Assembly: GCA_003134995.1 (NCBI GenBank)
Contig: PLDC01000025.1
Location: forward strand, 306,882 to 370,881
Origin: Acidobacteriaceae bacterium
GTDB taxonomy: Bacteria > Acidobacteriota > Terriglobia > Terriglobales > Acidobacteriaceae
Reading direction: 5' to 3'
DNA: 64,000 nt
Both the position numbers and the translations under genes were made by a program. The notes below the pieces were generated by a model. It ran no database searches. It saw only the letters and a list, made by a program, of their open reading frames with translations, and was not told where the DNA came from. Numbering within the stretch: the first letter of the stretch is position 1; every line of letters starts with the position of its first letter. Positions 1-64,000 of the stretch are shown piece after piece.

Positions 1-1
1 G

Positions 2-298
2 CGCTTCATGGCGCGCCTCGATGAACCTGAGAAGAACTGGAAGTTCTCCGCCGACGACGTTCACGAACGCGCCTACTGGGACGACTATCAGAACGCCTTC
101 GAAGATATGATTCGCAACACCGCGACGAAGCACGCTCCCTGGTACGTAATTCCCGCCGACAACAAATGGTTCACGCACCTCGCAGTAGCAGCAGTCATAG
201 TCGAAACCCTCGAAGAACTTAACCTGGCCTATCCCAAAGTAGACGCCGCAAAACGCAAAGAACTAGCAGCCGCCCGACGACTCCTCGCGAAAGAGTAA
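2..298 (+). CDS. Polyphosphate kinase 2 family protein, C-terminal part (cut by window start)
   Basis: Only the last ~98 residues are present; the reading frame is open from base 2, so the gene begins before the window. The segment KNWKFSADDVHERAYWDDYQ followed by EDMIRNTATKHAPWYVIPADNKWF matches the conserved C-terminal half of PPK2 enzymes, which move phosphate between polyphosphate and nucleoside di- or monophosphates in the cytoplasm. The Walker motifs lie outside the window, so class and substrate cannot be judged. A methionine codon at base 8 lies inside the conserved domain and is not a start. The gene stops at a TAA and is followed by a non-coding hairpin-rich spacer. Confidence 0.85.
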   Translation, partial: RFMARLDEPEKNWKFSADDVHERAYWDDYQNAFEDMIRNTATKHAPWYVIPADNKWFTHLAVAAVIVETLEELNLAYPKVDAAKRKELAAARRLLAKE

Positions 299-361
299 AG
301 ACCCGAAAGGGCGCGGCCTCAACCGATTCTCGGAATCAGAACTGGAGCCGACTCGCTAAAT

Positions 362-650
362 TTCCAGCCCCGAAGGGGCGGCATGTGAAAGCCCGGCACG
401 GAAGTGCCGGGAAGAAGTCGGCAGACGGAACAAGTCCCGTAGGGACGCCGCCGGTTCTCACGTGCGCTCTCCAATCCGCTGCGCCTACAACAAAGAAGGA
501 CGCGGGCGTTAGAGAGTGCGCGAGAACTAGATTCCCGGTCTCGCGGTGGAATGCAGTTCAGGGTTCAGCCGCGAAGCGGCGCCAGAATGCAGCCCACGGC
601 GCAAGCCGTGGGAAGAATGTGGGAGATTAGCGAGCCCTGAAGGGGCGGAA
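362..650. repeat. Cluster of short hairpins in a non-coding spacer
   Basis: The 528-bp spacer before the next gene holds at least six small perfect stem-loops with loops of the GAAG/CAAG/TA kind: GCCCCGAAGGGGC (367-379), CCCGGCACGGAAGTGCCGGG (392-411), GTCCCGTAGGGAC (434-446), GCCGCGAAGCGGC (568-580), CCCACGGCGCAAGCCGTGGG (593-612) and CCCTGAAGGGG (635-645). The stems differ in sequence but share size and loop type, so this looks like a decayed array of REP-like elements. The two open frames across it (385-630, 546-785) have no protein-like features. Confidence 0.55.
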
Positions 651-826
651 GAGCAGTTCTCACGCGCACTCGTTAGCCCCGAACGCGCTTGCATCCGACG
701 GTTGAAAATTCATGAGAGGCTTCTCAGCACCGATCCCCAGTCCCTAACTCCTGCTTCCCATTACTCCGTTACGGCATTAAGATAGTCAAGTTTCATTTTT
801 CACTTTCGAACTGGGGGCAAGCGAAC

Positions 827-3800
827 ATGGCCGGTCGCAATACGTTTTCCCGAAGCACTTCTCGAACGATCACTTCGGCGCTCTTCCTGTCATTCGCTGC
901 TCTAACCATGTGTGCGCCCAGCCCAGCCCTCGCCCAGACCAAGCCCGAGCGTCAATCGAAAGCCGCCAAGTCCGCCGAGAAGACGCAGTCAACAAATGCC
1001 ATCGACCAAAAATCCCCGACTGAAGAAGAATCCACCAGGCCGGAAGACAAACTGTTCAAAGGCATGAAGTATCGCCTGATCGGTCCCTTCCGCGGAGGCC
1101 GCTCACTCACCGCCGCTGGCATCCCCGGCGATCCCACCACCTACTACTTCGGCGCCACCGGCGGCGGAGTCTGGAAGTCCACCGACGGCGCCATCAGTTG
1201 GTCGCCAGTCTTCGACAAAGAGGGAACTGGTTCCATCGGCAGCCTGGCCGTCGCCAATTCCGATCACAACATCATTTACGTTGGCACCGGCGAGGCCTGC
1301 ATACGCGGCAACATTTCTCAGGGCGATGGAGTCTACAAATCCTTCGACGCCGGCAAAAGTTGGAAACACATCGGACTCAGCGACACGCGCGCCATCGGCA
1401 AAGTCATCATCAATCCCAATAACCCCGACATCGTTTTCGTAGCCGCCCTCGGCCATCCCTATGGACCGAACACCGAGCGCGGCATCTTCCGCACCACCGA
1501 CGGCGGCAAGACCTGGGAGAAAGTTCTCTACAAAGATGAAAACACCGGAGGCATCGACGTCGCCTTCGATCCGCACAATCCCAACATCCTGTTCGCCGCC
1601 CTCTGGCAAGCGCGCCGCACTTCGTGGAATCTCACCGACGGCGGCCCCGGCAGCGGACTCTACCGCTCAAACGACGGCGGCACGACGTGGAAGCGCCTCG
1701 AAGAGCACGGTCTGCCCAAAGGCCCGTACGGACGCATCGGCATCGCCGTCGCGGCCAACTCCGATCGTGTCTACGCGCTCGCGGAAGCCCGCAATCCCGA
1801 TGGCGGCCTCTACCGCTCCGATGACGGCGGCGAGACTTGGGACTTCATCAATCCCAGTCACAGCCTGTGGCAGCGCCCGTGGTATTACATGCACATCTTC
1901 GCCGACCCAACCAACGAGAACGTCGTCTACGTCATGGATGTCGAGAGCTTCAAATCCACTGACGGCGGTCATCTCTTCAATAAAGTGAAAATCCCGCACG
2001 GCGACAACCACGGCCTCTGGATCGATCCCAAAGATCCGCGCCGCATGATCGCCGCGAACGACGGCGGAGTCACCGTTACGCTCGATGGCGGCAAGAACTG
2101 GACCCGCGAAGACAATCAGCCCACGGCGCAGTTCTACCATGTCATTACAGATACGGCCATACCATATCGGGTGTACGGCTCGCAACAAGATAGCGGCACC
2201 GTCGCGATCATTAGCCGCAGCGACGACGGCGCCATCGATCGCTCCGACTGGTATGACGTTGGCGGAGGCGAAGCCGGATACATCGCGCCCTATCCTCCCG
2301 ACCCGAACATCGTTTACGGCGCCGATTACCAGGGAAACATCACGCGCTACGACAGACATATTGGGCAAGTCAAGTCGATCACCGAGCAGCCCGAACTCTC
2401 CGACGCTCACGGAGCGTTCAGCATGGAACACCGCTTCCAGTGGACCGCTCCGGTGATGCTCTCGCCGCACGACCCCAACACGCTCTACCACGCTGGCGAG
2501 CGCCTCTTCAAAACCACAGACGGTGGCGTGCACTGGCAGGCGATCAGCCCCGATCTCACGCGCAACGACAAGAGCAAGCAGCAACCTTCCGGCGGCGACA
2601 TTACTCTCGACGACACCGGCACCGAGTTCTACGACACCATCTTTGCAGTAGCCGAATCGCCGATCACAAAAGGTCTTCTCTGGGTCGGCACCGACGACGG
2701 CCTCATCCAACTCACTCGCGATGAAGGCAAGACTTGGACCAACGTCACGCCCAAAGACATGCCCGAGTGGAGCCGCGTCAGCCAGGTCGAAGCGTCGCCA
2801 CACGATGCCGGCACAGCCTACATCGCAATTGACCGCCATCAGAACGACGACCTCAAGCCCTACCTCTGGAAGACCTCCGACTACGGCCAGACCTGGACAA
2901 AACTGACAAACGGAATTCCTGACGGCAGCTTCGTGCGTGCCGTCCGCGAGGATCCGAAGAAGCGCGGGTTGCTTTATGCAGGAACCGAAAACGGCATCTA
3001 CGTTTCATTCAACGATGGCGCGGATTGGCGCTCGCTCAAACTGAACCTGCCGTCCACTCCAATCCACGACCTCGTCATCAAAGACAACGATCTAGTAGTA
3101 GCCACGCACGGCCGCGCCTTCTGGATTCTCGATGACGTCAGCCCGCTGCGCCAGTTCACCGACGACGTTGCGAAAAAAGACGTTCATCTCTACAAGCCCG
3201 GGCCAGCCTATCGCATTCAGGCGGGTGAAGGCGGCGAGGGACATCCTTCCAAACGCACCGGACAAAATCCGCCCACCGGCGCGACGATCTACTTCTATCT
3301 GAAAGACGTTCCGAAACCAGAGACAGAAACCAAACTCGAAATCCTCGATGCCTCAGGCAAGCTCATTCGTAAATACTCGAGCACCGAAACCAAGCGCCTC
3401 GACGAACCGCCAGATCCCGACGACAAAAAACCTGAAAAAGAAATCAAGCCGGAGGCTGGCTTGAATCGCTTCGTCTGGGATTTGCGCTACGAAGAAGCCC
3501 ATCGCGTTCCCGGCTACTATCTCTGGGAATACGGCAGCGGCGCGCGCGGACCCGTGGCAGCGCCGGGCCAGTATCAAGTGCGCCTGACCATAGGCAGCGA
3601 GAGCCAGGTTGTGCCGCTCGAATTGAAATTGGATCCGCGAGTGAAAGTAAGCTCAGAAGATCTCGCGCAACAGCTCAACATGCTGACTCAGATTCGCGAA
3701 GAACTCAGCCAGGTGTACGACGCAGTCAATCAAATCCAGGACGTCCGCTCGCAAGTTGCCGGCCTGAAGCGCCGCCTGCCCGAGAACGCCAGCACAAAAC

Positions 3801-4156
3801 CCATCGCCTCTTCAGCCGATGAACTCGAGAAAAAGTTGGTAAGCATGCGCGACCAATTCATCAACCTCACCATCAGCGCCAACGAAGACTCTCTAGCCTA
3901 TCCGCCGCAGATCGACGCCAAGCTGGCGTTTCTCGCCATGGCCGTAGGCAGCGCCGACTCGGCTCCAACCGAAGCCGAGCAACTTCAATTCGAAAAACTG
4001 AAACGCCAAAGCGCCGAACTGCTCAGCCACTGGCAAGACTTGCAGCATCACGAACTGTCAGACTTCCGCAAGCTGACGGCAGAGAGCAATCTCTCCACAG
4101 TAGTAGTGCCGCCCGCAGGGCAAACGGTAGATCCGGAGAACACCGAGGCTCACTGA
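827..4156 (+). CDS. Secreted Asp-box (sortilin/VPS10-like, BNR) repeat protein
   Basis: 1,109 residues. A signal peptide with probable cleavage after ALA (residue 36) sends it out of the cytoplasm. The body, residues ~70-800, carries about ten Asp-box motifs of the S-x-D-x-G-x-T-W kind (STDGAISW, TTDGGKTW, SNDGGTTW, SDDGGETW, TTDGGVHW, TSDYGQTW), which mark blades of sialidase/sortilin-type beta propellers. The C-terminal 300 residues form a beta region, then a helical stretch with coiled-coil character (~945-1000). Such proteins are often labelled glycosyl hydrolase, but I see no catalytic signature, so the ligand or substrate is unknown. The start is preceded by a G-rich ribosome-binding site (CTGGGGGC). 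No neighbour is co-transcribed. Confidence 0.85.
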   Translation: MAGRNTFSRSTSRTITSALFLSFAALTMCAPSPALAQTKPERQSKAAKSAEKTQSTNAIDQKSPTEEESTRPEDKLFKGMKYRLIGPFRGGRSLTAAGIPGDPTTYYFGATGGGVWKSTDGAISWSPVFDKEGTGSIGSLAVANSDHNIIYVGTGEACIRGNISQGDGVYKSFDAGKSWKHIGLSDTRAIGKVIINPNNPDIVFVAALGHPYGPNTERGIFRTTDGGKTWEKVLYKDENTGGIDVAFDPHNPNILFAALWQARRTSWNLTDGGPGSGLYRSNDGGTTWKRLEEHGLPKGPYGRIGIAVAANSDRVYALAEARNPDGGLYRSDDGGETWDFINPSHSLWQRPWYYMHIFADPTNENVVYVMDVESFKSTDGGHLFNKVKIPHGDNHGLWIDPKDPRRMIAANDGGVTVTLDGGKNWTREDNQPTAQFYHVITDTAIPYRVYGSQQDSGTVAIISRSDDGAIDRSDWYDVGGGEAGYIAPYPPDPNIVYGADYQGNITRYDRHIGQVKSITEQPELSDAHGAFSMEHRFQWTAPVMLSPHDPNTLYHAGERLFKTTDGGVHWQAISPDLTRNDKSKQQPSGGDITLDDTGTEFYDTIFAVAESPITKGLLWVGTDDGLIQLTRDEGKTWTNVTPKDMPEWSRVSQVEASPHDAGTAYIAIDRHQNDDLKPYLWKTSDYGQTWTKLTNGIPDGSFVRAVREDPKKRGLLYAGTENGIYVSFNDGADWRSLKLNLPSTPIHDLVIKDNDLVVATHGRAFWILDDVSPLRQFTDDVAKKDVHLYKPGPAYRIQAGEGGEGHPSKRTGQNPPTGATIYFYLKDVPKPETETKLEILDASGKLIRKYSSTETKRLDEPPDPDDKKPEKEIKPEAGLNRFVWDLRYEEAHRVPGYYLWEYGSGARGPVAAPGQYQVRLTIGSESQVVPLELKLDPRVKVSSEDLAQQLNMLTQIREELSQVYDAVNQIQDVRSQVAGLKRRLPENASTKPIASSADELEKKLVSMRDQFINLTISANEDSLAYPPQIDAKLAFLAMAVGSADSAPTEAEQLQFEKLKRQSAELLSHWQDLQHHELSDFRKLTAESNLSTVVVPPAGQTVDPENTEAH

Positions 4157-4309
4157 CGACACTCGCGCACGAGTAGTCCCGCTCTATTACTTTCGTGCCA
4201 CCGCGATGGCACGGATGTGCCTTGTCACCCCGCCATTCCACTGCTATTTTGCCGATAGTGATGCTGATCCTCCCCCGTGGTGGATGGCCGGTTTCGAATG
4301 GGGGACTCT

Positions 4310-4426
4310 ATGAGGTTCATGCATCTGTGTTACGCAGCTCTAGGCTTCGCGGTAGCTCGCTGGGTATTCAAGCGGCAGCCGGTGGCTGATCCGGTTTCGC
4401 GGTTGCGAGCCTCGGGTCTTCTGTAA
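4310..4426 (+). CDS. Possible 38-residue small protein
   Basis: Within a 490-bp spacer a short frame opens with ATG behind GGGGGA at 4-5 nt spacing and runs 38 codons to TAA. The product would have a hydrophobic N-terminal half (HLCYAALGFAVARWVF) followed by a basic tail, so it could be a tiny membrane peptide. Nothing else supports it, and the spacer holds other repeat-like sequence. Treat as a candidate only. Confidence 0.2.
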   Translation: MRFMHLCYAALGFAVARWVFKRQPVADPVSRLRASGLL

Positions 4427-4590
4427 AGTTTGGGGCAGGTTGGGCGCGCGCCCCGTTGCGCTTCCATTTCGTCAGCGCGCGCCCATTTTCTTCCGCTCAG
4501 ACCTTCCTCCACGAAGGTCTAGTACTAAAGTTTGCCTGGTAACCTGCTCTTCTCCGCTCGCCCTCACTACAATCTTGGTAGGACATTGAC

Positions 4591-4694
4591 TGTCATCCTG
4601 AGGCGGGCGCTTTTGCCCGCCGAAGGACCTGAGCGAGCCGCGCGATGTGTCGCGTTCTTTGCGACACAATAATCGCGCGTTTTGGCTCGCTTCC
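4591..4694. repeat. Dispersed ~104-bp repeat, copy 1 (TGTCATCCTGA end)
   Basis: This stretch begins TGTCATCCTGAGGC and ends GGCTCGCTTCC. Its reverse complement reappears, with few changes, at 17038-17140. Shared blocks include GTCGCAAAGAACGCGAC and the GGAAGCGAGCC end. It belongs with other intergenic elements in this window that carry TGTCATCC/GGATGACA ends (23593, 38099). The in-frame methionine codon at 4647 lies inside the repeat, which argues that the next gene starts later, at 4704. Confidence 0.75.
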
Positions 4695-4703
4695 TTATTG
4701 CTA

Positions 4704-5555
4704 ATGCCCACTCCCACCCCAACTCGCCTGACATTGGCTCTGCTAATCACAGGAATCCTCCTGCTCGCGCTGCCGCCGCGCAGCGCCGCGCAGGATGCGG
4801 ACGAGACTCCTCTGGGGGACGTAGCCCGCAGCTTCCGCAAGAAGCCAGCCGCATCCGAAGTCGTCGTCGATAACGACAACCTGTCGAAAGCATTGAACGA
4901 CGCAGAAAGCCGCCACGTCGCCGGATCATCGATGGTGTTCTCGCTCGATCCCGCAGGCAAAAGCTTTCGCGTCTCCTCGCCCGATGTGACCTGCAGCCTG
5001 TCGTTCAGTGCCAGCTCGAAAACCAGCGCCCTGCTCAACGATCCGCTGATGCTCGACGAGTTGCCGCGCACCGAAATGGCCAAGCTCGACGGCCCCGCAA
5101 CCATCGATGGAGATTCGCTGCAAGTCTCCATGCACAACGGCACCGCGTGGGAACTCCGCGAAGTTGTCATCGGCTTGACCATCGTCAAGCGCCCCGACCC
5201 CGCAACCGCGTCGTCGAACTTCGGGCAGGCCCGCATAGTGCCCGCAGTCGCGGCCACTTCGCAGCAGCAAGCACCAGACCCATCCCAGAAGCAGCCAGAC
5301 GTAACGTTGCTGCTGAAAGTAAAAGGATCAGCAGCTCCATCCACCACTGGAATCTTTCGCACAGCCTTGAACTTCGCCCTCTTCCCCGATCAGGACTGGC
5401 ACTGGGCGATCGTCAAGGCCAAAGGCATCCCGCCGCAAACGCCGACCGAGCCATCGGCCACCCCGCCGACACAACCGGAAAAGCAAGATCGGCCCGCCGC
5501 TCCATCACCAGACGCGACCACGAACGCCGCAGCGCCGGCACAGCCGCCACAGTGA
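4704..5555 (+). CDS. Secreted protein of unknown function
   Basis: 283 residues from the chosen start. The N-terminus MPTPTPTRLTLALLITGILL ending in RSAAQ is a good signal peptide. The longer frame from 4647 would place a dispersed repeat inside the gene, so I prefer 4704, although no clear ribosome-binding site is visible for either. The mature part has a middle region with beta character (residues ~75-240) and a Pro/Ala/Gln-rich tail (last ~40 residues), typical of exported acidobacterial proteins. I do not recognise a domain. It stands alone between the repeat and a convergent gene. Confidence 0.6.
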   Translation: MPTPTPTRLTLALLITGILLLALPPRSAAQDADETPLGDVARSFRKKPAASEVVVDNDNLSKALNDAESRHVAGSSMVFSLDPAGKSFRVSSPDVTCSLSFSASSKTSALLNDPLMLDELPRTEMAKLDGPATIDGDSLQVSMHNGTAWELREVVIGLTIVKRPDPATASSNFGQARIVPAVAATSQQQAPDPSQKQPDVTLLLKVKGSAAPSTTGIFRTALNFALFPDQDWHWAIVKAKGIPPQTPTEPSATPPTQPEKQDRPAAPSPDATTNAAAPAQPPQ

Positions 5556-5644
5556 TCGGCTAGTTGCTCGTGTGGGTCGGACACTCCCTTCGGCAGGCTC
5601 AGGGGAGGCTCTATCCGGCTCTTTCAATCCGTCCAGACTTTAGG

Positions 5645-6214
5645 TCATCCGCTGCGGCCGCTTCTTGCGGAGCGGGATCTCGGTGCACCCTTCACGCTCT
5701 CCGGGGGTTTGCGACGGGAGTTGCTTTGGACTTTGGCAGGCGTGGGTTTGAAGGCGCTGCTTAGACGTTCTGCTTCGGACTCTTCCTCTGGTGGCGTGTT
5801 GATGGCTGCCATGGCTGCGGACTGGGCCTGGGCGATGGTGAACAGGCTCTCGACTGGCGGGGCAGCGGGGTATTCGGGGACTTCCTTGACCATGCTGTCT
5901 TCGAAACAGTCGAAGCGGACCTTGGTGGCGTTCCTGGCGGCGATGCTTAGGGCGCGCAGGATCAGGCGGGCGCGCGGGATGTCGATGTGGTTGCGGACCA
6001 GGGCGTTGACTACTTCCATGAGCGAAGCCTGGATGGCTTCCGGACTTTCGAAATTGGCTATGGCATGGAGGCGCGATTTGGGCGGAGTGCGGACTCCGCG
6101 GATCATACGCTGATGGAAATAGCAGAAGACTTCTTCGCGTAGTGAGGGCGAACCGCAGCGGCGGCCGTTGACCTTGATGTGGGTGCAGGTGCGAGTGCTG
6201 GGATTGATTGCCAT
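5645..6214 (-). CDS. Small protein with Cys/His (zinc-knuckle-like) N-terminus, function unknown
   Basis: 189 residues. The first 34 contain C10-x-H12-x7-C20-x10-C31-x2-H34, spacing that would suit one zinc site. Residues ~45-110 are predicted helical and well behaved (SLMEVVNALVRNHIDIPRAR, LILRALSIAARNA). The last 70 residues are Ser/Pro/Lys/Arg-rich and probably disordered. AAGG lies about 9 nt before the ATG. I recall similar uncharacterised proteins in Acidobacteriota, but a search would be needed to confirm that. No function is assigned. It is separated from the ATPase gene upstream by a 330-bp spacer. Confidence 0.65.
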   Translation of the reverse strand: MAINPSTRTCTHIKVNGRRCGSPSLREEVFCYFHQRMIRGVRTPPKSRLHAIANFESPEAIQASLMEVVNALVRNHIDIPRARLILRALSIAARNATKVRFDCFEDSMVKEVPEYPAAPPVESLFTIAQAQSAAMAAINTPPEEESEAERLSSAFKPTPAKVQSNSRRKPPESVKGAPRSRSARSGRSG

Positions 6215-6547
6215 GTTTGGACCTTATCGTTGGTTTGCTGGTTGAGTTTGTGGTGGTCTGATCTCGTGAAAAAAAATTGGGGGATCGAGTTTCTAAATCA
6301 TTGATAATGCTGGGGTTAGCGCCGTGGAGGCGGAAGAAGTCCGCGTAAAATATTGATAGCAAAGGGTTTGCTTGTAAAATCTTGAAAAATAAGGTGTTAC
6401 GGATGTCGAATTGGGTGCCAGCGGGAGTTGCGAAGAGTTTCTGGGAGATGATGTCTTGGAGTAGCATACAACTTACAGTTTACTAGGGGTGCGCAAGGGC
6501 AGATGTCACAGTGGGAGTGTAAGGGCTGTGGAAAAAGACAAGTGATA
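6215..6547. other. Spacer without recognisable genes
   Basis: A 333-bp spacer that is A/T-richer than its surroundings, especially 6260-6480. I see no convincing ORF, tRNA or terminator hairpin. A short frame beginning at 6503 encodes a CxxC pair but runs antisense into the ATPase gene and is probably chance. The lower GC next to the ATPase gene could mark acquired DNA. Confidence 0.4.
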
Positions 6548-8137
6548 TCAGATCCGGGCGAGGAACCGGCCCAGGTCTGTAGCTTCGATCTCCCGGGCCT
6601 CCATTGTGCGCGCGATCTTCCAATTCTCTGTCTTCGGCCAGAGGTTGACACCTTGACGGCCCTCAAATGGCGTCAGCGCGCGGTATGTTGCCCCTTGCAC
6701 GGTCTTTATGGCGCGATCTGAAAGGTAGTTTTCGATGGCGCGGTACTCGAGGACAAGGCAGTCGATTTGGAGGTCCCGGCAATTCTGGACGAAGGCTTCG
6801 CGGCCCGGCTCGATTTGATCGCCCGCGTTTTGTCTCTCGCTGTCGATCGCCGCGAACGTTTGCGGGCATATCCTGGTCACTTCTTGCAGTTCGTCGCGGG
6901 AATATCGATTGATCAGATCGGACATGGGAACGACGAGGAATTCGTGGTCCTTGTTAAACAGCCGGAGAAACTCAACGAAGGTCTTAACGCTCGTCCTGCC
7001 CTCGACGAGGAGTACCTTGTTAAAGCCGAGAGGCCGATAACCCTCGTAGTTGAGTTCGCCTAGTAGTTCCGCCAAGCGGGGGGTCTCGTCAATCTTCCTA
7101 ATCTCGCTTCCCTTGGCGCCTACCGAAACGGAATAGATCTCTTCGGCCACTGATCGAGCCAGTCCGATATTGTGCGTGGCGAGGACGACGCCCTCAGAGG
7201 CGTAGCGGGCTAGCTTCATCAAGAACTTGAGCTGAAGTGACGGATGGAGGCTGATCTCGGGCTCGTCAATCAGGATGAATGATGGTTTCCTGAATGCCGC
7301 ATTTCCCAGTACCACGATGAACTGGGCCAGCCCGGCACCCAACTCCTGGAGGGCAAAGGGCTTGCCGTCGATGATTAGTTGTAGGGAGTTATGGTTCAGG
7401 GCCGCGGCAATTTGCAGTTGCTTGAAACCGAAGTTGTCCTTGATTTCCTCGATCAGTTTGTAGATTTGCTCTTGCCCCTGCTTCGATGCTCCTGCCTGCA
7501 GGCCGTGCCACATTTCGATGAAGGGTCTGCCGACGTTGATGTCGTAGTAGTTCTGAATAGCCCCCTCGGCTGGCGTGAGGGGGCTGATGTGGCGGAAGGC
7601 GGGGACGTAGTATGTGTCGGCGAGCATCCTAAACGCTGTGAGGATGGGACGGAAGTTTGCGACGACGATATTAGACGGGTGGGCTGTCGCAACGTCGTCC
7701 GACCAGCCGACGCCGCCATCCGGCTGCCTACTCTGCGAGCCGTCGGCGTTAAAGAAAGTAGCGTTGCACGAGCTTTCGTTTCTCAAAATTCGGACAGCAG
7801 CCCTGGCCACGACTGCTGGTGTTTTGGGAGGATCGCCCACGGTGATCTCGATCCATATGTCTTCGCGGTTTCCGTTAAAAAACATCTCGTCCCGATCCAA
7901 AATCTCCGGCAGCGGTTGCATCTGGAGCTTCCCTCCACTCCAGAGCTGCATGGCGACGTTCGTGTTTCTGCCGATCTGCGTGAATGCCGGGCGCATCTCG
8001 TAAAAGAATTTCAGTAGCGATGACTTTCCTGAGTTGTTTACGCCGACGAGGGCCGAGAATCCCTTGGTGAGCTTTAAAGACGCCGGGCTGCCGACAGGAA
8101 AACATCGGTAGTTTCCTATCGTGAGATTGATGTCCAT
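6548..8137 (-). CDS. OLD-like AAA ATPase with Toprim-like C-terminus
   Basis: 529 residues from the ATG at 8137; a GTG at 8164 would add nine. The N-terminal half is an ABC/SMC-like ATPase: Walker A GVNNSGKSS (residues ~32-40), a degenerate signature ELGAGLAQF, Walker B FILIDEPEISLHP, and an H-loop LATHNIGLA. The C-terminal ~170 residues begin with KVLLVEGRTSVKTF and include AIDSER and an EYRAIENYL motif, which together resemble the Toprim-type nuclease half of OLD proteins. Family members include phage-defence nucleases. No partner helicase or toxin gene adjoins it: both flanks are non-coding or repeats. The function in defence is inferred from family only. Confidence 0.75.
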   Translation of the reverse strand: MDINLTIGNYRCFPVGSPASLKLTKGFSALVGVNNSGKSSLLKFFYEMRPAFTQIGRNTNVAMQLWSGGKLQMQPLPEILDRDEMFFNGNREDIWIEITVGDPPKTPAVVARAAVRILRNESSCNATFFNADGSQSRQPDGGVGWSDDVATAHPSNIVVANFRPILTAFRMLADTYYVPAFRHISPLTPAEGAIQNYYDINVGRPFIEMWHGLQAGASKQGQEQIYKLIEEIKDNFGFKQLQIAAALNHNSLQLIIDGKPFALQELGAGLAQFIVVLGNAAFRKPSFILIDEPEISLHPSLQLKFLMKLARYASEGVVLATHNIGLARSVAEEIYSVSVGAKGSEIRKIDETPRLAELLGELNYEGYRPLGFNKVLLVEGRTSVKTFVEFLRLFNKDHEFLVVPMSDLINRYSRDELQEVTRICPQTFAAIDSERQNAGDQIEPGREAFVQNCRDLQIDCLVLEYRAIENYLSDRAIKTVQGATYRALTPFEGRQGVNLWPKTENWKIARTMEAREIEATDLGRFLARI

Positions 8138-8255
8138 GACTTCAAGGGTAGCAAAAAGGGCCACGGCATTGCCGTGGCCCCCTCACAGTCGGATTCCTTT
8201 TTACACTTGTGGCGCGGGAATGCCAAGCACTTTTGTGCGGCCGTTTGGATCAGGG

Positions 8256-9010
8256 GCAGCGGATGGGACTATCCGTTCTACTTGGCGTCGTTTTGCTCCG
8301 CTGACGGACGAAGCGTCCGCCGCTCCATGAGTTTTGGTGGTGCTGGCGGACAGCGGGTTCCTCCGCTGCGCCGTCCCCTTCGGCTTCGCTCAGGGTCCCG
8401 CTCCGGTCGGAATGACAGGGCCTGTGACTGGGCCACGAGCAACGTCAAGGGCAAGGTCAAAGTCAAGGTCAAGATCAAGATCAAGATCAAGGTCAAAGGC
8501 AACGGACAGGAGTGTCCGTTCCACACGTGCAAAAGCAACGTCAACGTCGAGGGCTGCGCTGCGGGCGTTCGTTTTCCCACTTCTCGCAAGGGACGCGAGA
8601 AGTGGGGCATCCCCGTTTGATTAGGTGCCGGCGAAGTCAAAGTTAAAAGCTGCGGATGGGACTGTCCGTTCCGCATGGGCGTCGCTTTGCTCCGCTGACG
8701 GACGAGGCGTCCGTCGCTCCATGAGTTGTGGTGGTGCCGGCTGACAGCGGGTTCCTCCACTGCGCCGTCCCCTTCGGCTTCGCTCAGGGCCCGGCTGCGG
8801 TCGGAATGACAGGGCTTGAGACGGTGGTACGAGCGACGTCAATTGCAACGTCAAAGTCAAGATCAACGTCAAGGGCAACGGACAGGAGTGTCCGTTCCAC
8901 ACGGGCGTCGCTTTGCTCCGCTGACGGACGAGGCGTCCGTCGCTCCATGAGTCGTGGTGGTGCCGGCGAAACCAAGGTTCCTCGCTTCGCTCGGAATGGC
9001 ATTTGTGAGG
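8256..9010. repeat. Composite tandem repeat region
   Basis: Spacer between the ATPase gene and purQ built from repeated modules. A module holding CTCCGCTGACGGACGA, GCGTCCG and CGCTCCATGAGT, then TGGTGGTGC, occurs three times (8288-8350, 8690-8745, 8917-8966). The block GCTTCGCTCAGGG plus GTCGGAATGACAGGGC occurs twice. Two arrays of six-base GTCAAG-like units (8447-8500, 8838-8876) each run into an identical GGACAGGAGTGTCCGTTCC block (8506, 8879). Unit order suggests duplication of a ~400-bp stretch. Open frames across it in both directions are repeat artefacts. Confidence 0.8.
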
Positions 9011-9096
9011 GTTCTTGATCGCAGCGCTTCAGCGCTGCCTCCCAGGACCTGGCGTGCTAAACTGTCCTCAATCCCACAACAAAGGACAGGCTGGCG

Positions 9097-9792
9097 ATGA
9101 AATTTGGGGTTATTATTTTTCCGGGGTCGAACTGCGATCACGATGCTCACTGGACTTTGCAGCAGGTGGCGCGGCAGCCGGTTACTTTTCTTTGGCATGA
9201 GTCGCATGATCTGGAGGGGTGCGATGCGGTGATTGTCCCGGGAGGATTTGCGTTTGGGGATTACCTGCGGACTGGGGCGATTGCGAAGTTCTCTCCGGTG
9301 ATGGAGTCGGTGCGGCGGTTTGCCGATGGCGGCGGGTTGGTGCTGGGGATTTGCAATGGGTTTCAGATCCTGTGCGAGTCGGGGCTTTTGCCGGGAGCGC
9401 TTTTGCGCAACACGGGATTGAAATATGTCTGCAAGCCGGTGCAGGTGCGGGTGGAAAATGTTGCCACTCCGTTTACCAATGCTTGTTCGCAAGGCGAAGT
9501 GTTGACGATCCCGATCGGACATATGGAAGGGAACTACTTCTGCGATCCGGCGACTTTGGATCAGTTGCACCGCGAAAACCGCGTGGTGTTTCGATATTCG
9601 ACTGAGGGCGGCGAGATTTCGGCGTCGGCGAATCCGAATGGTTCTTTGGACAATATTGCCGGCATCTGCAGCGCGGGCGGCAACGTGGTGGGCATGATGC
9701 CGCATCCTGAGCGGGCTTCAGAGCCTGCGCTTGGCGGAGTGGATGGAATGAAGATATTTGATTCCATGGTCGGCGCCATGGCCGGCCGGTAG
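9097..9792 (+). CDS. purQ: Phosphoribosylformylglycinamidine synthase, glutaminase subunit
   Basis: 231 residues, full length for PurQ. It is a class I glutamine amidotransferase: GICNGFQ with nucleophile C86, and the His/Glu pair in [10 protein letters not shown] (H203, E205). The N-terminus [16 protein letters not shown] and the [15 protein letters not shown] segment are specific to PurQ rather than other amidotransferases. It releases ammonia from glutamine for the FGAR to FGAM step of purine synthesis, acting with PurL and PurS, which are not in this window. AAAGGA stands 12-15 nt before the ATG, and a TAAACT box at 9058-9063 could be its -10 element. Confidence 0.95.
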
Positions 9793-9943
9793 ATGTCGCC
9801 GGTAAAGGCCACGTTTTCCACCGCACGCGTCTAAATACCGTTTGATAATCCCGCGGCTTAGTGTTACTGTCTCCGCGAAGCGGCTTCCTCCCTTCGCCCC
9901 GGAATTTAAACATTTCATGCAGTTGCAGGGAGGAGTGTGCGGA

Positions 9944-11176
9944 ATGACGTCGAAGCAGATTCTCGATGCTTTTTCTGAAACGTTGATGCAGGACGAACGA
10001 ATCCTCAGCCCGCGGGAGCGCGAGCTGCTGATGAGTCTCCTGCAAAACTCCAGAGCAGTTTCCAGCAGCAATCCTGAAACACAATCCGCGGTAAGCGCAA
10101 CCATAGCTCGCACGGTGGGTGAAACAGTAGCGCAACGTGCATTCACGTTGTTAGGCGGCAGCATTGTGGAGCAGATCCTGGCAAGCGCGGGAATGCCCGC
10201 GTGGATAGAAGAGACGATGCCGGTCGTGGCCGGACCCGGCGCGCCACAGCCTCCGGGCAATGCGCCGCAACCGCCGGGAGTGAAGCAACCGCCCATGAAG
10301 AGTCCGGGAGCGCCGCAGCCACCGGGAGCGCCGCAACCGCCGGGAGCGCACAAGCCCGGACGCGAACCGGACCCACCGAGTTCACGTCCGCCGATGAAAA
10401 GTCCGGGGGCACCGCAGCCGCCGGGCGCGCCGCAGCCTCCGGGTGTGGAGAAGCCAGAGCGCGGGCCGCAGCCTCCGTCGCATGGTCCGCAGCCGCCGAG
10501 TGCTGTGCGGCCGTTGAGCGTTCCTATGCAGCATAGCGCTGGGTCGGGCAACGGAGTTGGTGTGTTGGAGGCACCGGCGATTGCGCGGGCACAGTGCGTT
10601 GTGCTGGATGAGTTTCTTGCTCCGCAGGAACTGGATGAGTTGGTGAACTACGCGCTGCAACACGAGGCGGAGTTTCAAAACAGCGCTGTGGTTTCGCCTA
10701 GTGGTGATCCGGGAGCGCTCGATTACTCGCATCGGCGCTCGCGCGTGCTTATGGATTTGGGAAAGCATGAGCAAATTATTCTGGAGCGAATCCGAGGCGT
10801 GTTGCCGAGTGTGTTGGAGCGGCTGGGAGTGGAAGAGTTTCCGATTACGAATGTGGAAGCACAGATCACGGCCAGCAATGACGGCGATTTTTTTGGCGCG
10901 CACTGCGATGACTCGCAGGAGATAATTGCGTCCCGCCGAATTACGTTTGTTTACTTCTTTCAGCGCGAGCCACGGCCGTTTGAAGGCGGAGAGTTGCGGC
11001 TTCACGACTCGAGTGGGAGCGATGCGCATGCGGAGAGTTATCAGAAGATTGTTCCGCAGGCGAATCAAATTGTGTTCTTCCCGTGCTCGGTATTGCACGA
11101 GATAACCGCAGTGGAGTGCCCGTCACGGGCCTTCGCTGACAGCCGATTCACCCTAAACGGATGGCTACACAATTAA
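9944..11176 (+). CDS. Prolyl-4-hydroxylase-like 2OG-Fe(II) oxygenase with internal PPG-rich collagen-like segment
   Basis: 410 residues. The start is fixed by GGGAGGAG 8 nt before the ATG; upstream in-frame methionines lack one. Three parts are visible. Residues 1-95 are mostly helical and unfamiliar. Residues 96-190 are a Pro/Gly/Gln tract with six copies of [GN]APQPPG, two of GPQPPS and a duplicated PPMKSPG unit. Residues ~215-410 form a double-stranded beta-helix oxygenase with iron ligands H320, D322 and H385 and a 2-oxoglutarate-binding R401 in RFTLNGW. Enzymes of this fold hydroxylate proline and other residues. The next gene, also an oxygenase, overlaps its last 16 bases, so the two are probably translated together. 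Self-hydroxylation is only an inference. Confidence 0.8.
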   Translation: MTSKQILDAFSETLMQDERILSPRERELLMSLLQNSRAVSSSNPETQSAVSATIARTVGETVAQRAFTLLGGSIVEQILASAGMPAWIEETMPVVAGPGAPQPPGNAPQPPGVKQPPMKSPGAPQPPGAPQPPGAHKPGREPDPPSSRPPMKSPGAPQPPGAPQPPGVEKPERGPQPPSHGPQPPSAVRPLSVPMQHSAGSGNGVGVLEAPAIARAQCVVLDEFLAPQELDELVNYALQHEAEFQNSAVVSPSGDPGALDYSHRRSRVLMDLGKHEQIILERIRGVLPSVLERLGVEEFPITNVEAQITASNDGDFFGAHCDDSQEIIASRRITFVYFFQREPRPFEGGELRLHDSSGSDAHAESYQKIVPQANQIVFFPCSVLHEITAVECPSRAFADSRFTLNGWLHN

Positions 11177-12210
11177 AAGACACGGCATGGCTTGAATGGA
11201 TTGCAGGCCTGATGGGGGTGGGGTCGCGGCAAACTCTTACCGCGGCGCTGCCCCCCGGGCAATTCCATTGTTTGCTGGATGAGTTGCCGATGCACTTGGT
11301 TCCGCAGCGGCAGCTTCGGGCCTGGTGTTGGTGGATGGACTTTTCTGCGGAGCAGTTGTTTGTTAATCCGGAGTGTTCGGTTCTGCGTGGTGGGCAGGTG
11401 CCGGTCGAGTTGGAACCTCATCGGGATTTGCTCGAGAATTTTTACTTGCAGGGAACTATGGCTTGGGTGCGTGATGCGGCTACTGGTGCGCTGAATCCAT
11501 TTTGGCTTGGTCCGCGGACGGAAGCGGTGGTTTCGAAACTTTGTGCCGGAGAACCTGTGCCTGCTTCCATTCCGGCGGATTTGCGCAGGTTGCTGGCGGG
11601 TGCTGGGATTCTGATTCCGGAGGGATATGGTGAGCGGCGTCTCGCGGAGTGGGCTGACGTTGTTCGAAAAGGCGCACAGCACTTTCGAGAACATGGTTAC
11701 GTGCCGCTGGGGCGCTTGATTCATCCGTATAATCTGGCGGCTTTGCGGCGCTATTACCGGCACGCTATTCGGAGTGGAGCGATTCGGCTGGGCGATGAGC
11801 AGAGTTCGCGGAGATACTTTGCGCACAATGAGAGCGTCGCCCGATTCTTCCATCATCAGATTGCGAACGCGGTTGGCGCGATCACGGGCGAAGCGGTGAA
11901 GCCTTCTTATGTTTATTTTGGCTCTTACTTGAGCGGCGCCGAGTTGAAGAAGCATACCGACCGGGAACAGTGCGAGTTCAGCGTTACGTTATGTCTGGAT
12001 TTTTCTCCGGAGCCGGAGTTGGCGACTTCGTGGCCTATACGGCTGGATACTCCGGAGGGGACGGTTAAGGTTTATCAGGCTTTGGGCGATGGGTTGGTTT
12101 ACCGCGGACCTCGGGTGCCTCATTACCGGCATGTGCTGGGTGACGGGCTTACGTCGACTTCGATTTTCTTTCATTATGTTAGGGCGGATTTTGAAGGGTC
12201 GTTGGATTAG
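11161..12210 (+). CDS. Second 2OG-Fe(II)-oxygenase-like protein, overlapping the first
   Basis: 349 residues starting inside the last codons of the upstream oxygenase gene (16-nt overlap). Residues ~1-160 include a Trp-rich segment and no known domain. Residues ~165-345 look like a 2OG-Fe(II) dioxygenase: candidate iron ligands H265 and D267 in KKHTDREQCE, and a distal histidine in RVPHYRH (H321 or H324). No clear arginine for 2-oxoglutarate follows at the usual spot, so activity is less certain than for its neighbour. The overlap implies coupled translation and a shared task. Confidence 0.65.
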   Translation: MATQLKDTAWLEWIAGLMGVGSRQTLTAALPPGQFHCLLDELPMHLVPQRQLRAWCWWMDFSAEQLFVNPECSVLRGGQVPVELEPHRDLLENFYLQGTMAWVRDAATGALNPFWLGPRTEAVVSKLCAGEPVPASIPADLRRLLAGAGILIPEGYGERRLAEWADVVRKGAQHFREHGYVPLGRLIHPYNLAALRRYYRHAIRSGAIRLGDEQSSRRYFAHNESVARFFHHQIANAVGAITGEAVKPSYVYFGSYLSGAELKKHTDREQCEFSVTLCLDFSPEPELATSWPIRLDTPEGTVKVYQALGDGLVYRGPRVPHYRHVLGDGLTSTSIFFHYVRADFEGSLD

Positions 12211-12212
12211 CG

Positions 12213-12244
12213 CAGTGGTCAGTGGCTAGTGGTCAGTGGTCAGT
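12213..12244. repeat. Heptamer array (AGTGGTC-type)
   Basis: Five AGT starts spaced exactly 7 nt apart (12214, 12221, 12228, 12235, 12242), units AGTGGTC or AGTGGCT. It begins immediately after the stop codon of the second oxygenase gene. The following ~90 bp contain further small hairpins (GGCACGAATGAATTCGTGCC at 12316-12335). One of several heptamer arrays in this window. Confidence 0.8.
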
Positions 12245-12368
12245 AAGATCAAAGGCGATTCGCGCGAGAGCGTGCCTTGGGCGCTGAAGCGCAGGTCAAT
12301 TTTAGCTGCTTATTGGCACGAATGAATTCGTGCCCTTCCCGAACCAAATCTTTATCCCGCTCGCTTGT

Positions 12369-14921
12369 TTAGTGCAGCCCCGAGATTAGATAGAGCACGG
12401 AGAAGACTTGGTGGTAGCTGTAGGCGAAGCGGGAGCCGTCGCGGCTCATGACTACCGGGGCGACATTGATTACTCCGACTGTTGTCTCGGGCTGCAATTC
12501 CTGAATGAGAGTCTTCTCACCGGTCGTCAGGTTGACCTTGTACACTTTCGTCGGAATGTGACCTCGAAGATATCCGTAAACGGAAGAGTTGTCATCCGAC
12601 CATTGGAGCGGGATAAACGTCGACTCAAGACCGGGAATGAGATGGGGTGCTATGCCACCGGCGGTGGGATAGACAACAACTCCCGCGTCGTCGTCGCTGC
12701 GGATAATATATTTGCCGTCGGGAGAGATCAGGCCACTGGTAACTCCTTCGGGCGTGATCGGTGTTGGTTTTCCTCCCTCAAAATCCACTAAATACATGCG
12801 CGCGCCGTGGCCGGCTTCGTTGGCGTTGATGGTGATGTGTTTTCCGTCTGCGAGAAAATGAACGTTGCCGTTGTCGATGTGCTCGAGGCCGGGTAGCGAA
12901 ATCGTACGAGGTTGACCCGGGCCGAGCGGAACCAGCGTCACGCGCCCCGGATTACCTACCAGAACGGAAATCGCCCATTTGCCGTCGGGAGAAAGGCCGC
13001 CGCCGCTGCCTTCCCCCAGTTGCACAGGCGGAGTACCGTCGAGTTTGCGAATCGCGAGCGCGTAATGGGTTCCGGCGGCTTCACTGGCGTCTTCAAAAAA
13101 AATCGACTGGCCATCGTGCGAAATATCCTTGGCAGTGGTCCAATCGCGCCAGGAAACATCTACGGCTTTGCCGTCGCGTGCCGTGGTCTCCATGGCTACG
13201 CGTTCGGCATCCACGCTGATCAGAACTCGACCATCCGGGGCCACGTCCTCCAAAGTCATGCCCGCAGGCACCTCGAGGATTGTTCGAGTGCGTCCAGACA
13301 TATCGACGGCGTGCAGGCCGCGGCTGATGCCCTTTTCGACGGCCGTAAACCAAACTTCTTTGCCATCGGGACCCCAGGCCAGGCCGTCCTCCGATTCCCA
13401 CTCGTCCGAGAGCACGGTCATACGGCCGCTAAGGTCGATGACCGAAACGTGGCCGCGGTCATCCCATAGCGCAGGATGGTCCATGAAAGCGATCTTGTCA
13501 CCTTGCGGCGAGACGCGAATATGGCTGATCCAACCCTTGCTTTGGTAGAGAGAATGACCGATGGGATATTCGATTCGATCGCTGTTTTGTGTGCGATGGA
13601 CTACGGCGAGTTCACCGCTCGGAGACCAATCTGCCCACGGGACGTTTTCGAGAACCTCGCGTGGGGAACCTCCGGCCAGCGGTGTGCGGGCAAGGGTGGC
13701 GCCTTCGACCTCCAAGTGTGCGGCATACTTTCCGCGGAGAGCGACCGCGAGTTCGCCGGTGCGGGAGATCGAGAGCAGGGCTGCATCGGCGAGAACGAGC
13801 GGCTGACTTAGAAGGGAATCGCCGACGGTGGAGAAGAGCTGAATCGGGTTGCCGTTCCAGGATGCGCCATACACAATCGTCCGATAGTCGGGGGCGAAGC
13901 GAGCCGAGTACAGTGTGCCTTGTTCATAGGTCAGACGTTGGTAAACGGGAGATTGGGCGCGATGTTGCCAGCGATTGGCCAGCAGCCATAGCGTTGCAAC
14001 CAGCAACGCTGCGGCAACTGCCCAGGGAACGATGGCTGGCTGCGGTCGGGGACGGGCCTTGAGCCGGACTGGTGCGGTAGTGTCTGCCAGAGTGTCGAGC
14101 GCAAAGGCTAGATCGCGTGCTGATTGGAAACGATTCTCCGGCTCCTTCTCCAGGCAGTGGCGGACGATCTGCTGAAAGGGTACGGGGACGCTGGCTTGCT
14201 CGAGATTAATTTCGGCGGGATCTTCTTTGAGCACTGCGGTGATTGTGTCTACTTCGGTCTCGCCGCTAAAGGCTCGGTGCCCGGACAACATTTCGTAAAG
14301 AATTGCGCCCATGCTGAAGATGTCGCTGCGGTGGTCTACGGCCTTGGCTCGAAGCTGCTCGGGCGCCATATAGGCGACGGTGCCGACGATTACGCCGCTC
14401 TTCGTTACCGTGGTCATTTCCTCCACGGAGCGTTCGGCGTCTTCCGGCGCGGATTGCAGCTTGGCTACACCGAAGTCGAGAATCTTAACGCGCCCGTCGG
14501 TAGTGACGAAAAGATTTTCGGGCTTGAGGTCGCGATGGATGATGCGGTGATCGTGCGCGGCGATTAGTCCCTGTACGATTTGCTGGGCGTAGTCGAGGGC
14601 GAGGCGGGCGGGCAAGGCTCCTTCGGTGAGGCGCTGGCGGAGGGTGTTGCCCTGAAGCAATTCACAGACTATGTAGGGAGATCCGTCGTGGAGGCCGACG
14701 TCATAAACGGCGACGATGTTTGGATGATTGAGCGCGGCGGCGGCGCGGGCTTCGAGTTCGAAGCGGCGGAGGTGATCGGGATTTTGGCTGGAGGCGGGGC
14801 GGATCAGCTTGAGAGCTACATCGCGCCCTAGCCTTTCATCGCGGGCGCGGAAGACTTCGCCCATGGCTCCGGAGCCAATCTTCTCGATGACCCGATAGTG
14901 ACCTATAACTTGGTCATTCAT
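12369..14921 (-). CDS. Transmembrane Ser/Thr protein kinase with TolB/WD40-like sensor half
   Basis: 850 residues from the ATG at 14921; an ATG 24 nt earlier is possible. Residues 1-270 form a Hanks-type kinase: glycine loop GSGAMGEV, K38, catalytic loop HRDLKPEN (129-136), DFG 149-151, APEQ in the activation segment, so it should be active. One membrane helix follows at ~300-325 (VPWAVAAALLVATLWLL). The remaining ~520 residues are a repeated beta region with SPDGK and ApDGRV motifs typical of TolB/WD40 propellers, placed outside the membrane. This architecture is common in Acidobacteriota; it presumably senses an extracytoplasmic ligand and phosphorylates cytoplasmic targets. It is monocistronic. 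Confidence 0.9.
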   Translation of the reverse strand: MNDQVIGHYRVIEKIGSGAMGEVFRARDERLGRDVALKLIRPASSQNPDHLRRFELEARAAAALNHPNIVAVYDVGLHDGSPYIVCELLQGNTLRQRLTEGALPARLALDYAQQIVQGLIAAHDHRIIHRDLKPENLFVTTDGRVKILDFGVAKLQSAPEDAERSVEEMTTVTKSGVIVGTVAYMAPEQLRAKAVDHRSDIFSMGAILYEMLSGHRAFSGETEVDTITAVLKEDPAEINLEQASVPVPFQQIVRHCLEKEPENRFQSARDLAFALDTLADTTAPVRLKARPRPQPAIVPWAVAAALLVATLWLLANRWQHRAQSPVYQRLTYEQGTLYSARFAPDYRTIVYGASWNGNPIQLFSTVGDSLLSQPLVLADAALLSISRTGELAVALRGKYAAHLEVEGATLARTPLAGGSPREVLENVPWADWSPSGELAVVHRTQNSDRIEYPIGHSLYQSKGWISHIRVSPQGDKIAFMDHPALWDDRGHVSVIDLSGRMTVLSDEWESEDGLAWGPDGKEVWFTAVEKGISRGLHAVDMSGRTRTILEVPAGMTLEDVAPDGRVLISVDAERVAMETTARDGKAVDVSWRDWTTAKDISHDGQSIFFEDASEAAGTHYALAIRKLDGTPPVQLGEGSGGGLSPDGKWAISVLVGNPGRVTLVPLGPGQPRTISLPGLEHIDNGNVHFLADGKHITINANEAGHGARMYLVDFEGGKPTPITPEGVTSGLISPDGKYIIRSDDDAGVVVYPTAGGIAPHLIPGLESTFIPLQWSDDNSSVYGYLRGHIPTKVYKVNLTTGEKTLIQELQPETTVGVINVAPVVMSRDGSRFAYSYHQVFSVLYLISGLH

Positions 14922-15059
14922 GCTGCAATAACGCCCCGCTGGCATGTTAGGGGCGCATGTAGGTTGGAGTCAATCACCTAATCGGGGAAGTGGCCGGCCC
15001 GAATGGGGGATGGGGGAAGTGTTTAAGTAACCGCACGGCACTCTTGCTGCCCCCGGCAC

Positions 15060-15105
15060 GGCGGGCGGGACGCCCGCCCGACAGCCGCCGAGACGGCGGC
15101 GCTAC
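15060..15105. repeat. GC-rich hairpin pair
   Basis: Two adjacent stem-loops, GGCGGGCGGGACGCCCGCCC (15062-15081) and GCCGCCGAGACGGCGGC (15086-15102), followed by GCTACGAC. A fragment of the same kind (GGCGGCGCGACGCCGGCGCTAC) lies at 47529-47550. It sits between divergently arranged genes, so it is unlikely to be a terminator and is best viewed as a dispersed repeat. Confidence 0.5.
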
Positions 15106-15129
15106 GACTGCTGCGGAGCCTGATCAGGG

Positions 15130-15158
15130 TGCCGGACGAAGATAGGCCGTGCTATAAT
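15130..15158 (+). promoter_or_regulatory. Probable promoter of yebC
   Basis: A perfect TATAAT (15153-15158) with a weak TGCCGG at the -35 position, 17 nt away. It lies 92 bp before the yebC start codon, with no other gene between. Confidence 0.5.
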
Positions 15159-15250
15159 TCTTTTTCGCCTGCATACTTTCGAGGCAGTCTGTGATCTTTC
15201 TACGGGCGGAATCCCGCGATTAAACGAAATTATCGGATCGAGGTCTAGCC

Positions 15251-16000
15251 ATGTCTGGCCATTCAAAGTGGGCCACAATCAAGCACAAGAAGGGCGCGCT
15301 GGACGCCAAGCGCGGCAAGATTTTTACCCGTCTCATCAAGGAAATCAGCATTGCCGCGAAGAATGGCGGCGGCGACCCTGATTCGAACCCGCGGCTGCGC
15401 GGAGCTATTCTCGCCGCCAAGAGCGAGAACATGCCCCAGGACAACATCAAGCGGGCGATTCAGCGCGGTACGGGAGAATTGCCTGGCGCGACCTACGAGG
15501 AGTTTTCGCTCGAGGGTTACGGGCCCGGCGGAGTGGCTGTTCTGCTCGATATCAATACCGATAATCGCAATCGTACGGTCAGCGAGATTCGCCACTGCTT
15601 TGGCAAGAACGGCGGCAACATGGCCTCAGCCGGTGCCGTCGCGTATATGTTCCACAAGAAGGGCGACATCCTCATCCCGAAGAGCGCTGCGAAAGAGGAT
15701 GACCTGATGAATATCGTCCTCGAAGCCGGCGGCGACGATTTGAACGATGATGGCGAGAATTGGGAGATCCTCACGGAGCCTTCCGCTTTCGAAACTGTGC
15801 TCGAAGCGGTGAAGAAGGCGGGGATTGAGCCGGCGTCGTCGAGCGTGGCGATGATTCCTGACACCTACGTCAAACTGGAAGGTCAGGCGGCCAACACGAT
15901 GATTCGTCTGATGGAGGCGCTTGAGGATCAGGACGACGTGCAGAACGTGCACTCGAACTTCGATATTGACCAGAAGTTGCTGGAAGAAGTGGCTGGGTAG
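15251..16000 (+). CDS. yebC: YebC/PmpR-family regulatory or translation-associated protein
   Basis: 249 residues, normal length. The N-terminus MSGHSKWATIKHKKGALDAKRGKIFTRL (read as the first 28 residues) is the hallmark of the family, as are the later DNRNRTVSEIRHCF and SAGAVAYMF segments. Members bind DNA and act as transcription regulators; some, such as Bacillus YeeI/YebC2, help ribosomes through proline-rich stretches. In many bacteria it neighbours ruvC; here it stands alone between a TATAAT promoter and a Rho-independent terminator, so it forms its own transcript. A role on proline-rich proteins could matter for genes such as the PPG protein at 9944, but that is speculation. Confidence 0.95.
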   Translation: MSGHSKWATIKHKKGALDAKRGKIFTRLIKEISIAAKNGGGDPDSNPRLRGAILAAKSENMPQDNIKRAIQRGTGELPGATYEEFSLEGYGPGGVAVLLDINTDNRNRTVSEIRHCFGKNGGNMASAGAVAYMFHKKGDILIPKSAAKEDDLMNIVLEAGGDDLNDDGENWEILTEPSAFETVLEAVKKAGIEPASSSVAMIPDTYVKLEGQAANTMIRLMEALEDQDDVQNVHSNFDIDQKLLEEVAG

Positions 16001-16020
16001 TTGAACTGGGATTTTGTTGA

Positions 16021-16047
16021 AGCCGCCCCTTGCGGGCGGCTTTTCTT
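16021..16047 (+). terminator. Rho-independent terminator after yebC
   Basis: Stem AGCCGCCC / GGGCGGCT with a CTTGC loop directly followed by TTTTCTTG, 20 bp beyond the yebC stop codon. Confidence 0.85.
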
Positions 16048-16261
16048 GTTGCGGCGTCCTGTTGTAATTTTTTGCTGATGGGCGGGTCTCAAAAGTTTTC
16101 AACACAACCGTGGATAATTCTGTGGAAAAGCACGGAAGTATTCTCGTAAGTGACTCAGCTTAGAGATGGTTCAGCACTTTGCACCGGAGCGAGTGCTGGC
16201 ACTTTCGTGCTGCAACCTTCGGCGCGCCGTGCTTGGTTTTGAATTCCGACTTGATGCTTGA

Positions 16262-17020
16262 ATGGCGATCTCGAAACTTAGACTCGACAAACTTCTGGTG
16301 GACCGCGGATTGGCTGCTTCTCGCGAACGTGCGCAAGCTCTGATTCTCGCGGGGAAAGTGTTGGTCGACGATCAGAAGATTGAAAAAGCTGGGGCGCAGG
16401 TTGATGCGGAAGCGGTGATTCGATTGCTTGGCGAAGATCTGAAGTACGTTAGCCGCGGCGGACTTAAACTGGAACGCGCGCTTGAACACTGGCGGATCGA
16501 TGTCGCGGGCAAAGTTTGTCTTGACCTTGGCGCTTCGACTGGAGGGTTTACCGATTGCCTGCTGCAGCGCGGTGCGGCTCGCGTGATTGCCGTAGACACC
16601 GGGTATGGGCAGATGGATTTCAGGCTTCGGCAGGATTCGCGGGTTCGACTGCTGGAGAAGACGAATGCGCGATATCTGACGGAAGATGTTCTCGCTGAAA
16701 AAGTGGACCTCATCGTTGTCGATGTGGCTTTCATTTCGGCGACGCTGGTGCTGCCTGCTGTGGTGAACGCTGCGTTTCCGCAGTCGGTCGAAGAACGGCG
16801 CGGGCGGCAAGTGGTCGTCCTGGTGAAACCTCAGTTCGAGGCAGGAAGGGAATTCGTGACCAAGGGAGGGATTGTGCGCGACGAGGCGGCCCAGTTGGCG
16901 TCGGTCGAAAAAGTGAAGGTGCGTTTGCTAGAGCTTCAGTGCGCTTACGCCGATGTCATCGAATCGCCGATTCTTGGCGCGGAAGGGAATCGCGAATTTC
17001 TGCTGCGGGCTGTTTTCTGA
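16262..17020 (+). CDS. tlyA: TlyA-family rRNA 2'-O-methyltransferase
   Basis: 252 residues. An S4 RNA-binding domain (residues ~5-65, LRLDKLLVDRGLAASRERAQ) is followed by an FtsJ/RrmJ-like Rossmann methyltransferase with the AdoMet loop CLDLGASTGGFTDCLL (~86-101) and motif VDVAFIS. Related TlyA proteins methylate cytidines in 16S and 23S rRNA and affect capreomycin sensitivity; older annotations call them hemolysins. NAD kinase follows 200 bp later, a common partner in bacteria (tlyA-nadK-recN order), although here a dispersed repeat lies between the two. Confidence 0.9.
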   Translation: MAISKLRLDKLLVDRGLAASRERAQALILAGKVLVDDQKIEKAGAQVDAEAVIRLLGEDLKYVSRGGLKLERALEHWRIDVAGKVCLDLGASTGGFTDCLLQRGAARVIAVDTGYGQMDFRLRQDSRVRLLEKTNARYLTEDVLAEKVDLIVVDVAFISATLVLPAVVNAAFPQSVEERRGRQVVVLVKPQFEAGREFVTKGGIVRDEAAQLASVEKVKVRLLELQCAYADVIESPILGAEGNREFLLRAVF

Positions 17021-17037
17021 TTGGGGCAGTTTGGTAA

Positions 17038-17140
17038 GGAAGCGAGCCAAACGCGCGATTATTGCGTCGCAAAGAACGCGACGCTTCGCGCGGCTCGCCC
17101 AGATCCTTCACTGCGCAAAGAACGCGCGTTCAGGATGACA
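17038..17140. repeat. Dispersed ~103-bp repeat, copy 2 (inverted relative to 4591)
   Basis: Runs from GGAAGCGAGCC to CAGGATGACA and is the reverse complement, with scattered changes, of 4591-4694. It begins 17 bp after the tlyA stop codon. Confidence 0.75.
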
Positions 17141-17222
17141 ATCAAGCGGCACCGCTGGCAATCCTGCGCGGTTACGATTTTCGGCTTTTATTTCTGTACA
17201 ATCTTTCTTTCTGTCTTCCAAC

Positions 17223-18104
17223 ATGCCGAGCTCGACTTCATCATCTTTATCGAAAACAGCGGCCATCATCTCGCGTCCGGCGCGGCCGGAAGTTGCGCGC
17301 ATATTTCCTGAACTGCTGGCATGGCTGAATGCGCATGGCTACAAGGTTATTGTCGATCCGGAGACGGCAAAATATTCCACAGGCCAGGAGGAAGTGCTGC
17401 GCTCGGAAATGTCGTCGCGGCCTTTGGACCTGGTGGTCGTGTTGGGCGGCGATGGGACGCTGCTATCGGCGGTGAGAGTCACGGCTTCAACCGATGCTCC
17501 GCTGCTCGGCGTGAACCTGGGCTCGCTCGGCTTTCTTACCGATGTTCCGCTGCCTTCTCTGTTTTCCATGCTCGATCAGATTGGAGAAGGCCGCGCCCCC
17601 GTGGAAAAACGTTCGCTGATGCAGTGCGATTTGCTGCGCGGCGACGAGGTGCTCGGAACCTACAAAGCTTTCAACGACGTTGTCGTGAACAAGACCGCAC
17701 TGGCTCGCCTTAATAATTACGATCTGTTCGTCGACAAGGCATTTGTTTCGAGCTACCGCGCCGACGGAATGATCGTGGCTACGCCAACAGGTTCGACGGC
17801 TTACTCGCTTTCGGCGGGCGGCCCCGTGGTTATGCCGACCGTCAATGCGTTTGTGATTACGCCGGTGGCGCCGCACTCGCTTACGCATCGTCCGCTGGTG
17901 GTGCCGGATTCTGCCGTGATTGAAATTCTGCTGCGCAGCGATGAGGAAGTGGCTTATCTCAGCATGGATGGGCAGCCTGGGCTTGATCTGAAGGATGGTG
18001 ACCGAGTGCGCTGCCGGCGCTCGGAGCACAAAGTCAGCCTATTCCGCACCGAGGCGGACTTTTTTCACGTGCTGCGCACGAAATTAAAGTGGGGAGAGCG
18101 ATGA
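17223..18104 (+). CDS. nadK: NAD kinase
   Basis: 293 residues. It phosphorylates NAD to NADP in the cytoplasm using ATP or polyphosphate. The signature GGDGT (75-79, catalytic D77) and the NAD-binding FNDVVVNK segment are present, as are TGSTAYSLSAGGP and the SMDGQ region. Length and order match the family. The ATG at 17223 follows TTCCAAC without a clear Shine-Dalgarno. Upstream is tlyA, separated by a repeat copy; downstream is a heptamer-like array and convergent lysA. Confidence 0.95.
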   Translation: MPSSTSSSLSKTAAIISRPARPEVARIFPELLAWLNAHGYKVIVDPETAKYSTGQEEVLRSEMSSRPLDLVVVLGGDGTLLSAVRVTASTDAPLLGVNLGSLGFLTDVPLPSLFSMLDQIGEGRAPVEKRSLMQCDLLRGDEVLGTYKAFNDVVVNKTALARLNNYDLFVDKAFVSSYRADGMIVATPTGSTAYSLSAGGPVVMPTVNAFVITPVAPHSLTHRPLVVPDSAVIEILLRSDEEVAYLSMDGQPGLDLKDGDRVRCRRSEHKVSLFRTEADFFHVLRTKLKWGER

Positions 18105-18111
18105 AGAATTG

Positions 18112-18142
18112 TCGATTGAGTGATTGGTGATTGTCGATTGAA
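18112..18142. repeat. Heptamer-like array (GATTG units)
   Basis: Four GATTG cores at 18115, 18123, 18130 and 18137, i.e. spacing 8, 7, 7, just after the nadK stop codon. It belongs to the class of 7-nt periodic arrays described in the findings, although its core differs. Confidence 0.6.
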
Positions 18143-18173
18143 AAACCTTGATGCCGATGGTTTCAGGCGACAA

Positions 18174-19565
18174 TTACAACTCCGATGAATACAGTTCGCG
18201 GACTGTTTCCCGCCGCCGGATCACTTTGACGGACTTTCCGCTGACGAGCACTTCCGCTGGGCGTGGACGCGTGTTGTAATTCGACGCTAGAACCATCCCG
18301 TAAGCTCCGACGTCGAGAATCGCAAGCAAATCTCCCTCTTCGGTGCGAGGTAGCTCGCGATCGCGGGCGAAGAAGTCGCCGGACTCGCATATCGGACCTA
18401 CCACATCTACAATCTCTTTCTTGACGGGCAGGTTCTTGCTTCGCGCTTCGCGCTGAACTTCGCGCCGCACCTCGCTCTGCACATCGCCCTGCACAACGGG
18501 AACGATTTCGTGATGGGCTCCATAGAGCGCTGGGCGGATCAAGTCGTTCATGGCGGCATCGACTATGAGGAATTTCTTGCCGTCATTTTGTTTTCTGTAG
18601 AGCACAGAAGTTAGCAGCACTCCCGCGGGTCCGACAATCGCGCGGCCCGGTTCGAGTAACAGATGCAGATTCAGACCGCGCAGGGGATTGGTCACGGCGC
18701 GCGCATAATTCGCGACATAGTCCGCGAAGTTCGGTCCTGCTTTCTGATAGTCGATCCCGAGGCCGCCTCCGGTATCGACGAAGACGACCTGGTGGCCGTC
18801 AGCGCGCAACGCGCGAACGAGGTCAGCCACTCGGGCGACGGTTTCTGCGAAAGGCGCGACATCCGTGATCTGCGATCCGATGTGAACGCTCACTCCCGCG
18901 ACTTTCAGATAACGCGTTGCGGAAGCTTTGGCGTAAAGAGTGCGCGCGATGCTGATGGGCACGCCGAATTTGTGCTTGCGCAAACCTGTAGAAATGTAAG
19001 GGTGGGTGTCGGCGGCGACGTCCGGGTTCACGCGCAGAGCGATGCGCGCGATCTTGTGCAGGCGCGCGGCGCACTCTGCCAAAGTCCAGAGTTCCGATTC
19101 GCTTTCCACATTGAAGAGCAGAATTCCGGCCTTCAGCGCCGCAGTCATCTCTTCGCGAGATTTCCCCACGCCGGAGAATACGATTTTTCTGGCGGCGCGG
19201 CGATCGACGGCCAGCACGCGCTCCAGTTCTCCGCCGGAAACTACGTCGAAGCCGCAGCCTTGGCGGGCCAGCAGGCGCAGAATACTCAGATTCGAATTTG
19301 CCTTGACGGAATAACAGATGGTGTGGGGAACGTTGCGAAACGCGTTGTCAAACGCAGCGAACCGTTCGCGGATGGTTGTCGCCGAATAAATGTAGAGGGG
19401 CGTTCCGTAGCGCTCCGCTAATTTTGTTAATGGGACGCTCTCGCACTGCAACACCGAGTCCACGCTGCGGCGCAGTAATCCTTTGCGGCGTTCGTGCAGA
19501 ACGAATCCGGGCGGGCGCTCGGACGAAATGTGTGCGGATCCCGTGAGTTCATTGCGCCGGCTCAT
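18174..19565 (-). CDS. lysA: Diaminopimelate decarboxylase
   Basis: 463 residues from the ATG at 19565, which overlaps the stop codon of the upstream phosphatase gene as ATGA. The enzyme makes L-lysine from meso-diaminopimelate with pyridoxal phosphate. PLP-binding K88 lies in CYSVKANSN; the phosphate-binding glycine loop is GGGLGIDY; the substrate cysteine motif is CESGDFF; and EPGRAIVG is present. The first ~35 residues precede the barrel. Longer in-frame starts would run far into the phosphatase gene and are not used. No other lysine gene is adjacent; pairing with a signalling phosphatase is unusual. Confidence 0.95.
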   Translation of the reverse strand: MSRRNELTGSAHISSERPPGFVLHERRKGLLRRSVDSVLQCESVPLTKLAERYGTPLYIYSATTIRERFAAFDNAFRNVPHTICYSVKANSNLSILRLLARQGCGFDVVSGGELERVLAVDRRAARKIVFSGVGKSREEMTAALKAGILLFNVESESELWTLAECAARLHKIARIALRVNPDVAADTHPYISTGLRKHKFGVPISIARTLYAKASATRYLKVAGVSVHIGSQITDVAPFAETVARVADLVRALRADGHQVVFVDTGGGLGIDYQKAGPNFADYVANYARAVTNPLRGLNLHLLLEPGRAIVGPAGVLLTSVLYRKQNDGKKFLIVDAAMNDLIRPALYGAHHEIVPVVQGDVQSEVRREVQREARSKNLPVKKEIVDVVGPICESGDFFARDRELPRTEEGDLLAILDVGAYGMVLASNYNTRPRPAEVLVSGKSVKVIRRRETVRELYSSEL

Positions 19566-21340
19566 TTTTTCCTGGAAGTGCCGTGCGCGGCGGTGCCCTT
19601 GACTTTGATGGCCACCACAGTTTGATCGTCGAACGTCTCGACCCCGGCGGAATGCTCGGCGGCGGCTTTGAAGAGGGAGTCGACCACGCAATCCGCCGAC
19701 GTGGCACCGCACTCTGCGATGATTTTTTCCACTCGTCCGCGGCCGAAGAGTTCTCCACGGCGGTTGCGGGCATCGAGAATGCCGTCGCTGAAGAAGACGA
19801 ACATGTCTCCAGGCTTCATCTTGAAGCGAAACTCGTCGTAGCTGGCATCGTCGAAAAGGCCGAGCGGCAAGCCAGTCGCCTCGATCACCTGATTTTTTCC
19901 GTCGTGCACATAAACCGGGCGCGGCAAGCCTGAGTTGGAGACGAGAAGAGTGCGACTCTCGTCATCCCAGACGGCATAGATGAGCGATACAAATTGTGCT
20001 TCAATGCGCCGCGTGGCCAGAGACAAATTCACCGCGGAAAGCATCTCGGCCGGGTCCGGTTCTATGGGAGCGTGCGAGCGCAGGATTCCGCTGACCAGCG
20101 CCGCGTAGATGGCGGCGGGAGCGCCTTTTCCGCTGACATCGCCAATCACAATTCCCAGGCGCGAGAGGGAGTACGGAATAAAGTCGTAGAGATCGCCGCC
20201 GATCGCGCGTGCGGGAACGAACTTCGCAGCGAGTTCCAAGTGCGCCGGCTTGGGCAGCGTCTGCGGAAGCAGACGCATTTGCAGTTCGCGGGCTAGCGCC
20301 AGATCGCGCTCCAGGCGGCGTTCCTGCCGGGCAATCTCTTCATACAAGCGCGCGTTTTCGATGGCGATCGCCACCTGTGCGGCCAGCGTCATTATGGTGC
20401 GCCGGTGATCGTCAGTAAAAAATCCGCGGCGCGTGTGCTCGAGGTCGAGAACTCCGATGACCTTATCTTTGTAGATGAGCGGCACCGCGAGCTCCGATCG
20501 CGTTTCGGGGTTGCCCTCGATGTAACGCGGGTCTTTGGTCACATCGGGGACGAGAACCGCATGTCTGGTTTCCGCGGCGTGCCCGACCAATCCGCGGCCA
20601 AGCGGGATGTCGTCTTTCAGGTGAACGTTTTCATTGAAGCGTAACGAGAAACGGTGCTGCAGCTTTTCTCCGGCGGAATCCAGCAGCAGGATGCTGAACA
20701 TTTGAAAATCGATCAGGCGGCGGAGCAGTTCGGCGATGCGGCCCAGGAGTTCGTCGAGGTTCAGGATGGAGGTGAGTTCGCGCGCGATTTCGTTGAGCAG
20801 CAGCAGAATCCGCGCCTGGCGCGTTGTTCGCGTGTAGAGTTGAGCATTTTCAATGCCCGCCGCCATGCGCGACGCAATCAGGCTCAACAGCCGGCTGTGT
20901 TCTTCATTGAAGTAGCCAACATGCCTTGCTTCAAGGTCGATCACCCCAATGACGCGGTTCTTGGTGATGAGCGGGACGGCCAGCTCCGAGCAAACGTTGG
21001 GTATGGCGGCGACGTACCTGGGATCCTTGGTGACGTCGTCGATCAAAATCGTCTGGCGCAACTGGGCTGCCTGGCCGGTCACTCCGACGCCCATCTTGAT
21101 TCGGGCGCGCTCGGCGAACTCGGTGTCATAGCCTATCTGGAATCGAAAGCGCAACTCCTGAGTTTTCTCGTTAAGCAGAAGGATAGCGAAGATTTCATAA
21201 TCGATGACTTTGCGAACCACCTCTGCGACCCGGCGCAGAGTCGTATCCAGGTCGAGCGAGGTTGCCATGACGTCGGCAACTTCCAGCAACAACGGCTCAA
21301 CATTGAAAGCTTTTTCGTGCTTGTTCAGGGTGGATCCCAT
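19562..21340 (-). CDS. Tandem-GAF, SpoIIE/RsbU-type serine phosphatase
   Basis: 592 residues with no membrane segment. Two GAF domains (about residues 30-165 and 195-330) share repeated phrases such as RSELAVPLIYKDKVIGVLDLE and are followed by a linker helix and a PP2C-type SpoIIE domain (~380-575) with LPKPAHLELAAKFVPARAIG, GDLYDF, GDVSGKGAPAA and FFSDGILDARN. Such proteins dephosphorylate anti-anti-sigma factors in partner-switching stress systems after GAF domains bind a ligand; no partner STAS or RsbW protein is nearby. Its TGA overlaps the lysA start codon (ATGA), implying coupled translation. Confidence 0.9.
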   Translation of the reverse strand: MGSTLNKHEKAFNVEPLLLEVADVMATSLDLDTTLRRVAEVVRKVIDYEIFAILLLNEKTQELRFRFQIGYDTEFAERARIKMGVGVTGQAAQLRQTILIDDVTKDPRYVAAIPNVCSELAVPLITKNRVIGVIDLEARHVGYFNEEHSRLLSLIASRMAAGIENAQLYTRTTRQARILLLLNEIARELTSILNLDELLGRIAELLRRLIDFQMFSILLLDSAGEKLQHRFSLRFNENVHLKDDIPLGRGLVGHAAETRHAVLVPDVTKDPRYIEGNPETRSELAVPLIYKDKVIGVLDLEHTRRGFFTDDHRRTIMTLAAQVAIAIENARLYEEIARQERRLERDLALARELQMRLLPQTLPKPAHLELAAKFVPARAIGGDLYDFIPYSLSRLGIVIGDVSGKGAPAAIYAALVSGILRSHAPIEPDPAEMLSAVNLSLATRRIEAQFVSLIYAVWDDESRTLLVSNSGLPRPVYVHDGKNQVIEATGLPLGLFDDASYDEFRFKMKPGDMFVFFSDGILDARNRRGELFGRGRVEKIIAECGATSADCVVDSLFKAAAEHSAGVETFDDQTVVAIKVKGTAAHGTSRKK

Positions 21341-21372
21341 TTTGTTTTTCTATGATAGCAGCCGGGCGCGGA

Positions 21373-21502
21373 GTACCTAGTACCTGGTACCTAGTACCTA
21401 GTACCAAGTACCTAGAAGCCAGCACCGGGCATGAAACCGGATACGACGAACTGGAATCGCTTGGAAGAATGCGCGGTTGCTCGGTACTAGGTACTGGGTA
21501 CT
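21373..21502. repeat. Paired heptamer arrays (GTACCTA ... GTACTAG) in inverted orientation
   Basis: Six units GTACC[TA][AG] with starts exactly 7 nt apart at 21373-21408, then a 67-bp unique core, then GGTACTAGGTACTGGGTACT (21483-21502), which is roughly the reverse complement of the first array. The second array overlaps the last codon of hpt. The two arms could pair in RNA, making a hairpin between hpt and the phosphatase gene. Confidence 0.8.
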
Positions 21503-22052
21503 ATTCTCGGGGGACGATGCAGACATCGGCCAGGTTGCGGTAGCGTTCGGCGTAGTCGAGTCCGTAGCCGACGACGAACTCGTCGGGGATGGTGAAGCCG
21601 ACGTAGTCGCCCTGCAGCGGGAGCTTGCGGCGCGAGGGCTTGTCGAGAAGAGCCGCGATCTTCAGGGTTCGCGGTTGATGCGCCATCAGCAATTTCTTCA
21701 GCACCGTGAGCGTCAGTCCAGTGTCGAGAATGTCCTCGACGACAATTACGTTCTTGTCCTTCATGGACTGGTCTACGTCTTTGGTGAGTTTCACTTCTCC
21801 GGTGGAATCCCAACCGCTCTTGAGTTCCTGCGTGGGGCTCGGGCGGTTGCCGTAACTGGAGACGCCGATGAAGTCAAAGGTCGCGTCCAGCTTGATTTCG
21901 CGCGCCAGGTCGGCCAGAAAAATCGCGGAACCTTTCAACACGCCAACGAGAATGACCGGTTGGCCTGCGAAGTCGCGCGTGATTTCTGCACCCAGTTCCG
22001 CGACGCGCTTTGCGATCTCTTCGTGTGAAATCAGTACCTTGAGTTCACTCAT
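21501..22052 (-). CDS. hpt: Hypoxanthine phosphoribosyltransferase
   Basis: 183 residues, normal length. It salvages hypoxanthine and guanine to IMP and GMP using PRPP in the cytoplasm. The PRPP motif VIVVEDILDTGLTL, the VGVLKGSAIFLADL loop, and the GFTIPDEFVVGYGLDYAERYRNL stretch (longer segment at residues ~148-170) are all typical of bacterial Hpt. The 3' end is eaten into by a heptamer array; the last residues VCIVPRE are close to the family norm, so the protein seems complete. Divergent from the UPF0173 gene 100 bp upstream. Confidence 0.95.
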   Translation of the reverse strand: MSELKVLISHEEIAKRVAELGAEITRDFAGQPVILVGVLKGSAIFLADLAREIKLDATFDFIGVSSYGNRPSPTQELKSGWDSTGEVKLTKDVDQSMKDKNVIVVEDILDTGLTLTVLKKLLMAHQPRTLKIAALLDKPSRRKLPLQGDYVGFTIPDEFVVGYGLDYAERYRNLADVCIVPRE

Positions 22053-22151
22053 GGCGTTTCATATTAAACTAAACCCGCAGCCCATGTTGATTTCATATCA
22101 TGGGCTGGATATCGCTGCCGTAATACGGCAATTCATCTGGAGCTTTTCTTT

Positions 22152-22856
22152 ATGAATCTTAAAGGCGTTCAACTTACCTGGCTGGGCCACGCTACGTTTC
22201 GCATCGTGACTCCGGGCGGGCGCACGGTCATTATCGATCCGTGGATCATGAACAATCCCTTGTGTCCGGCTTCGGAGAAAAAAGTAAAGCATGTAGATGT
22301 TCTCTTGTGTACGCATGGTCACGGAGACCACATTGGTGACGCGGTTGAGGTGATCAAGCAGCATAATCCTCAGGTGGTGGGAATGCCTGAATTGTGCGGC
22401 TGGCTGGAGAAAAAAGGCGCGAAGCAAACTTCTGCAATGAACAAAGGCGGCACGCAGAAGATTGGAGACATTAAAGTCACGATGGTGCACGCCGATCACT
22501 CGTGCGGCATTCAGGATGGCGCTCAGATGATTTATGGCGGTGAAGCTTGCGGGTACGTCGTCGAATTCGAAAACGGAGCGAAGATCTATCACGCCGGCGA
22601 CACCAACGTTTTCGGGGACATGGCGATCATTCGCGACCTTTACGCGCCGGAAATCGTGATGCTGCCGATCGGAGACCACTACACGATGGGTCCGCGCGAG
22701 GCTGCTTATGCTTGTAATTTGCTTAAGCCGAAGACCGTGATTCCCATGCACTTCGGAACGTTTCCCGTGCTGACGGGAAGTCCGGTTGAATTGCAGAAAC
22801 TGGTGCCCGGCGTCGAAGTCTTTACGATGAAGCCCGGTGTCACCGTCAACAATTGA
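22152..22856 (+). CDS. UPF0173-family metallo-beta-lactamase-fold hydrolase
   Basis: 234 residues. Metal-binding motif HGHGDH in LLCTHGHGDHIGDAV, then H (HADHSCG), D (HAGDTNVF) and a late histidine (PMHFGTFP) fit the dinuclear zinc fold. The family's substrate is unknown; it is listed as metal-dependent hydrolase. A poly-U-like TTTTCTTT precedes the ATG rather than a clear ribosome-binding site. The next gene, an O-methyltransferase, starts 45 bp later on the same strand and may be co-transcribed. Confidence 0.85.
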   Translation: MNLKGVQLTWLGHATFRIVTPGGRTVIIDPWIMNNPLCPASEKKVKHVDVLLCTHGHGDHIGDAVEVIKQHNPQVVGMPELCGWLEKKGAKQTSAMNKGGTQKIGDIKVTMVHADHSCGIQDGAQMIYGGEACGYVVEFENGAKIYHAGDTNVFGDMAIIRDLYAPEIVMLPIGDHYTMGPREAAYACNLLKPKTVIPMHFGTFPVLTGSPVELQKLVPGVEVFTMKPGVTVNN

Positions 22857-22901
22857 AGTTCAGGAATTGATTATTGACGGGCGAATGTCAGAGGTGAATG
22901 C

Positions 22902-23582
22902 ATGACTCCGAGTAAAACTAAGAAGGAAACTAAGCCTGAATGGCGGCACTTCAACTTCGTCACCAACGGTCCCGTCGACGACTATTTGTACTCGATGCTC
23001 CCCAAGCGCGATGAAGTGTTGGCGGAGATGGAAGCTTATGCCGGCCTTCATAAAGTTCCCATTGTTGGTCCCGCCGTGGCGCGCGTGCTACAGCAACTTG
23101 CTTTGATGACCGGTGCCAGGACGGTTTTCGAATTAGGCTCCGCTATTGGATATTCGACTATTTGGTGGGCGCAAGCGGTCGGCGAAAAAGGCCGCGTCAT
23201 TTACACCGACGGCGATTCCAGGAATGCCGAGCGAGCCCGAGGTTATTTCGAGCGTGCTGGCGTTTCCGATCGCATTACGATCCATACTGGCGATGCTTTG
23301 GAATTTCTCTCTGAGCAAAAGCAGCAGTTCGACATTATTTTCAACGATGTCGACAAGGAAGATTATCCGCGCGTGCTGCGGTTGGTTTCGCCGCGGCTGC
23401 GGAAGGGCGGTCTGTTTATTACCGACAATGTTTTGTGGAGCGGGCGTGTGGCGGAGAGGAGTCCTCGGGAGGCTGCTACTAAGGCGATTTTGGAGTTTAA
23501 TCGGTTGCTTTACGGCTCGGCGGATTTCTACACAACGATTTTGCCGATTCGCGATGGGTTGGCGGTGGCGTTGAAGAGGTAA
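22902..23582 (+). CDS. O-methyltransferase (class I, COMT/CCoAOMT-like)
   Basis: 226 residues. AdoMet-binding region VFELGSAIGYSTIWWA (residues ~73-88) and acidic FNDVDKEDYP plus GGLFITDNVLWSG match bacterial small-molecule O-methyltransferases of the catechol/caffeoyl-CoA type. These usually need a divalent metal; D in NDVDKEDY and D-N in ITDNVLW are the expected ligands. Substrate not predictable. The gene follows the UPF0173 gene closely and ends just before a MITE-like repeat. Confidence 0.85.
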   Translation: MTPSKTKKETKPEWRHFNFVTNGPVDDYLYSMLPKRDEVLAEMEAYAGLHKVPIVGPAVARVLQQLALMTGARTVFELGSAIGYSTIWWAQAVGEKGRVIYTDGDSRNAERARGYFERAGVSDRITIHTGDALEFLSEQKQQFDIIFNDVDKEDYPRVLRLVSPRLRKGGLFITDNVLWSGRVAERSPREAATKAILEFNRLLYGSADFYTTILPIRDGLAVALKR

Positions 23583-23592
23583 GGCAATTTAG

Positions 23593-23695
23593 TGTCATCC
23601 CGACGCGCAGCGAGGGATCTTGGTGTTTGATGGTGGCGGGGATACCTGTTGTGCGAGCTAGAACCAAGATCCCTCGCTTCGCTTCGGGATGACAA
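23593..23695. repeat. MITE-like element with TGTCATCCCGA terminal inverted repeats
   Basis: A 103-bp element that begins TGTCATCCCGA and ends TCGGGATGACA, exact inverted ends; just inside, GAGGGATCTTGGT is mirrored by ACCAAGATCCCTC. Two further partial GGGATGACA ends lie at 23707-23735. No coding capacity. Related ends occur at 4591, 17038, 38099 and in fragments near 8990, 51900 and 63270. Confidence 0.75.
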
Positions 23696-23749
23696 CTATA
23701 GTGCCCGGGATGACAGTTGAAAGTCGGGATGACAATCCCTTAGTATTGC

Positions 23750-24475
23750 TCAGATCGACTTTACCGGAATCGCCAGCAGATCTTCGACTAGCCCTACTTC
23801 TTTCTGGAGGAATGGCTCGGCATGGGTTACTCCGCCGAGCATGCCGTAGTAGCGCGCCATTGAGTCTACGCGCGCGCGAATTTCGTCGTGAGCGGGGAAG
23901 AGATCTTTGCCGGCTTCCTGATCGCTGAATTGCGATTTGTACGCCATGATGGAGGCGAACTTCTGTGCGAACTGGGCGCCGATATCTACGACAAATGTCG
24001 GGCGTACATCGTAGTAAAGAGTGGCGTAGATAATTTTGAAGGGCCTGTGCGGCGGGAGTTTCGGATCGAGCTTCGATAGTCCTGCCAGAAAACAAGCCTC
24101 GTATCCCAGCACAGAGCAGGTGTAGTGATCGGGATGGCGTCCCTTCCAATACGGCAAAATTACCACGCGTGGCCGGGTTTCGCGGATCACGCTCGCTACT
24201 TTAAGCCGATTCTCCCAGGTATTTTCGACGCGGCCGTCGGGGATGTCGAGAGCGCGGCGCCAACTGACGCCGAGAATTGTTGCCGCGTCTGCGGCTTCGC
24301 GGGCGCGATCTTCGGCCGTGCCGCGCGTTCCCATTTCGCCCTGGGTCAGATCGAGAATGCCCGTCCGCTGTCCGCGCTGGGCGGCCTTTAGCAGCGTGCC
24401 TCCGCAGGTTTGTTCGACGTCGTCGCGGTGCGCGGCGATGGCAAGAATGTCGAGGTTGGAGGGAGTTGAGGACAT
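23750..24475 (-). CDS. bshB1: Bacillithiol biosynthesis deacetylase
   Basis: 241 residues from the ATG at 24475, one base after the DUF190 stop codon. It is a LmbE/PIG-L-type zinc hydrolase that deacetylates GlcNAc-malate to GlcN-malate in bacillithiol synthesis. The zinc motif appears as AHRDD (H16, D18, D19) where HPDD is more usual, and the partner GRHPDHYT is intact. The LDIPDGRVENT and ARYYGMLGGVTHAEPF segments are characteristic of BshB1 rather than other LmbE enzymes. It is the last gene of the fluoride-riboswitch operon. Confidence 0.9.
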   Translation of the reverse strand: MSSTPSNLDILAIAAHRDDVEQTCGGTLLKAAQRGQRTGILDLTQGEMGTRGTAEDRAREAADAATILGVSWRRALDIPDGRVENTWENRLKVASVIRETRPRVVILPYWKGRHPDHYTCSVLGYEACFLAGLSKLDPKLPPHRPFKIIYATLYYDVRPTFVVDIGAQFAQKFASIMAYKSQFSDQEAGKDLFPAHDEIRARVDSMARYYGMLGGVTHAEPFLQKEVGLVEDLLAIPVKSI

Positions 24476-24476
24476 G

Positions 24477-24806
24477 TCACTCCAGATTGCCCTGCTCGAG
24501 CACGACATTCTCGCGCACGATCAGCCGGTTCGCTGCCATCTCTTTCAGCGTAGGCAGTACGCGGCTCACGTGTTCGTCGGTATCCACGAAGACGATGATC
24601 ACAGGAAGCTTGCCGCCGGCTTCGACCAGGTGTGAGGTTTCGACGCGGTGACGTCCGAGAAAGCCTGCTACCGCGTGGACGGCAGTGGCTGCGTAAACGT
24701 TTTCCTTGCGCAGGTAGTTGAGGATTTCCATGTGCAGCGGCCGGTGGCGCCACTGGTCTGCTTCGTTCAAGTAGATTGTGACTTGCACTGCCATGCCGTC
24801 TTGCAT
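24477..24806 (-). CDS. DUF190 family PII-like protein
   Basis: 109 residues from the ATG at 24806; a second ATG at 24794 is possible, and longer frames would overlap the acetyltransferase. It carries the DUF190 pattern: VQVTIYLNEADQWRHRPLHMEILNYL (residues ~7-32, extended here for orientation only), AAVHAVAGFLGRHRVETSH, and IIVFVDTDEHVSRVLPTLKEM. The family has a ferredoxin-like PII/CutA fold and is often found next to crcB fluoride exporters; a sensory or regulatory role is suspected but not shown. It overlaps or abuts bshB1, with one base between stop and start. Confidence 0.85.
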   Translation of the reverse strand: MQDGMAVQVTIYLNEADQWRHRPLHMEILNYLRKENVYAATAVHAVAGFLGRHRVETSHLVEAGGKLPVIIVFVDTDEHVSRVLPTLKEMAANRLIVRENVVLEQGNLE

Positions 24807-24835
24807 TGTACGTCGAGCCCTCGCTTCGTAAAAAA

Positions 24836-25381
24836 TTATTGCGATTGTTGCAGGCTTTGCCATTCGTGGCGCAGAATTCCGTAACATTCCAGGTCCAGGA
24901 ATTCGCCCCATTTGCAGATGTGTTCGCGCAGGCATCCTTCATGGCGCATGCCGAGTTTCACGAGGATTCTGCCGGATGCGGCGTTCTGCTTCGCATGTGT
25001 CGCCGTGATGCGATGCAGCTTCAGCGTCTCGAACCCGTAGGGAACCATCGCCTTCGCGGCTTCGGTGGCATAGCCGTTGCCCCAATAGGGCACGCCGATC
25101 CAGTAGCCGAGTTCGGCGCGCTGATGCGCGGTGTCAGGCCTTAAGCCAACGCCTCCGCACATGCGGCCGTTGCTGGCTAGAATAATCGCGACCCGAATCT
25201 CGCCGTCGTCGCGGGTCTTGGCGATGAAGTCTCTGGCGTGCTGTTCGTTGTACGGGTGCGCGATGCGCAACGTCATTGCGGCTACTTCGCGCGCACCGAC
25301 GAGCGGCACGAGTTCGGGGATGTCGTCTTCTGTATAGGGACGTAATTTCAGACGGGTGGTTTCGATCTGGGGAATAATCAT
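24836..25381 (-). CDS. GNAT acetyltransferase, RimJ/RimL type
   Basis: 181 residues. Opening IIPQIETTRLKLRPYTEDD, the acetyl-CoA loop GYWIGVPYWGNGYATEA, and late NAASGRILVKLGMRHEG are typical of the GNAT-3 subgroup that acetylates protein N-termini or small amines. It lies inside the crcB operon, 14 bp after crcB and 29 bp before the DUF190 gene, so it should be made only when the riboswitch transcript is produced. Why an acetyltransferase belongs in a fluoride operon is unclear. Confidence 0.85.
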   Translation of the reverse strand: MIIPQIETTRLKLRPYTEDDIPELVPLVGAREVAAMTLRIAHPYNEQHARDFIAKTRDDGEIRVAIILASNGRMCGGVGLRPDTAHQRAELGYWIGVPYWGNGYATEAAKAMVPYGFETLKLHRITATHAKQNAASGRILVKLGMRHEGCLREHICKWGEFLDLECYGILRHEWQSLQQSQ

Positions 25382-25395
25382 TGTTCTTCAATGTG

Positions 25396-25773
25396 TCACA
25401 GCGCCCGCGCCAGCGCCATGCCTGCCAAAGCTCCGCCGAGGCAGAGAATGTTGTTGGTGAGGATGTTCGCGAGCATCAGTCCCCACTGGCCGTGCTCGAA
25501 GTAAGCCATGGTTTCGAAAGCATAGCTGGAAAAAGTTGTGAACGAACCGCAGAAGCCTACCACTACGAGCAGTCGCCAACGCGGATCCACTAATGCGCGT
25601 TCGGTGGTCCAGATAACAAAGAAGCCTACGATGAGGCTGCCCACGATGTTGATGAACAGAGTTCCGTAGGGGAAAACGGAGCCCAGTTCGATAGCGGCGA
25701 GGCGACTCAGCAGGTAACGAAGGTTTGCGCCGACAATGGCGGCGACAGAGATGGCCAGAAAGTCTTTCAGCAA
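25396..25773 (-). CDS. crcB: Fluoride exporter CrcB (Fluc)
   Basis: 125 residues when read from the TTG at 25773. That start is chosen because GGAG sits 8 nt before it and because 125 residues is normal for Fluc channels; the longer frame would translate the riboswitch stem. Four membrane helices are visible. The signature GFCGSFTTFSSYAFET and the early GANLRYLLSR are typical. Fluc dimers let fluoride leak out of the cell. Under control of the fluoride riboswitch at 25809-25870. First gene of a four-gene operon (GNAT, DUF190, bshB1). Confidence 0.95.
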   Translation of the reverse strand: MLKDFLAISVAAIVGANLRYLLSRLAAIELGSVFPYGTLFINIVGSLIVGFFVIWTTERALVDPRWRLLVVVGFCGSFTTFSSYAFETMAYFEHGQWGLMLANILTNNILCLGGALAGMALARAL

Positions 25774-25781
25774 AGAGTTCT

Positions 25782-25814
25782 CTCCTACAAATCGATCTTT
25801 GGATTTTGTAGGAG
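25782..25814 (-). promoter_or_regulatory. Ribosome-binding-site sequestering hairpin of crcB
   Basis: On the minus strand, CTCCTACAAA (25805-25814) is the exact complement of TTTGTAGGAG (25782-25791), with a 13-nt loop. The second arm contains the GGAG that serves the TTG start of crcB. The first arm shares CTCC with the aptamer strand that forms the fluoride pseudoknot, so the two structures exclude each other. This is a translational ON-switch arrangement. Confidence 0.85.
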
Positions 25815-25870
25815 TTATCAGCCTGAGCCGCATAGGGCGATTTCAGGCGGTTAAGGCGAACTCCATCGCC
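25809..25870 (-). ncRNA. Fluoride riboswitch (crcB motif) aptamer
   Basis: On the minus strand it opens GGCGATGGAGTTCGCC, continues TTAACCGCC and closes GGCTGATAACTCCTAC, which matches the fluoride aptamer pattern. Stem GGCGA/TCGCC closes the first loop; GCCTGA/TCAGGC forms the second stem; loop bases GGAGTT (25859-25864) can pair with AACTCC (25811-25816) as the pseudoknot. It lies immediately upstream of crcB in the right orientation. Confidence 0.95.
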
Positions 25871-25976
25871 ATGATTATTTTTTACCACAGCTCGCGGCCG
25901 GCGCACAGGGAAATCGAAGGACCGTGGTCACGAGGGTACTTTCCTTCGAACTTGATTACCCCACAGGCGTCGTTTT

Positions 25977-27119
25977 TCACCGGGAGCGCTCAAGCAGTTC
26001 TTCGACGCGATCTGATGGTACTCTGCACACACTTGCGATAGCCGAGACCCTATGCAAAAGCGCCGGGTGGGTCTGAAATAGCTCGACAATTCTGCCGCAG
26101 TCGATCGGCGTATCTGTCATTCGGTGCAGATTGGCCAGCGCTTGTATCGCTGCCGCCGGGTCGGCAGTAAACTCCACTGAGCCGCGGTCTGCTTCGTATT
26201 CAAATCTACGGGAGACGAAATAAGAAGTGAGCGATGGAGCCAGTAGGAACAATAAATCGACGAGTGGCCGAAATCGCCATAGTGACGGCGGCAGATTGAA
26301 GGAGATCAGAGTCAATAATAAAAATAGGGCCAGGACGATCCCGAGTCTCTTGCGACCGTGATGCTGCTTGACGTGAATGAGTTCGTGACCGATGACGAAG
26401 TCCAATTGAGACTTATTCGTAAACTCGCCGTAGTTGTCGGTGAGAGCGATGCCCCTCCCGAGCCCGTACGCGTTGGTCAAGTGTCCCTTTCCGGCAGGGA
26501 CGATGTAGACCTTTTCAATTTGTACCGACATTTTCCTGGATAGCAGAAATGCCCGGCCGTGGAGCTTCCCGAACCGCAGTGGACGAAATTGGAGTCCCTC
26601 GGCGGAGCGCAAGCGTACACTTCCCGCGAAAGCGACGACGCCAGAAAGAGCGAGCACGAAACTCCCCTGCCACCACCCTCGGTAGATTGCTTCGGCGCCG
26701 ATCGCTGCCCCGAGGAGCGCAGCTGTTGGGGATGCCGTGCTCCAGAATGTCAAGCGCACAATATCCGAGGGCCTCCATTTCAGTCGCAGAACGCGCCTGC
26801 TGGTGAAATAAGCTATCGATTGCGCTATGCCCACGCTCAGGATTGGGGGCAGCGAGAAGAGAAGCAATTGGGTAGGCGAAGCGAAAAAATCGGCATTCTG
26901 CAGATCCCAGGCCATCCACCAGAGAACGATTACGATCAGCCGAACCGCCCGAGCAGTACGACGGGAACTCAGCCATGATTGTGCGGCGGTTGTTGGATCT
27001 GCGTGAAGAGCCGAATATCGAGCCCAAATTGTGGATGCAATCGGTGAGGCCAGGATCAAGGCAGAACCCGCCCGAAGTGCAGCCACGCTCAACGCAATTG
27101 GCATCGGGCCGTGTGCCAT
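25977..27119 (-). CDS. Integral membrane M48-family metallopeptidase
   Basis: 380 residues. The zinc site HELIH lies in FVIGHELIHVKQHH (~residues 246-259), with the third ligand in FEYEADRGSVEF. Hydrophobic segments flank it: about four before (residues 10-35, 60-75, 85-105, 130-165) and two after the zinc motif, as in HtpX/Ste24 relatives. Such enzymes degrade or process membrane proteins. It starts 13 nt after the ispA stop codon, so the two are likely one transcript. AAGG precedes the ATG by 10 nt. Confidence 0.85.
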   Translation of the reverse strand: MAHGPMPIALSVAALRAGSALILASPIASTIWARYSALHADPTTAAQSWLSSRRTARAVRLIVIVLWWMAWDLQNADFFASPTQLLLFSLPPILSVGIAQSIAYFTSRRVLRLKWRPSDIVRLTFWSTASPTAALLGAAIGAEAIYRGWWQGSFVLALSGVVAFAGSVRLRSAEGLQFRPLRFGKLHGRAFLLSRKMSVQIEKVYIVPAGKGHLTNAYGLGRGIALTDNYGEFTNKSQLDFVIGHELIHVKQHHGRKRLGIVLALFLLLTLISFNLPPSLWRFRPLVDLLFLLAPSLTSYFVSRRFEYEADRGSVEFTADPAAAIQALANLHRMTDTPIDCGRIVELFQTHPALLHRVSAIASVCRVPSDRVEELLERSR

Positions 27120-27132
27120 TACTGACGCCTTG

Positions 27133-28029
27133 CTACTTCTTCCGCTCCACCAGATAGCGGGCCAACTCTTTCAGCGTCTCTGCGCGGTCGCCGAAGCTGT
27201 CTAATTCCGCAAAGGCCGCGCTTACCAGCGCATCCGCTTTGCGCAGGGATTCATCAATCCCGAATAGTGCCGGGTAGGTTGCTTTCTGTGCGGAGGTGTC
27301 TTTGCCTGCGGTTTTTCCGAGTTGCTCTGAGGTTTGGGTTACATCGAGGACGTCGTCGACGATCTGAAAGGCCAGCCCGATCGAACGCCCAAACGCCCGC
27401 AACTTTTCTACTTCGTTCTTCTTCGCTCCGGCATAGAGGCCGCCGCTTACCAGGCTCGCCGTGATGAGCGCGGCAGTCTTTGCGCGATGGATGTACTCGA
27501 GCATTTCCGCGGTGGGTTGGGTATGCTCGGCTTCCAGATCAACTACTTGGCCGCCGATCATGCCATCCACCGTGCCGGTGCCGCGTGCGATCTCTTCGAT
27601 AATTTTTACTCGCGCCTCGGCCGGACATTCCAGTTGCGCCAGCACTTCATAAGCCTGAGTCTGAAGCGCATCGCCTGCCAGGATGGCGAGCGCGTCGCCG
27701 AAAACTTTGTGGCAGGTGGGACGTCCGCGGCGCAGATCGTCGTTGTCTAGTGCGGGAAGATCGTCGTGGATCAGCGAATAGGTGTGCAGCATTTCCAGGG
27801 CTGCGCCCAGGTCTTCTATTTTCTTGGGCAACGAGCCTGCGGTCTTTTTTCCTGCAACCATGCGTCCGGCTTCCATGCACAGCACGGGCCGCAGACGCTT
27901 GCCGCCGGCAAACACGCTGTGGCGCATGGCCTTGTGAATGGAGGCGGGTTCCTGCGTTTCCTTGGGAATCAGGCGATCGAGGGCTGCGTCCGTCAGCGCC
28001 CGCCCTTGCTCAAGAGTTTCTTGGAGCAT
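27133..28029 (-). CDS. ispA: Polyprenyl diphosphate synthase (farnesyl diphosphate synthase type)
   Basis: 298 residues from the ATG at 28029; the 23-residue longer frame is unlike IspA. It joins isopentenyl diphosphate to allylic diphosphates. First Asp-rich motif IHDDLPALDNDDLRRG (D89, D90, D95), preceded by HTYSL as in FPP synthases; second motif QIVDDVLD. The Lys/Arg substrate residues AGGKRLRP are present. Chain length is judged as C15 (possibly C20) from the residues before the first motif. Likely co-transcribed with the M48 peptidase gene downstream. Confidence 0.9.
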   Translation of the reverse strand: MLQETLEQGRALTDAALDRLIPKETQEPASIHKAMRHSVFAGGKRLRPVLCMEAGRMVAGKKTAGSLPKKIEDLGAALEMLHTYSLIHDDLPALDNDDLRRGRPTCHKVFGDALAILAGDALQTQAYEVLAQLECPAEARVKIIEEIARGTGTVDGMIGGQVVDLEAEHTQPTAEMLEYIHRAKTAALITASLVSGGLYAGAKKNEVEKLRAFGRSIGLAFQIVDDVLDVTQTSEQLGKTAGKDTSAQKATYPALFGIDESLRKADALVSAAFAELDSFGDRAETLKELARYLVERKK

Positions 28030-28129
28030 CGAGCAGTGAGTATAGCAATTGCCCGTGGGCAACGCACTGCTGGTTCGAGACGATTTCTTTCCGAGCAAAC
28101 TGAAATCCCGAGGCAGGGTTTAATCCCGA

Positions 28130-28158
28130 TTGACACAGTAGGGCGACTGGCCTATCGT
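28130..28158 (+). promoter_or_regulatory. Sigma-70-like promoter of the bicupin gene
   Basis: TTGACA (28130-28135), 17 bp, TATCGT (28153-28158), about 50 bp before the GTG start at 28212. A perfect -35 box with correct spacing. Confidence 0.65.
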
Positions 28159-28211
28159 TTTCGCGAACATCCTTAATCGAAAAGTCTTTTGTGAACCAAG
28201 GAGGAATACTC

Positions 28212-29495
28212 GTGAGCGACGAGAAGAAAGACATATTTACGCGGCGTGGATTTCTGGGAACGGGTTCGGCAGCGTTGGCGGCTGCCGGAATGCTGTCGGC
28301 GAAAGTTGCCGCAGCGCAGGCGCAGCAGCCGTATCCGGCGAAAGAAGAAGGACCTAAACCGTATCCAACGAAAGATAGCCGCAGCGCCAGCGCGCCTGGC
28401 CCGGGCAATCAGGTATTGGACGAGCAGAATCCGGATTCTTTCTTGCCGCCACAGACTGACGCGGGTGGCGTGCAGACATTCAAGTATCCGTTCGGAATTT
28501 CTCACAAACGCATGCAACAAGGGGGATGGTCGCGCGAAGTCACGATCCGAGAAATGGCAATCTCGAAGACGATTGCCGGCGTCGACATGCGACTGACTGC
28601 GGGAGGCATAAGAGAGCTGCACTGGCACACTGCCGCCGAGTGGGCTTTCATGCTTTACGGAAACGCCCGGATCACTGGGCTTGATGCCGAGGGCAAGAGC
28701 TTTGTTACTGACATCACGGAGGGCGACCTCTGGTATTTTCCTACGGGAATTCCGCATTCGATTCAGGGGCTGAATCCGGATGGGTGCGAATTTTTGCTGG
28801 TATTCGACGACGGCAACTTCTCGGAATACGAAACCGTGCTGCTTACGGACTGGATGGCGCACACGCCGCACGACGTGCTGGCGAAAAACTTCGGAGTGAG
28901 CAAACAATCCCTGGAAACGCTGCCCAAGAAGGAGAAGTTTATTTTCCAGGCTGCCGTTCCGGGGCCAGTCGCGGCGGATCAGAAATCGACTGCGGGTTCG
29001 CTTGGGCTGTCGCCGGTGGATTTTGCGTTTCGGACTACGCAACAGGCGGTTACGAAGCGTACTAAAGGGGGTGAGGTGCGGATTGTGGATTCGTCCAACT
29101 TTAAAGTGTCGACCACGATTGCGGCGGCGATTGTTACGGTGCATCCGGGAGGGATCCGCGAACTGCATTGGCATCCTAATGCCGACGAATGGCAGTACTA
29201 CATCAGCGGCTCCGGAAGAATGACCGTGTTCGCAACTGGGGGCCGCGCGCGGACGATGGACTTTCAAGCCGGAGACGTCGGTTACATTCAAAAGACTTTG
29301 CCGCACTATGTAGAGAACACGGGCACCACCGACCTCAAGTTTCTGGAGATGTTCAAGAGCAACTTCTATCAGGATCTCGCGCTATCGGAATGGCTGACTC
29401 ATACGCCGTCGCAGTTGGTGTTGGCTCACCTGGATATCGACAAGGCGACGCTCGACGCTATGCCGAAGGATGAAGTCCCTGTGATGCCGAAGTAG
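28212..29495 (+). CDS. Tat-exported bicupin, oxalate decarboxylase family
   Basis: 427 residues from the GTG at 28212, chosen because AAGGAGG sits 7 nt before it. A twin-arginine signal TRRGFLGTGSAALAAAGM exports the folded protein. Two cupin domains each carry a manganese site: H137, H139, E143, H182 and H319, H321, E326, H365. The segment FDDGNFSEYETVLLTDW holds a lid S-E-x-E-T where decarboxylases have SENST, keeping the catalytic glutamate (E205). Oxalate to formate plus CO2 is the likely reaction. Monocistronic with its own promoter. Confidence 0.85.
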   Translation: MSDEKKDIFTRRGFLGTGSAALAAAGMLSAKVAAAQAQQPYPAKEEGPKPYPTKDSRSASAPGPGNQVLDEQNPDSFLPPQTDAGGVQTFKYPFGISHKRMQQGGWSREVTIREMAISKTIAGVDMRLTAGGIRELHWHTAAEWAFMLYGNARITGLDAEGKSFVTDITEGDLWYFPTGIPHSIQGLNPDGCEFLLVFDDGNFSEYETVLLTDWMAHTPHDVLAKNFGVSKQSLETLPKKEKFIFQAAVPGPVAADQKSTAGSLGLSPVDFAFRTTQQAVTKRTKGGEVRIVDSSNFKVSTTIAAAIVTVHPGGIRELHWHPNADEWQYYISGSGRMTVFATGGRARTMDFQAGDVGYIQKTLPHYVENTGTTDLKFLEMFKSNFYQDLALSEWLTHTPSQLVLAHLDIDKATLDAMPKDEVPVMPK

Positions 29496-29519
29496 GTTGC
29501 GTGGAAGATCTCGTGCGCT

Positions 29520-29554
29520 GTAAAAAAATGCGAGGACGCCTTCGGGCGTCCTCG
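29520..29554 (-). terminator. Rho-independent terminator of the receiver-like gene
   Basis: Perfect stem CGAGGACGCC/GGCGTCCTCG around TTCG-type loop. On the minus strand it is followed by CATTTTTTTACAG, giving a proper U-run after the 29579-29947 gene. On the plus strand no T-run follows, though the hairpin could also stop the convergent bicupin transcript. Confidence 0.8.
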
Positions 29555-29578
29555 TAGGTTCAACAGAATTTCATGGCC

Positions 29579-29947
29579 TTACGCGGATGCGCTCTTTGCG
29601 ATTGCCACGCTCCGCAAGGCGGAGTTCAATACGTCCTGCGCATCATCGGCGGGGCAGACGTCGCTGGCGCCAGCCTCCATCGCGGCGATCCACAATTCCT
29701 CGTCCGGTATGCGATAGGCGCACACGATTGGCAGCGTAGGAAATTCGTGGTGCAGATTCCGCACGTCGGTGAGGCGGGAGTATTCCATGTCGAGAATCAC
29801 GACCTGAGGCCGGTTGCCGGCGACACGCTCGCGGAGTTCATCGCCAGAGTGCGTTAAGTGAATGGGATTGAAATGAGAAGAAAGCCCACCGGCAAGGGAA
29901 CGGGCGAGCCCGGAATCGCTTTCAAGTACTACTGCACTAAAGCCCAT
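29579..29947 (-). CDS. Stand-alone receiver-like domain protein
   Basis: 122 residues, one REC/CheY-like domain and no output domain. The phospho-acceptor aspartate is retained in VVILDMEY (D53), preceded by acidic residues near the start (ESD). The conserved Thr/Ser after strand 4 is an alanine (IVCAYR) and the lysine after strand 5 is not evident (SDVCPADDA), so normal phospho-signalling may be lost. AGGAGG sits 6 nt before the ATG. Monocistronic with terminator. No kinase nearby. Confidence 0.75.
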   Translation of the reverse strand: MGFSAVVLESDSGLARSLAGGLSSHFNPIHLTHSGDELRERVAGNRPQVVILDMEYSRLTDVRNLHHEFPTLPIVCAYRIPDEELWIAAMEAGASDVCPADDAQDVLNSALRSVAIAKSASA

Positions 29948-30071
29948 AGATCCTCCTGACTAAAAAGCTGTCAGCTACAGCGGACTAGGGCTGCGGGGAA
30001 GGGGTTCAGAACCGCCACTCCACAGACATTACATCTACAAACTCTGGACGGTCGCAACCTGCCTGCGGGAT

Positions 30072-30311
30072 CTACCTGCGGGCAGGGGCTTTTTCCGCCA
30101 AGGGCTCAAACGGCTCAGCTTGGAGCTTCCCGTTCTTTTTCAGCAAGATCTCCACTTTGCCTTCGGCCTGTTCGAGTTCCTTGCGGCAGGTGGAGGAGAG
30201 ATGCATGCCCTCTTCGAAAAGGGTCAGAGACGTTTCCAAAGGCACGTCTCCCTTTTCCAGGTCCTGAACAATTTTTTCCAGGCGCTGAAGGCACTCTTCA
30301 AATTTGGCCAA
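30072..30311 (-). CDS. xseB: Exodeoxyribonuclease VII small subunit
   Basis: 79 residues, the usual size. FEECLQRLEKIVQDLEKGDV followed by PLETSLTLFEEGMHL and CRKELEQAEGKVEILL is the diagnostic helical pattern. It binds XseA to form a nuclease that trims single-stranded DNA in the cytoplasm. xseA is not adjacent in this window. The C-terminal ten residues (KAPARR) are basic. Confidence 0.9.
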   Translation of the reverse strand: MAKFEECLQRLEKIVQDLEKGDVPLETSLTLFEEGMHLSSTCRKELEQAEGKVEILLKKNGKLQAEPFEPLAEKAPARR

Positions 30312-30417
30312 CGGGGTTTAGCTCCTCTCTATTGTATGCAACTTTTTCGGAAGGGTGTCCAGTCTTTTATTGTAAATGCTCTGTGAATAACCGACTGTCG
30401 ATGCGAAAGTGGGAACT

Positions 30418-32289
30418 CTAAGCGATCGCGGAAGTCGAGCCTCCACCCAGAGCTTCCAGCACGTCTACCGCGGAACTGTAACGTCCCTGCGGTGCGCTGA
30501 TTTGCGCGCCTTGGACGGTGTGCCGGACCGCAATCAACATCTCGCGGGCAATGGCTACGCCTTCGTCTCTTGCCGCTTGCGGCGTCGGGGCACGCTGCAT
30601 GCGTTCCAGAATCGCGTCCGGGACTGACACCCGGAGTTCGTTCTTCATGAACTCGGCATTGCGCACGCTGACCAGCGGCCAGATCCCCGCCACTACCGGG
30701 ATGCGGCAATGCTCGATTCTCTTGAGGAAGTTTTCCAGCAGGCGGATATCGAACACCGGTTGGGTCACCGCGTACTCGGCTCCGGCCTGCACTTTGAATT
30801 CGAACCTGCGAACCTCTTCGTCCAGATCGGTGAGGCCCGGATTCGCTCCCACGCCGATGACAAAGCCTGTGCCTGCACCGATTGGGTTTCCGCCTAGGTC
30901 GAGTCCGCGGTTCAGATTATGGACGATGTTGACCAGGCCGATAGCATCCACATCGAACACTGCGGTCGCGTCCGGATAGTTGCCCATTTTCGGAGGATCG
31001 CCGGTGATGCAGATCAAGTTCCTGATTCCCACCGCGGCGGCACCGAGAAGGTCGCTCTGGATGCACAGCACGTTGCGGTCGCGGCAGGTGTAGTGCAGAA
31101 TCGCCTCAATGCCGGCCTCCCGCTGCACCAGCAACGACAGCGCCTGGTTGCTCATGCGGGCCGAGGCACGCGGGCTGTCGGGAATATTCACGGCGTCCAC
31201 GCCCACAGTTTTCAGGAATCGCGAGCCTTCCAACTCTTTGTGGATATCGGTTCCTTTGGGAGGAACGACCTCGACCATGGTGACGAATTCTCCGCGCGCC
31301 AGCTTCGCTCCCAGGTTTGACCGTTCTTCTAGGGGCTGAACTGGCGCGGTCAGGGGCGCGACCGCGCTTCCACCAACTTGGACCGACGCCATTTTCCCCC
31401 GGGCTTCGCCCGCGCGCAGCGCCGACTTCATCACGCGGATGTGGTCGGGAGTAGTTCCGCAGCATCCGCCAACAATGCGCGCGCCTGCAGCCACGAATTT
31501 GCGCGCATAACTCGCCATATACTCCGGGGAACAGAGGTAGATATTTCTGCCTTCCACAGATCTCGGAATGCCTGCATTCGGCTGTGCGGAAAGCGGCAGG
31601 GAGGTCGCGGCGCGCACGCGCTCGATGGCATCGAGCATGGCCACGGGTCCCACGCTGCAGTTGCATCCGATCACGTCGGCTCCCCACTCTTCGAGGCGCG
31701 GAGTGAAATTCTCCGGCGTAGAACCGTCGAGGCAGTTGCCGTCTTCATCGATCGTAACCTGCACCACCAGCGGCAGTTTTGCCCCCACATCCTTGGCCGC
31801 CAGCATGGCTTGATGAAGTTCCTCGAGGTATCCAAAGGTTTCGAACATCAGCAGATCGACGCCAGCCTCGGCGAGTGCCTGGATCTGGTCACGAAAGGCC
31901 TGCCGCGCTTCTTCGAAAGAAGTTTTGCCCAGCGGCTCGATTCTCGTGCCCAGCGGGCCAACCGATCCAGCAACCCACACATCGAAGCTTTTGGCGGCTT
32001 CTCGCGCCAGCTTCGCGCCCGCATGGTTAATGTCGCGCACTTTGTCGGCGATACTGTGGCGCGCCAGACGGAAAGCATTCGCTCCAAAGGTGTTGGTTTC
32101 GATGATTTCGGCCCCGGCCTGCAGGTAGTCGTGGTGAATGGCACGAATCAGGTCGGGTTGGGAGAGATTCAGTTCGTCATAGCAACGGTTGATGAAGACG
32201 CCCTTGGCGTAAAGCAGGGTTCCCATCGCTCCGTCGCAGAGGACGGGGGATTGCTTGATCCGGGTGAGAAGGTCAGCCGCCATATCCAT
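30418..32289 (-). CDS. Bifunctional homocysteine S-methyltransferase / 5,10-methylenetetrahydrofolate reductase
   Basis: 623 residues from ATG at 32289. The N-terminal half (about 1-300) is a Pfam S-methyl-transferase: LCDGAMGTLLY, IETNTFGAN, IGCNCSVGP and the zinc cysteines in IVGGCCGTTPDH. The C-terminal half (about 325-620) is an FAD-dependent MTHFR barrel with EVVPPKGTD and the VTQPVFD segment. The fusion (as in Bacillus YitJ) both makes methyl-folate and methylates homocysteine, so it couples folate to methionine. No cobalamin-binding domain is present. Downstream, xseB lies 107 bp away on the same strand. Confidence 0.9.
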   Translation of the reverse strand: MDMAADLLTRIKQSPVLCDGAMGTLLYAKGVFINRCYDELNLSQPDLIRAIHHDYLQAGAEIIETNTFGANAFRLARHSIADKVRDINHAGAKLAREAAKSFDVWVAGSVGPLGTRIEPLGKTSFEEARQAFRDQIQALAEAGVDLLMFETFGYLEELHQAMLAAKDVGAKLPLVVQVTIDEDGNCLDGSTPENFTPRLEEWGADVIGCNCSVGPVAMLDAIERVRAATSLPLSAQPNAGIPRSVEGRNIYLCSPEYMASYARKFVAAGARIVGGCCGTTPDHIRVMKSALRAGEARGKMASVQVGGSAVAPLTAPVQPLEERSNLGAKLARGEFVTMVEVVPPKGTDIHKELEGSRFLKTVGVDAVNIPDSPRASARMSNQALSLLVQREAGIEAILHYTCRDRNVLCIQSDLLGAAAVGIRNLICITGDPPKMGNYPDATAVFDVDAIGLVNIVHNLNRGLDLGGNPIGAGTGFVIGVGANPGLTDLDEEVRRFEFKVQAGAEYAVTQPVFDIRLLENFLKRIEHCRIPVVAGIWPLVSVRNAEFMKNELRVSVPDAILERMQRAPTPQAARDEGVAIAREMLIAVRHTVQGAQISAPQGRYSSAVDVLEALGGGSTSAIA

Positions 32290-32327
32290 GGTCAGAATAC
32301 AGGATAGGTGCAGAGCGTGCATCTGAA

Positions 32328-32423
32328 GGGCAGGGGCTAGGGGTCAGGGGCTAGGGGCTAGTAAAAAGCGAATCCCGACTCCTTTGGATTTGCTGACGAC
32401 CGACCACTGACCACTGAACACTG
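32328..32423. repeat. Paired heptamer arrays (AGGGGCT and ACCACTG types)
   Basis: First array: AGGG at 32332, 32339, 32346, 32353 and AG at 32360, spacing exactly 7 nt. After a 32-bp unique core comes ACCACTG at 32403 and 32410 and AACACTG at 32417, again 7 nt apart. Lies between divergent genes. Confidence 0.8.
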
Positions 32424-32461
32424 TTTCCAAAAGTGCAAATGATGCGAATCTCGCGGTCTGC

Positions 32462-32467
32462 TATAAT
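32462..32467 (+). promoter_or_regulatory. TATAAT -10 box for the lipoprotein gene
   Basis: A perfect TATAAT in GCTATAATCCGC. If used, transcription would begin near 32474, downstream of the earliest in-frame start codon (32433), which supports the later start at 32520. The -35 region is weak. Confidence 0.45.
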
Positions 32468-32519
32468 CCGCTATTTCGCACCTAAATCTCCATCTTTCAT
32501 GTCGTTAGGAGCCCGCCGT

Positions 32520-33854
32520 TTGAAGTTTGATCGGAAGAGATTCGCGGTATTATCCACCGTGCTCGTGGTCGCCAGTTTCAGTTTTGTCGCTTGCAGTCAC
32601 AGCGGGCCAGCCATCGCTACGCCGCCCAGTGGCGCAGTCGCACGGGTGCTGGCTTCGCAGAGTGTCGCGAGCCCGACTGCGTTTCCCGGCCTGATCGTCA
32701 TTGACGGGCAGATTGACTCGCGGATCAGAGGGGGCGAAATCAGCGCCGGCAGCGGTCCTACGTTTATGGCGGTATCGCCCAATCGAACCGCCGTGGTCGC
32801 CTATAACTCTGTAGTCAACAATTGGGCAGCGGAAATCGTCAGCACCGGACGGGAAGCTCAAACCGGCAGCATCACCTTGCCGGGACCGAGCACCAGCATA
32901 GTCGTACTGAATACGGGCTACGCCTATGCGGCGGTGCCCTCCGCGCCATTTACGGCCGGACCCGCTCCGGGAGCAGTTGTGGTGATGAACCTCGCGCAAC
33001 AGGGCAGCGTCACCGCTACAGTCAGCGTTCCCAACGCGCAAACCGTGGTATCGAATCCGGACGGAAGCCAGCTTCTGGTCTTTAACAATTCCACAAGCGT
33101 GACCGTAATGTCGCCTCTTCTGGTGAATACAGGGCCCCCGGTCACAACGACTGTGACGGGGTTCGACAGTCCTGTGAATGCGGTCTTCAGCGCAGATGGC
33201 AGCACGGCCTATGTCTTGAATTGTGGTCCGCAGTGCGGAGGCACGCAGGCCAGCGTTCAGCTTCTCAACATGACGACCACGCCGCCGACGGTCGGTGCCA
33301 TCATTCCTGTGAATGGGGCAACGGTCGCGCTTCTTTCCGGGTCGACGCTTTACGTGGCCGGAAAAGGAACATTGACGGGCCCTCTTTGCGCTTCACTTCC
33401 GTCCGCAGCCCCCACCGCCGCCACGTATTGCGGCACGCTCGACATCGTCAATCTGGCCACCTTGCAGGATCCGTATTACAACAATCCCGCGGCCGAAATT
33501 GCGATCACCGATGGCTACCACCAGCGCATGGACTTGAGCGTCAACGGCCAGCTTTTTATTGGCTCCTCCGATTGCACGAACGTTGGCGATGTCAGTAATC
33601 CTCAAGGAGAAGTTCGGGGCTGCCTCTCTATCTACGACACAACGAATGCCTCAGTCGTCATTCCGCCGGACAATGGCGATGTCACCGGCCTGCAGGGTTT
33701 CACCAGCCGCGAGGCGGAGTACGTAGCTGAAGGCGGCAATCTACGCGTCTATGACACGGTCACCGATAGTTTGCTGTTGACCGACTATATTGAAACCGGA
33801 ACCATCCTCATCACCGGCTATATTGTCGACGTGAAATCCATCGACTTTTTCTGA
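32520..33854 (+). CDS. Lipoprotein with YVTN-like repeats, function unknown
   Basis: 444 residues from the TTG at 32520, chosen because TTAGGAG sits 8 nt before it and because it leaves an ideal lipoprotein signal: KFDRKRFAVLSTVLVVASFSFVAC, with C25 as the lipidated cysteine. In-frame ATGs at 32433 and 32499 lack a ribosome-binding site, and the former precedes the -10 box. The mature part has repeated short beta units (VAYNSVVNNW, NPDGSQLLVFNN, SADGSTAYVLN), suggesting a YVTN/lactonase-type propeller. No catalytic motif recognised. Probably on the outer-membrane periplasmic face. Confidence 0.7.
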   Translation: MKFDRKRFAVLSTVLVVASFSFVACSHSGPAIATPPSGAVARVLASQSVASPTAFPGLIVIDGQIDSRIRGGEISAGSGPTFMAVSPNRTAVVAYNSVVNNWAAEIVSTGREAQTGSITLPGPSTSIVVLNTGYAYAAVPSAPFTAGPAPGAVVVMNLAQQGSVTATVSVPNAQTVVSNPDGSQLLVFNNSTSVTVMSPLLVNTGPPVTTTVTGFDSPVNAVFSADGSTAYVLNCGPQCGGTQASVQLLNMTTTPPTVGAIIPVNGATVALLSGSTLYVAGKGTLTGPLCASLPSAAPTAATYCGTLDIVNLATLQDPYYNNPAAEIAITDGYHQRMDLSVNGQLFIGSSDCTNVGDVSNPQGEVRGCLSIYDTTNASVVIPPDNGDVTGLQGFTSREAEYVAEGGNLRVYDTVTDSLLLTDYIETGTILITGYIVDVKSIDFF

Positions 33855-33886
33855 TCTCGAATTTCGCTGACGGGTTACGTGCGGAA

Positions 33887-36394
33887 CTATTTCGCCGGTT
33901 GCAGCACCAGCCGATGTGCCCCCGTCGCTTCCACGGCGTGCGATGTATAAGGCAGAGTGAAGGTCGAACCCTCATACCAGGCCTTCCATTGATCCATGTA
34001 GTAGGGGCTTAGAAAGTTTCCGGCTTGGCCGGTCACTGTGTTCAACGTCGATTGGTCTAGGTCCGCCATGTTCGCGGTAAATCGCTCTGACGGCCCGTGA
34101 TGCGCCGTCACGGCTTTCACGGTGTAGCCGCTGCCCGACTGTTCTTTGATTCCCGGCGCGGCCCAGCGCCGAATCAGCGGAATCTTTCCCAGTACCGGGT
34201 GCTCGATTTCTACTGCGTTCATCCCGCCCCAATGCCACGACGAAAGATCCTGCGGAGCTCCCGACTCGTTCACTGCAGCCTCGACTGCGGCAGTGAGCAA
34301 CTCGTTGTAGTTGGAATATTTTTCCGGCAGCCAGCGCTTCCATTGGTGCAGCAGAACATTTTGCAGCCACACCGTTCGCATTTCCCAATGGTAGGTCTTC
34401 CAACTCAAAGTGGTTTCCTCTTGCTTGGGGTCGGAATTCTGCGGCGCAGGTCCCAGCCTCGGCTCGAGCAGCATCCGCGTCAACTCATGCGCGGAACGCG
34501 CGGCAATCGTGGGCGCTGCAAGTGAGCCAAGCATTCGCCCATCCCAGTTGCGCATCAGTTCCGCCGCCTGCTTCGCACGCGCGGAGGGCTTCGCGGCATG
34601 GTCGATGGCGTAGACGAAACGTTCTGCGGCGAACAGATCGTTCTCCGAATGAACGTCGTTCTCCAGGGTAAGCATGTCGGCTGCTGCGAATTTTCGACCT
34701 GATTCGAGCACGTGATAAATGCGCTCGGCGCGCCACGGCGCCTCCCACTCGGCGCTGATCGAATTACGATATCCATCCGGAGTGATGCGCCCGTTCGCCG
34801 TCGCGATCACGCCCGAGGGAGGGTTGTAGATGCTCGGCATCTTGTCGAAAGGAATGTAACCCGTCCATTCGTGAGCATCGTCGGCGCCGCTGACCGGCAA
34901 ACTGCCATCGCCTTTGGCGCGAATCGGAACATGACCCGTGGCCTGATAACCGATGTTGCCATCCACGTCGGCATAAACTACATTCTGCCCCGGCGCGTCG
35001 AGCTGCGAAAACGCTTTACGGAATTCCTCCCAGTTCTGTGCCGTATCGACGTCGAAGAACGGCATGTGCAGCCCGTCATACAGCGTCCAGCGCAGCGCGA
35101 CCTGCCGCGTCTCTCCGGGAAAAGTGTCGGTGATGATCGGCCCGTGCCGCGTGATCTTTACATCGAGCGTGACATCCGGCTGACCCTTCACGTGGATCAC
35201 TTCGGCCCGGTGTTCCGGCTGCTGCCAGCCTTGTGGCGTCTGGTATTGACCCTGCGCGTTGAAGTTCTCGATGAACGCGTCCGCGACTGTTGGGCCGACA
35301 TTAGTGAATCCCCAGGCGATGCGTTGATTGTGGCCAACGATTACGTAAGGCATTCCGGGCAGCGTAACTCCTGCCACATCGAGATTGCCTGATTGATTGG
35401 CCGACTGGTTTATCAGCCTAAGATGCGCTTCATACCACAGGTTCGGCATCTGATGTTGCAGGTGCATGTCGTTCGACAGCAGCGGTTTTCCCGTGACGGT
35501 GTGCGCCCCTGAGATCACCCAGTCGTTCGATCCGTTTACCGCCTCCGGAGCGCGCTGCGCCCAGATCTCGGTCCCTGCGCCACTTCCTCTTTGCTGCGTC
35601 ACCGAATTATCCGGACCATCTTCATCATCATCATCGTCGTCGTTCGAGTCGCCCGGATTTTCTTCATCGGTTAGGTCTTCGCGCATCACCGTCGGTGGAC
35701 GATCATGCCACGAGCGGTTCACATACAAATCGGCAGTCAACTCCGGCCCCAGCTTGGCCAGAATTTTTTCTCGCGCGAACGTGTCGCCGAAGGCGTAGTA
35801 GTTGAGATCCTGCACCATCTGATTGGCGATGACGATGGAATCTTCGGCTTGCCACAGCTTCGGCCGGTACTTCAGGATGCGGAATTCAACGGGAAGGCTT
35901 CTTCCATGCGTCTCGATGAAGGCATTCACACCGCGCGCGTACGCATCGAAATAAGAACGGTCGCGCGGACTCGCCATCATCAGCGATTTCCGCGCCGCCG
36001 CTCGCAGTCCCAGAATGCGCTGCCCGCGGTCGATCTTCAGCAAGTCCGGTCCCAGAATTTCTGAAAGTTCTCCGCTGCCAAAGCGCCGCATTACGTCCAT
36101 CTGCCAGAGGCGGTCCTGTGCCGTGACGTAGCCTTGAGCCAGAAATAAATCCTCCAGCGTCGCGGCCTCGATCGCCGGCACGCCGTGGCCGTCTCGCGTC
36201 ACCTTCACCGGCGCTGAAAGTCCTTCGACGCGCAAGTATCCATCGAGCTGGGGCAAAGCTGAAGTCGCCATGTAGTACGCATACGCAACCGCGCCCGCAA
36301 CCAGCACAACCAGAATTAACGCCAGCCGCAGGAAGACGCGCATCACGGACGAACGCCGGTCAGCCGAAACGCCAGCAACAGTAGAAGTGCTCAT
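33887..36394 (-). CDS. Penicillin acylase family N-terminal nucleophile hydrolase
   Basis: 835 residues. An N-terminal membrane helix (residues ~17-42) anchors or exports it. The precursor should cut itself before S289 in AVNGSNDWVIS, creating an alpha chain (before) and a beta chain starting with the catalytic serine; GKPLLSNDMHL and GLTLP/GVTLPGMPYVIVGHNQ blocks follow as in the family. The stretch 249-262, just before the cut, is almost all Asp/Glu, an unusual acidic spacer. Members cleave amides: beta-lactam side chains, acyl-homoserine lactones or N-acyl amino acids; which one is not predictable here. Monocistronic. Confidence 0.9.
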   Translation of the reverse strand: MSTSTVAGVSADRRSSVMRVFLRLALILVVLVAGAVAYAYYMATSALPQLDGYLRVEGLSAPVKVTRDGHGVPAIEAATLEDLFLAQGYVTAQDRLWQMDVMRRFGSGELSEILGPDLLKIDRGQRILGLRAAARKSLMMASPRDRSYFDAYARGVNAFIETHGRSLPVEFRILKYRPKLWQAEDSIVIANQMVQDLNYYAFGDTFAREKILAKLGPELTADLYVNRSWHDRPPTVMREDLTDEENPGDSNDDDDDDEDGPDNSVTQQRGSGAGTEIWAQRAPEAVNGSNDWVISGAHTVTGKPLLSNDMHLQHQMPNLWYEAHLRLINQSANQSGNLDVAGVTLPGMPYVIVGHNQRIAWGFTNVGPTVADAFIENFNAQGQYQTPQGWQQPEHRAEVIHVKGQPDVTLDVKITRHGPIITDTFPGETRQVALRWTLYDGLHMPFFDVDTAQNWEEFRKAFSQLDAPGQNVVYADVDGNIGYQATGHVPIRAKGDGSLPVSGADDAHEWTGYIPFDKMPSIYNPPSGVIATANGRITPDGYRNSISAEWEAPWRAERIYHVLESGRKFAAADMLTLENDVHSENDLFAAERFVYAIDHAAKPSARAKQAAELMRNWDGRMLGSLAAPTIAARSAHELTRMLLEPRLGPAPQNSDPKQEETTLSWKTYHWEMRTVWLQNVLLHQWKRWLPEKYSNYNELLTAAVEAAVNESGAPQDLSSWHWGGMNAVEIEHPVLGKIPLIRRWAAPGIKEQSGSGYTVKAVTAHHGPSERFTANMADLDQSTLNTVTGQAGNFLSPYYMDQWKAWYEGSTFTLPYTSHAVEATGAHRLVLQPAK

Positions 36395-36491
36395 GAATAA
36401 GTTTGATTCTAGCAGCGAACAGGTACAGGTTTACCCTGTGATCCTCGGTGGCCTCTGTGTTGAAGAATTTCTTGCGATGGCCACGCCGCAC

Positions 36492-36512
36492 TGAAAATGA
36501 ATTTCATTTTCA
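36492..36512. promoter_or_regulatory. Fur-box-like palindrome upstream of the Fur gene
   Basis: A perfect 21-bp palindrome (odd centre) made of TGAAAATGAA and TTCATTTTCA arms, resembling a Fur/Zur-type operator. A TATTCT box lies at 36527-36532, so the site would cover the -35 region of a promoter for the Fur-family gene that starts at 36541. This suggests autoregulation. Confidence 0.7.
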
Positions 36513-36540
36513 AGATGCCCCGGTGCTATTCTGACCCTTC

Positions 36541-37038
36541 ATGCTGCAGAAGCGAATCGACGACCAGCCCTCCATCTCGCGCGAGATGGTGCGCGAGGCT
36601 CAGGAGATTCTCCACCAGCACCTCAAGCGCGTCGGCCTGAAGCAGACGGCGCAGCGCGACACGATCTTGCGCTCATTTCTAGAAACTCGCGATCATCTCT
36701 CTACCGACGAACTGCATCGCCTCGTTCAGAAAAAAGATGCCGGCATCGGCTACACCACCGTTTACCGCACGTTAAAGCTGCTGGCCGAGTGCGGACTAGC
36801 CAGCGAAGTCGCCTTCCACGATGGCATCGCCCGCTACGAGCATCAGTACAACCGGCGCAGCCATCACCACATGGTCTGTACGGAGTGCGGCAGTTCGGTG
36901 GAATTTTTTTCCCGCGAAGTAGAACAATTGGAAAAGGAAATCGGACGCAGGCACAGCTACGCCACCACTCGCCACACCTTTCAGATCTATGGCGTTTGCG
37001 AAGATTGCCGCAAGAAAAACACTGCGCAGCCCTCCTGA
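36541..37038 (+). CDS. Fur-family metalloregulator
   Basis: 165 residues. Winged helix (residues ~20-95) with recognition segment GIGYTTVYRTLKLLAECGL, then a dimerisation domain. Metal ligands include the HHHMVCTECG motif (first CxxC) and the GVCEDC second CxxC that hold a structural zinc. Whether it senses iron, zinc or peroxide cannot be decided from sequence alone. The likely operator lies 29 bp upstream. The gene downstream starts 8 bp after the stop codon, and a paralogue of that gene lies further on. Confidence 0.9.
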   Translation: MLQKRIDDQPSISREMVREAQEILHQHLKRVGLKQTAQRDTILRSFLETRDHLSTDELHRLVQKKDAGIGYTTVYRTLKLLAECGLASEVAFHDGIARYEHQYNRRSHHHMVCTECGSSVEFFSREVEQLEKEIGRRHSYATTRHTFQIYGVCEDCRKKNTAQPS

Positions 37039-37046
37039 AGAAATTC

Positions 37047-37505
37047 ATGTCTGTCCCCTGCCCCCAGTGCGCCGCCTCCATGCCCGATGCCGCCGCCCAG
37101 TGCCCGGGCTGCGGCCGCTCTATGGTTCCTGATGAGTGCGCCCTCGGCACCGTGGGTGGACTCCCCGAGACGTTAGCGGGAGCCCTGGCATACTTCCTTC
37201 TTCCGGCGATCGTTTTTCTTTTAGTCCCGCCTTACAGGAAGAATCGGTTCCTGCGTTTTCATTCCTTTCAATGTCTCGGACTATGCCTTGCGGCCGTGGT
37301 CGTGGGAGCGACGCTGAGGGTAGCAGGCTTCGGTCTGTTTTTCGTTCCAACGCTCGGCCGTTTGCTGATTTTGCTTGTTTCCGTTTTTATCCCGCTCGCG
37401 TTTTTTGCAGTTTGGGCGGTCGTCGTGGTGAAGGCGCTGCAGGGAGAAATGTTCAAGCTCCCCATCGTCGGTCACTTCGCCGCTCGCCACAGTCCTGCGG
37501 GCTAA
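37047..37505 (+). CDS. Zinc-ribbon plus DUF4870-like membrane protein, first copy
   Basis: 152 residues, starting only 8 bp after the Fur-family stop codon. The N-terminus has CPQC and CPGC pairs (residues 5-8 and 19-22), a zinc ribbon, then ~28 residues of linker, then three or four membrane helices with FLRFHSFQCLGL and GEMFKLPIVGHFA. The same architecture recurs in the next gene (FVRFHSYQS, GQMFKLPVIGDLA), so they are tandem paralogues. Function unknown; closeness to a metal regulator hints at a metal link, inferred only. Confidence 0.8.
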   Translation: MSVPCPQCAASMPDAAAQCPGCGRSMVPDECALGTVGGLPETLAGALAYFLLPAIVFLLVPPYRKNRFLRFHSFQCLGLCLAAVVVGATLRVAGFGLFFVPTLGRLLILLVSVFIPLAFFAVWAVVVVKALQGEMFKLPIVGHFAARHSPAG

Positions 37506-37634
37506 TCTGACCTCAACGCAAACTTGTTGATTGCTTCCCGTGTAGTTTTCTGGTATTTTGCCGCATCGTCGTTCGGGGCCGAAGGCGCGTGGCTTAACAG
37601 AAGCCGGGGTTCCCAGCGAAAACAGGGGGATCCA

Positions 37635-38069
37635 ATGGCATTTTGCAACATGTGTGGTGCTCAGATTGCCGACGGCACGACCACGTGCGCGGCGTGCGCC
37701 GGCCGGACCGCAGGCACACCGCCGGCGGCGGCTGCGTCGGGAATGACTGATAACATGGCCGGAATGCTGGCCTACATAACCTTCATTCCAGCAATCGTTT
37801 TTCTTGCGACCGCTCCTTACAACCAGAGCCGGTTCGTCCGCTTCCACTCCTACCAAAGCATTTTCTTCAGCGTGGCGGTGTTCGCCATTCAGGTGCTGCT
37901 CTCGATTTTGACTTTCGTGCCGTTCCTGATTTTGCTCACCGGACCGCTGCACCTTCTGGTCTTTCTGGGGGCAGTGATTATCTGGATTATCCTGCTGCTC
38001 AAGGCGAACCAGGGCCAGATGTTCAAGCTGCCCGTAATCGGCGACTTGGCGGAGAAACAAGCCGGATAG
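37635..38069 (+). CDS. Zinc-ribbon plus DUF4870-like membrane protein, second copy
   Basis: 144 residues from the ATG at 37635, preceded by GGGGGATCC. CNMC and CAAC pairs form the ribbon (residues ~4-7, 19-22); membrane helices follow (AYITFIPAIVFLATAPY, SVAVFAIQVLLSILTFVPF, LLVFLGAVIIWIILLL). It ends in GQMFKLPVIGDLAEKQAG. It is a tandem paralogue of the preceding gene, 130 bp away, and lies right before a MITE-like repeat. Confidence 0.8.
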   Translation: MAFCNMCGAQIADGTTTCAACAGRTAGTPPAAAASGMTDNMAGMLAYITFIPAIVFLATAPYNQSRFVRFHSYQSIFFSVAVFAIQVLLSILTFVPFLILLTGPLHLLVFLGAVIIWIILLLKANQGQMFKLPVIGDLAEKQAG

Positions 38070-38098
38070 GCTCAGTTGAGTCTGTCTCCCTTCTGAGG

Positions 38099-38215
38099 GG
38101 CGTCATCTCGAAACCTGGCGTACTTCAGCCGGGTGAGGGATCTCCGATAGATACACTCATCCGTATTGGAGATCCTTCGCTTCACTTTAAAGGCGGCTCC
38201 GCTCAAGATGACGCC
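38099..38215. repeat. MITE-like element with GGCGTCATCT ends
   Basis: 117 bp; GGCGTCATCTCGA at the left is mirrored by TCAAGATGACGCC at the right (one mismatch in 13). Inside, GGATCTCC (38138-38145) pairs with GGAGATCC (38168-38175). Same ATGAC/GTCAT end type as the 23593 and 4591 elements. Confidence 0.7.
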
Positions 38216-38314
38216 AAAGAGAAAGCTTCAGACTGAGCCACGACTTGCAAGCGATCGCCCTTGACTTTCTTCCTCTAAGCTGTCATTCCTATTAGCTTTC
38301 CCCTGCCGCTCGAA

Positions 38315-39337
38315 GTGCACCGCGATAAGGCTTTTGCGGCGGCGGGATTTTTGGCGAACTGGGGCGTTCATTTGAAAGTCAGAGTTTTCTATCACGACAA
38401 ATGTTTCGACGGCGCTTCTTCCGCCGCCATCTTCTCCCGCTTTTATCGCGAGCGCATTCGCGAGGACGCCGAGTTTGTCTTCTCAGGCCTTGTGCATCGC
38501 GCGGGGTCGCTGTTTGACGAATCTCATTTCGACGGCGACGAGAACGCCATCGTCGATTTCAAATATTCCCCTTCGCCAAAAATCACCTGGTGGTTCGACC
38601 ATCATCTAAGCGCGTTTTTGTCGCCGGAGGATGCGGCCCACTTCGAGCGCGACCAGAGCAATCGAAAGTTCTACGATCCCGATTTCAAATCGTGCACCAG
38701 TTTTATCGCCATGATCGCGCAGCAGCGCTTCGGCTTTGATCCCGCTCCGCTGGCTGACCTGGTGCATTGGACCGACGTCATCGACGCCGCGCTCTATGCC
38801 GACGCCAAGACCGCCGTCGAGATGCAGGCGCCAGCCATGAAGCTGACCATGGTCATTGAGTCCGCGCCAGACCGGTTCGTCCCTAATCTCATTCCACTTC
38901 TCGCCACTAAGTCGCTCACTGAAATTCTGGAAGAGCCCTTCGTGGCCCCGCTTCTGCCTCCACTGCTTCGTCGCCACGAACTCTCAATCGAAATTCTCAG
39001 GCAGCGTACCGAGTGCGTCGACGGAACGATTTTTTTTGACGTCAGCGACCAGGATCTCGAAGGCTATAACAAATTCGTTCCTTACTATCTCCATCCCGAA
39101 TCCATCTACAGTGTGGGACTCAGCAAGAGCAGCTTCCGCGTGAAGGTCTCAGTGGGATCGAACCCGTGGGCTCCGGAAGAGCCGGTCGTCAATCTCGCGA
39201 AGATTTGTGAGCGCTACGGAGGCGGCGGACACGCTCGCGTTGGCGCGATCTCGTTCAACGTCAACCAGCATGCCGCAGCCATCAAGGCCTCTCGCGAAAT
39301 TGTGAACGAACTTCGCGCCGCAGTTCGCTCCGGCTAA
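38315..39337 (+). CDS. DHH/DHHA1-type phosphoesterase-like protein
   Basis: 340 residues from GTG at 38315; a TTG at 38372 would give KVRVFYHDKCFDGASSAAIF as the true N-terminus and is equally plausible. Motifs: HDKCFDG (motif I), IVDFKYSP, WWFDHHLS (DHH), and a late GGGGHARVGAISF typical of DHHA1. Such enzymes hydrolyse small nucleotides such as oligoribonucleotides, pAp or cyclic di-AMP; here the substrate is unknown. No adjacent gene suggests a pathway. Confidence 0.75.
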   Translation: MHRDKAFAAAGFLANWGVHLKVRVFYHDKCFDGASSAAIFSRFYRERIREDAEFVFSGLVHRAGSLFDESHFDGDENAIVDFKYSPSPKITWWFDHHLSAFLSPEDAAHFERDQSNRKFYDPDFKSCTSFIAMIAQQRFGFDPAPLADLVHWTDVIDAALYADAKTAVEMQAPAMKLTMVIESAPDRFVPNLIPLLATKSLTEILEEPFVAPLLPPLLRRHELSIEILRQRTECVDGTIFFDVSDQDLEGYNKFVPYYLHPESIYSVGLSKSSFRVKVSVGSNPWAPEEPVVNLAKICERYGGGGHARVGAISFNVNQHAAAIKASREIVNELRAAVRSG

Positions 39338-39370
39338 CGCTGATTCTGAAGGATCGGAAACCTAAAAACG

Positions 39371-39997
39371 GTGCGGCAACCGTGGTACTCTGAGTCGTTC
39401 CTTGCGCGCCGCATGCTCTCGGCCCCGAAAATCGACCTGCACACCGCCCAGAAAAATCTCCTGCGGGCGGTCGCTTCTTTCGAGTTCGCCAAAGGTATTT
39501 TTGTTTTGTTGATCGGGATTAGCGCCCTTTTGCTCGTTCACAAGGATGCCTGGCGGTATGCCGAAAGTTTGCTCGAGTTGTTGCACATCAGCACCGACCG
39601 CCACTGGGCGCAACTCTTTCTCGATTTCGCCGACAACCTGACCGACGCACGTTTGTGGGCCGCCGCCGAACTCGCCTTCACCTATTCCGCATTACGTTTT
39701 GCGGAAGCGTATGGCTTGTGGAAGCAGCGTACCTGGGCGGAATGGCTTGCCTTTGTTTCTGGAACTTTGCTTCTCCCGCTCGAAGTCCGGGAACTCATGC
39801 GCGGCATCACGATCGTGCGCTCGGTGATGTTTGCCGCCAACATAGGGATCGTTCTCTACATGTTTTTCCTGCTGCGCGCTGGACGCCGGCGGCGTCGCGA
39901 GTTGGCATTGATCGAGTTGGCATCGATCGAGCCCAAAACGCCCGCCCAGCGCCCGGACCCGAAGGTCGATCAAAGCGACGACCACCGGGCCAGCTAG
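39371..39997 (+). CDS. DUF2127 family membrane protein
   Basis: 208 residues with about four membrane helices (FEFAKGIFVLLIGISALLLV, LWAAAELAFTYSALRFAEAY, WLAFVSGTLLLPLEVREL, MFAANIGIVLYMFFLL) and a basic, disordered C-terminal tail. The phrase LRFAEAYGLWKQRTWAEW is the DUF2127 signature. Function unknown. The gene starts with GTG/ATG alternatives near 39371; I keep the longest frame, although the ATG at 39413 (MLSAPKIDL) is an alternative. Confidence 0.75.
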   Translation: MRQPWYSESFLARRMLSAPKIDLHTAQKNLLRAVASFEFAKGIFVLLIGISALLLVHKDAWRYAESLLELLHISTDRHWAQLFLDFADNLTDARLWAAAELAFTYSALRFAEAYGLWKQRTWAEWLAFVSGTLLLPLEVRELMRGITIVRSVMFAANIGIVLYMFFLLRAGRRRRRELALIELASIEPKTPAQRPDPKVDQSDDHRAS

Positions 39998-40068
39998 AGT
40001 CGAACGACTCTCGCATCCATTCCTCTGAGTGTTTCATAATCTACAAGGGCGGCATCTCGGAGGTTCCC

Positions 40069-40584
40069 ATGCGCGTTTCGCTGTGCTCGATGTTGTTCCT
40101 TCTCTCAACTCTTGGAATCGCATTTGGCCAGGATACGAACTTTCCCTCAGGCCCGCAGTATCTGATGAACGGTTCGCCGTTGTTCGCCCGTTCCATTTCC
40201 ACGCCTTCCATCGCGTTGACCGACTCGCCGCTCCAAGTCGGCGCCAGCAACGCGACGGGCGTCCTGATCGCCGGCGCAGGAGATCAGACAGTCCTGCCAC
40301 CAGCCGCAGACGCCTTGCCCAGGACGGATCTATTTCCGATCTACTACGGCACACGCCAGCCCATCGTCATCGAGATCAGTTTCGCCCCTGAACTGTCATC
40401 GAATGAGTTTGCCGCAAGTATTCTCGATACTGGAGTCACGGACATGACCACGATAGAGACGCTGCGCGCACGCGGCTATGGCGTCACCATAGTCGAAGGA
40501 GCGGCATATGGCAAAACGCATACGCGCCGCGCGGCCCGTGTCTACACGAATGCCGACATTGATCGACTGCACAGCGGCAGCTAG
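40069..40584 (+). CDS. Small secreted protein, function unknown
   Basis: 171 residues. CGGAGG lies 5-6 nt before the ATG, which fixes the start. A signal peptide (MRVSLCSMLFLLSTLGIAFG) is followed by ~150 residues without a domain I know. A Thr-rich middle and a C-terminal TRRAARVYTNADIDRLHSGS stretch are the only marks. Convergent with the FecR-like gene downstream. Confidence 0.6.
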   Translation: MRVSLCSMLFLLSTLGIAFGQDTNFPSGPQYLMNGSPLFARSISTPSIALTDSPLQVGASNATGVLIAGAGDQTVLPPAADALPRTDLFPIYYGTRQPIVIEISFAPELSSNEFAASILDTGVTDMTTIETLRARGYGVTIVEGAAYGKTHTRRAARVYTNADIDRLHSGS

Positions 40585-40623
40585 GAAATCAGTTGGCAAG
40601 TTTGGTCAAACGGGCACGAATCG

Positions 40624-41307
40624 CTAAGGGCAGGCAGGGCTGACGGGTTGATCCGTTCGGCATAGAGCCCAGCACGTGAGTATGCCGATCGCCACGGCTC
40701 CAGTTCCAATGGCCCACGGGCTATTCAAGATCGCTCCATCAGCGCCCGGCGGAGCGCCTTCGGACCCTGTGCGGCATCGTTCGTCTCGAGTAACTTGCTC
40801 CCCTCGATGCACTATCACATCCTGCGATGCGGCGTGCTTCGTCCGCCGAACGGCAGCGCCCGCAGCGTGAATTTTGACGTCGTTGTCATAGGCAGCTACC
40901 GTCACTTTTTCTTTTACATCGCTGATGTCGTATCGCGTCCAGTTCTGCGTGAGAGGACTGATCGTCACGCAGTTCACTAGCACTTTCAAACCGCGCGCAC
41001 TCTTCACTTGCAGGCCGCCGTGGTCGAGGATGAGCTCATCTCCCTCAAAAACCAACACGGTACCCGGCAAGACCGTGATCGTGGAACCTTCAGCGTCGAT
41101 CTTGGCGGTGCTTGCTGGCTGCGTTTCGATCCGGTCGTGAAGAAAAATCGCAGAGGAATTCGGCGCAGCTTTCCCATTCACCGACGCTCCGCCATCGCTG
41201 TGGAGCATGGCCCGTTCAGTGTCCTGCCCGAGCAGCGACGCAGGCAACATCTCGATGATCGCAATCACGATCATCGCGCCGCAAACGAACTTGCGCGATT
41301 CAGGCAA
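40624..41307 (-). CDS. Exported FecR-like domain protein
   Basis: 227 residues from a TTG at 41307 with GGAG 5 nt before it. A signal helix (VCGAMIVIAIIEMLPASLLG) precedes a beta region of FecR type: SAIFLHDRIETQPASTAKI, STITVLPGTVLVFEGDELIL, LQVKSARGLKVLVNCVTISP. A second membrane helix (WAIGTGAVAIGILTCWAL) sits near the C-terminus. No sigma factor or TonB-receptor gene is adjacent, so a role in signalling is not supported. It may bind surface polymers or act in cell-surface assembly. Confidence 0.55.
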   Translation of the reverse strand: MPESRKFVCGAMIVIAIIEMLPASLLGQDTERAMLHSDGGASVNGKAAPNSSAIFLHDRIETQPASTAKIDAEGSTITVLPGTVLVFEGDELILDHGGLQVKSARGLKVLVNCVTISPLTQNWTRYDISDVKEKVTVAAYDNDVKIHAAGAAVRRTKHAASQDVIVHRGEQVTRDERCRTGSEGAPPGADGAILNSPWAIGTGAVAIGILTCWALCRTDQPVSPACP

Positions 41308-41478
41308 ATAGGCTCCGCACTATCCCACACAACCGCTTGTGGCAAGGATAGCCCCAGCCATTCCTCGCTGCCATTGCCTTGCGTGATTACTGACAGTAGG
41401 TCGAACCGGCCCGGCAGGCCTTGTGCTTATTTGTGAGAATCAAACAAAACCGACGACGAATTTGGGACACGAGGGATT

Positions 41479-42171
41479 TTAACGGTGAGGATCAAATGAA
41501 ATGCTGACTTCTAAAGTCGTGCGCGAGGGGCCAGGGGTATAGATCCATCGCTTTACGGCGGCTTCGGCCGACTCGCTCAGGATTGGATTTCCTCCCAGTA
41601 ACGCGACAGTCTCCACGGTTCCCTTGGGCGAAATGGTTACTTGCAGGCGTACAGTTCCGCCAATGCTGAGCCGCTTCAAGGTCTCTGGATAATCCGGCTC
41701 AACTCGCGTGATCAGTTTTCTTTGGGCGCTGTCTTGGGTATTGACGACGGTCAGTGTTTTTACACCTTCCGTGCTGGTTTCGGCGCTGATGTATCCAATT
41801 GCACCGCGTGTTTTTGCGACGTAAGCTACAACTTCCGCGTCGGAGCGAAGTTCCTTCGGCATGGGGCCTCTGCCGCTAAACACCATAGCCTGGAAGTAGG
41901 ACCGCAGATCGTCTTCGGTTCTGCCCAGGTATTGCCGCAGGAAGGCGTCGTGGACAGGCCCGCTCTTTTCGAGTACGGGCTCGACGTGCGTACCATCCGC
42001 GAGGGAGTTTCTCTGCTCCAGAAAGACGCTTTTGAGTTCCGCTGCGGGAATCGTGTCTACTTTTAGGCTCGGGTTTGCGATCACCTTGATGTCGCTGGCG
42101 AAGGCGGTCAGCGGTGCGAAGATTATCAACCCGGCAGCAGCGAGGAATATTCTTGGATACCTTATTTTCAT
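41479..42171 (-). CDS. PstS-like periplasmic domain fused to TonB C-terminal domain
   Basis: 230 residues. Signal peptide 1-25. Residues ~26-130 look like the short phosphate-binding PBP family (IKVIANPSLKVDTIP, KSVFLEQRNSLADG, FLRQYLGRTEDDLRSYFQAM, VFSGRGPMPKEL, KTRGAIGYIS). Residues ~148-230 form a TonB_C domain (ITRVEPDYPETLKRLSIGGT, VRLQVTISPKGTVETVALLG, AVKRWIYTP). AAGGGAAGAG precedes the ATG. It follows the porin gene with 23 bp between, so the two should be co-transcribed. Combination seems odd: TonB domains normally energise outer-membrane receptors. Confidence 0.75.
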   Translation of the reverse strand: MKIRYPRIFLAAAGLIIFAPLTAFASDIKVIANPSLKVDTIPAAELKSVFLEQRNSLADGTHVEPVLEKSGPVHDAFLRQYLGRTEDDLRSYFQAMVFSGRGPMPKELRSDAEVVAYVAKTRGAIGYISAETSTEGVKTLTVVNTQDSAQRKLITRVEPDYPETLKRLSIGGTVRLQVTISPKGTVETVALLGGNPILSESAEAAVKRWIYTPGPSRTTLEVSISFDPHR

Positions 42172-42194
42172 TCTCTTCCCTTAGCCGTCCGGTG

Positions 42195-43436
42195 TCAGAA
42201 ATTAATCCCCGTCTTAATGACCAATGCATTGGTGTCGGGCTTGAAACCTTGGGGGTTGACCTGCGTGTAGAATCCGTTCGGGTAGGGCCCGCTGCCATAG
42301 CCATTCATAAAATGGCCTTCGATTTTCACGCTCCAGAACTTGTTCAGATCAACCCGCCCCGTGATGACTTTGTCGTACTCGTGATCCGCAGGCAAAGCAG
42401 CGTCAGTAGTCGGAGGATAAAAGATGGAGAGGGCGCCGCTTACGACATTCGTGATCGTATAGCGAGAATAGTAGGACCCGATTTGGAAGCGTTTGCGGAT
42501 CCGGTAAGCCCCGGAAACGTACCAACCGCGTACGTCGGCGAAGCTTTCGGAAGTCCCTCCGAAGAGTTCCTGATTGCGCCAGTAACGGCGATACTCCGAA
42601 TCAATCCGGAACTTGCCGACGGTGTATTCGGCGTAGAACTGATTCGTCCAGTCGGATTTCGAGGCTTCGGAATAGGGCACCAGTCCGGCGGCTGGGTTAA
42701 ACGGGTTTATCGCTACGCCCCTACCCGTAAGGTCCTCATCGATCCGCGATGCCCCGATTAGAAGACGCTTCAGCGGAGTATTCCAGCGCACATCCGCGCC
42801 GTACTGAAGCCCGCCAAAACTCGTTATGCGAGATCCGAAACTGCTCAAGTAATATGGGTAGCCGCTATAAATGCTGTCACCGCGATGCCCTGCATAAACC
42901 GTGTAGGAGAGATCGCCGAGTTTGTGTTTAAGGGAAATTTCGCCGTAGATATCGCCTCCCACATGAGCAATGGTGGCGTCTCTCAGGTCGGTGGGGTAAA
43001 CGCTTTGAGGAAGCAGAGCAAAGACGCGGAGAAAATCTTCGTCCTGCGTATCGTTGTAGAGCCCGAGTACGGTTTTGACTTTACCGCCGCGCATTCCGAA
43101 CCAGCTCTTGAACCGGTAGTCAGCAACAGCCCAATCCCAGGAGGGATGGTATTGCCCAAGCTGTCCGAGGTTGCGGTCGAAACCCTGCGCTCCGACCCGT
43201 AGTTTGTCTGTGATCTGGCTGGATGCGTTTAGAGCCATGTCGGTCATGGCGGCACTGCCGGAGCTAGTGTCCATGGTCAGCCAATTGTTGTCGTTGGTGT
43301 AAACGAATCCCTGCGACACGTAGCCATGGACCTGAACTGTTCGGTCAAAAAGCTTGAATTCCTGGGCCTGCAGGGTGGACGGGCCGACGTACAGGGATGC
43401 ACAGAAAAATGCCAGCTTAACGATTCGTCGATGCAT
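42195..43436 (-). CDS. Outer-membrane porin-like beta-barrel protein
   Basis: 413 residues from the ATG at 43436, preceded by GGGAGAG. Signal peptide MHRRIVKLAFFCASLYVGPS ending near LQAQ. The mature protein is rich in alternating aromatic strands (TVQVHGYVSQGFVYTNDNNW, WAVADYRFKSWFGMRGGKVK, FYAEYTVGKFRIDSEYRRYW) and ends VIKTGINF with a terminal phenylalanine, as outer-membrane barrels do. Substrate unknown. First gene of a two-gene operon with the PstS-like/TonB fusion, which suggests anion (perhaps phosphate) uptake. Confidence 0.75.
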   Translation of the reverse strand: MHRRIVKLAFFCASLYVGPSTLQAQEFKLFDRTVQVHGYVSQGFVYTNDNNWLTMDTSSGSAAMTDMALNASSQITDKLRVGAQGFDRNLGQLGQYHPSWDWAVADYRFKSWFGMRGGKVKTVLGLYNDTQDEDFLRVFALLPQSVYPTDLRDATIAHVGGDIYGEISLKHKLGDLSYTVYAGHRGDSIYSGYPYYLSSFGSRITSFGGLQYGADVRWNTPLKRLLIGASRIDEDLTGRGVAINPFNPAAGLVPYSEASKSDWTNQFYAEYTVGKFRIDSEYRRYWRNQELFGGTSESFADVRGWYVSGAYRIRKRFQIGSYYSRYTITNVVSGALSIFYPPTTDAALPADHEYDKVITGRVDLNKFWSVKIEGHFMNGYGSGPYPNGFYTQVNPQGFKPDTNALVIKTGINF

Positions 43437-43624
43437 TGGCTCTCCCGAATTGCCGGTCAACGTGTTAGATCGGTGCAAACACCGAAGAACTTGAATGCAA
43501 CAAGCAACGAGAAGGCGGCAGGGTGAATGAGAAACGCACAAGAAAGATGACGATCGTAACGGTTTAAGCGGTAACCGGGCAGCCGGGCGATTGACGATTC
43601 CGAACTCTCCCCTTACCCTGTAAC

Positions 43625-44578
43625 GTGCCCTTGAAAAACTCTGAAGTCTCCCATCTGGGAGTCGCCGACGATATTACGGATTTAGTCGGCGGCACTCCCA
43701 TGCTGCGCCTGAAGCGGCTGGTTCCGGCCGGCTCGGCTGACATCTTCGCCAAGCTTGAATACCTGAATCCGGGTGGGAGCGTGAAGGATCGCGCTGCCAT
43801 TGGGATCATCCGCAGAGCCGAGCAGGAAGGTAAGCTGGCTCCCGGCGGGACGATCGTGGAGGCCACGGCAGGGAACACCGGCATTGGCCTGGCGCTCATC
43901 GGCGTGAATCGCGGCTACAAGGTGAAACTGTTCGTTCCGGAAAACTTCTCGCAGGAGAAAGTCATCATCATGCGCGCGCTCGGCGCCCAGGTAGATCGCA
44001 CTCCCGACCAGGAGGGCATGCAAGGCGCGATCCGCCGCGCGAAAGAACTGGTGGCAAGGGATCCCGGTGCGTTTATGGCTGGCCAGTTCGAGAACCAGGC
44101 GAATCCCGATTACCACTACGAAACCACCGCCGTCGAAATGTTTGAGCAGATGGATGGAAAACTCGACGCCGTGGTTTTGGGCTGCGGCACGGGCGGAACT
44201 TTTTCTGGCGTGGCGCGTTACATGAAAGAGCATCTGCCGGGAGTGTTGAAAGTTGCGGTGACCACGCAAGGTTCCGTCCTCGGCGGTGGAGAGGCTGGCC
44301 CGCACAAAGTCGAAGGCATCGGAAATAATTTCATCCCCGAAACATTTGACCCAGCGGTATGCGATGAAGTAATCGCAGTGAACGACGAAGATGCTTTTGC
44401 CGCGGTGAAGCAACTAGCGGCACGCGAAGGCGTGTTGGCAGGCTCAAGCGGCGGAGCGGCGGTGTTTGCAGCTTTACAAGTGGCGAAGCGACTGGGCGCG
44501 GGCAAGCGTGTGGTAACGATCATTCCGGATTCAGCCGAGCGGTACCTGTCGAAGAAGATCTTTGAGGGCGGAGTCTAA
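43625..44578 (+). CDS. cysK: Cysteine synthase (O-acetylserine sulfhydrylase)
   Basis: 317 residues from a GTG. PLP lysine in NPGGSVKDRAA; ATAGNTGIGLAL substrate loop; GCGTGGTFSGVARYM; and SSGGAAVFAAL. It forms cysteine from O-acetylserine and sulfide. Together with the downstream PLP enzyme on the same strand (106 bp later) it makes a sulfur-amino-acid pair. A cystathionine beta-synthase role is possible because of the low specificity of this family, but no CBS domain is present. Confidence 0.9.
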   Translation: MPLKNSEVSHLGVADDITDLVGGTPMLRLKRLVPAGSADIFAKLEYLNPGGSVKDRAAIGIIRRAEQEGKLAPGGTIVEATAGNTGIGLALIGVNRGYKVKLFVPENFSQEKVIIMRALGAQVDRTPDQEGMQGAIRRAKELVARDPGAFMAGQFENQANPDYHYETTAVEMFEQMDGKLDAVVLGCGTGGTFSGVARYMKEHLPGVLKVAVTTQGSVLGGGEAGPHKVEGIGNNFIPETFDPAVCDEVIAVNDEDAFAAVKQLAAREGVLAGSSGGAAVFAALQVAKRLGAGKRVVTIIPDSAERYLSKKIFEGGV

Positions 44579-44683
44579 GTCGATTCGCCCGAATTCTCAG
44601 CGAGCCCTACCCCGTGTGACCCCGTGCCCACCGTGTTTAAAGATTTAGCGTGGACATACGATACACTCATTTGGAACTGTCGA

Positions 44684-45841
44684 ATGAAATCCACTAAGCA
44701 ACTCGGCTTTGCCACGCGCGCCATCCACGACGGACAGCAGCCCGACCCCTTAACTGGCTCCGTCACAGTCCCGATCTATCCCACTTCTACCTACGTGCAG
44801 CAGGGCATCGGCGAGAACAAGGGCTATGAATATTCGCGCGTCTCAAACCCCACGCGAACGCGCCTGGAAGAGAACCTCGCATCGCTCGAAGGCGGAGTGG
44901 CAGCGCCGGTATTCGCCAGCGGCATGGCCGCGATCAACGCGGTCGCGTGCATGTTGAAATCCGGCGATCACGTTGTCTGCGGGAACGATTTGTACGGCGG
45001 CACTCCGCGGCTGTTTAACCAGGTGCTGACCAACTTCGGGCTGGAATTTTCCTATGTGGATACTTCGGATGCCGAAAACGTAGAGCGCGCGATTCGCAAG
45101 AATACGCGCATGGTCTACGTGGAGACGCCAACCAATCCGCTGATGGGATTAAGCGATCTCGCGGCGATCAGCGCGATTTGCCGCCGCAAGAAAGCCGAGT
45201 TGGTAGTGGACAACACATTTATGTCCCCGTACTTTCAGCAGCCGCTGGCGCTCGGCGCGGACATGGTCTTGCATTCGACCACAAAGTTTCTCAACGGCCA
45301 CAGCGATGGACTCGGAGGCGTCGTGGTATGCAGCAAGCCCGAGCAAGCGGAAAAGCTGGCGTTCTTACAGAAGGCTGCGGGCGCAATACTTTCTCCCTTC
45401 GAATGCTGGCTGCTGCTGCGGGGGGTGAAGACTTTGGCGGCGCGTATGGAAATTCACGACCGCAACGGCCGCATCGTCGCGGATTTTCTCGCCAAGCATA
45501 AGAAAGTCAGGAAGGTTTTTTATCCCGGGCTTAAGGATCATCCGCAGCATGAACTGGCCAAACGTCAAATGAGCGGCTTCGGATCGATGATCACGTTCGA
45601 AACCGGCTCGCTGAAGAATGCCAACAAGATGCTCAAGAGACTTCGCGTCTGCTCGCTCGCGGAATCGCTGGGTGGAGTGGAGACGCTGATCTCGCATCCG
45701 GCAACCATGACGCACGCGGGACTCGGCGTAAAAGGACGCAAGGCAATCGGCATCACTGATGGCATGGTGCGCATCTCGGTGGGCATCGAGGATATCGACG
45801 ACATCCTCGACGATCTGGAAATGGGCTTGGCCGCTATCTAG
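44684..45841 (+). CDS. Cystathionine gamma-synthase/lyase family PLP enzyme
   Basis: 385 residues from the ATG at 44684; an upstream in-frame start would add an atypical 20-residue head. PLP lysine in HSTTKFLNGHSDGLGG; FASGMAAINAV; VETPTNPLMGLSDL; and ESLGGVETLISHPATMTHAG are the family motifs. Whether it is MetB (gamma-synthase), MetC or a gamma-lyase (MccB) cannot be settled from sequence, but the cysK neighbour fits reverse trans-sulfuration or methionine synthesis. Confidence 0.85.
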   Translation: MKSTKQLGFATRAIHDGQQPDPLTGSVTVPIYPTSTYVQQGIGENKGYEYSRVSNPTRTRLEENLASLEGGVAAPVFASGMAAINAVACMLKSGDHVVCGNDLYGGTPRLFNQVLTNFGLEFSYVDTSDAENVERAIRKNTRMVYVETPTNPLMGLSDLAAISAICRRKKAELVVDNTFMSPYFQQPLALGADMVLHSTTKFLNGHSDGLGGVVVCSKPEQAEKLAFLQKAAGAILSPFECWLLLRGVKTLAARMEIHDRNGRIVADFLAKHKKVRKVFYPGLKDHPQHELAKRQMSGFGSMITFETGSLKNANKMLKRLRVCSLAESLGGVETLISHPATMTHAGLGVKGRKAIGITDGMVRISVGIEDIDDILDDLEMGLAAI

Positions 45842-45934
45842 AAGCGCCTTAGTCACGGATTTGCACGGATTTTACGGATAAACGAAATCAAATGATTCAG
45901 GAGCCCCCGTCGCTGCCTTGTGAGTATCAGTCCG

Positions 45935-46261
45935 TCATTCTTCCACTGAGACGGATTCGGCGACCCAATCGAGATAGCTCGGTGACCCGTCTTCGATGGT
46001 CAGGCAGACGCATTCCGGGACCTCATACGAATGGAGTTCGGCAATTGCGTCTCGCACTTCTTCAAAGGCAGCGGCCGTTGTCTTGACGATCAAGAGCCAT
46101 TCGCGAGCTTCTTCAACATTATTTTTCCAGCGGTAGATCGATGTAATTTGCGGGACGATGTTGACGCACGCAGCCGCGCGCCGTTCCACTAGATGGCGAG
46201 CGATCTTCTGGGCTTCTTCTTCCGAGCCAGCAGTGGTCAGGACGATTCGTTTATCGGTCAT
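45935..46261 (-). CDS. cutA: CutA1 divalent-ion tolerance protein
   Basis: 108 residues, trimeric PII-like fold. AQKIARHLVERRAAACVNIV, SIYRWKNNVEEAREWLLIVK and LHSYEVPECVCLTIEDGSPSYLDW match CutA1. It has been linked to copper tolerance but its biochemical role is unsettled. Monocistronic. Confidence 0.9.
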   Translation of the reverse strand: MTDKRIVLTTAGSEEEAQKIARHLVERRAAACVNIVPQITSIYRWKNNVEEAREWLLIVKTTAAAFEEVRDAIAELHSYEVPECVCLTIEDGSPSYLDWVAESVSVEE

Positions 46262-46487
46262 ATGAAATCGGCGTTTCAGCCTTCAGCGGTCGGCCTTGGG
46301 TCAACTGATGAGAGAGTAGCAGCTCTCAAGCCACGCAGCAGAACTTGAAGGCCATATGTAACCAAGTTGGTTCGCAATCTTTGCGGCAAGAAAACTTTCG
46401 CTTGACGGCACACGCAACAGAGCAGTCCACTGAGATGCTGACCTCTTTCGAAGACGGCTCAGCGAAGTTGAGCGAGGCGGCGAAGCA

Positions 46488-46958
46488 ATGGATTTTCGAG
46501 TGAAGGATAGTTCAAGAATTCGGCGATTTCCCAGTCCGCACGACGGTTTGCGCGCGATGGCCGAGAGAGCGCCACAGGCTGAGGCGTTGGCCGCGTCATG
46601 GGTGGGGATTTTTCGTCCATTGGCGGCGCGAGTTTATTCGTTGCGGCGGCGCATTGCGACGATCACTGTGGCGGTGATTACCGGCTTGCTGTTTGTACAC
46701 GTGATGTTTGGCGTGAACGGGATGATTGTCTACAAACAGAAGCGGATCGAATATAAGTCCCTGCAGAAGCGGATTGCGCTGGAACAGAAGGAAAACGATC
46801 TCTACGCGCAGAGGATTCAGGGATTGCAGACGGATGAAAAAGCCATCGAGAAGGAAGCGCGCGAGCAGTTGCGCTATTTGCGTCCGGGAGAATATGTTTA
46901 CGTCCCTTCAGTAGCGGCGACTCCGGCTCCTCCGGCGAATCACTCAGCGAAAAAATGA
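46488..46958 (+). CDS. FtsB/DivIC-like septum initiator
   Basis: 156 residues. A single membrane helix (ITVAVITGLLFVHVMFGVNG, residues ~58-77) is followed by a coiled coil (YKSLQKRIALEQKENDLYAQ) and the REQLRYLRPGEYVYV motif of divisome FtsB/DivIC proteins. A 35-residue cytoplasmic leader precedes the helix and a Pro/Ala-rich tail follows. These proteins join FtsL and FtsQ at the division site. Start chosen by frame; an alternative ATG 72 nt later is possible. Confidence 0.8.
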   Translation: MDFRVKDSSRIRRFPSPHDGLRAMAERAPQAEALAASWVGIFRPLAARVYSLRRRIATITVAVITGLLFVHVMFGVNGMIVYKQKRIEYKSLQKRIALEQKENDLYAQRIQGLQTDEKAIEKEAREQLRYLRPGEYVYVPSVAATPAPPANHSAKK

Positions 46959-47026
46959 AGGCTGCTTCCGCCCAGTGCTGCGCGGAAGGCACGCGCGTGC
47001 GTGACAATCGGAGAGTTCCGCTGTGG

Positions 47027-47032
47027 TATAGT
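47027..47032 (+). promoter_or_regulatory. TATAGT -10 box for the small exported protein
   Basis: GGTATAGTTC lies 91 bp before the ATG at 47123, and GTGACA-like sequence is at 47001-47006. Spacing is not ideal (20 bp), so this is tentative. Confidence 0.35.
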
Positions 47033-47122
47033 TCGGAAGGTTGAGTTGCTGCCGCACGGGGAATTAGAGTTTCTGCCATAACCTGCGGACCGCGATCGTA
47101 CTTTCAAAAGGAGAAATTGGCC

Positions 47123-47452
47123 ATGAGAAAAGTTCTAGTGATTTGTCTTGCAGTAATGTTTGTGTTCGCCCTGACGGCTTTGGCGGTTGACGATATGGGG
47201 AAGAGCACGACCGTAAATGGTTGGGTGACGGACGCGAAATGCGGCTCGAAGATGGCGAGCGCTGCCGGCGCGGCGTGCGCTCAGAAGTGCGTAACGGCGG
47301 GCGAGAAGATGGTAGTCGTGACCGACGGCGATTCGAGAGTTCTGGCCGTGGATAACCAGGATGCGCTGAAGGGTCATGCGGGACATCACGTTGCCGTGAC
47401 TGGAACTGTCACTGGCGATTCGGTTCACGTGAATGGCGTGAAGATGCTCTGA
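47123..47452 (+). CDS. Small exported protein (cysteine pair), function unknown
   Basis: 109 residues from the ATG at 47123, with AAGGAG 8-12 nt before it. Signal peptide ends ALA. The mature part has one short beta domain with KCGSKM, AACAQKC and a C-terminal HHVAVTGTVTGDSVHVNGVK, which looks like a small OB- or CNA_B-type barrel. Cysteines at C29, C39 and C43 could form a metal or disulfide site. Strong terminator follows. Unknown role; I recall this as a common acidobacterial small protein, unverified. Confidence 0.7.
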   Translation: MRKVLVICLAVMFVFALTALAVDDMGKSTTVNGWVTDAKCGSKMASAAGAACAQKCVTAGEKMVVVTDGDSRVLAVDNQDALKGHAGHHVAVTGTVTGDSVHVNGVKML

Positions 47453-47471
47453 GGAAGTTTGGTTTGTTTCG

Positions 47472-47500
47472 AAGGGCGGCTTCGGCCGCCCTTTTTTATT
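47472..47500 (+). terminator. Rho-independent terminator
   Basis: Perfect stem AAGGGCGGC/GCCGCCCTT with TTCG loop, then a TTTTTTATTTT run, 20 bp after the stop codon of the small exported protein. Confidence 0.9.
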
Positions 47501-47545
47501 TTCAGAATCTGTTTTGTGCGCAAGAACGGCGGCGCGACGCCGGCG

Positions 47546-48319
47546 CTACCGCACTACGCCTTCTAACGGGGAACTGGCTGTGGCGTACAATTTTTTTGGC
47601 ATTCGGCCTGAAAGATAAGCTTGGCGTCCGGCCAGCACGCCGTGGTGCATGGCTTCGGCCATCAGGACGGGATCTTGCGCGCCGGCGATGCCTGTGTTCA
47701 TGAGGACGGCGTCAGCTCCGAGTTCCATGGCGATGGCTGCGTCGGAGGCTGTGCCGACTCCAGCGTCGATAATCAGCGGAACACCGGTGATCATTTCGCG
47801 CAGAATGCGGATGTGGGCCTGGTTCTGAATGCCCATGCCGCTGCCGATGGGCGCGCCGAGCGGCATCACGGCGGCCGCGCCACCATCGACCAGGCGCTTG
47901 GCGTAGACAATGTCGTCGGAGGTGTAGGGCAGAACGGTGAAACCTTCGCTGACCAGAACGCGCGTGGCCTCGAGCGTAGCTTGCACGTCGGGGTAAAGCG
48001 TGGCTTGGTCGCCGATGACCTCGATCTTTACCCAGTCCGAAAGGCCAACCTCGCGGCCCAGGCGCGCGGCGCGAATAGCTTCATCTGCGGTATAGCATCC
48101 CGCGGTGTTCGGCAGCAGAAAATATTTCTTGGGATCGATGTAATCGAGCAAAGATTCCTTGTTGCGATCGAGGTTGACGCGGCGGACGGCGACTGTGACC
48201 ATCTCTGCGCCGCTGGCTTCAAGGGCGCGCGCGGTTTCCTGGAAGGATTTGTATTTTCCCGTGCCGACGATGAGGCGCGAGCGGAAGGTGCGTCCGGCGA
48301 TTACGAGTGGGTCGGTCAT
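47546..48319 (-). CDS. thiG: Thiazole synthase
   Basis: 257 residues. [46 protein letters not shown] and the catalytic lysine in [10 protein letters not shown] place it as ThiG, the barrel that forms the thiamine thiazole ring from deoxyxylulose phosphate, dehydroglycine and ThiS thiocarboxylate. The [20 protein letters not shown] phosphate site is intact. Other thi genes are not nearby, so the pathway is scattered in this genome or located elsewhere. Confidence 0.95.
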
Positions 48320-48454
48320 GGGTCCATTGTAATGAAAACCGGACTGGGATGGGATACTGCGGATGTGGTGAGGACGACGTGGCGGACGGGAAAGCAGGTT
48401 CCTCTGCGGCTGCGCCGCTTCGGAATGACAACATCCCCTCTCTAAAAAATATCT

Positions 48455-48493
48455 CTAAAAAACAACACCCCTAACGACAACATCGCTAGGGTG
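48455..48493 (-). terminator. Rho-independent terminator of the acyl-CoA synthetase gene
   Basis: On the minus strand CACCCTAGCGA pairs with TCGTTAGGGGTG (one wobble or bulge), followed by TTGTTTTTTAG. The stem overlaps the stop codon of the acyl-CoA synthetase gene. Confidence 0.75.
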
Positions 48494-50270
48494 ATGCGGT
48501 CTCCGCTTGTGCGTAGACTCCGTCGATCTGTTTGCGATAGCGATCTTCGATTATGCGGCGGCGGAGTTTTAGCGTGGGCGTTAGTGCGCCGTTCTCGGCG
48601 GTGAATTCGTCGGGGACCAGCAGGACGCGTTTCAGTTTTTCGAAGCGCGCGAGATTCTGGTTTACGTCTTCCACAAATCCTTCGTAGAGCGCTTGAATTT
48701 TCGGATCGGCAACGAGTTCAGCGCGCGAGGAAAAAGTTATGTTGTTGGTGCGCGCTAGTTCTTCTAGAAGCGCGAAGTTCGGCGAAATCATAACGAAGGC
48801 GAACTTGCGCTTGTCGCCAACGACGACGGCTGTTCCTACCAGCGGATACAACTTCAATGTGTTCTCGATGGGCTGCGGCGCGATGAATTTTCCGCCCGAA
48901 GTCTTTATCAGTTCTTTCTTGCGGTCAGTGACCGAAAGATATCCATCGGCGTCGATGTTCCCGATGTCTCCAGTCTTGAACCAGTCGTCTTCGAATGCAT
49001 TTTGTGTTTCTTCCGGGCGATTCCAATATCCCTTAAAGACTGAAGGGCCGCGGACCAGAATTTCACCGTCGCTGGCGATGCGGACTTCGAGGTTGGGCAG
49101 GATTTTGCCGACAGTGCCGATGCGATGATCGATAGGCGTGTTGACGGCGATCACTGGAGAAGTTTCTGTCAAGCCGTAGCCTTCGTGAATGCGGATGCCG
49201 ACAGTCGCGTACCAGTCGGCAAGCTCGCGGCCCAGAGGCGCGCCGCCGGAGATGAACGTTTTGACGTTGCCGCCCATGCCGTCGCGAATCTTCGAGAAGA
49301 CCAGCTTGTTGGCCAGCTTCCAACTCAGCGAGGCAGGAATTTCTCCAGCGAGAATCGCCGGCTTGTTAGCGCGGCCGACCGAAAGCGCCCACCGATAAAT
49401 GGCACGATTAGGAAATCCGCGGGCTGACATTTCGGTCTTGGCGTAAATTTTTTCGTAGACCCGCGGTACCGACACGCACTCGGTCGGTTGAACTTCTCGC
49501 AGAGTTTCGGGAAGACGCTCCATGAACGGGCAATAGGCCAGCGTGACACCGTGATACATCATGGCGAAATCCACGTGGCGCGCTGTGACGTGCGAAAGAG
49601 GAAGGAACGAAATCGTGGTCAGACCGGGGTGCATGTCGAAACCCAGCAGTGAGCTAGTGATATTGGAAGTCATGTTGCCGTGGGTCAGCATGACGCCCTT
49701 CGATGTTCCGGTGGTGCCGGAGGTGTAGATGATGGTGGCGAGGTCGTCGGGCTGGATGGAGCGGGCTAACGATTCAGTCTGTGGGTCGAGCGTGCTGGGG
49801 CCTTGGGTCATGAACTGAGACATGAGCGTGCATGGTATGGGCAAGTCGATGGGGATTTGGAGTTGATCCATCACTACGATTCGCTGGAGTTGCGTTTGCG
49901 CAAGAATCGTTTGGGTCTTTCGGAGTTGAGCTTCCGTGGAAACGAAAATGACGGTAGCGCCGGAGTCGCGTAGTGTGTAGGCGGTTTGCTCCGGAGTTAA
50001 CGTGGAGTAGACGGGAACCGTGACGGCGCCGATCAGAAGGATGGCGAAGTCGGCGGTCGACCACTCGGGCCGGTTTTCGCTGAGAATGGCGACGCGGTCG
50101 CCTTTGCGGACTCCCCACTGCTGCAGGGCGTGGACCGTTCCTGCGACGTTGCGGCGAAGGTCGGACGAAGAAATCGGCACCCACGCGCCGGTTTCGCGGG
50201 AAAGCATGGCGCGGTCGAGATTATGCGCGGTGGCCGCGAAGAAGATGTCGTTTAACGTGCTGAGGCTCAT
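48486..50270 (-). CDS. Long-chain acyl-CoA synthetase
   Basis: 594 residues from the ATG at 50270. Member of the adenylate-forming superfamily: YTSGTTGTSKGVMLTHGN (~182-199), GYGLTETSP, and KTGDIGNIDADGYLSVTDRKKELIKTSGGK (the last includes the hinge and A8 region, residues ~455-485). It activates fatty acids to acyl-CoA using ATP. Length and motifs match long-chain, FadD15-like enzymes. Monocistronic with terminator; the 5' leader upstream has no clear ribosome-binding site. The 20-residue longer frame is less likely. Confidence 0.9.
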   Translation of the reverse strand: MSLSTLNDIFFAATAHNLDRAMLSRETGAWVPISSSDLRRNVAGTVHALQQWGVRKGDRVAILSENRPEWSTADFAILLIGAVTVPVYSTLTPEQTAYTLRDSGATVIFVSTEAQLRKTQTILAQTQLQRIVVMDQLQIPIDLPIPCTLMSQFMTQGPSTLDPQTESLARSIQPDDLATIIYTSGTTGTSKGVMLTHGNMTSNITSSLLGFDMHPGLTTISFLPLSHVTARHVDFAMMYHGVTLAYCPFMERLPETLREVQPTECVSVPRVYEKIYAKTEMSARGFPNRAIYRWALSVGRANKPAILAGEIPASLSWKLANKLVFSKIRDGMGGNVKTFISGGAPLGRELADWYATVGIRIHEGYGLTETSPVIAVNTPIDHRIGTVGKILPNLEVRIASDGEILVRGPSVFKGYWNRPEETQNAFEDDWFKTGDIGNIDADGYLSVTDRKKELIKTSGGKFIAPQPIENTLKLYPLVGTAVVVGDKRKFAFVMISPNFALLEELARTNNITFSSRAELVADPKIQALYEGFVEDVNQNLARFEKLKRVLLVPDEFTAENGALTPTLKLRRRIIEDRYRKQIDGVYAQAETASP

Positions 50271-50515
50271 CGCTCTGGGAGTGGAAACGGGTCTGCCAGC
50301 AATGTACTGGTTATTGGCTGCCTTCGGCAATGCGAAAGGCTTGAGGATGAGGTACTGACCAGCGTCCTTACGGAAAATTTAATCTCCCGGAGTCTTGCCC
50401 GGCCGGGCCGTTGGCGAATCTTGGAACTTTTTTGCGCGGGCTCGCGTAGCTAACTATGACACGGCGCCATGCATGGAAGACGAGGTCGAAGCCGGCGCCG
50501 GCCTCAGGAGGCTCT

Positions 50516-50869
50516 ATGGACGGAAACATTGTTGGACTGGCGGCAGTGATCATGGCTCTCGGAATTCCAATGGCGGCTATGTACACGTTCTTCCGCGTGC
50601 GCAAACTGCGCAGCGAGGAGCGGCTGGCGGCGATTGCGCGCGGCGTGGATGTTCCGATGCAACCGGATCTTTCCGAAGCGGCGCGTTCGCGGCGCTCGGG
50701 AATCTTGCTGGTAGCCGGGGCGATCGGCTATATCGTCACCTTCGCTCTGATTGGGCGCCATGAACCCGACGCCATGACCGCTGCGGTATTTGGAGTGATT
50801 CCGCTGGCGATCGGAATCGGCTTTTTTGTCGACCATGCGCTGATTCGGAGAGATGCGCGAGCGCACTAA
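50516..50869 (+). CDS. Small two-helix membrane protein, DUF6249-like
   Basis: 117 residues. AGGAGG lies 5 nt before the ATG, a strong start. The N-terminal helix (VGLAAVIMALGIPMAAMYTFF) is followed by RVRKLRSEERLAAIARGVDV, a conserved basic juxtamembrane stretch, then two further helices. This arrangement (IARGVxVP) is what I know as DUF6249, unverified. Function unknown. Confidence 0.65.
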   Translation: MDGNIVGLAAVIMALGIPMAAMYTFFRVRKLRSEERLAAIARGVDVPMQPDLSEAARSRRSGILLVAGAIGYIVTFALIGRHEPDAMTAAVFGVIPLAIGIGFFVDHALIRRDARAH

Positions 50870-50887
50870 GGTCTGCGCGTCAGCCGC

Positions 50888-51268
50888 TCAAGAGCCGGAA
50901 ACAAACTTGTACTGAGCGTCGGTCAAGGGCACGACGCTCAGCCGGCCCTGCCGCACCAGCGGAGAGTCGGCGAACAGCTTATTCGCCTTGATCTCGGCCA
51001 GCGTAACGGGCTTGGGCACCGGCTTGCCGACCTTGATCTTCACCAGGGGAGTCTTTGCGTCCGAAGCGTCCACCGACACCACGGTCGCAGTTCCTACTGC
51101 GCTTTTCTCGTCTCCGGTGTGGTAGATGACTAAGCGCTCGCCCGGCTTCATTTCGCGCAGGTGCTTCACTGCGGCGGGATTGGTGACGCCATCCCAGGTG
51201 GTGGTGGTCTCGCGCTGGAGATCGGCGAAGGAATAAACGGTAGGCTCGGTCTTAAGAAGATAGTTCAT
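50888..51268 (-). CDS. EVE-domain protein
   Basis: 126 residues, complete single EVE domain: NYLLKTEPTVYSFADL at the start, DGVTNPAAVKHLREMKPGER, VIYHTGDEKSAVGTATVV and VKIKVGKPVPKPVTL. EVE/PUA-like domains read modified bases in nucleic acids; small stand-alone members (thymocyte nuclear protein 1-like) are widespread. No restriction or modification gene is adjacent, so a defence role is not supported here. Confidence 0.85.
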   Translation of the reverse strand: MNYLLKTEPTVYSFADLQRETTTTWDGVTNPAAVKHLREMKPGERLVIYHTGDEKSAVGTATVVSVDASDAKTPLVKIKVGKPVPKPVTLAEIKANKLFADSPLVRQGRLSVVPLTDAQYKFVSGS

Positions 51269-51291
51269 GCGCAGAATTCTAATTGAAGACG

Positions 51292-51311
51292 AGTTCCTAG
51301 TTTCTAGCTCC
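51292..51311. repeat. Short heptamer array (AGTTCCT type)
   Basis: AGTTCCT, AGTTTCT, AGCTCCG at 51292, 51299, 51306: exact 7-nt steps, in the spacer before the EVE gene start. Confidence 0.5.
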
Positions 51312-51345
51312 GATTCTTAAAGACGAAGCCCGAAGCCCGCGCTTC

Positions 51346-51828
51346 TCATTGCGGCTTGGTATTAGGATCGGGAGGCGGCGTCTTGTCGTCCTTCTTGTCG
51401 TCTTTCTTAGCATCCTTATTTTCACCGGGATGATCCTGATAGATCGAATACTGGTCTTGAGGATGTTTCAGTTTGATGGTGAGGTCCAACTGAGCCTTGT
51501 CGACATCGTAGTCCTCGCCGAAAGTCTGGAATCCCGGAGCCAGCACCTGCACGCGCAGTTTGCCGTAAGGAATGCCGTCGAAGCTGGTCTTGCCGTCGGC
51601 GTCGGTCTTGAGTTCGAGTCCGCCCCGACTCTGCTGCCCGTGAGTGTTTACGGGATGCATGATCACGGCGGCGTTGCGCACGGGCTTTCCGTTATCCTCC
51701 TTCACGATCAGGAAATTCATGATCGCGGTGGGCTCTGTGTCCGGAGTCCGCTGTGCGGCAGCAGTTCCAAGTAGTGCGAGCGCTGCGAGCAGCCATATCA
51801 ACGGCCATTTCACATTTGCCGATTTCAT
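51346..51828 (-). CDS. Exported carboxypeptidase-regulatory-like protein
   Basis: 160 residues. Signal peptide (LIWLLAALALLGTAAA). Residues ~35-125 look like one transthyretin-like/CarboxypepD_reg beta sandwich (VRNAAVIMHPVNTH, DADGKTSFDGIPYGKLRVQV, LAPGFQTFGEDYDV). The last 35 residues are Lys/Asp/Pro-rich and disordered. Common as the exported partner of TonB-linked or surface systems in Acidobacteriota. Monocistronic. Confidence 0.7.
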   Translation of the reverse strand: MKSANVKWPLIWLLAALALLGTAAAQRTPDTEPTAIMNFLIVKEDNGKPVRNAAVIMHPVNTHGQQSRGGLELKTDADGKTSFDGIPYGKLRVQVLAPGFQTFGEDYDVDKAQLDLTIKLKHPQDQYSIYQDHPGENKDAKKDDKKDDKTPPPDPNTKPQ

Positions 51829-51915
51829 ATCTGGACATTCTAGCCGCTCCGCAGGGCGGAGGAAAGTTTCGGCTCCGCACAGTGCCCCTACTTTGCGCGG
51901 GATTCTCCGCTTCGC

Positions 51916-53004
51916 TCAGGACGACAATTTTCCAGCGGAGTGACTTTTTTGTTCTCTCTTCATGCTGGGAGCAAGTTGCACCAGATCGCTCGCGACCCGC
52001 GCGGTATTGTGACGCGCGACGCCGGCTTCTTCCAGGTAATCTCCGATGACCGGAATCACGCCGAGTGCTTCAATGGCATCGAGATCGGCCACGATCTGGC
52101 AAGCGCCCTCGAGCGCGTACTTGGCCTTGAGTTGGTTTGAGATGGGAGTGCGATTGATCAGCGCGTAGTCAAAAATCTGCCGATGCGCATGGCGATTGAG
52201 AGCGCGGATGTGGTCTGCCGCGGTGAGCCCCAAGCTTTCATTTGCCTGGGTCATCAGGTTGCAGACGTAAACCTTGGTGGCCGCCGAGTCGACGATGGCG
52301 TCGGCGATGCCGTGCACCAGCAGGTTCGGAATGAGACTCGTAAACAGAGAGCCGGGACCGATGCTGATGATATCGGCGCGAGAAATCGCATCCAGCGTTT
52401 GCGGCAGAGGCTCGACGTTCGGAGGAACGAGAAAAAGTTCCTGGATGCGAACTTTACTGGCGGTGATGTTGGTTTCGCCGCGCACGCGTGTGCCATCTTC
52501 CATCAGCGCTTCGAGTTCGATGTTCGAAGTAGTGGCGGGATGAATGTGTCCGCGCGTGACGAGGATTTCCGAAGAAAGCCGCACTGCCTCCGAGAAGTCG
52601 TGGGTAATGTCAGTAAGCGCGGCGAGAAAAAGATTGCCGAAGCTGTGACCTTCGAGGCCGGAACCTTTTGCGAAGCGATGCTGGAATAGCTGAGAGAGCA
52701 GAGCCTCATCCTCGCTGAGCGCGACGATACAGTTGCGGATGTCGCCGGGAGGGAGCATGTTGAGTTCTTTGCGCAGGCGTCCGCTGGAGCCTCCGTCGTC
52801 GCTGACCGTGACCACGGCGCACAGATCTCGAATCACCGGCGAATCAGGCCGCGCGGCGGCCATCTCCGCAGGGGAGAGCGCGAAGAGCTTGAGTCCTTTA
52901 AGCAGGGTAGAGAGGCCGGTGCCGCCGCCGATGGCGACCACGCGCAGGCCGCGCTCGCGCGTAGTCTTCTCTACCGTCAACAGATCAGCAGTTTTGGTTT
53001 CCAT
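51916..53004 (-). CDS. yvcK: YvcK/CofD-family protein (gluconeogenesis factor)
   Basis: 362 residues. RVVAIGGGTGLSTLLKGLK (nucleotide/UDP-sugar site), TVSDDGGSSGRLRKEL, PPGDIRNCIVAL and SIGPGSLFTSLIPNLLV are diagnostic. In firmicutes and mycobacteria these bind UDP-GlcNAc and help match carbon supply to cell-wall synthesis. The start codon at 53004 has a 15-bp minisatellite immediately upstream and no clear Shine-Dalgarno, so its translation signal is unusual. Neighbour upstream on the same strand is a TPR protein. Confidence 0.9.
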   Translation of the reverse strand: METKTADLLTVEKTTRERGLRVVAIGGGTGLSTLLKGLKLFALSPAEMAAARPDSPVIRDLCAVVTVSDDGGSSGRLRKELNMLPPGDIRNCIVALSEDEALLSQLFQHRFAKGSGLEGHSFGNLFLAALTDITHDFSEAVRLSSEILVTRGHIHPATTSNIELEALMEDGTRVRGETNITASKVRIQELFLVPPNVEPLPQTLDAISRADIISIGPGSLFTSLIPNLLVHGIADAIVDSAATKVYVCNLMTQANESLGLTAADHIRALNRHAHRQIFDYALINRTPISNQLKAKYALEGACQIVADLDAIEALGVIPVIGDYLEEAGVARHNTARVASDLVQLAPSMKREQKSHSAGKLSS

Positions 53005-53006
53005 CC

Positions 53007-53096
53007 GAGAATCGTTGTAAAGAGAATCACTCTAAATAGGATCGGTTGAAAGAGAACTCGTCTGACGAGAATCCATCTAAGAAGATTCTTCTTCCC
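53007..53096. repeat. 15-bp minisatellite between the TPR gene and yvcK
   Basis: Six units of 15 nt starting at 53007, 53022, 53037, 53052, 53067 and 53082; the first, second and fifth begin GAGAATC, the fourth GAGAACT, the third and sixth are degenerate. Ends 3 nt from the yvcK start codon and covers the last codons of the TPR gene. Confidence 0.8.
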
Positions 53097-53655
53097 CGAA
53101 GTAGCCTTCTGTCGAAGCCGCATCCGCAGCCGGATCCGGATACAACAATTCGGTGAAGCGGGGATCTTCGGCCAGGTTGTGGAAATCGGAATCATTGCGC
53201 GCCTGGAAGCGCAGGCCGGCATTCAGGCGAAGCGCCTCATCCAGATGCTTCAAAGAATCTTCGACGTGGCCGGTGAGGCAATCGAGCGCGGCCAGACCAT
53301 AGATAACGAAATCGGTCTTCGGAGATTGCTTGAGCAGTTTTTCGATGTGCTCGCGCGCCGTGACGTAATCTCCGACGTTCATCAGAGAAACGGCATAGTC
53401 GTAGTGCTCTTCCACGCTCTTGAACTGGTGCGTAGCCGAGCGCTCGAGGTGTTGGTTGCAAATGCTGAGATGTATGGCCGCGCGGTCCGTGAGTTCGCGC
53501 CTGGGACCGGCCAGTACTTTCTCAAACAGCGGCTTTGCCTTCTCGAATTTGTGTTCCTGCAGAGCACGCAATCCCGCCTCGTAATTCTGCAGAGCCTGAG
53601 TAACGCGCGGATCATCCGCGACCGATGATTTTTTGGGGTTAGCCTTTTGAGCCAT
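53077..53655 (-). CDS. Tetratricopeptide-repeat protein
   Basis: 192 residues without signal peptide. Helix pairs in TPR style run from ~16 to 150: QNYEAGLRALQEHKFEKAKPLFEKVL, VEEHYDYAVSLMNVGDYVTAREHIEKLLKQ and IYGLAALDCLTGHVEDSLKHLDEALRL (each given only as a landmark). N-terminus is basic and disordered; C-terminus acidic (FGEEESS). It probably serves as a scaffold; partner unknown. Lies 73 bp upstream of yvcK on the same strand and may share its transcript. Confidence 0.8.
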   Translation of the reverse strand: MAQKANPKKSSVADDPRVTQALQNYEAGLRALQEHKFEKAKPLFEKVLAGPRRELTDRAAIHLSICNQHLERSATHQFKSVEEHYDYAVSLMNVGDYVTAREHIEKLLKQSPKTDFVIYGLAALDCLTGHVEDSLKHLDEALRLNAGLRFQARNDSDFHNLAEDPRFTELLYPDPAADAASTEGYFGEEESS

Positions 53656-53769
53656 GTGAAGAATTTTTCCTGTGCTCGTCGTAATGGGGGACTCCTTAGG
53701 CTCTCGAATTCGAAGAGCCCATACTCAAGTATTACTCAAAGAGCGGTTGGAGGGCAATTAACGGAGGCA

Positions 53770-53870
53770 GTACCTAGTTGCGAGTGCCGAGTCGCGAGTA
53801 CCGAGCCAGACGCTTCGAAGCAGCAGGGATGCTATTTTCTGGGTACTCGGTACTCGTTACTAGTTGATAG
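53770..53870. repeat. Paired heptamer arrays (AGTACC-type and its inverse)
   Basis: AGT at 53769, 53776, 53783, 53790, 53797 and AGC at 53804, all 7 nt apart, then a 31-bp core, then ACT at 53845, 53852 and 53859, also 7 nt apart. GAGTACCGAG in the left arm is the exact inverse of CTCGGTACTC in the right arm. The right arm overlaps the end of the PCYCGC gene. Confidence 0.8.
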
Positions 53871-54348
53871 CGGCGGCTGAATCCAGATCGATCTGCTTCC
53901 ACTCGCCCTTGATGATGCCAGCGCGAATCTGGGTTGCGGTCTTGCCCTTCTGGTGCTGCTGATAGGAATAGTAGAGTTCCTTCAGGCAGGTCGCGCATCG
54001 CGCTCCGTGAGTATTTTCATAACAGCTATGCAGGCTGTTGTGGCCCATGCGGTCGCAATAGCAATAACAAGGCTGCTGATGAAGTACGGCTGGAATCTTT
54101 GCTGCCAACTCATAGGCGTGCGTCTGGTAGGGATACTGCGCGTCCGCGCCCCAGAGTTGATCCTTGGTAAGGATCGCCGGAAGCTTGGTCCCTTTCTCCG
54201 GCGGCCCGGCATTGTAAGCGGGAATGCCACTGCCTTCTTCTTCCTGAGCGATCCACTGCGCCGACATGGTCAGGGTTACGGTTAAGAGAAAAATCAGGGT
54301 TAGGGCGCGATGGGCGAACTTGCTTCGAAGCAGACTGCTGGGCGGCAT
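53860..54348 (-). CDS. Exported PCYCGC-type Cys-rich protein
   Basis: 162 residues. Signal peptide (ALTLIFLLTVTLTMSAQ). The motif QPCYCYCDRMGHNSLHSCY (residues ~92-110) followed by GARCATC matches the PCYCGC family, which is thought to bind a metal or be a thiol-rich periplasmic protein. The core PCYCxC is present with Y in place of G. Only six cysteines form the conserved set (PCYCYC, SCY, CATC). Function unknown. The 3' end is overlapped by a heptamer array. Confidence 0.75.
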   Translation of the reverse strand: MPPSSLLRSKFAHRALTLIFLLTVTLTMSAQWIAQEEEGSGIPAYNAGPPEKGTKLPAILTKDQLWGADAQYPYQTHAYELAAKIPAVLHQQPCYCYCDRMGHNSLHSCYENTHGARCATCLKELYYSYQQHQKGKTATQIRAGIIKGEWKQIDLDSAAAIN

Positions 54349-54533
54349 GGATCGTCTCCTGGCTAGATCTATTTTAGCAAGTTCTTGTGGGGTCTGTAGG
54401 GACTAGGAATGTGATGCTAGATGCCGAAAGCCGCCTGCTTCTGGAGCCCGCCCCATTTTCCATCAATGCCCGGAGAATCGGTAAAATCGAGTCCAAAGGA
54501 TGTACCTTATAAAGTACGACGCGCCCCTGTCAA

Positions 54534-54549
54534 GTCTACTTAAGTAGAC
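54534..54549. promoter_or_regulatory. 16-bp perfect palindrome in the lepB upstream region
   Basis: GTCTACTTAAGTAGAC, a perfect inverted repeat; a related AGTAGACAT recurs at 54570. It could be an operator or a relic of a mobile-element end. It is 230 bp before the lepB start. Confidence 0.45.
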
Positions 54550-54667
54550 ATCCAACGTCCTCGAAAGTAGACATTTCTTCCACAGGCTAACCGCTTGAAT
54601 CCATTGATCCGTCCAAAAAGGCTCTAGAAGAATCAACAACTTACGCCAAAAGTTTTTACCATTTTAA

Positions 54668-54687
54668 AATGTTCCAACTGGAACATT
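54668..54687. promoter_or_regulatory. Operator-like inverted repeat near lepB
   Basis: AATGTTCCAACTGGAACATT: two perfect 9-bp arms with a 2-nt spacer. It lies 93 bp before lepB and upstream of TATACT (54760-54765), which has GGGAAGAG 4 nt before the ATG as ribosome-binding site. The spacer 54349-54779 has no credible ORF. Confidence 0.5.
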
Positions 54688-54779
54688 GAAGCGATTCTGC
54701 ACGCTTACTCCGATTCCGCCGGCGAGGCCAAACAACCCTCGGCCTGTAGACGCGAACGGTATACTATGGGAAGAGTCGA

Positions 54780-55379
54780 ATGCCCGACACGCCCACCACG
54801 GAATCGGCTAACACCCAGGCGCAGCTTCCGCAGCCTGCACCGTCTCAGCCAACCACTGCCGTACGATTGCGTCCGGTTCTAGGGGCGTGGCTGCGCGACC
54901 TGATTATTTCGCTCGTGATTTCCGCGTTCATCATCGTATTCATCTACCAACCGGTGAAGGTGGAGGGCGTCAGCATGATGCCGTCGCTAGAAGACCAGGA
55001 GCGAATCTTCGTCAACAAATTCGTCTACCGCCTCGAGCCAATTTCGCGTGGAGACGTTGTGGTGTTTCGCTACCCGCGCGATCCCTCGAAGAGCTATATC
55101 AAGCGCGTGATCGGCGTGGCCGGCGACCGCATCCGCATCGACGGCGGCCAGGTATATGTGAACGGCGAGGCGCTCGACGAAGACTACGTTCCGCCCGCCT
55201 ATGACGACGCGCGGTCGTTTCCGGAAACCGTAGTGCCGCCGCACACTTATTTCGTGCTCGGCGATCACCGCTCGATGTCGAGCGACAGCCGCGAGTTTGG
55301 CCCGGTGAATCAGACTTCCATCTACGGCAAGGCTGTGTTTGGCTATTGGCCGATGGATAAGCTGGGCCGAGTGCGCTAG
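54780..55379 (+). CDS. lepB: Signal peptidase I
   Basis: 199 residues. A short Pro/Gln/Thr-rich cytoplasmic leader, one membrane helix (LIISLVISAFIIVFIYQ, ~41-57), and the catalytic serine S65 in VEGVSMMPSLE with the general base K108 in SYIKRVIGVAGD. LGDHRSMSSDSREFG is the C-terminal box. It removes signal peptides from exported proteins, of which this window encodes many. Starts after TATACT/GGGAAGAG. Confidence 0.95.
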   Translation: MPDTPTTESANTQAQLPQPAPSQPTTAVRLRPVLGAWLRDLIISLVISAFIIVFIYQPVKVEGVSMMPSLEDQERIFVNKFVYRLEPISRGDVVVFRYPRDPSKSYIKRVIGVAGDRIRIDGGQVYVNGEALDEDYVPPAYDDARSFPETVVPPHTYFVLGDHRSMSSDSREFGPVNQTSIYGKAVFGYWPMDKLGRVR

Positions 55380-55504
55380 TTCTTGTCTTGATCGTCGGGC
55401 TTGAGTCTTAAAATCCTAAGTTTTCCACATCCCACTCGCGTTACTCTCTTGGTGCCAGCCGCAATCCCTGCTAAAATTCTGAAAATCCACACACTGGAGC
55501 GAGA

Positions 55505-56635
55505 ATGCAGGCTACGCTTGCTCTCGAAGACGGTCGAGTCTTCCGAGGCAAAGGCTACGGCGCCAAAGGCGAGTGCTACGGCGAAGTCGTTTTTAATACT
55601 TCCATCACCGGCTACCAGGAAATTTTCACCGACCCATCGTACTCAGGACAGATCGTGGTCCTGACCAATCCTCAGATCGGCAACTACGGAACCAACCAGG
55701 AAGACAACGAGGCCACGCGTCCGTGGATCGAAGGCCTGATCGTGCGCGAGTTTTCGAAGGTAAGTTCGAACTGGCGCTCGCAGCAGGTGACGGACGAATA
55801 CCTGGAACAGTTCAAGGTGCCGGTGCTGTCGGATATCGACACGCGCGCCCTGGTGCGGCATCTGCGCGACCACGGCGTGATGCGCGGCGTCGTATCAACC
55901 ATCGAGAGCGACGCGGCGAAGCTGGTGGCCAAGGCAAACTCGATTCCGAAGATGGATGGGACCGACTTGGCGAAAGTGGTGAGCACCAAGAACCCTTACG
56001 TGTGGGAAGTGGGCGAGCGCTCGCACGAGCCGGTCGCGCAGGTTGGAGTGAAGGATGAGCCAGCACGCTTTCATGTAGTAGCTTACGATTTTGGCATTAA
56101 GCAAAACATTCTGCGTAAGTTACGTGGTGAAGGGTGCCGGGTGACAGTAGTTCCGGCGCAGACTCTGGCGGAGGATGTGCTGGCGTTGAAACCCGATGGA
56201 GTATTTCTGTCGAATGGTCCGGGCGATCCTGAGCCGTGTACGTATGCTGTCGATTCCATTCGCCGGCTGATGGGACGGCAGCCGATCTTTGGCATCTGCC
56301 TGGGGCATCAACTCGTCGGCATCGCGCTCGGCGGTAAGACTTTCAAGCTGAAGTTTGGCCACCACGGCGGGAATCATCCGGTGAAACAGTTGGCCACGGG
56401 GAAGATTGAGATCACAGCGCATAACCACAACTTTGCGGTCGATCCGGATTCGTTGCCGGAGAGCGAAGTCGAACTCACGCATATGGATCTGAATGACTCG
56501 ACTCTGGAAGGCCTGCGACACCGCAACCTGCCGCTTTTCAGCGTCCAGTATCACCCTGAAGCCGCGCCGGGGCCGCACGATTCGCATTATCTGTTCAAAG
56601 ATTTCGTGAAGATGATGGAGGAGTGGAAAGGGTGA
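55505..56635 (+). CDS. carA: Carbamoyl-phosphate synthase, small (glutaminase) subunit
   Basis: 376 residues, full length. The N-terminal domain contains LEDGRVFRGKGYGAKGE and NTSITGYQEI. The C-terminal amidotransferase has C265 in GICLGHQ and H350, E352 in YHPEAAPGP. It feeds ammonia to CarB for carbamoyl phosphate, precursor of pyrimidines and arginine. TGGAGCGAG precedes the ATG. A putative -10 TAAAAT is at 55473-55478. Its stop overlaps the start of a secreted-protein gene as GTGA, and carB follows that gene. Confidence 0.95.
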   Translation: MQATLALEDGRVFRGKGYGAKGECYGEVVFNTSITGYQEIFTDPSYSGQIVVLTNPQIGNYGTNQEDNEATRPWIEGLIVREFSKVSSNWRSQQVTDEYLEQFKVPVLSDIDTRALVRHLRDHGVMRGVVSTIESDAAKLVAKANSIPKMDGTDLAKVVSTKNPYVWEVGERSHEPVAQVGVKDEPARFHVVAYDFGIKQNILRKLRGEGCRVTVVPAQTLAEDVLALKPDGVFLSNGPGDPEPCTYAVDSIRRLMGRQPIFGICLGHQLVGIALGGKTFKLKFGHHGGNHPVKQLATGKIEITAHNHNFAVDPDSLPESEVELTHMDLNDSTLEGLRHRNLPLFSVQYHPEAAPGPHDSHYLFKDFVKMMEEWKG

Positions 56636-57366
56636 CCGGCCGAGCTCACATCTTCGTGGCGAACGTTATCTTAGTACTTCTCCTAGGGAATCAGAGTTCG
56701 TGGGCCTGCACAAGAGTCGCCACGCACGTAAAAGTGAAATCAACATTGGTTGTCTTTATCCACGATCCTAGCGGAAAACCCCTCCCAGACATGAAGCTCG
56801 CGGCGTATGAGTTCATCAGCAAACCGCCTCATTCTGAGGTCGCCGCTGCTGCGGTCACGGGCAAGGACGGCAAGGCCACAATCGGACTTGGTCAGGACAA
56901 CTACAGCATCGAGGCGATACGTGCTGGCGTAAGCAGCGAGATCGCTCTAATTGACGTGTATGACGATGGCTCCGGAGCATCCGAGATCGGTCTGACGTGG
57001 CCAGGCGGACCAATCACAGAAATCCAGAATGTTTCGGGTGTTTTGGGACTTGGCAGGGACAGAGTCCCTTGGGTGGGCGCCGAAATCACGTTGAGGGGAT
57101 CGGCGTCGGAAGAAAGCATTGCGGGGGCAGAGTCCGACTCCCAAGGAAGATTCAAATTTCCTGGGATACAGCCGGGGTTTTACGCCTTGCATGTCAGAGC
57201 AAAGGATCCAAATCCGCCTCGGCTCCCGCAGTTGCAGGGCGACATTCCTGTTCAGGTGAGCAACAGCGCTGCGAATTATGAGCTGCCGACTTGGGGCTAT
57301 GTGGCTAGCAGTTGCGGGTTGTCGGCATACAAGGATGCGCAATCCATGATTATCTTCAGTCCATAG
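56632..57366 (+). CDS. Exported protein wedged between carA and carB, function unknown
   Basis: 244 residues from the GTG at 56632, which overlaps the carA stop codon (GTGA), so it is translationally coupled to carA. A signal peptide (IFVANVILVLLLGNQSSWA) is followed by two beta-sandwich regions of transthyretin/carboxypeptidase-regulatory style (VFIHDPSGKPLPDMKLAAYE; VPWVGAEITLRGSASEES). One internal GVLGLGRDRV lies between. No enzymatic motif seen. carB starts 15 bp later. Confidence 0.7.
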   Translation: MTGRAHIFVANVILVLLLGNQSSWACTRVATHVKVKSTLVVFIHDPSGKPLPDMKLAAYEFISKPPHSEVAAAAVTGKDGKATIGLGQDNYSIEAIRAGVSSEIALIDVYDDGSGASEIGLTWPGGPITEIQNVSGVLGLGRDRVPWVGAEITLRGSASEESIAGAESDSQGRFKFPGIQPGFYALHVRAKDPNPPRLPQLQGDIPVQVSNSAANYELPTWGYVASSCGLSAYKDAQSMIIFSP

Positions 57367-57381
57367 ACTTAAAGAAACTCA

Positions 57382-60300
57382 ATGCCCAAACGCACTGACA
57401 TCTCGAAGATTCTGATTCTCGGCTCCGGGCCCATCATCATTGGGCAGTCGGCTGAGTTTGATTACTCTGGCACGCAGGCTTGCAAGGCGCTCAAGTCTGA
57501 GGGCTATCAAGTGGTGCTGGCCAATTCGAATCCGGCGACCATCATGACCGATCCGGAGGTTGCCGACCGCACCTACATTGAACCGCTCACGCTCGAATAT
57601 TTGGAAGAGATTATTCGCATCGAGCGGGAAATGGCGCCGGGCGCTGGTTTCGCCGTGTTGCCTACCGTGGGCGGGCAGACTGCGCTCAATCTTGCCATTG
57701 AACTTTCCGATGGCGGCGTGCTTGAAAAATATGATGTGCACCTGATCGGCGCGAACGTTGCGGCGATTAAGAAAGCTGAAGACCGTCTCTTCTTTAAAGA
57801 TGCGATGCAGAAGATTGGGCTCGACGTGCCTAAGTCTGCGCTGGTCAACAACACAAAAGATGGGCTGGAGTTTGCCGGCAAGATTGGCTTTCCAGTGATC
57901 GTGCGGCCTTCGTTTACTCTCGGCGGTTCGGGCGGCGGTATCGCTTACAACCGCGAGGAAATGGTTGAGGTGCTCTCGCGGGGGCTCGATTTTTCTCCGG
58001 TGCATGAGGCGCTGATTGAAGAGTCGGTTTTGGGATGGAAGGAATTCGAACTGGAGGTGATGCGCGATACCAAAGATAACGTCATCATCATTTGTTCGAT
58101 CGAGAACTTCGATCCTATGGGCGTGCATACCGGCGATTCGATCACAGTCGCTCCCGCGCAGACTCTTACTGACCGCGAATATCAGGCGATGCGCGATGCG
58201 TCGATTGCAGTGATCCGCGAAATTGGCGTCGATACCGGAGGGTCGAATATTCAGTTCGGCGTGAATCCTGAGACGGGGCGGATGGTTGTGATCGAGATGA
58301 ACCCGCGCGTCTCGCGATCTTCTGCGCTGGCATCCAAGGCCACCGGCTTTCCGATTGCGAAGATTGCCGCGAAGCTCGCCGTCGGTTACACGCTGGACGA
58401 AATTCCGAACGACATCACGCGCAAGACTCCGGCGTGTTTCGAGCCGACGCTGGACTATGTGGTGGTGAAGATTCCGAAGTGGCAGTTCGAGAAATTTCCC
58501 GGCGCCGACGAGAATCTGGGGCCGCAGATGAAGTCGGTGGGCGAAGTGATGGCGATTGGCCGCACGTTTAAAGAAGCGCTGATGAAGGGCATTCGCTCGC
58601 TGGACACTGGCAAGAAGGCCGGTGCCGACAAGATCGAGCCGAAGATCCTGACGCAGAGGCTGGTAACGCCGCATCCGGAGCGGCTGGCATACATTCAATA
58701 CGCGCTGCGGCAGGGACATACCGTCAAGCAGATTGCGAAGATGACTTCGATGGACCCTTGGTTCCTCTACCAGCTCAAAGAAATTAATGACATGCAGCTT
58801 GAACTGGAGAAGCATCCGATGGAGTCGATTCCGACCGAGGTGCTGCGCGAGGCTAAGCGCATGGGATTTTCGGATGGACGTTTGGCAAGCGTGTGGCGAC
58901 TGGATGGGCAAGAGAAGGTGCGTCACCTGCGCAAGAAGCATGGTGTGATGCCCGTTTACAAGCGCGTGGACACTTGCGCGGCGGAGTTTGAGAGCTTCAC
59001 TCCATATCTTTATTCGACATACGAAGACGAAGACGAGGCCGCGCCGACTGACAAGAAGAAGGTGATCATTCTGGGCAGCGGGCCCAACCGCATCGGGCAG
59101 GGAATTGAGTTCGACTACTGCTGCTGCCACGCATCGTTCGCGCTGCATGAAGATGGGTACGAGACGATCATGATCAACTGCAATCCTGAGACGGTCTCGA
59201 CCGACTACGACACGAGCGACCGGCTGTACTTCGAGCCGCTGACGCTCGAAGATGTGCTGGCGATTTATCAGCACGAAACTTCGAAGGGCGCCCCGGTGAG
59301 CGTGATCGTGCAATTTGGCGGACAGACGCCGCTGAACCTGGCGTTGCCGCTCAAGGCTGCGGGCGTGAAAATTATTGGGACGTCCCCGGAGTCGATTGAC
59401 CTGGCGGAGGATCGCAAGCATTTCAACAAACTGCTGGAAGAGCTCGACATTCCGCAGGCGGCGGGAATGATGGCGACCTCGCTCGAAGAAGCCGTTGAGG
59501 GCGCAAAGCGCGTGGGATATCCCGTGGTGGTGCGGCCTTCGTACGTGTTAGGCGGGCGCGCGATGGTGATTGCGTACGACGAAGAATCTGTGGTCCGTTA
59601 CATGAAAGAGGCGGTCGAGTACTCGCATGATCGTCCGGTGCTGATCGATCACTTCCTTGAAGATGCAATTGAGATCGACGTAGACGCGCTCTCCGACGGC
59701 GAAGATGTGGTGATCGGCGGAATTATGCAACATATTGAGGAGGCCGGGATTCACTCCGGCGATTCGTCGTGCGTGCTGCCGGCGGTGGATATTCCGCAGC
59801 CGCTTATGGATCGCATGCGTGATTACACTTTCAAGCTGGCGCGCGCGCTGAAGGTGATTGGGTTGATGAATATTCAGTTCGCGATTCCGCGCGGCAGCGG
59901 CGGCACGGCGGGAAATGGAGCCGAGGGCGGGAAGGTTTATGTGCTGGAAGTCAACCCGCGGGCCTCGCGCACCGTGCCGTATGTTTCGAAAGCGACCGGA
60001 GTGCCGATGGCAAAGATTGCGGCGCGGCTCATGACCGGACGCAAGCTGCGCGAATTCTTGCCGGAGAATATTGACCGGCGCGCTGACCTCGACACAGGAA
60101 GCCACTATTACGTGAAGTCGCCGGTGTTCCCGTGGAATAAGTTTCCGGGCGTGGATACGGTGCTTGGGCCGGAGATGAAATCCACCGGCGAAGTGATGGG
60201 CGTGGGCGACAGCTTCGGCGAAGCCTTTGCCAAGGCGCAGCTGGCTGCAGGACAGAAGCTGCCGACGCAGGGAACTATCTTTATCAGCGTGACGGACCAT

Positions 60301-60681
60301 GACAAACGCCACGTCGCAGATGTCGCGCGCAAGTTTGTGGATATGGGTTTCAAACTCGTCGCCACTTCAGGCACGGCGGACGTGATCGAAGCCGCGGGAA
60401 TGAAAGTGGATCGCGTTTACAAAGTGAAGGAAGGACGCCCTAACGTGGTCGATTTCATCAAGGGCCAGCGCATTCATCTCATCGTGAACACGCCTACCGG
60501 GTTGGAGCCCTGGTTCGACGAGAGGGCGATACGGCGCGCGGCGGTGATGGCGCGGATTCCTACGATTACTACGCTCTCGGCCGCGCGCGCGGCTGCGGAA
60601 GGGATTGCGGCCTTGCAGCGGGGCGAGCTGAATATACGGGCGCTGCAGACTTTGCATGCCGAGCGAGCTGTCAGACGTTAG
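57382..60681 (+). CDS. carB: Carbamoyl-phosphate synthase, large subunit
   Basis: 1,099 residues, complete. Two homologous ATP-grasp halves: residues ~1-550 ([40 protein letters not shown]) and ~555-960 ([34 protein letters not shown]). The first uses bicarbonate phosphorylation, the second carbamate phosphorylation. A C-terminal ~140-residue MGS-like allosteric domain is present ([23 protein letters not shown]). Codon and length are unremarkable. It is the last gene of the carA-unknown-carB operon. Confidence 0.97.
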
Positions 60682-60801
60682 GGCGGACATCTGGGTCTGT
60701 TTAGCCGCGTATTAAAATAGCTGCCGCCCTGGCAAGCTCGGACCGGGCGCGTTTAACTCTTTCTCGGAATCCGCATTTAGCCTGTGTTACAATGTGTGCC
60801 A

Positions 60802-61014
60802 ATGAGTAATACACTCACAATTCGACTTCCAGAAGACCTCTTGGACTGGCTTAAAGATACTTCGCAGCGCACCGGAATTCCGGTCGGGCGTCTTGTCCGC
60901 GAGAGGTTGGAGTGCGCTAAGTCAGAGGCTGGCGGGCAGCGTTTCATGCGGCATGCGGGCACGTTTAGCGGTCCCAAAGACTTGTCGTCACGCAAAGGCT
61001 ACTCACGGCGATGA
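60802..61014 (+). CDS. Ribbon-helix-helix antitoxin
   Basis: 70 residues from the ATG at 60802. A RHH pattern: TLTIRLPEDLLDWLKDTSQR followed by GIPVGRLVRERLE, then a basic C-terminus that would bind the toxin. TACAAT sits 8 nt before the ATG and may be its -10 box, leaving a near-leaderless transcript. The stop codon overlaps the start of the PIN toxin as ATGA. Confidence 0.8.
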   Translation: MSNTLTIRLPEDLLDWLKDTSQRTGIPVGRLVRERLECAKSEAGGQRFMRHAGTFSGPKDLSSRKGYSRR

Positions 61015-61415
61015 AGGGCATCGCCGATACTGGTTTAATTGTCGCTTTTCGCAATCGCACGGATGAGCATCACGCGTGGGCTCTGGACATTGCCCGCCGT
61101 GTGACGGACCCATTGCTTACTTGTGAGTCCGTCCTGTCTGAGTCCGCCTTTCAGATCGGTTCGTCGAAAGCGGTGCTGGACTTAGTGAATGACGGACTGG
61201 TGCAGCTTGCTTTCGACTTGAACGCCAGCCTTGAACAAATTCAAGTTCTGGCTACGCGATATGCAGACCGGCATCCCGACTTGGCTGATCTCTGCCTCAT
61301 CCGCATGAGCGAACTGTATCCGCGGCACCAGGTGATCACAGTCGATGAAGACTTCCGCGTTTACCGGCGAAACAAGCGGGAAGCCATTCCGCTGCTGACC
61401 CCACCGAAGAAATGA
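61011..61415 (+). CDS. PIN-domain toxin (VapC-like)
   Basis: 134 residues. Acidic ribonuclease residues of the PIN fold are visible: D6 (GIADTG), E44 (VLSESAF), D93 (LADLCL) and D112/D114 (TVDEDF). VapC toxins cleave tRNA or rRNA and are held by the antitoxin encoded just upstream, with which it is translationally coupled. The aldolase gene starts 15 bp later and is not known to be part of the module. Confidence 0.85.
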   Translation: MKGIADTGLIVAFRNRTDEHHAWALDIARRVTDPLLTCESVLSESAFQIGSSKAVLDLVNDGLVQLAFDLNASLEQIQVLATRYADRHPDLADLCLIRMSELYPRHQVITVDEDFRVYRRNKREAIPLLTPPKK

Positions 61416-61430
61416 TAGGCTGAATTCGTT

Positions 61431-62504
61431 ATGCTACTTCACGGTATTTTCCCTCCCGTTACGACGCCGTTCTATCCGGACGGTAAGGTTTATTTCAAGA
61501 AGCTTGAGAGCAATGTTGAGCACTATTCGCGCACTCCGTGCGCGGGCATCGTTGCGCTGGGCTCGACCGGTGAGGCGATTCTGCTTTCCGATCAGGAGCG
61601 GCGTGATGTGCTGAAAATCGCGCGCGAGGCGGCTGCGCCGAACAAAGTTTTGATCGCGGGGACCGGCGCGGAGTCCGCCATCGAGACCCTGCGACTCACG
61701 GAATACGCCGCTGACCTCGGCTACGACGTCGCTATGGTGCGCACGCCGCATTACTACAAGAGGCAGATGCATCCGGCGAACATTTTGGCGTTTTATCGGA
61801 CCGTGGCTGACCGCTCCCCGCTGCCAGTGATTATTTACAACTTTCCTCAAGCTACCGGCTACGACATTGCTGCTGAATTGGTGATCGGACTGGCGGACCA
61901 TCCGAACCTGATTGGGATTAAGGAATCGAGTGGGGATGTGGAAAAAGTTCGCAAGATGGTGGATGGCACGCGGCACATTCAGCGCAGCGTCACCGTGACT
62001 GAAACGTTTGAGGCGGTGACACCGCGGATGCTCGCGGCTGCGAGTGCTGGCTCGAATGACGGTGGGGAACTGGTTCAGGTGGGCGGTTTGGCTGGTGAGT
62101 CTTTGGGTAAGCCGTCTTCGGCTGCGGTTACTGTTGTGGGCAAAATGAAAACCCGACAGAAGAAAGTCGGGTTCCAGATCATGGTGGGAGCTGCGAACAA
62201 GCTGCATCCGTCACTGGATGCTGGAGCGGTAGGAGCGATTCTTGCGTTCGCCTGTGTGGCTCCGACCTCTTGCTACGAGATTTACGCCGCATGGAAAGAA
62301 GGCGACGCTGAGTTGGCGCGACTGAAGCAGGAGCTCATTGCAGGCGCAGTGCAATGCGTTGTCGGCGAGTTGGGTATCCCGGGCGTGAAGTATGGGATGG
62401 ACTTCAACGGCTACTTTGGCGGTCCGGCGCGTCTGCCGCTGCTGCCTCTCACAGGTGAGGTGAAAGGCGAGATCGAGCGACTGCTGGCGGATGTTAGGAA
62501 CTGA
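61431..62504 (+). CDS. DapA/HOGA-superfamily class I aldolase with internal insertion
   Basis: 357 residues, against ~295 usual. GSTGEA, YNFPQATG (Y for the proton relay) and the Schiff-base lysine in IGIKESSGD are present. The arginine of the DHDPS motif (PSRTG) is alanine here (PQATG), as in hydroxy-oxoglutarate aldolases, so it is probably not true DapA. After KMVDGTRHIQRSV about 50 extra residues (roughly 195-245, Ala/Ser/Gly-rich, with GGLAGESLGK) intervene before FQIMVGAANKL. Starts 15 bp after the toxin gene. Confidence 0.8.
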   Translation: MLLHGIFPPVTTPFYPDGKVYFKKLESNVEHYSRTPCAGIVALGSTGEAILLSDQERRDVLKIAREAAAPNKVLIAGTGAESAIETLRLTEYAADLGYDVAMVRTPHYYKRQMHPANILAFYRTVADRSPLPVIIYNFPQATGYDIAAELVIGLADHPNLIGIKESSGDVEKVRKMVDGTRHIQRSVTVTETFEAVTPRMLAAASAGSNDGGELVQVGGLAGESLGKPSSAAVTVVGKMKTRQKKVGFQIMVGAANKLHPSLDAGAVGAILAFACVAPTSCYEIYAAWKEGDAELARLKQELIAGAVQCVVGELGIPGVKYGMDFNGYFGGPARLPLLPLTGEVKGEIERLLADVRN

Positions 62505-62520
62505 TTCAGCAATTCAAGGC

Positions 62521-62571
62521 TTGAGATCGGGTCAGGACTTGCCGTATACTGTGTTCGAACGAACGTTCGAA
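62521..62571 (+). promoter_or_regulatory. Promoter and TetR-type operator
   Basis: TTGAGA (62521-62526), 18 bp, TATACT (62545-62550), then an inverted repeat TTCGAACG-AA-CGTTCGAA (62554-62571) spanning the expected transcription start. The repeat fits a TetR autoregulatory operator for the gene starting at 62582. Confidence 0.7.
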
Positions 62572-62581
62572 TTATCCGAGC

Positions 62582-63238
62582 ATGGCAAGTCCCTCGACAG
62601 CTGCACGAGTTTCCGTGGCGCGACGCCACCGCGCCGCACCGGCGCCCGCCACGCGCTTCGACCGGCGGTTGGCGGAGATTCTCACCCATGCGACCGAGGT
62701 TTTCTGCAAGAAGGGGTATGAGGGCGCATCGATGCGCGATCTTTCGCGCGCGAGTGGCATGTCGCTGGCCGGGCTGTACTACTATTTCGAATCCAAAGAG
62801 CGGCTGCTCTTCCTGATCCAAAAGCATACCTTCTCGACGATTGTAGAGCGGCTGAAGGCGCGTTTAGAGGGCGTGAGTGATCCGGAACATAAAATCCGCA
62901 TCTTCATTCTGAACCATCTGGAATATTTTCTTGCCAATCCGGCAAACATGAAGGTGTTGTCGCATGAGGCCGAAGCTCTGAAAAATGGTTTCGCCTCGGA
63001 AGTCGCGGCCATCAAGCGCGAATACTACCGCATTTGCGTCGGCTTGCTGGACCAGTTGAAGAGCGATCGGGGATTGCACTTCCCTACGCGCATCGCAGTG
63101 CTCAGCCTGTTCGGCATGATGAATTGGATTTACACATGGCACAACCCTCGGGTTGATGCCGATGCGGAACAACTGGCGCGGGAGATGAGCGACATTTTTC
63201 TGCGCGGCGTGATGGCGGGCGGCAGGGCGCGCAGATAG
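62582..63238 (+). CDS. TetR-family transcriptional regulator
   Basis: 218 residues. The N-terminal HTH is in EGASMRDLSRASGMSLAGLYYYFESKERLL; the remaining ~140 residues are the helical ligand domain. The palindrome immediately upstream suggests autorepression. The next gene, an enoyl-CoA hydratase 150 bp downstream on the same strand, suggests a FadR/FabR-like role sensing acyl-CoA, but this rests on position only. Residues 1-30 are basic and Ala/Pro-rich. Confidence 0.9.
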   Translation: MASPSTAARVSVARRHRAAPAPATRFDRRLAEILTHATEVFCKKGYEGASMRDLSRASGMSLAGLYYYFESKERLLFLIQKHTFSTIVERLKARLEGVSDPEHKIRIFILNHLEYFLANPANMKVLSHEAEALKNGFASEVAAIKREYYRICVGLLDQLKSDRGLHFPTRIAVLSLFGMMNWIYTWHNPRVDADAEQLAREMSDIFLRGVMAGGRARR

Positions 63239-63262
63239 GCGCGGTGATTTGTGATGGCTCCC

Positions 63263-63342
63263 AGCGAAACCAGGATTCCTCGCTTCGCTCGGAATGACAG
63301 GGGTGAGCTGGGAAATGACAAGAGAAAAGTCGGAATGACGAA
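63263..63342. repeat. Fragments of TGTCATCC-type repeat
   Basis: GCGAAACCAGGATTCCTCGC plus TTCGCTCGGAATGACAGGGG and, after 25 bp, GTCGGAATGACG. These resemble the right end of the elements at 23593 and the 8256-9010 composite region. Between the TetR gene and the hydratase. Confidence 0.5.
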
Positions 63343-63388
63343 GCTTAAGGTTCAGTTAAAGTTCACGAAAATATAAGGAGCTACAAAT

Positions 63389-64000
63389 ATGGCGACCACA
63401 ATGCAGCCGGCGACCGGCGAAACCACCAAGCAGCTAATCAACTACCGCAAGGATGGCGGCGTAGCGGTGATCGAAATGTGCGATCCGCCGGCCAATACCT
63501 ATACCTACGAAATGAACCAGCAGCTGGATGCGGCGATCCTACGCGCGCGCATGGAGAACGACGTCTATGTGATTTTGCTTACCGGGGCGGGCGACAAGTT
63601 CTTTTCGGCCGGCGCCAATATCAAGATGTTGTCGAGCGTGGATCCGACCTTTAAGTATTACTTCTGCCTGCACGCCAACGAAATGTTGCTGCGGTTGGAA
63701 CATACGCCTAAGCTGGTGATCGCTGCGATCAATGGCCACTGCGTCGGCGGCGGACTTGAAATTGCGATGGCGGCCGACATCCGCATTGCGCGCAAGGATG
63801 CGGGCAAGATTGGACTGCCGGAAGTGAATCTCGGCGTACTCCCCGGAACTGGCGGCACACAGCGACTGTCGCGACTGGTGGGCAAGAGCAAGGCGATTGA
63901 GTTGATGGTAACGGGCAATACATTCTCGTTTGAAGAGGCGCAGGAACTCGGCATCATCAATGACATCTACGAGCGCGATGGTTTCATGGACAACATGATT
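63389..64000 (+). CDS. Enoyl-CoA hydratase/isomerase family protein, N-terminal part (cut by window end)
   Basis: 204 residues are seen; the frame is open at the last base. AAGGAG sits 8-10 nt before the ATG. The crotonase signature AAINGHCVGGGLEIAMAADI and oxyanion-hole residues (FSAGANIKML) are present, and both catalytic acids appear (E in GGGLEIAM and E in GLPEVNLGV). It hydrates trans-2-enoyl-CoA in beta-oxidation or aromatic degradation. Adjacent TetR gene may control it. Confidence 0.9.
   Translation, partial: MATTMQPATGETTKQLINYRKDGGVAVIEMCDPPANTYTYEMNQQLDAAILRARMENDVYVILLTGAGDKFFSAGANIKMLSSVDPTFKYYFCLHANEMLLRLEHTPKLVIAAINGHCVGGGLEIAMAADIRIARKDAGKIGLPEVNLGVLPGTGGTQRLSRLVGKSKAIELMVTGNTFSFEEAQELGIINDIYERDGFMDNMI

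Follow-up and report, generated by a model that had tools for sequence, protein, structure and literature searches.

What does a bacterial prolyl-hydroxylase-like enzyme do with a repetitive proline-rich segment in its own chain? The question is raised by two overlapping genes, P1 and P2, in a stretch of 64,000 nucleotides from an Acidobacteriaceae bacterium (the window), which lies in a genome of 5.6 Mb; the relatives that share the gene pair and its locus bear the names Candidatus Sulfotelmatobacter or Acidobacteriaceae. The features are collected in Table 1. The first-pass annotation had described a protein composed of a helical N-terminus, a proline-rich tract and a prolyl-hydroxylase-like domain, whose gene overlaps by 16 nt with a gene for another oxygenase, and this layout is borne out by the gene coordinates, an AlphaFold (AF2) model, the Pfam family PF13640 and fold matches. 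P1 begins with an ATG that has the ribosome-binding site AGGGAGGAG 8 nt upstream. The overlap with P2 measures 16 nt in 30 of 33 homologous pairs and 22 nt in the other three, and through it we infer translational coupling of the two genes.

Table 1. Features of the P1-P2 locus in the window
Feature	Position	Strand	Size	Basis or remarks
P1: N-terminal helical domain, proline-rich repeat tract, prolyl-hydroxylase-like Fe(II)/2OG oxygenase	9944..11176	+	410 aa	ORF, PF13640, fold matches
P1 residues 1-82, three-helix N-terminal domain	9944..10189	+		AF2 helices, conservation, genus-wide search
P1 residues 93-190, proline-rich repeat tract	10220..10513	+		6 APQPPG, 2 GPQPPS, two PPMKSPGAPQPPGAPQPPG copies spaced 33 residues apart; predicted disordered
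P1 residues 203-410, oxygenase domain	10550..11176	+		PF13640, invariant residues, fold matches
P1 catalytic residues	H320 and D322 at 10901-10909, H385 at 11096, probable 2OG-binding R401 at 11144	+		
P1/P2 overlap	11161..11176	+	16 nt	conserved
P2: unclassified Fe(II)/2OG-oxygenase fold with N-terminal alpha/beta extension	11161..12210	+	349 aa	model, HxD...H
P2 metal-ligand residues	H265 at 11953, D267 at 11959, H321 at 12121	+		
K: Ser/Thr protein kinase with beta-propeller-like C-terminal region	12369..14945	-		PF00069 4.5e-53; convergent with P2

Which chemistry is P1 likely to perform? A Pfam search matched PF13640 to its last 200 residues (1.1e-16), and in the AlphaFold model three helices at the N-terminus are followed by a disordered middle part and a double-stranded beta-helix (DSBH) that is predicted well. 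H320 and D322, the residues earlier proposed as catalytic, are invariant in an alignment of 32 homologues together with H385 and R401. When the catalytic domain was compared with known structures (Foldseek and a second alignment), the top matches were almost only protein prolyl hydroxylases; the best included P. putida PPHD (4iw3, Z 19.9), PHD2 (~19), OGFOD1 (18), Tpa1 (17.8), an algal P4H (17.2) and the Trichoplax PHD. P1 has the DSBH fold, the HxD...H motif and the 2OG-binding Arg/Lys by which protein prolyl hydroxylases of the PKHD/P4H type are recognised, and from established knowledge of the matched families protein prolyl hydroxylation is its likeliest activity. The predicted N-terminal helices span residues 3-16, 23-39 and 44-81 (pLDDT mostly 74-88), and D17, L21, E25, G59, E60, R65 and G71 are conserved in this domain in the homologue alignment.

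P2 matched no Pfam or NCBIfam family, nor did its homologues convincingly. Its AlphaFold model (pLDDT 90.5) is a DSBH with Z ~15 to 2OG enzymes, and H265-x-D267...H321 is invariant in 36 aligned sequences; P2 thus combines the fold and the HxD...H motif of an Fe(II)/2OG oxygenase, as the second gene had been read before. Its closest structural matches are of several kinds (a Burkholderia oxygenase, SnoN, HalB and PHDs) and therefore do not narrow the substrate class. An RRE/PqqD domain suggested by eye (GE..S...L...GIL) was rejected, as hhalign against eight PqqD sequences gave a probability of ~1% and the order of elements in residues 66-153 of the model (E E H E E H H E) is not that of an RRE. 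Two relatives of P2 were seen in other surroundings: a distant P2-like protein with 22% identity lies within an NRPS cluster on a Burkholderia glumae plasmid (L204, 5230-6768), and in an Acidobacteriota MAG (L130, 3372-6476) the surroundings of a P2 homologue, which include an HPr-kinase-like gene and a PqqD domain with a Cys-rich tail fused to it, look RiPP-like.

Is the tract of P1 collagen-like, as had been proposed from its PPG motifs? The count of six [GN]APQPPG and two GPQPPS units was correct, proline makes up 29% of the tract versus 4% of the remaining protein, and TRF detects a repeat with a 99-nt period at 10289-10477. A tract is present throughout the tracted orthologue group (20-29% Pro versus 3-5% in other parts), and its repeat unit differs by species, being PQPPS, PQPPT, PQPPA, PQPPG, PDPPG, PPHPPGPNPPG, APRPPSPGPPSPG or, in two Acidiferrales MAGs (L115 and L117), GPGPK. 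PQPPS is the commonest unit over the homologues, with 70 occurrences compared to 27 of PQPPG, 14 of PQPPT and 11 of PQPPA. PPG is one of several unit endings and is absent from some homologues, and the Gly-X-Y periodicity of a collagen-type substrate, looked for in P1 and its homologues, was not found, so that the proposed link to collagen falls away. The tract is conserved in kind and not in sequence, and PPG or collagen is not its theme. No comparable gene with a double-PQPP tract stood out elsewhere in the genome of the window; two double-PQPP sites outside P1 lie in stretches without a convincing gene, one giving no open frame that contains the motif.

Are the repeat copies held at the protein level? 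In repeats picked by protein similarity, with simulation as the only control for this selection, 793 codons compared between within-gene copies contain 302 synonymous and 45 amino-acid differences, with 43% of the four-fold sites changed. The two PPMKSPGAPQPPGAPQPPG copies in the window have nine codon differences and zero residue differences. At non-proline positions the differences are 166 synonymous versus 43 amino-acid. Simulation in which only the prolines were kept yielded an amino-acid/synonymous ratio of 0.48, compared to the observed 0.15, and simulation without constraint left 7 of 4000 repeat pairs detectable. A contrast that is independent of choosing repeats between genes, and that comes from a single gene in a single MAG of the same family (G501, locus L200), points the same way. 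The tract of this P1 consists of eight 26-residue units, in which the 14-residue core FAPRPPSPGPPSPG varies at none of its 14 positions in protein and at 11 of 14 in codons, whereas the spacer changes in protein at 7 of its 12 positions (Fisher p = 0.0012 for core versus spacer in the first seven units). This pattern is what would be expected from many copies of one functional peptide with spacers between them.

These results bear on the possibility that the tract is a stiff polyproline spacer between docking helices and an oxygenase that acts on another protein, such as EF-Tu or a ribosomal protein, its slippage repeats being roughly kept for rigidity. PPHD-like enzymes of known function target folded proteins such as EF-Tu, not repeats, and this counts against a substrate fused to P1. 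Translation proteins are the targets of PPHD, OGFOD1 and Tpa1, whose folds are nearest to that of P1 (4iw3 was solved with EF-Tu), and a spacer would also agree with the predicted disorder of the tract and with the differences in its length and unit between species. A mere linker needs prolines, not exact copies, however, and the conservation of non-proline positions, the gap between 0.48 and 0.15 and the fixed core beside the free spacer in G501 all speak against it. We consider a pure spacer rather unlikely, though it is the main rival of a fused substrate.

A further view of the tract comes from pairs that lack it, whose occurrence is in itself in line with a spacer. Bare P1-P2 pairs were found at L063 (G181), at L064 (G172, from another genus of the family) and at L121/L065 (G030, PMHV01000008.1), the last belonging to a Sulfotelmatobacter genome with two pairs, of which the other is tracted. 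The P1 of G172 has neither the helical domain nor the tract. A 68-aa proline-rich ORF (8660-8866, MTDISTSDAGRRSMQCSPPGGPKPGHVPGAAPTAPRPGPPPGAAPTAPKPGPKPGPVPGAAPTSRPKT, 29% Pro) with an AAGGAG site, also lacking the N-terminal domain of P1, stops 15 nt before the start of this bare P1, which argues against a spacer function; this arrangement was seen only once, and the same stretch is also open in another frame. No further locus of this kind was found in the genus of G172. The first-pass annotation had named tractless homologues in the same context as evidence against its proposal; this applies in part, since homologues without a tract exist (L063, L064 and L121), but the only one to keep the same three-gene context, L064, has its separate proline-rich ORF instead. 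Since bare pairs such as L063 and L121 exist, the enzymes can serve other substrates, and this counts against a fused substrate.

What, then, would P1 and P2 do together? In its simplest reading the tract of P1 looks like a substrate of its own enzyme, given the conserved repeat copies, the core held over the spacer in G501, the adjacent ORF in G172 and the fold, and this part of the earlier interpretation has indirect support while its collagen link and its RiPP leader have none. We put at about even odds (roughly 0.5) that P1 hydroxylates the tract in its own chain at proline, either in cis or from one P1 molecule to another, with P2 acting on the same segment. The pair would form a two-oxygenase protein-modification module. 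We infer an order of events in which P1, a presumably active, cytosolic prolyl-hydroxylase-type Fe(II)/2OG enzyme carrying a disordered multi-copy proline-rich segment, would hydroxylate this segment in the same or another P1 molecule, the helical N-terminus may hold P1 molecules or P2 together, and P2, made from the overlapping frame, would add a second oxidation. Only tentatively do we extend this to a bacterial class of substrate-fused prolyl hydroxylases, in which lineage-specific multi-copy cores of the enzymes themselves would be hydroxylated and passed to P2, giving hydroxyproline-rich proteins.

The same repeats could be imagined as a multi-core RiPP precursor from which modified cores are excised to leave the cell as small peptides, with the N-terminal helices as leader, much as the first-pass annotation had suggested a precursor fused to its modifying enzyme. 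The multi-unit architecture in G501, with its constant core and drifting spacer, suits such a precursor, and fused precursor-enzyme chains are known in borosins, as outlined in PMC8429565 and PMC7878506. The surroundings do not fit: no protease, exporter or recognised RiPP enzyme was found among the neighbours checked, and ~40 neighbourhoods of the pair have no protease or exporter in common. A search for the leader region in 45 genus genomes never found the N-terminal domain without the oxygenase, and the N-terminal part of P2 has neither PqqD similarity nor the element order of an RRE. Moreover, the tract precedes the catalytic domain and lies between two conserved domains, so excision would split P1. 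An excised and exported product is thus improbable.

How old is the pair, and do other genes belong to it? A search of 61 relatives recovered P1 in 31, every one within the genus, and P2 occurs in 37 of 45 genomes of the genus; no match was found in phages. Presence and absence are joint in the genus genomes, seven of which lack both genes (G001, G006, G015, G029, G031, G456 and G459); MAG errors could mimic single cases but not the pattern. In G456, without the pair, PurQ directly adjoins YebC at a distance of 258 bp, and G027 (L142, 5710-6815) is a natural case of decay, with a frameshifted P1 directly before YebC and with P2 and the kinase missing. To judge from these distributions, the pair is an old module, conserved in soil acidobacteria: it occurs genus-wide in Ca. 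Sulfotelmatobacter and in other Acidobacteriota, and homologues of the two genes lie side by side in Streptomyces and on a plasmid of Eleftheria. The genes neighbouring the pair are PurQ, the kinase K, YebC, TlyA and NAD kinase. Practically all tracted pairs have K behind P2 in convergent orientation, even where PurQ or YebC has moved off (L115, L117 and L120), and an orthologue of K adjoins the bare pair of G172, as the best match of that genome (880 bits versus 713 for the next). From its position K may belong to the P1-P2 module. As a proline-rich target K was rejected, its juxtamembrane region having no conserved proline repeats in homologues. That the proline repeats instead recruit a partner, or P1 itself, as a polyproline ligand, with hydroxylation aimed at that partner, perhaps K, would agree with repeats conserved as protein and with K beside the pair in nearly all contexts, G172 included, but is a long shot given the juxtamembrane region of K, the persistence of K without the pair in G029 and a unit sequence that changes between species too freely for a fixed ligand.

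How does a substrate-fused P1 compare to known systems? Plants, algae and animals are the classic sources of hydroxylated proline-rich proteins, which to our knowledge are hardly known in bacteria. P1 shares its catalytic fold (4iw3, 2.9 A over 184 residues) and the HxD...H/R residues with Pseudomonas PPHD (4iw3, 4j25) and with HIF PHD2, but at only 17% identity, and it differs from them by its N-terminal helices, its proline repeat tract and its constant pairing with P2. The fold is also that of the plant, algal and Chlorella-virus P4Hs acting on proline-rich repeats (3gze, the algal P4H with a (Ser-Pro)5 peptide, is the structure matched), in which enzyme and substrate are separate, whereas the repeats of P1 lie in the enzyme chain or, in G172, in an adjacent ORF; viral P4H with peptide substrates has been described (Eriksson 1999, as cited in PMC12333218). 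Borosins of the OphMA type likewise have the modifying enzyme and its core substrate on a single chain, but, as far as PMC8429565 and PMC7878506 outline them, with an N-methyltransferase and a C-terminal core, compared to the oxygenase, the mid-chain tract and the lack of processing genes in our case. The parts are known, namely the prolyl-hydroxylase fold, proline-rich repeats and an enzyme-substrate fusion as outlined for borosins (PMC8429565); their combination, and P2, appear to be new, and the arrangement seems not to have been clearly described in bacteria earlier. Literature mostly from outside subscription journals, searched for Sulfotelmatobacter or Acidobacteria with oxygenases or hydroxyproline and for RiPP prolyl hydroxylases, gave no description of this combination. 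If the preferred reading is true, the principle of fusing an enzyme to its substrate, known from borosins, would gain a second chemistry, and the dozens of natural unit variants would offer a ready series for learning what a prolyl hydroxylase reads. P2 defines an oxygenase family that has no entry in Pfam and turns up repeatedly next to sulfotransferases, glycosyltransferases and NRPS genes.

Finally, the surroundings of bare and distant pairs differ from those of the window. At L063 and L065/L121 the bare pair seems to share an operon with the genes that precede it, which encode a family-2 glycosyltransferase and two giant proteins (~1,100 and ~1,400 aa). In the L063 copies searched, the giant proteins have no Pfam domain; the first giant protein of L065 has a proline tract, KPIVPVKPIVPV, near its N-terminus. 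Hydroxylation and glycosylation of a large protein is possible at these loci. A similar island was seen in three phyla (L125 and L127-L129 in Streptomyces and Nonomuraea, 3135-10843 of L202 on an Eleftheria terrae plasmid, and L195 in G493), with glycosyltransferase-like gene(s), DUF1826, an Asp/Asn beta-hydroxylase and, one directly after the other, a P1-like oxygenase and a P2-like one that is fused to a sulfotransferase; not each gene was checked in each genome. The islands resemble our locus in the order of the two oxygenases and differ in the sulfotransferase fusion, in the accompanying genes and in their P1-like protein, which has a different N-terminus and no proline repeats. Judged by the bare pairs and the islands, the two oxygenases seem to be a general module for modifying proteins or peptides, to which one lineage has added a proline-rich segment. 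Upstream in the window, the intergenic region 8278-8902 contains a similar stretch twice (translated SFRP...ERSRRGRRSGGTRC...PSAEQ) with simple repeats in between, which is probably a small dispersed repeat.
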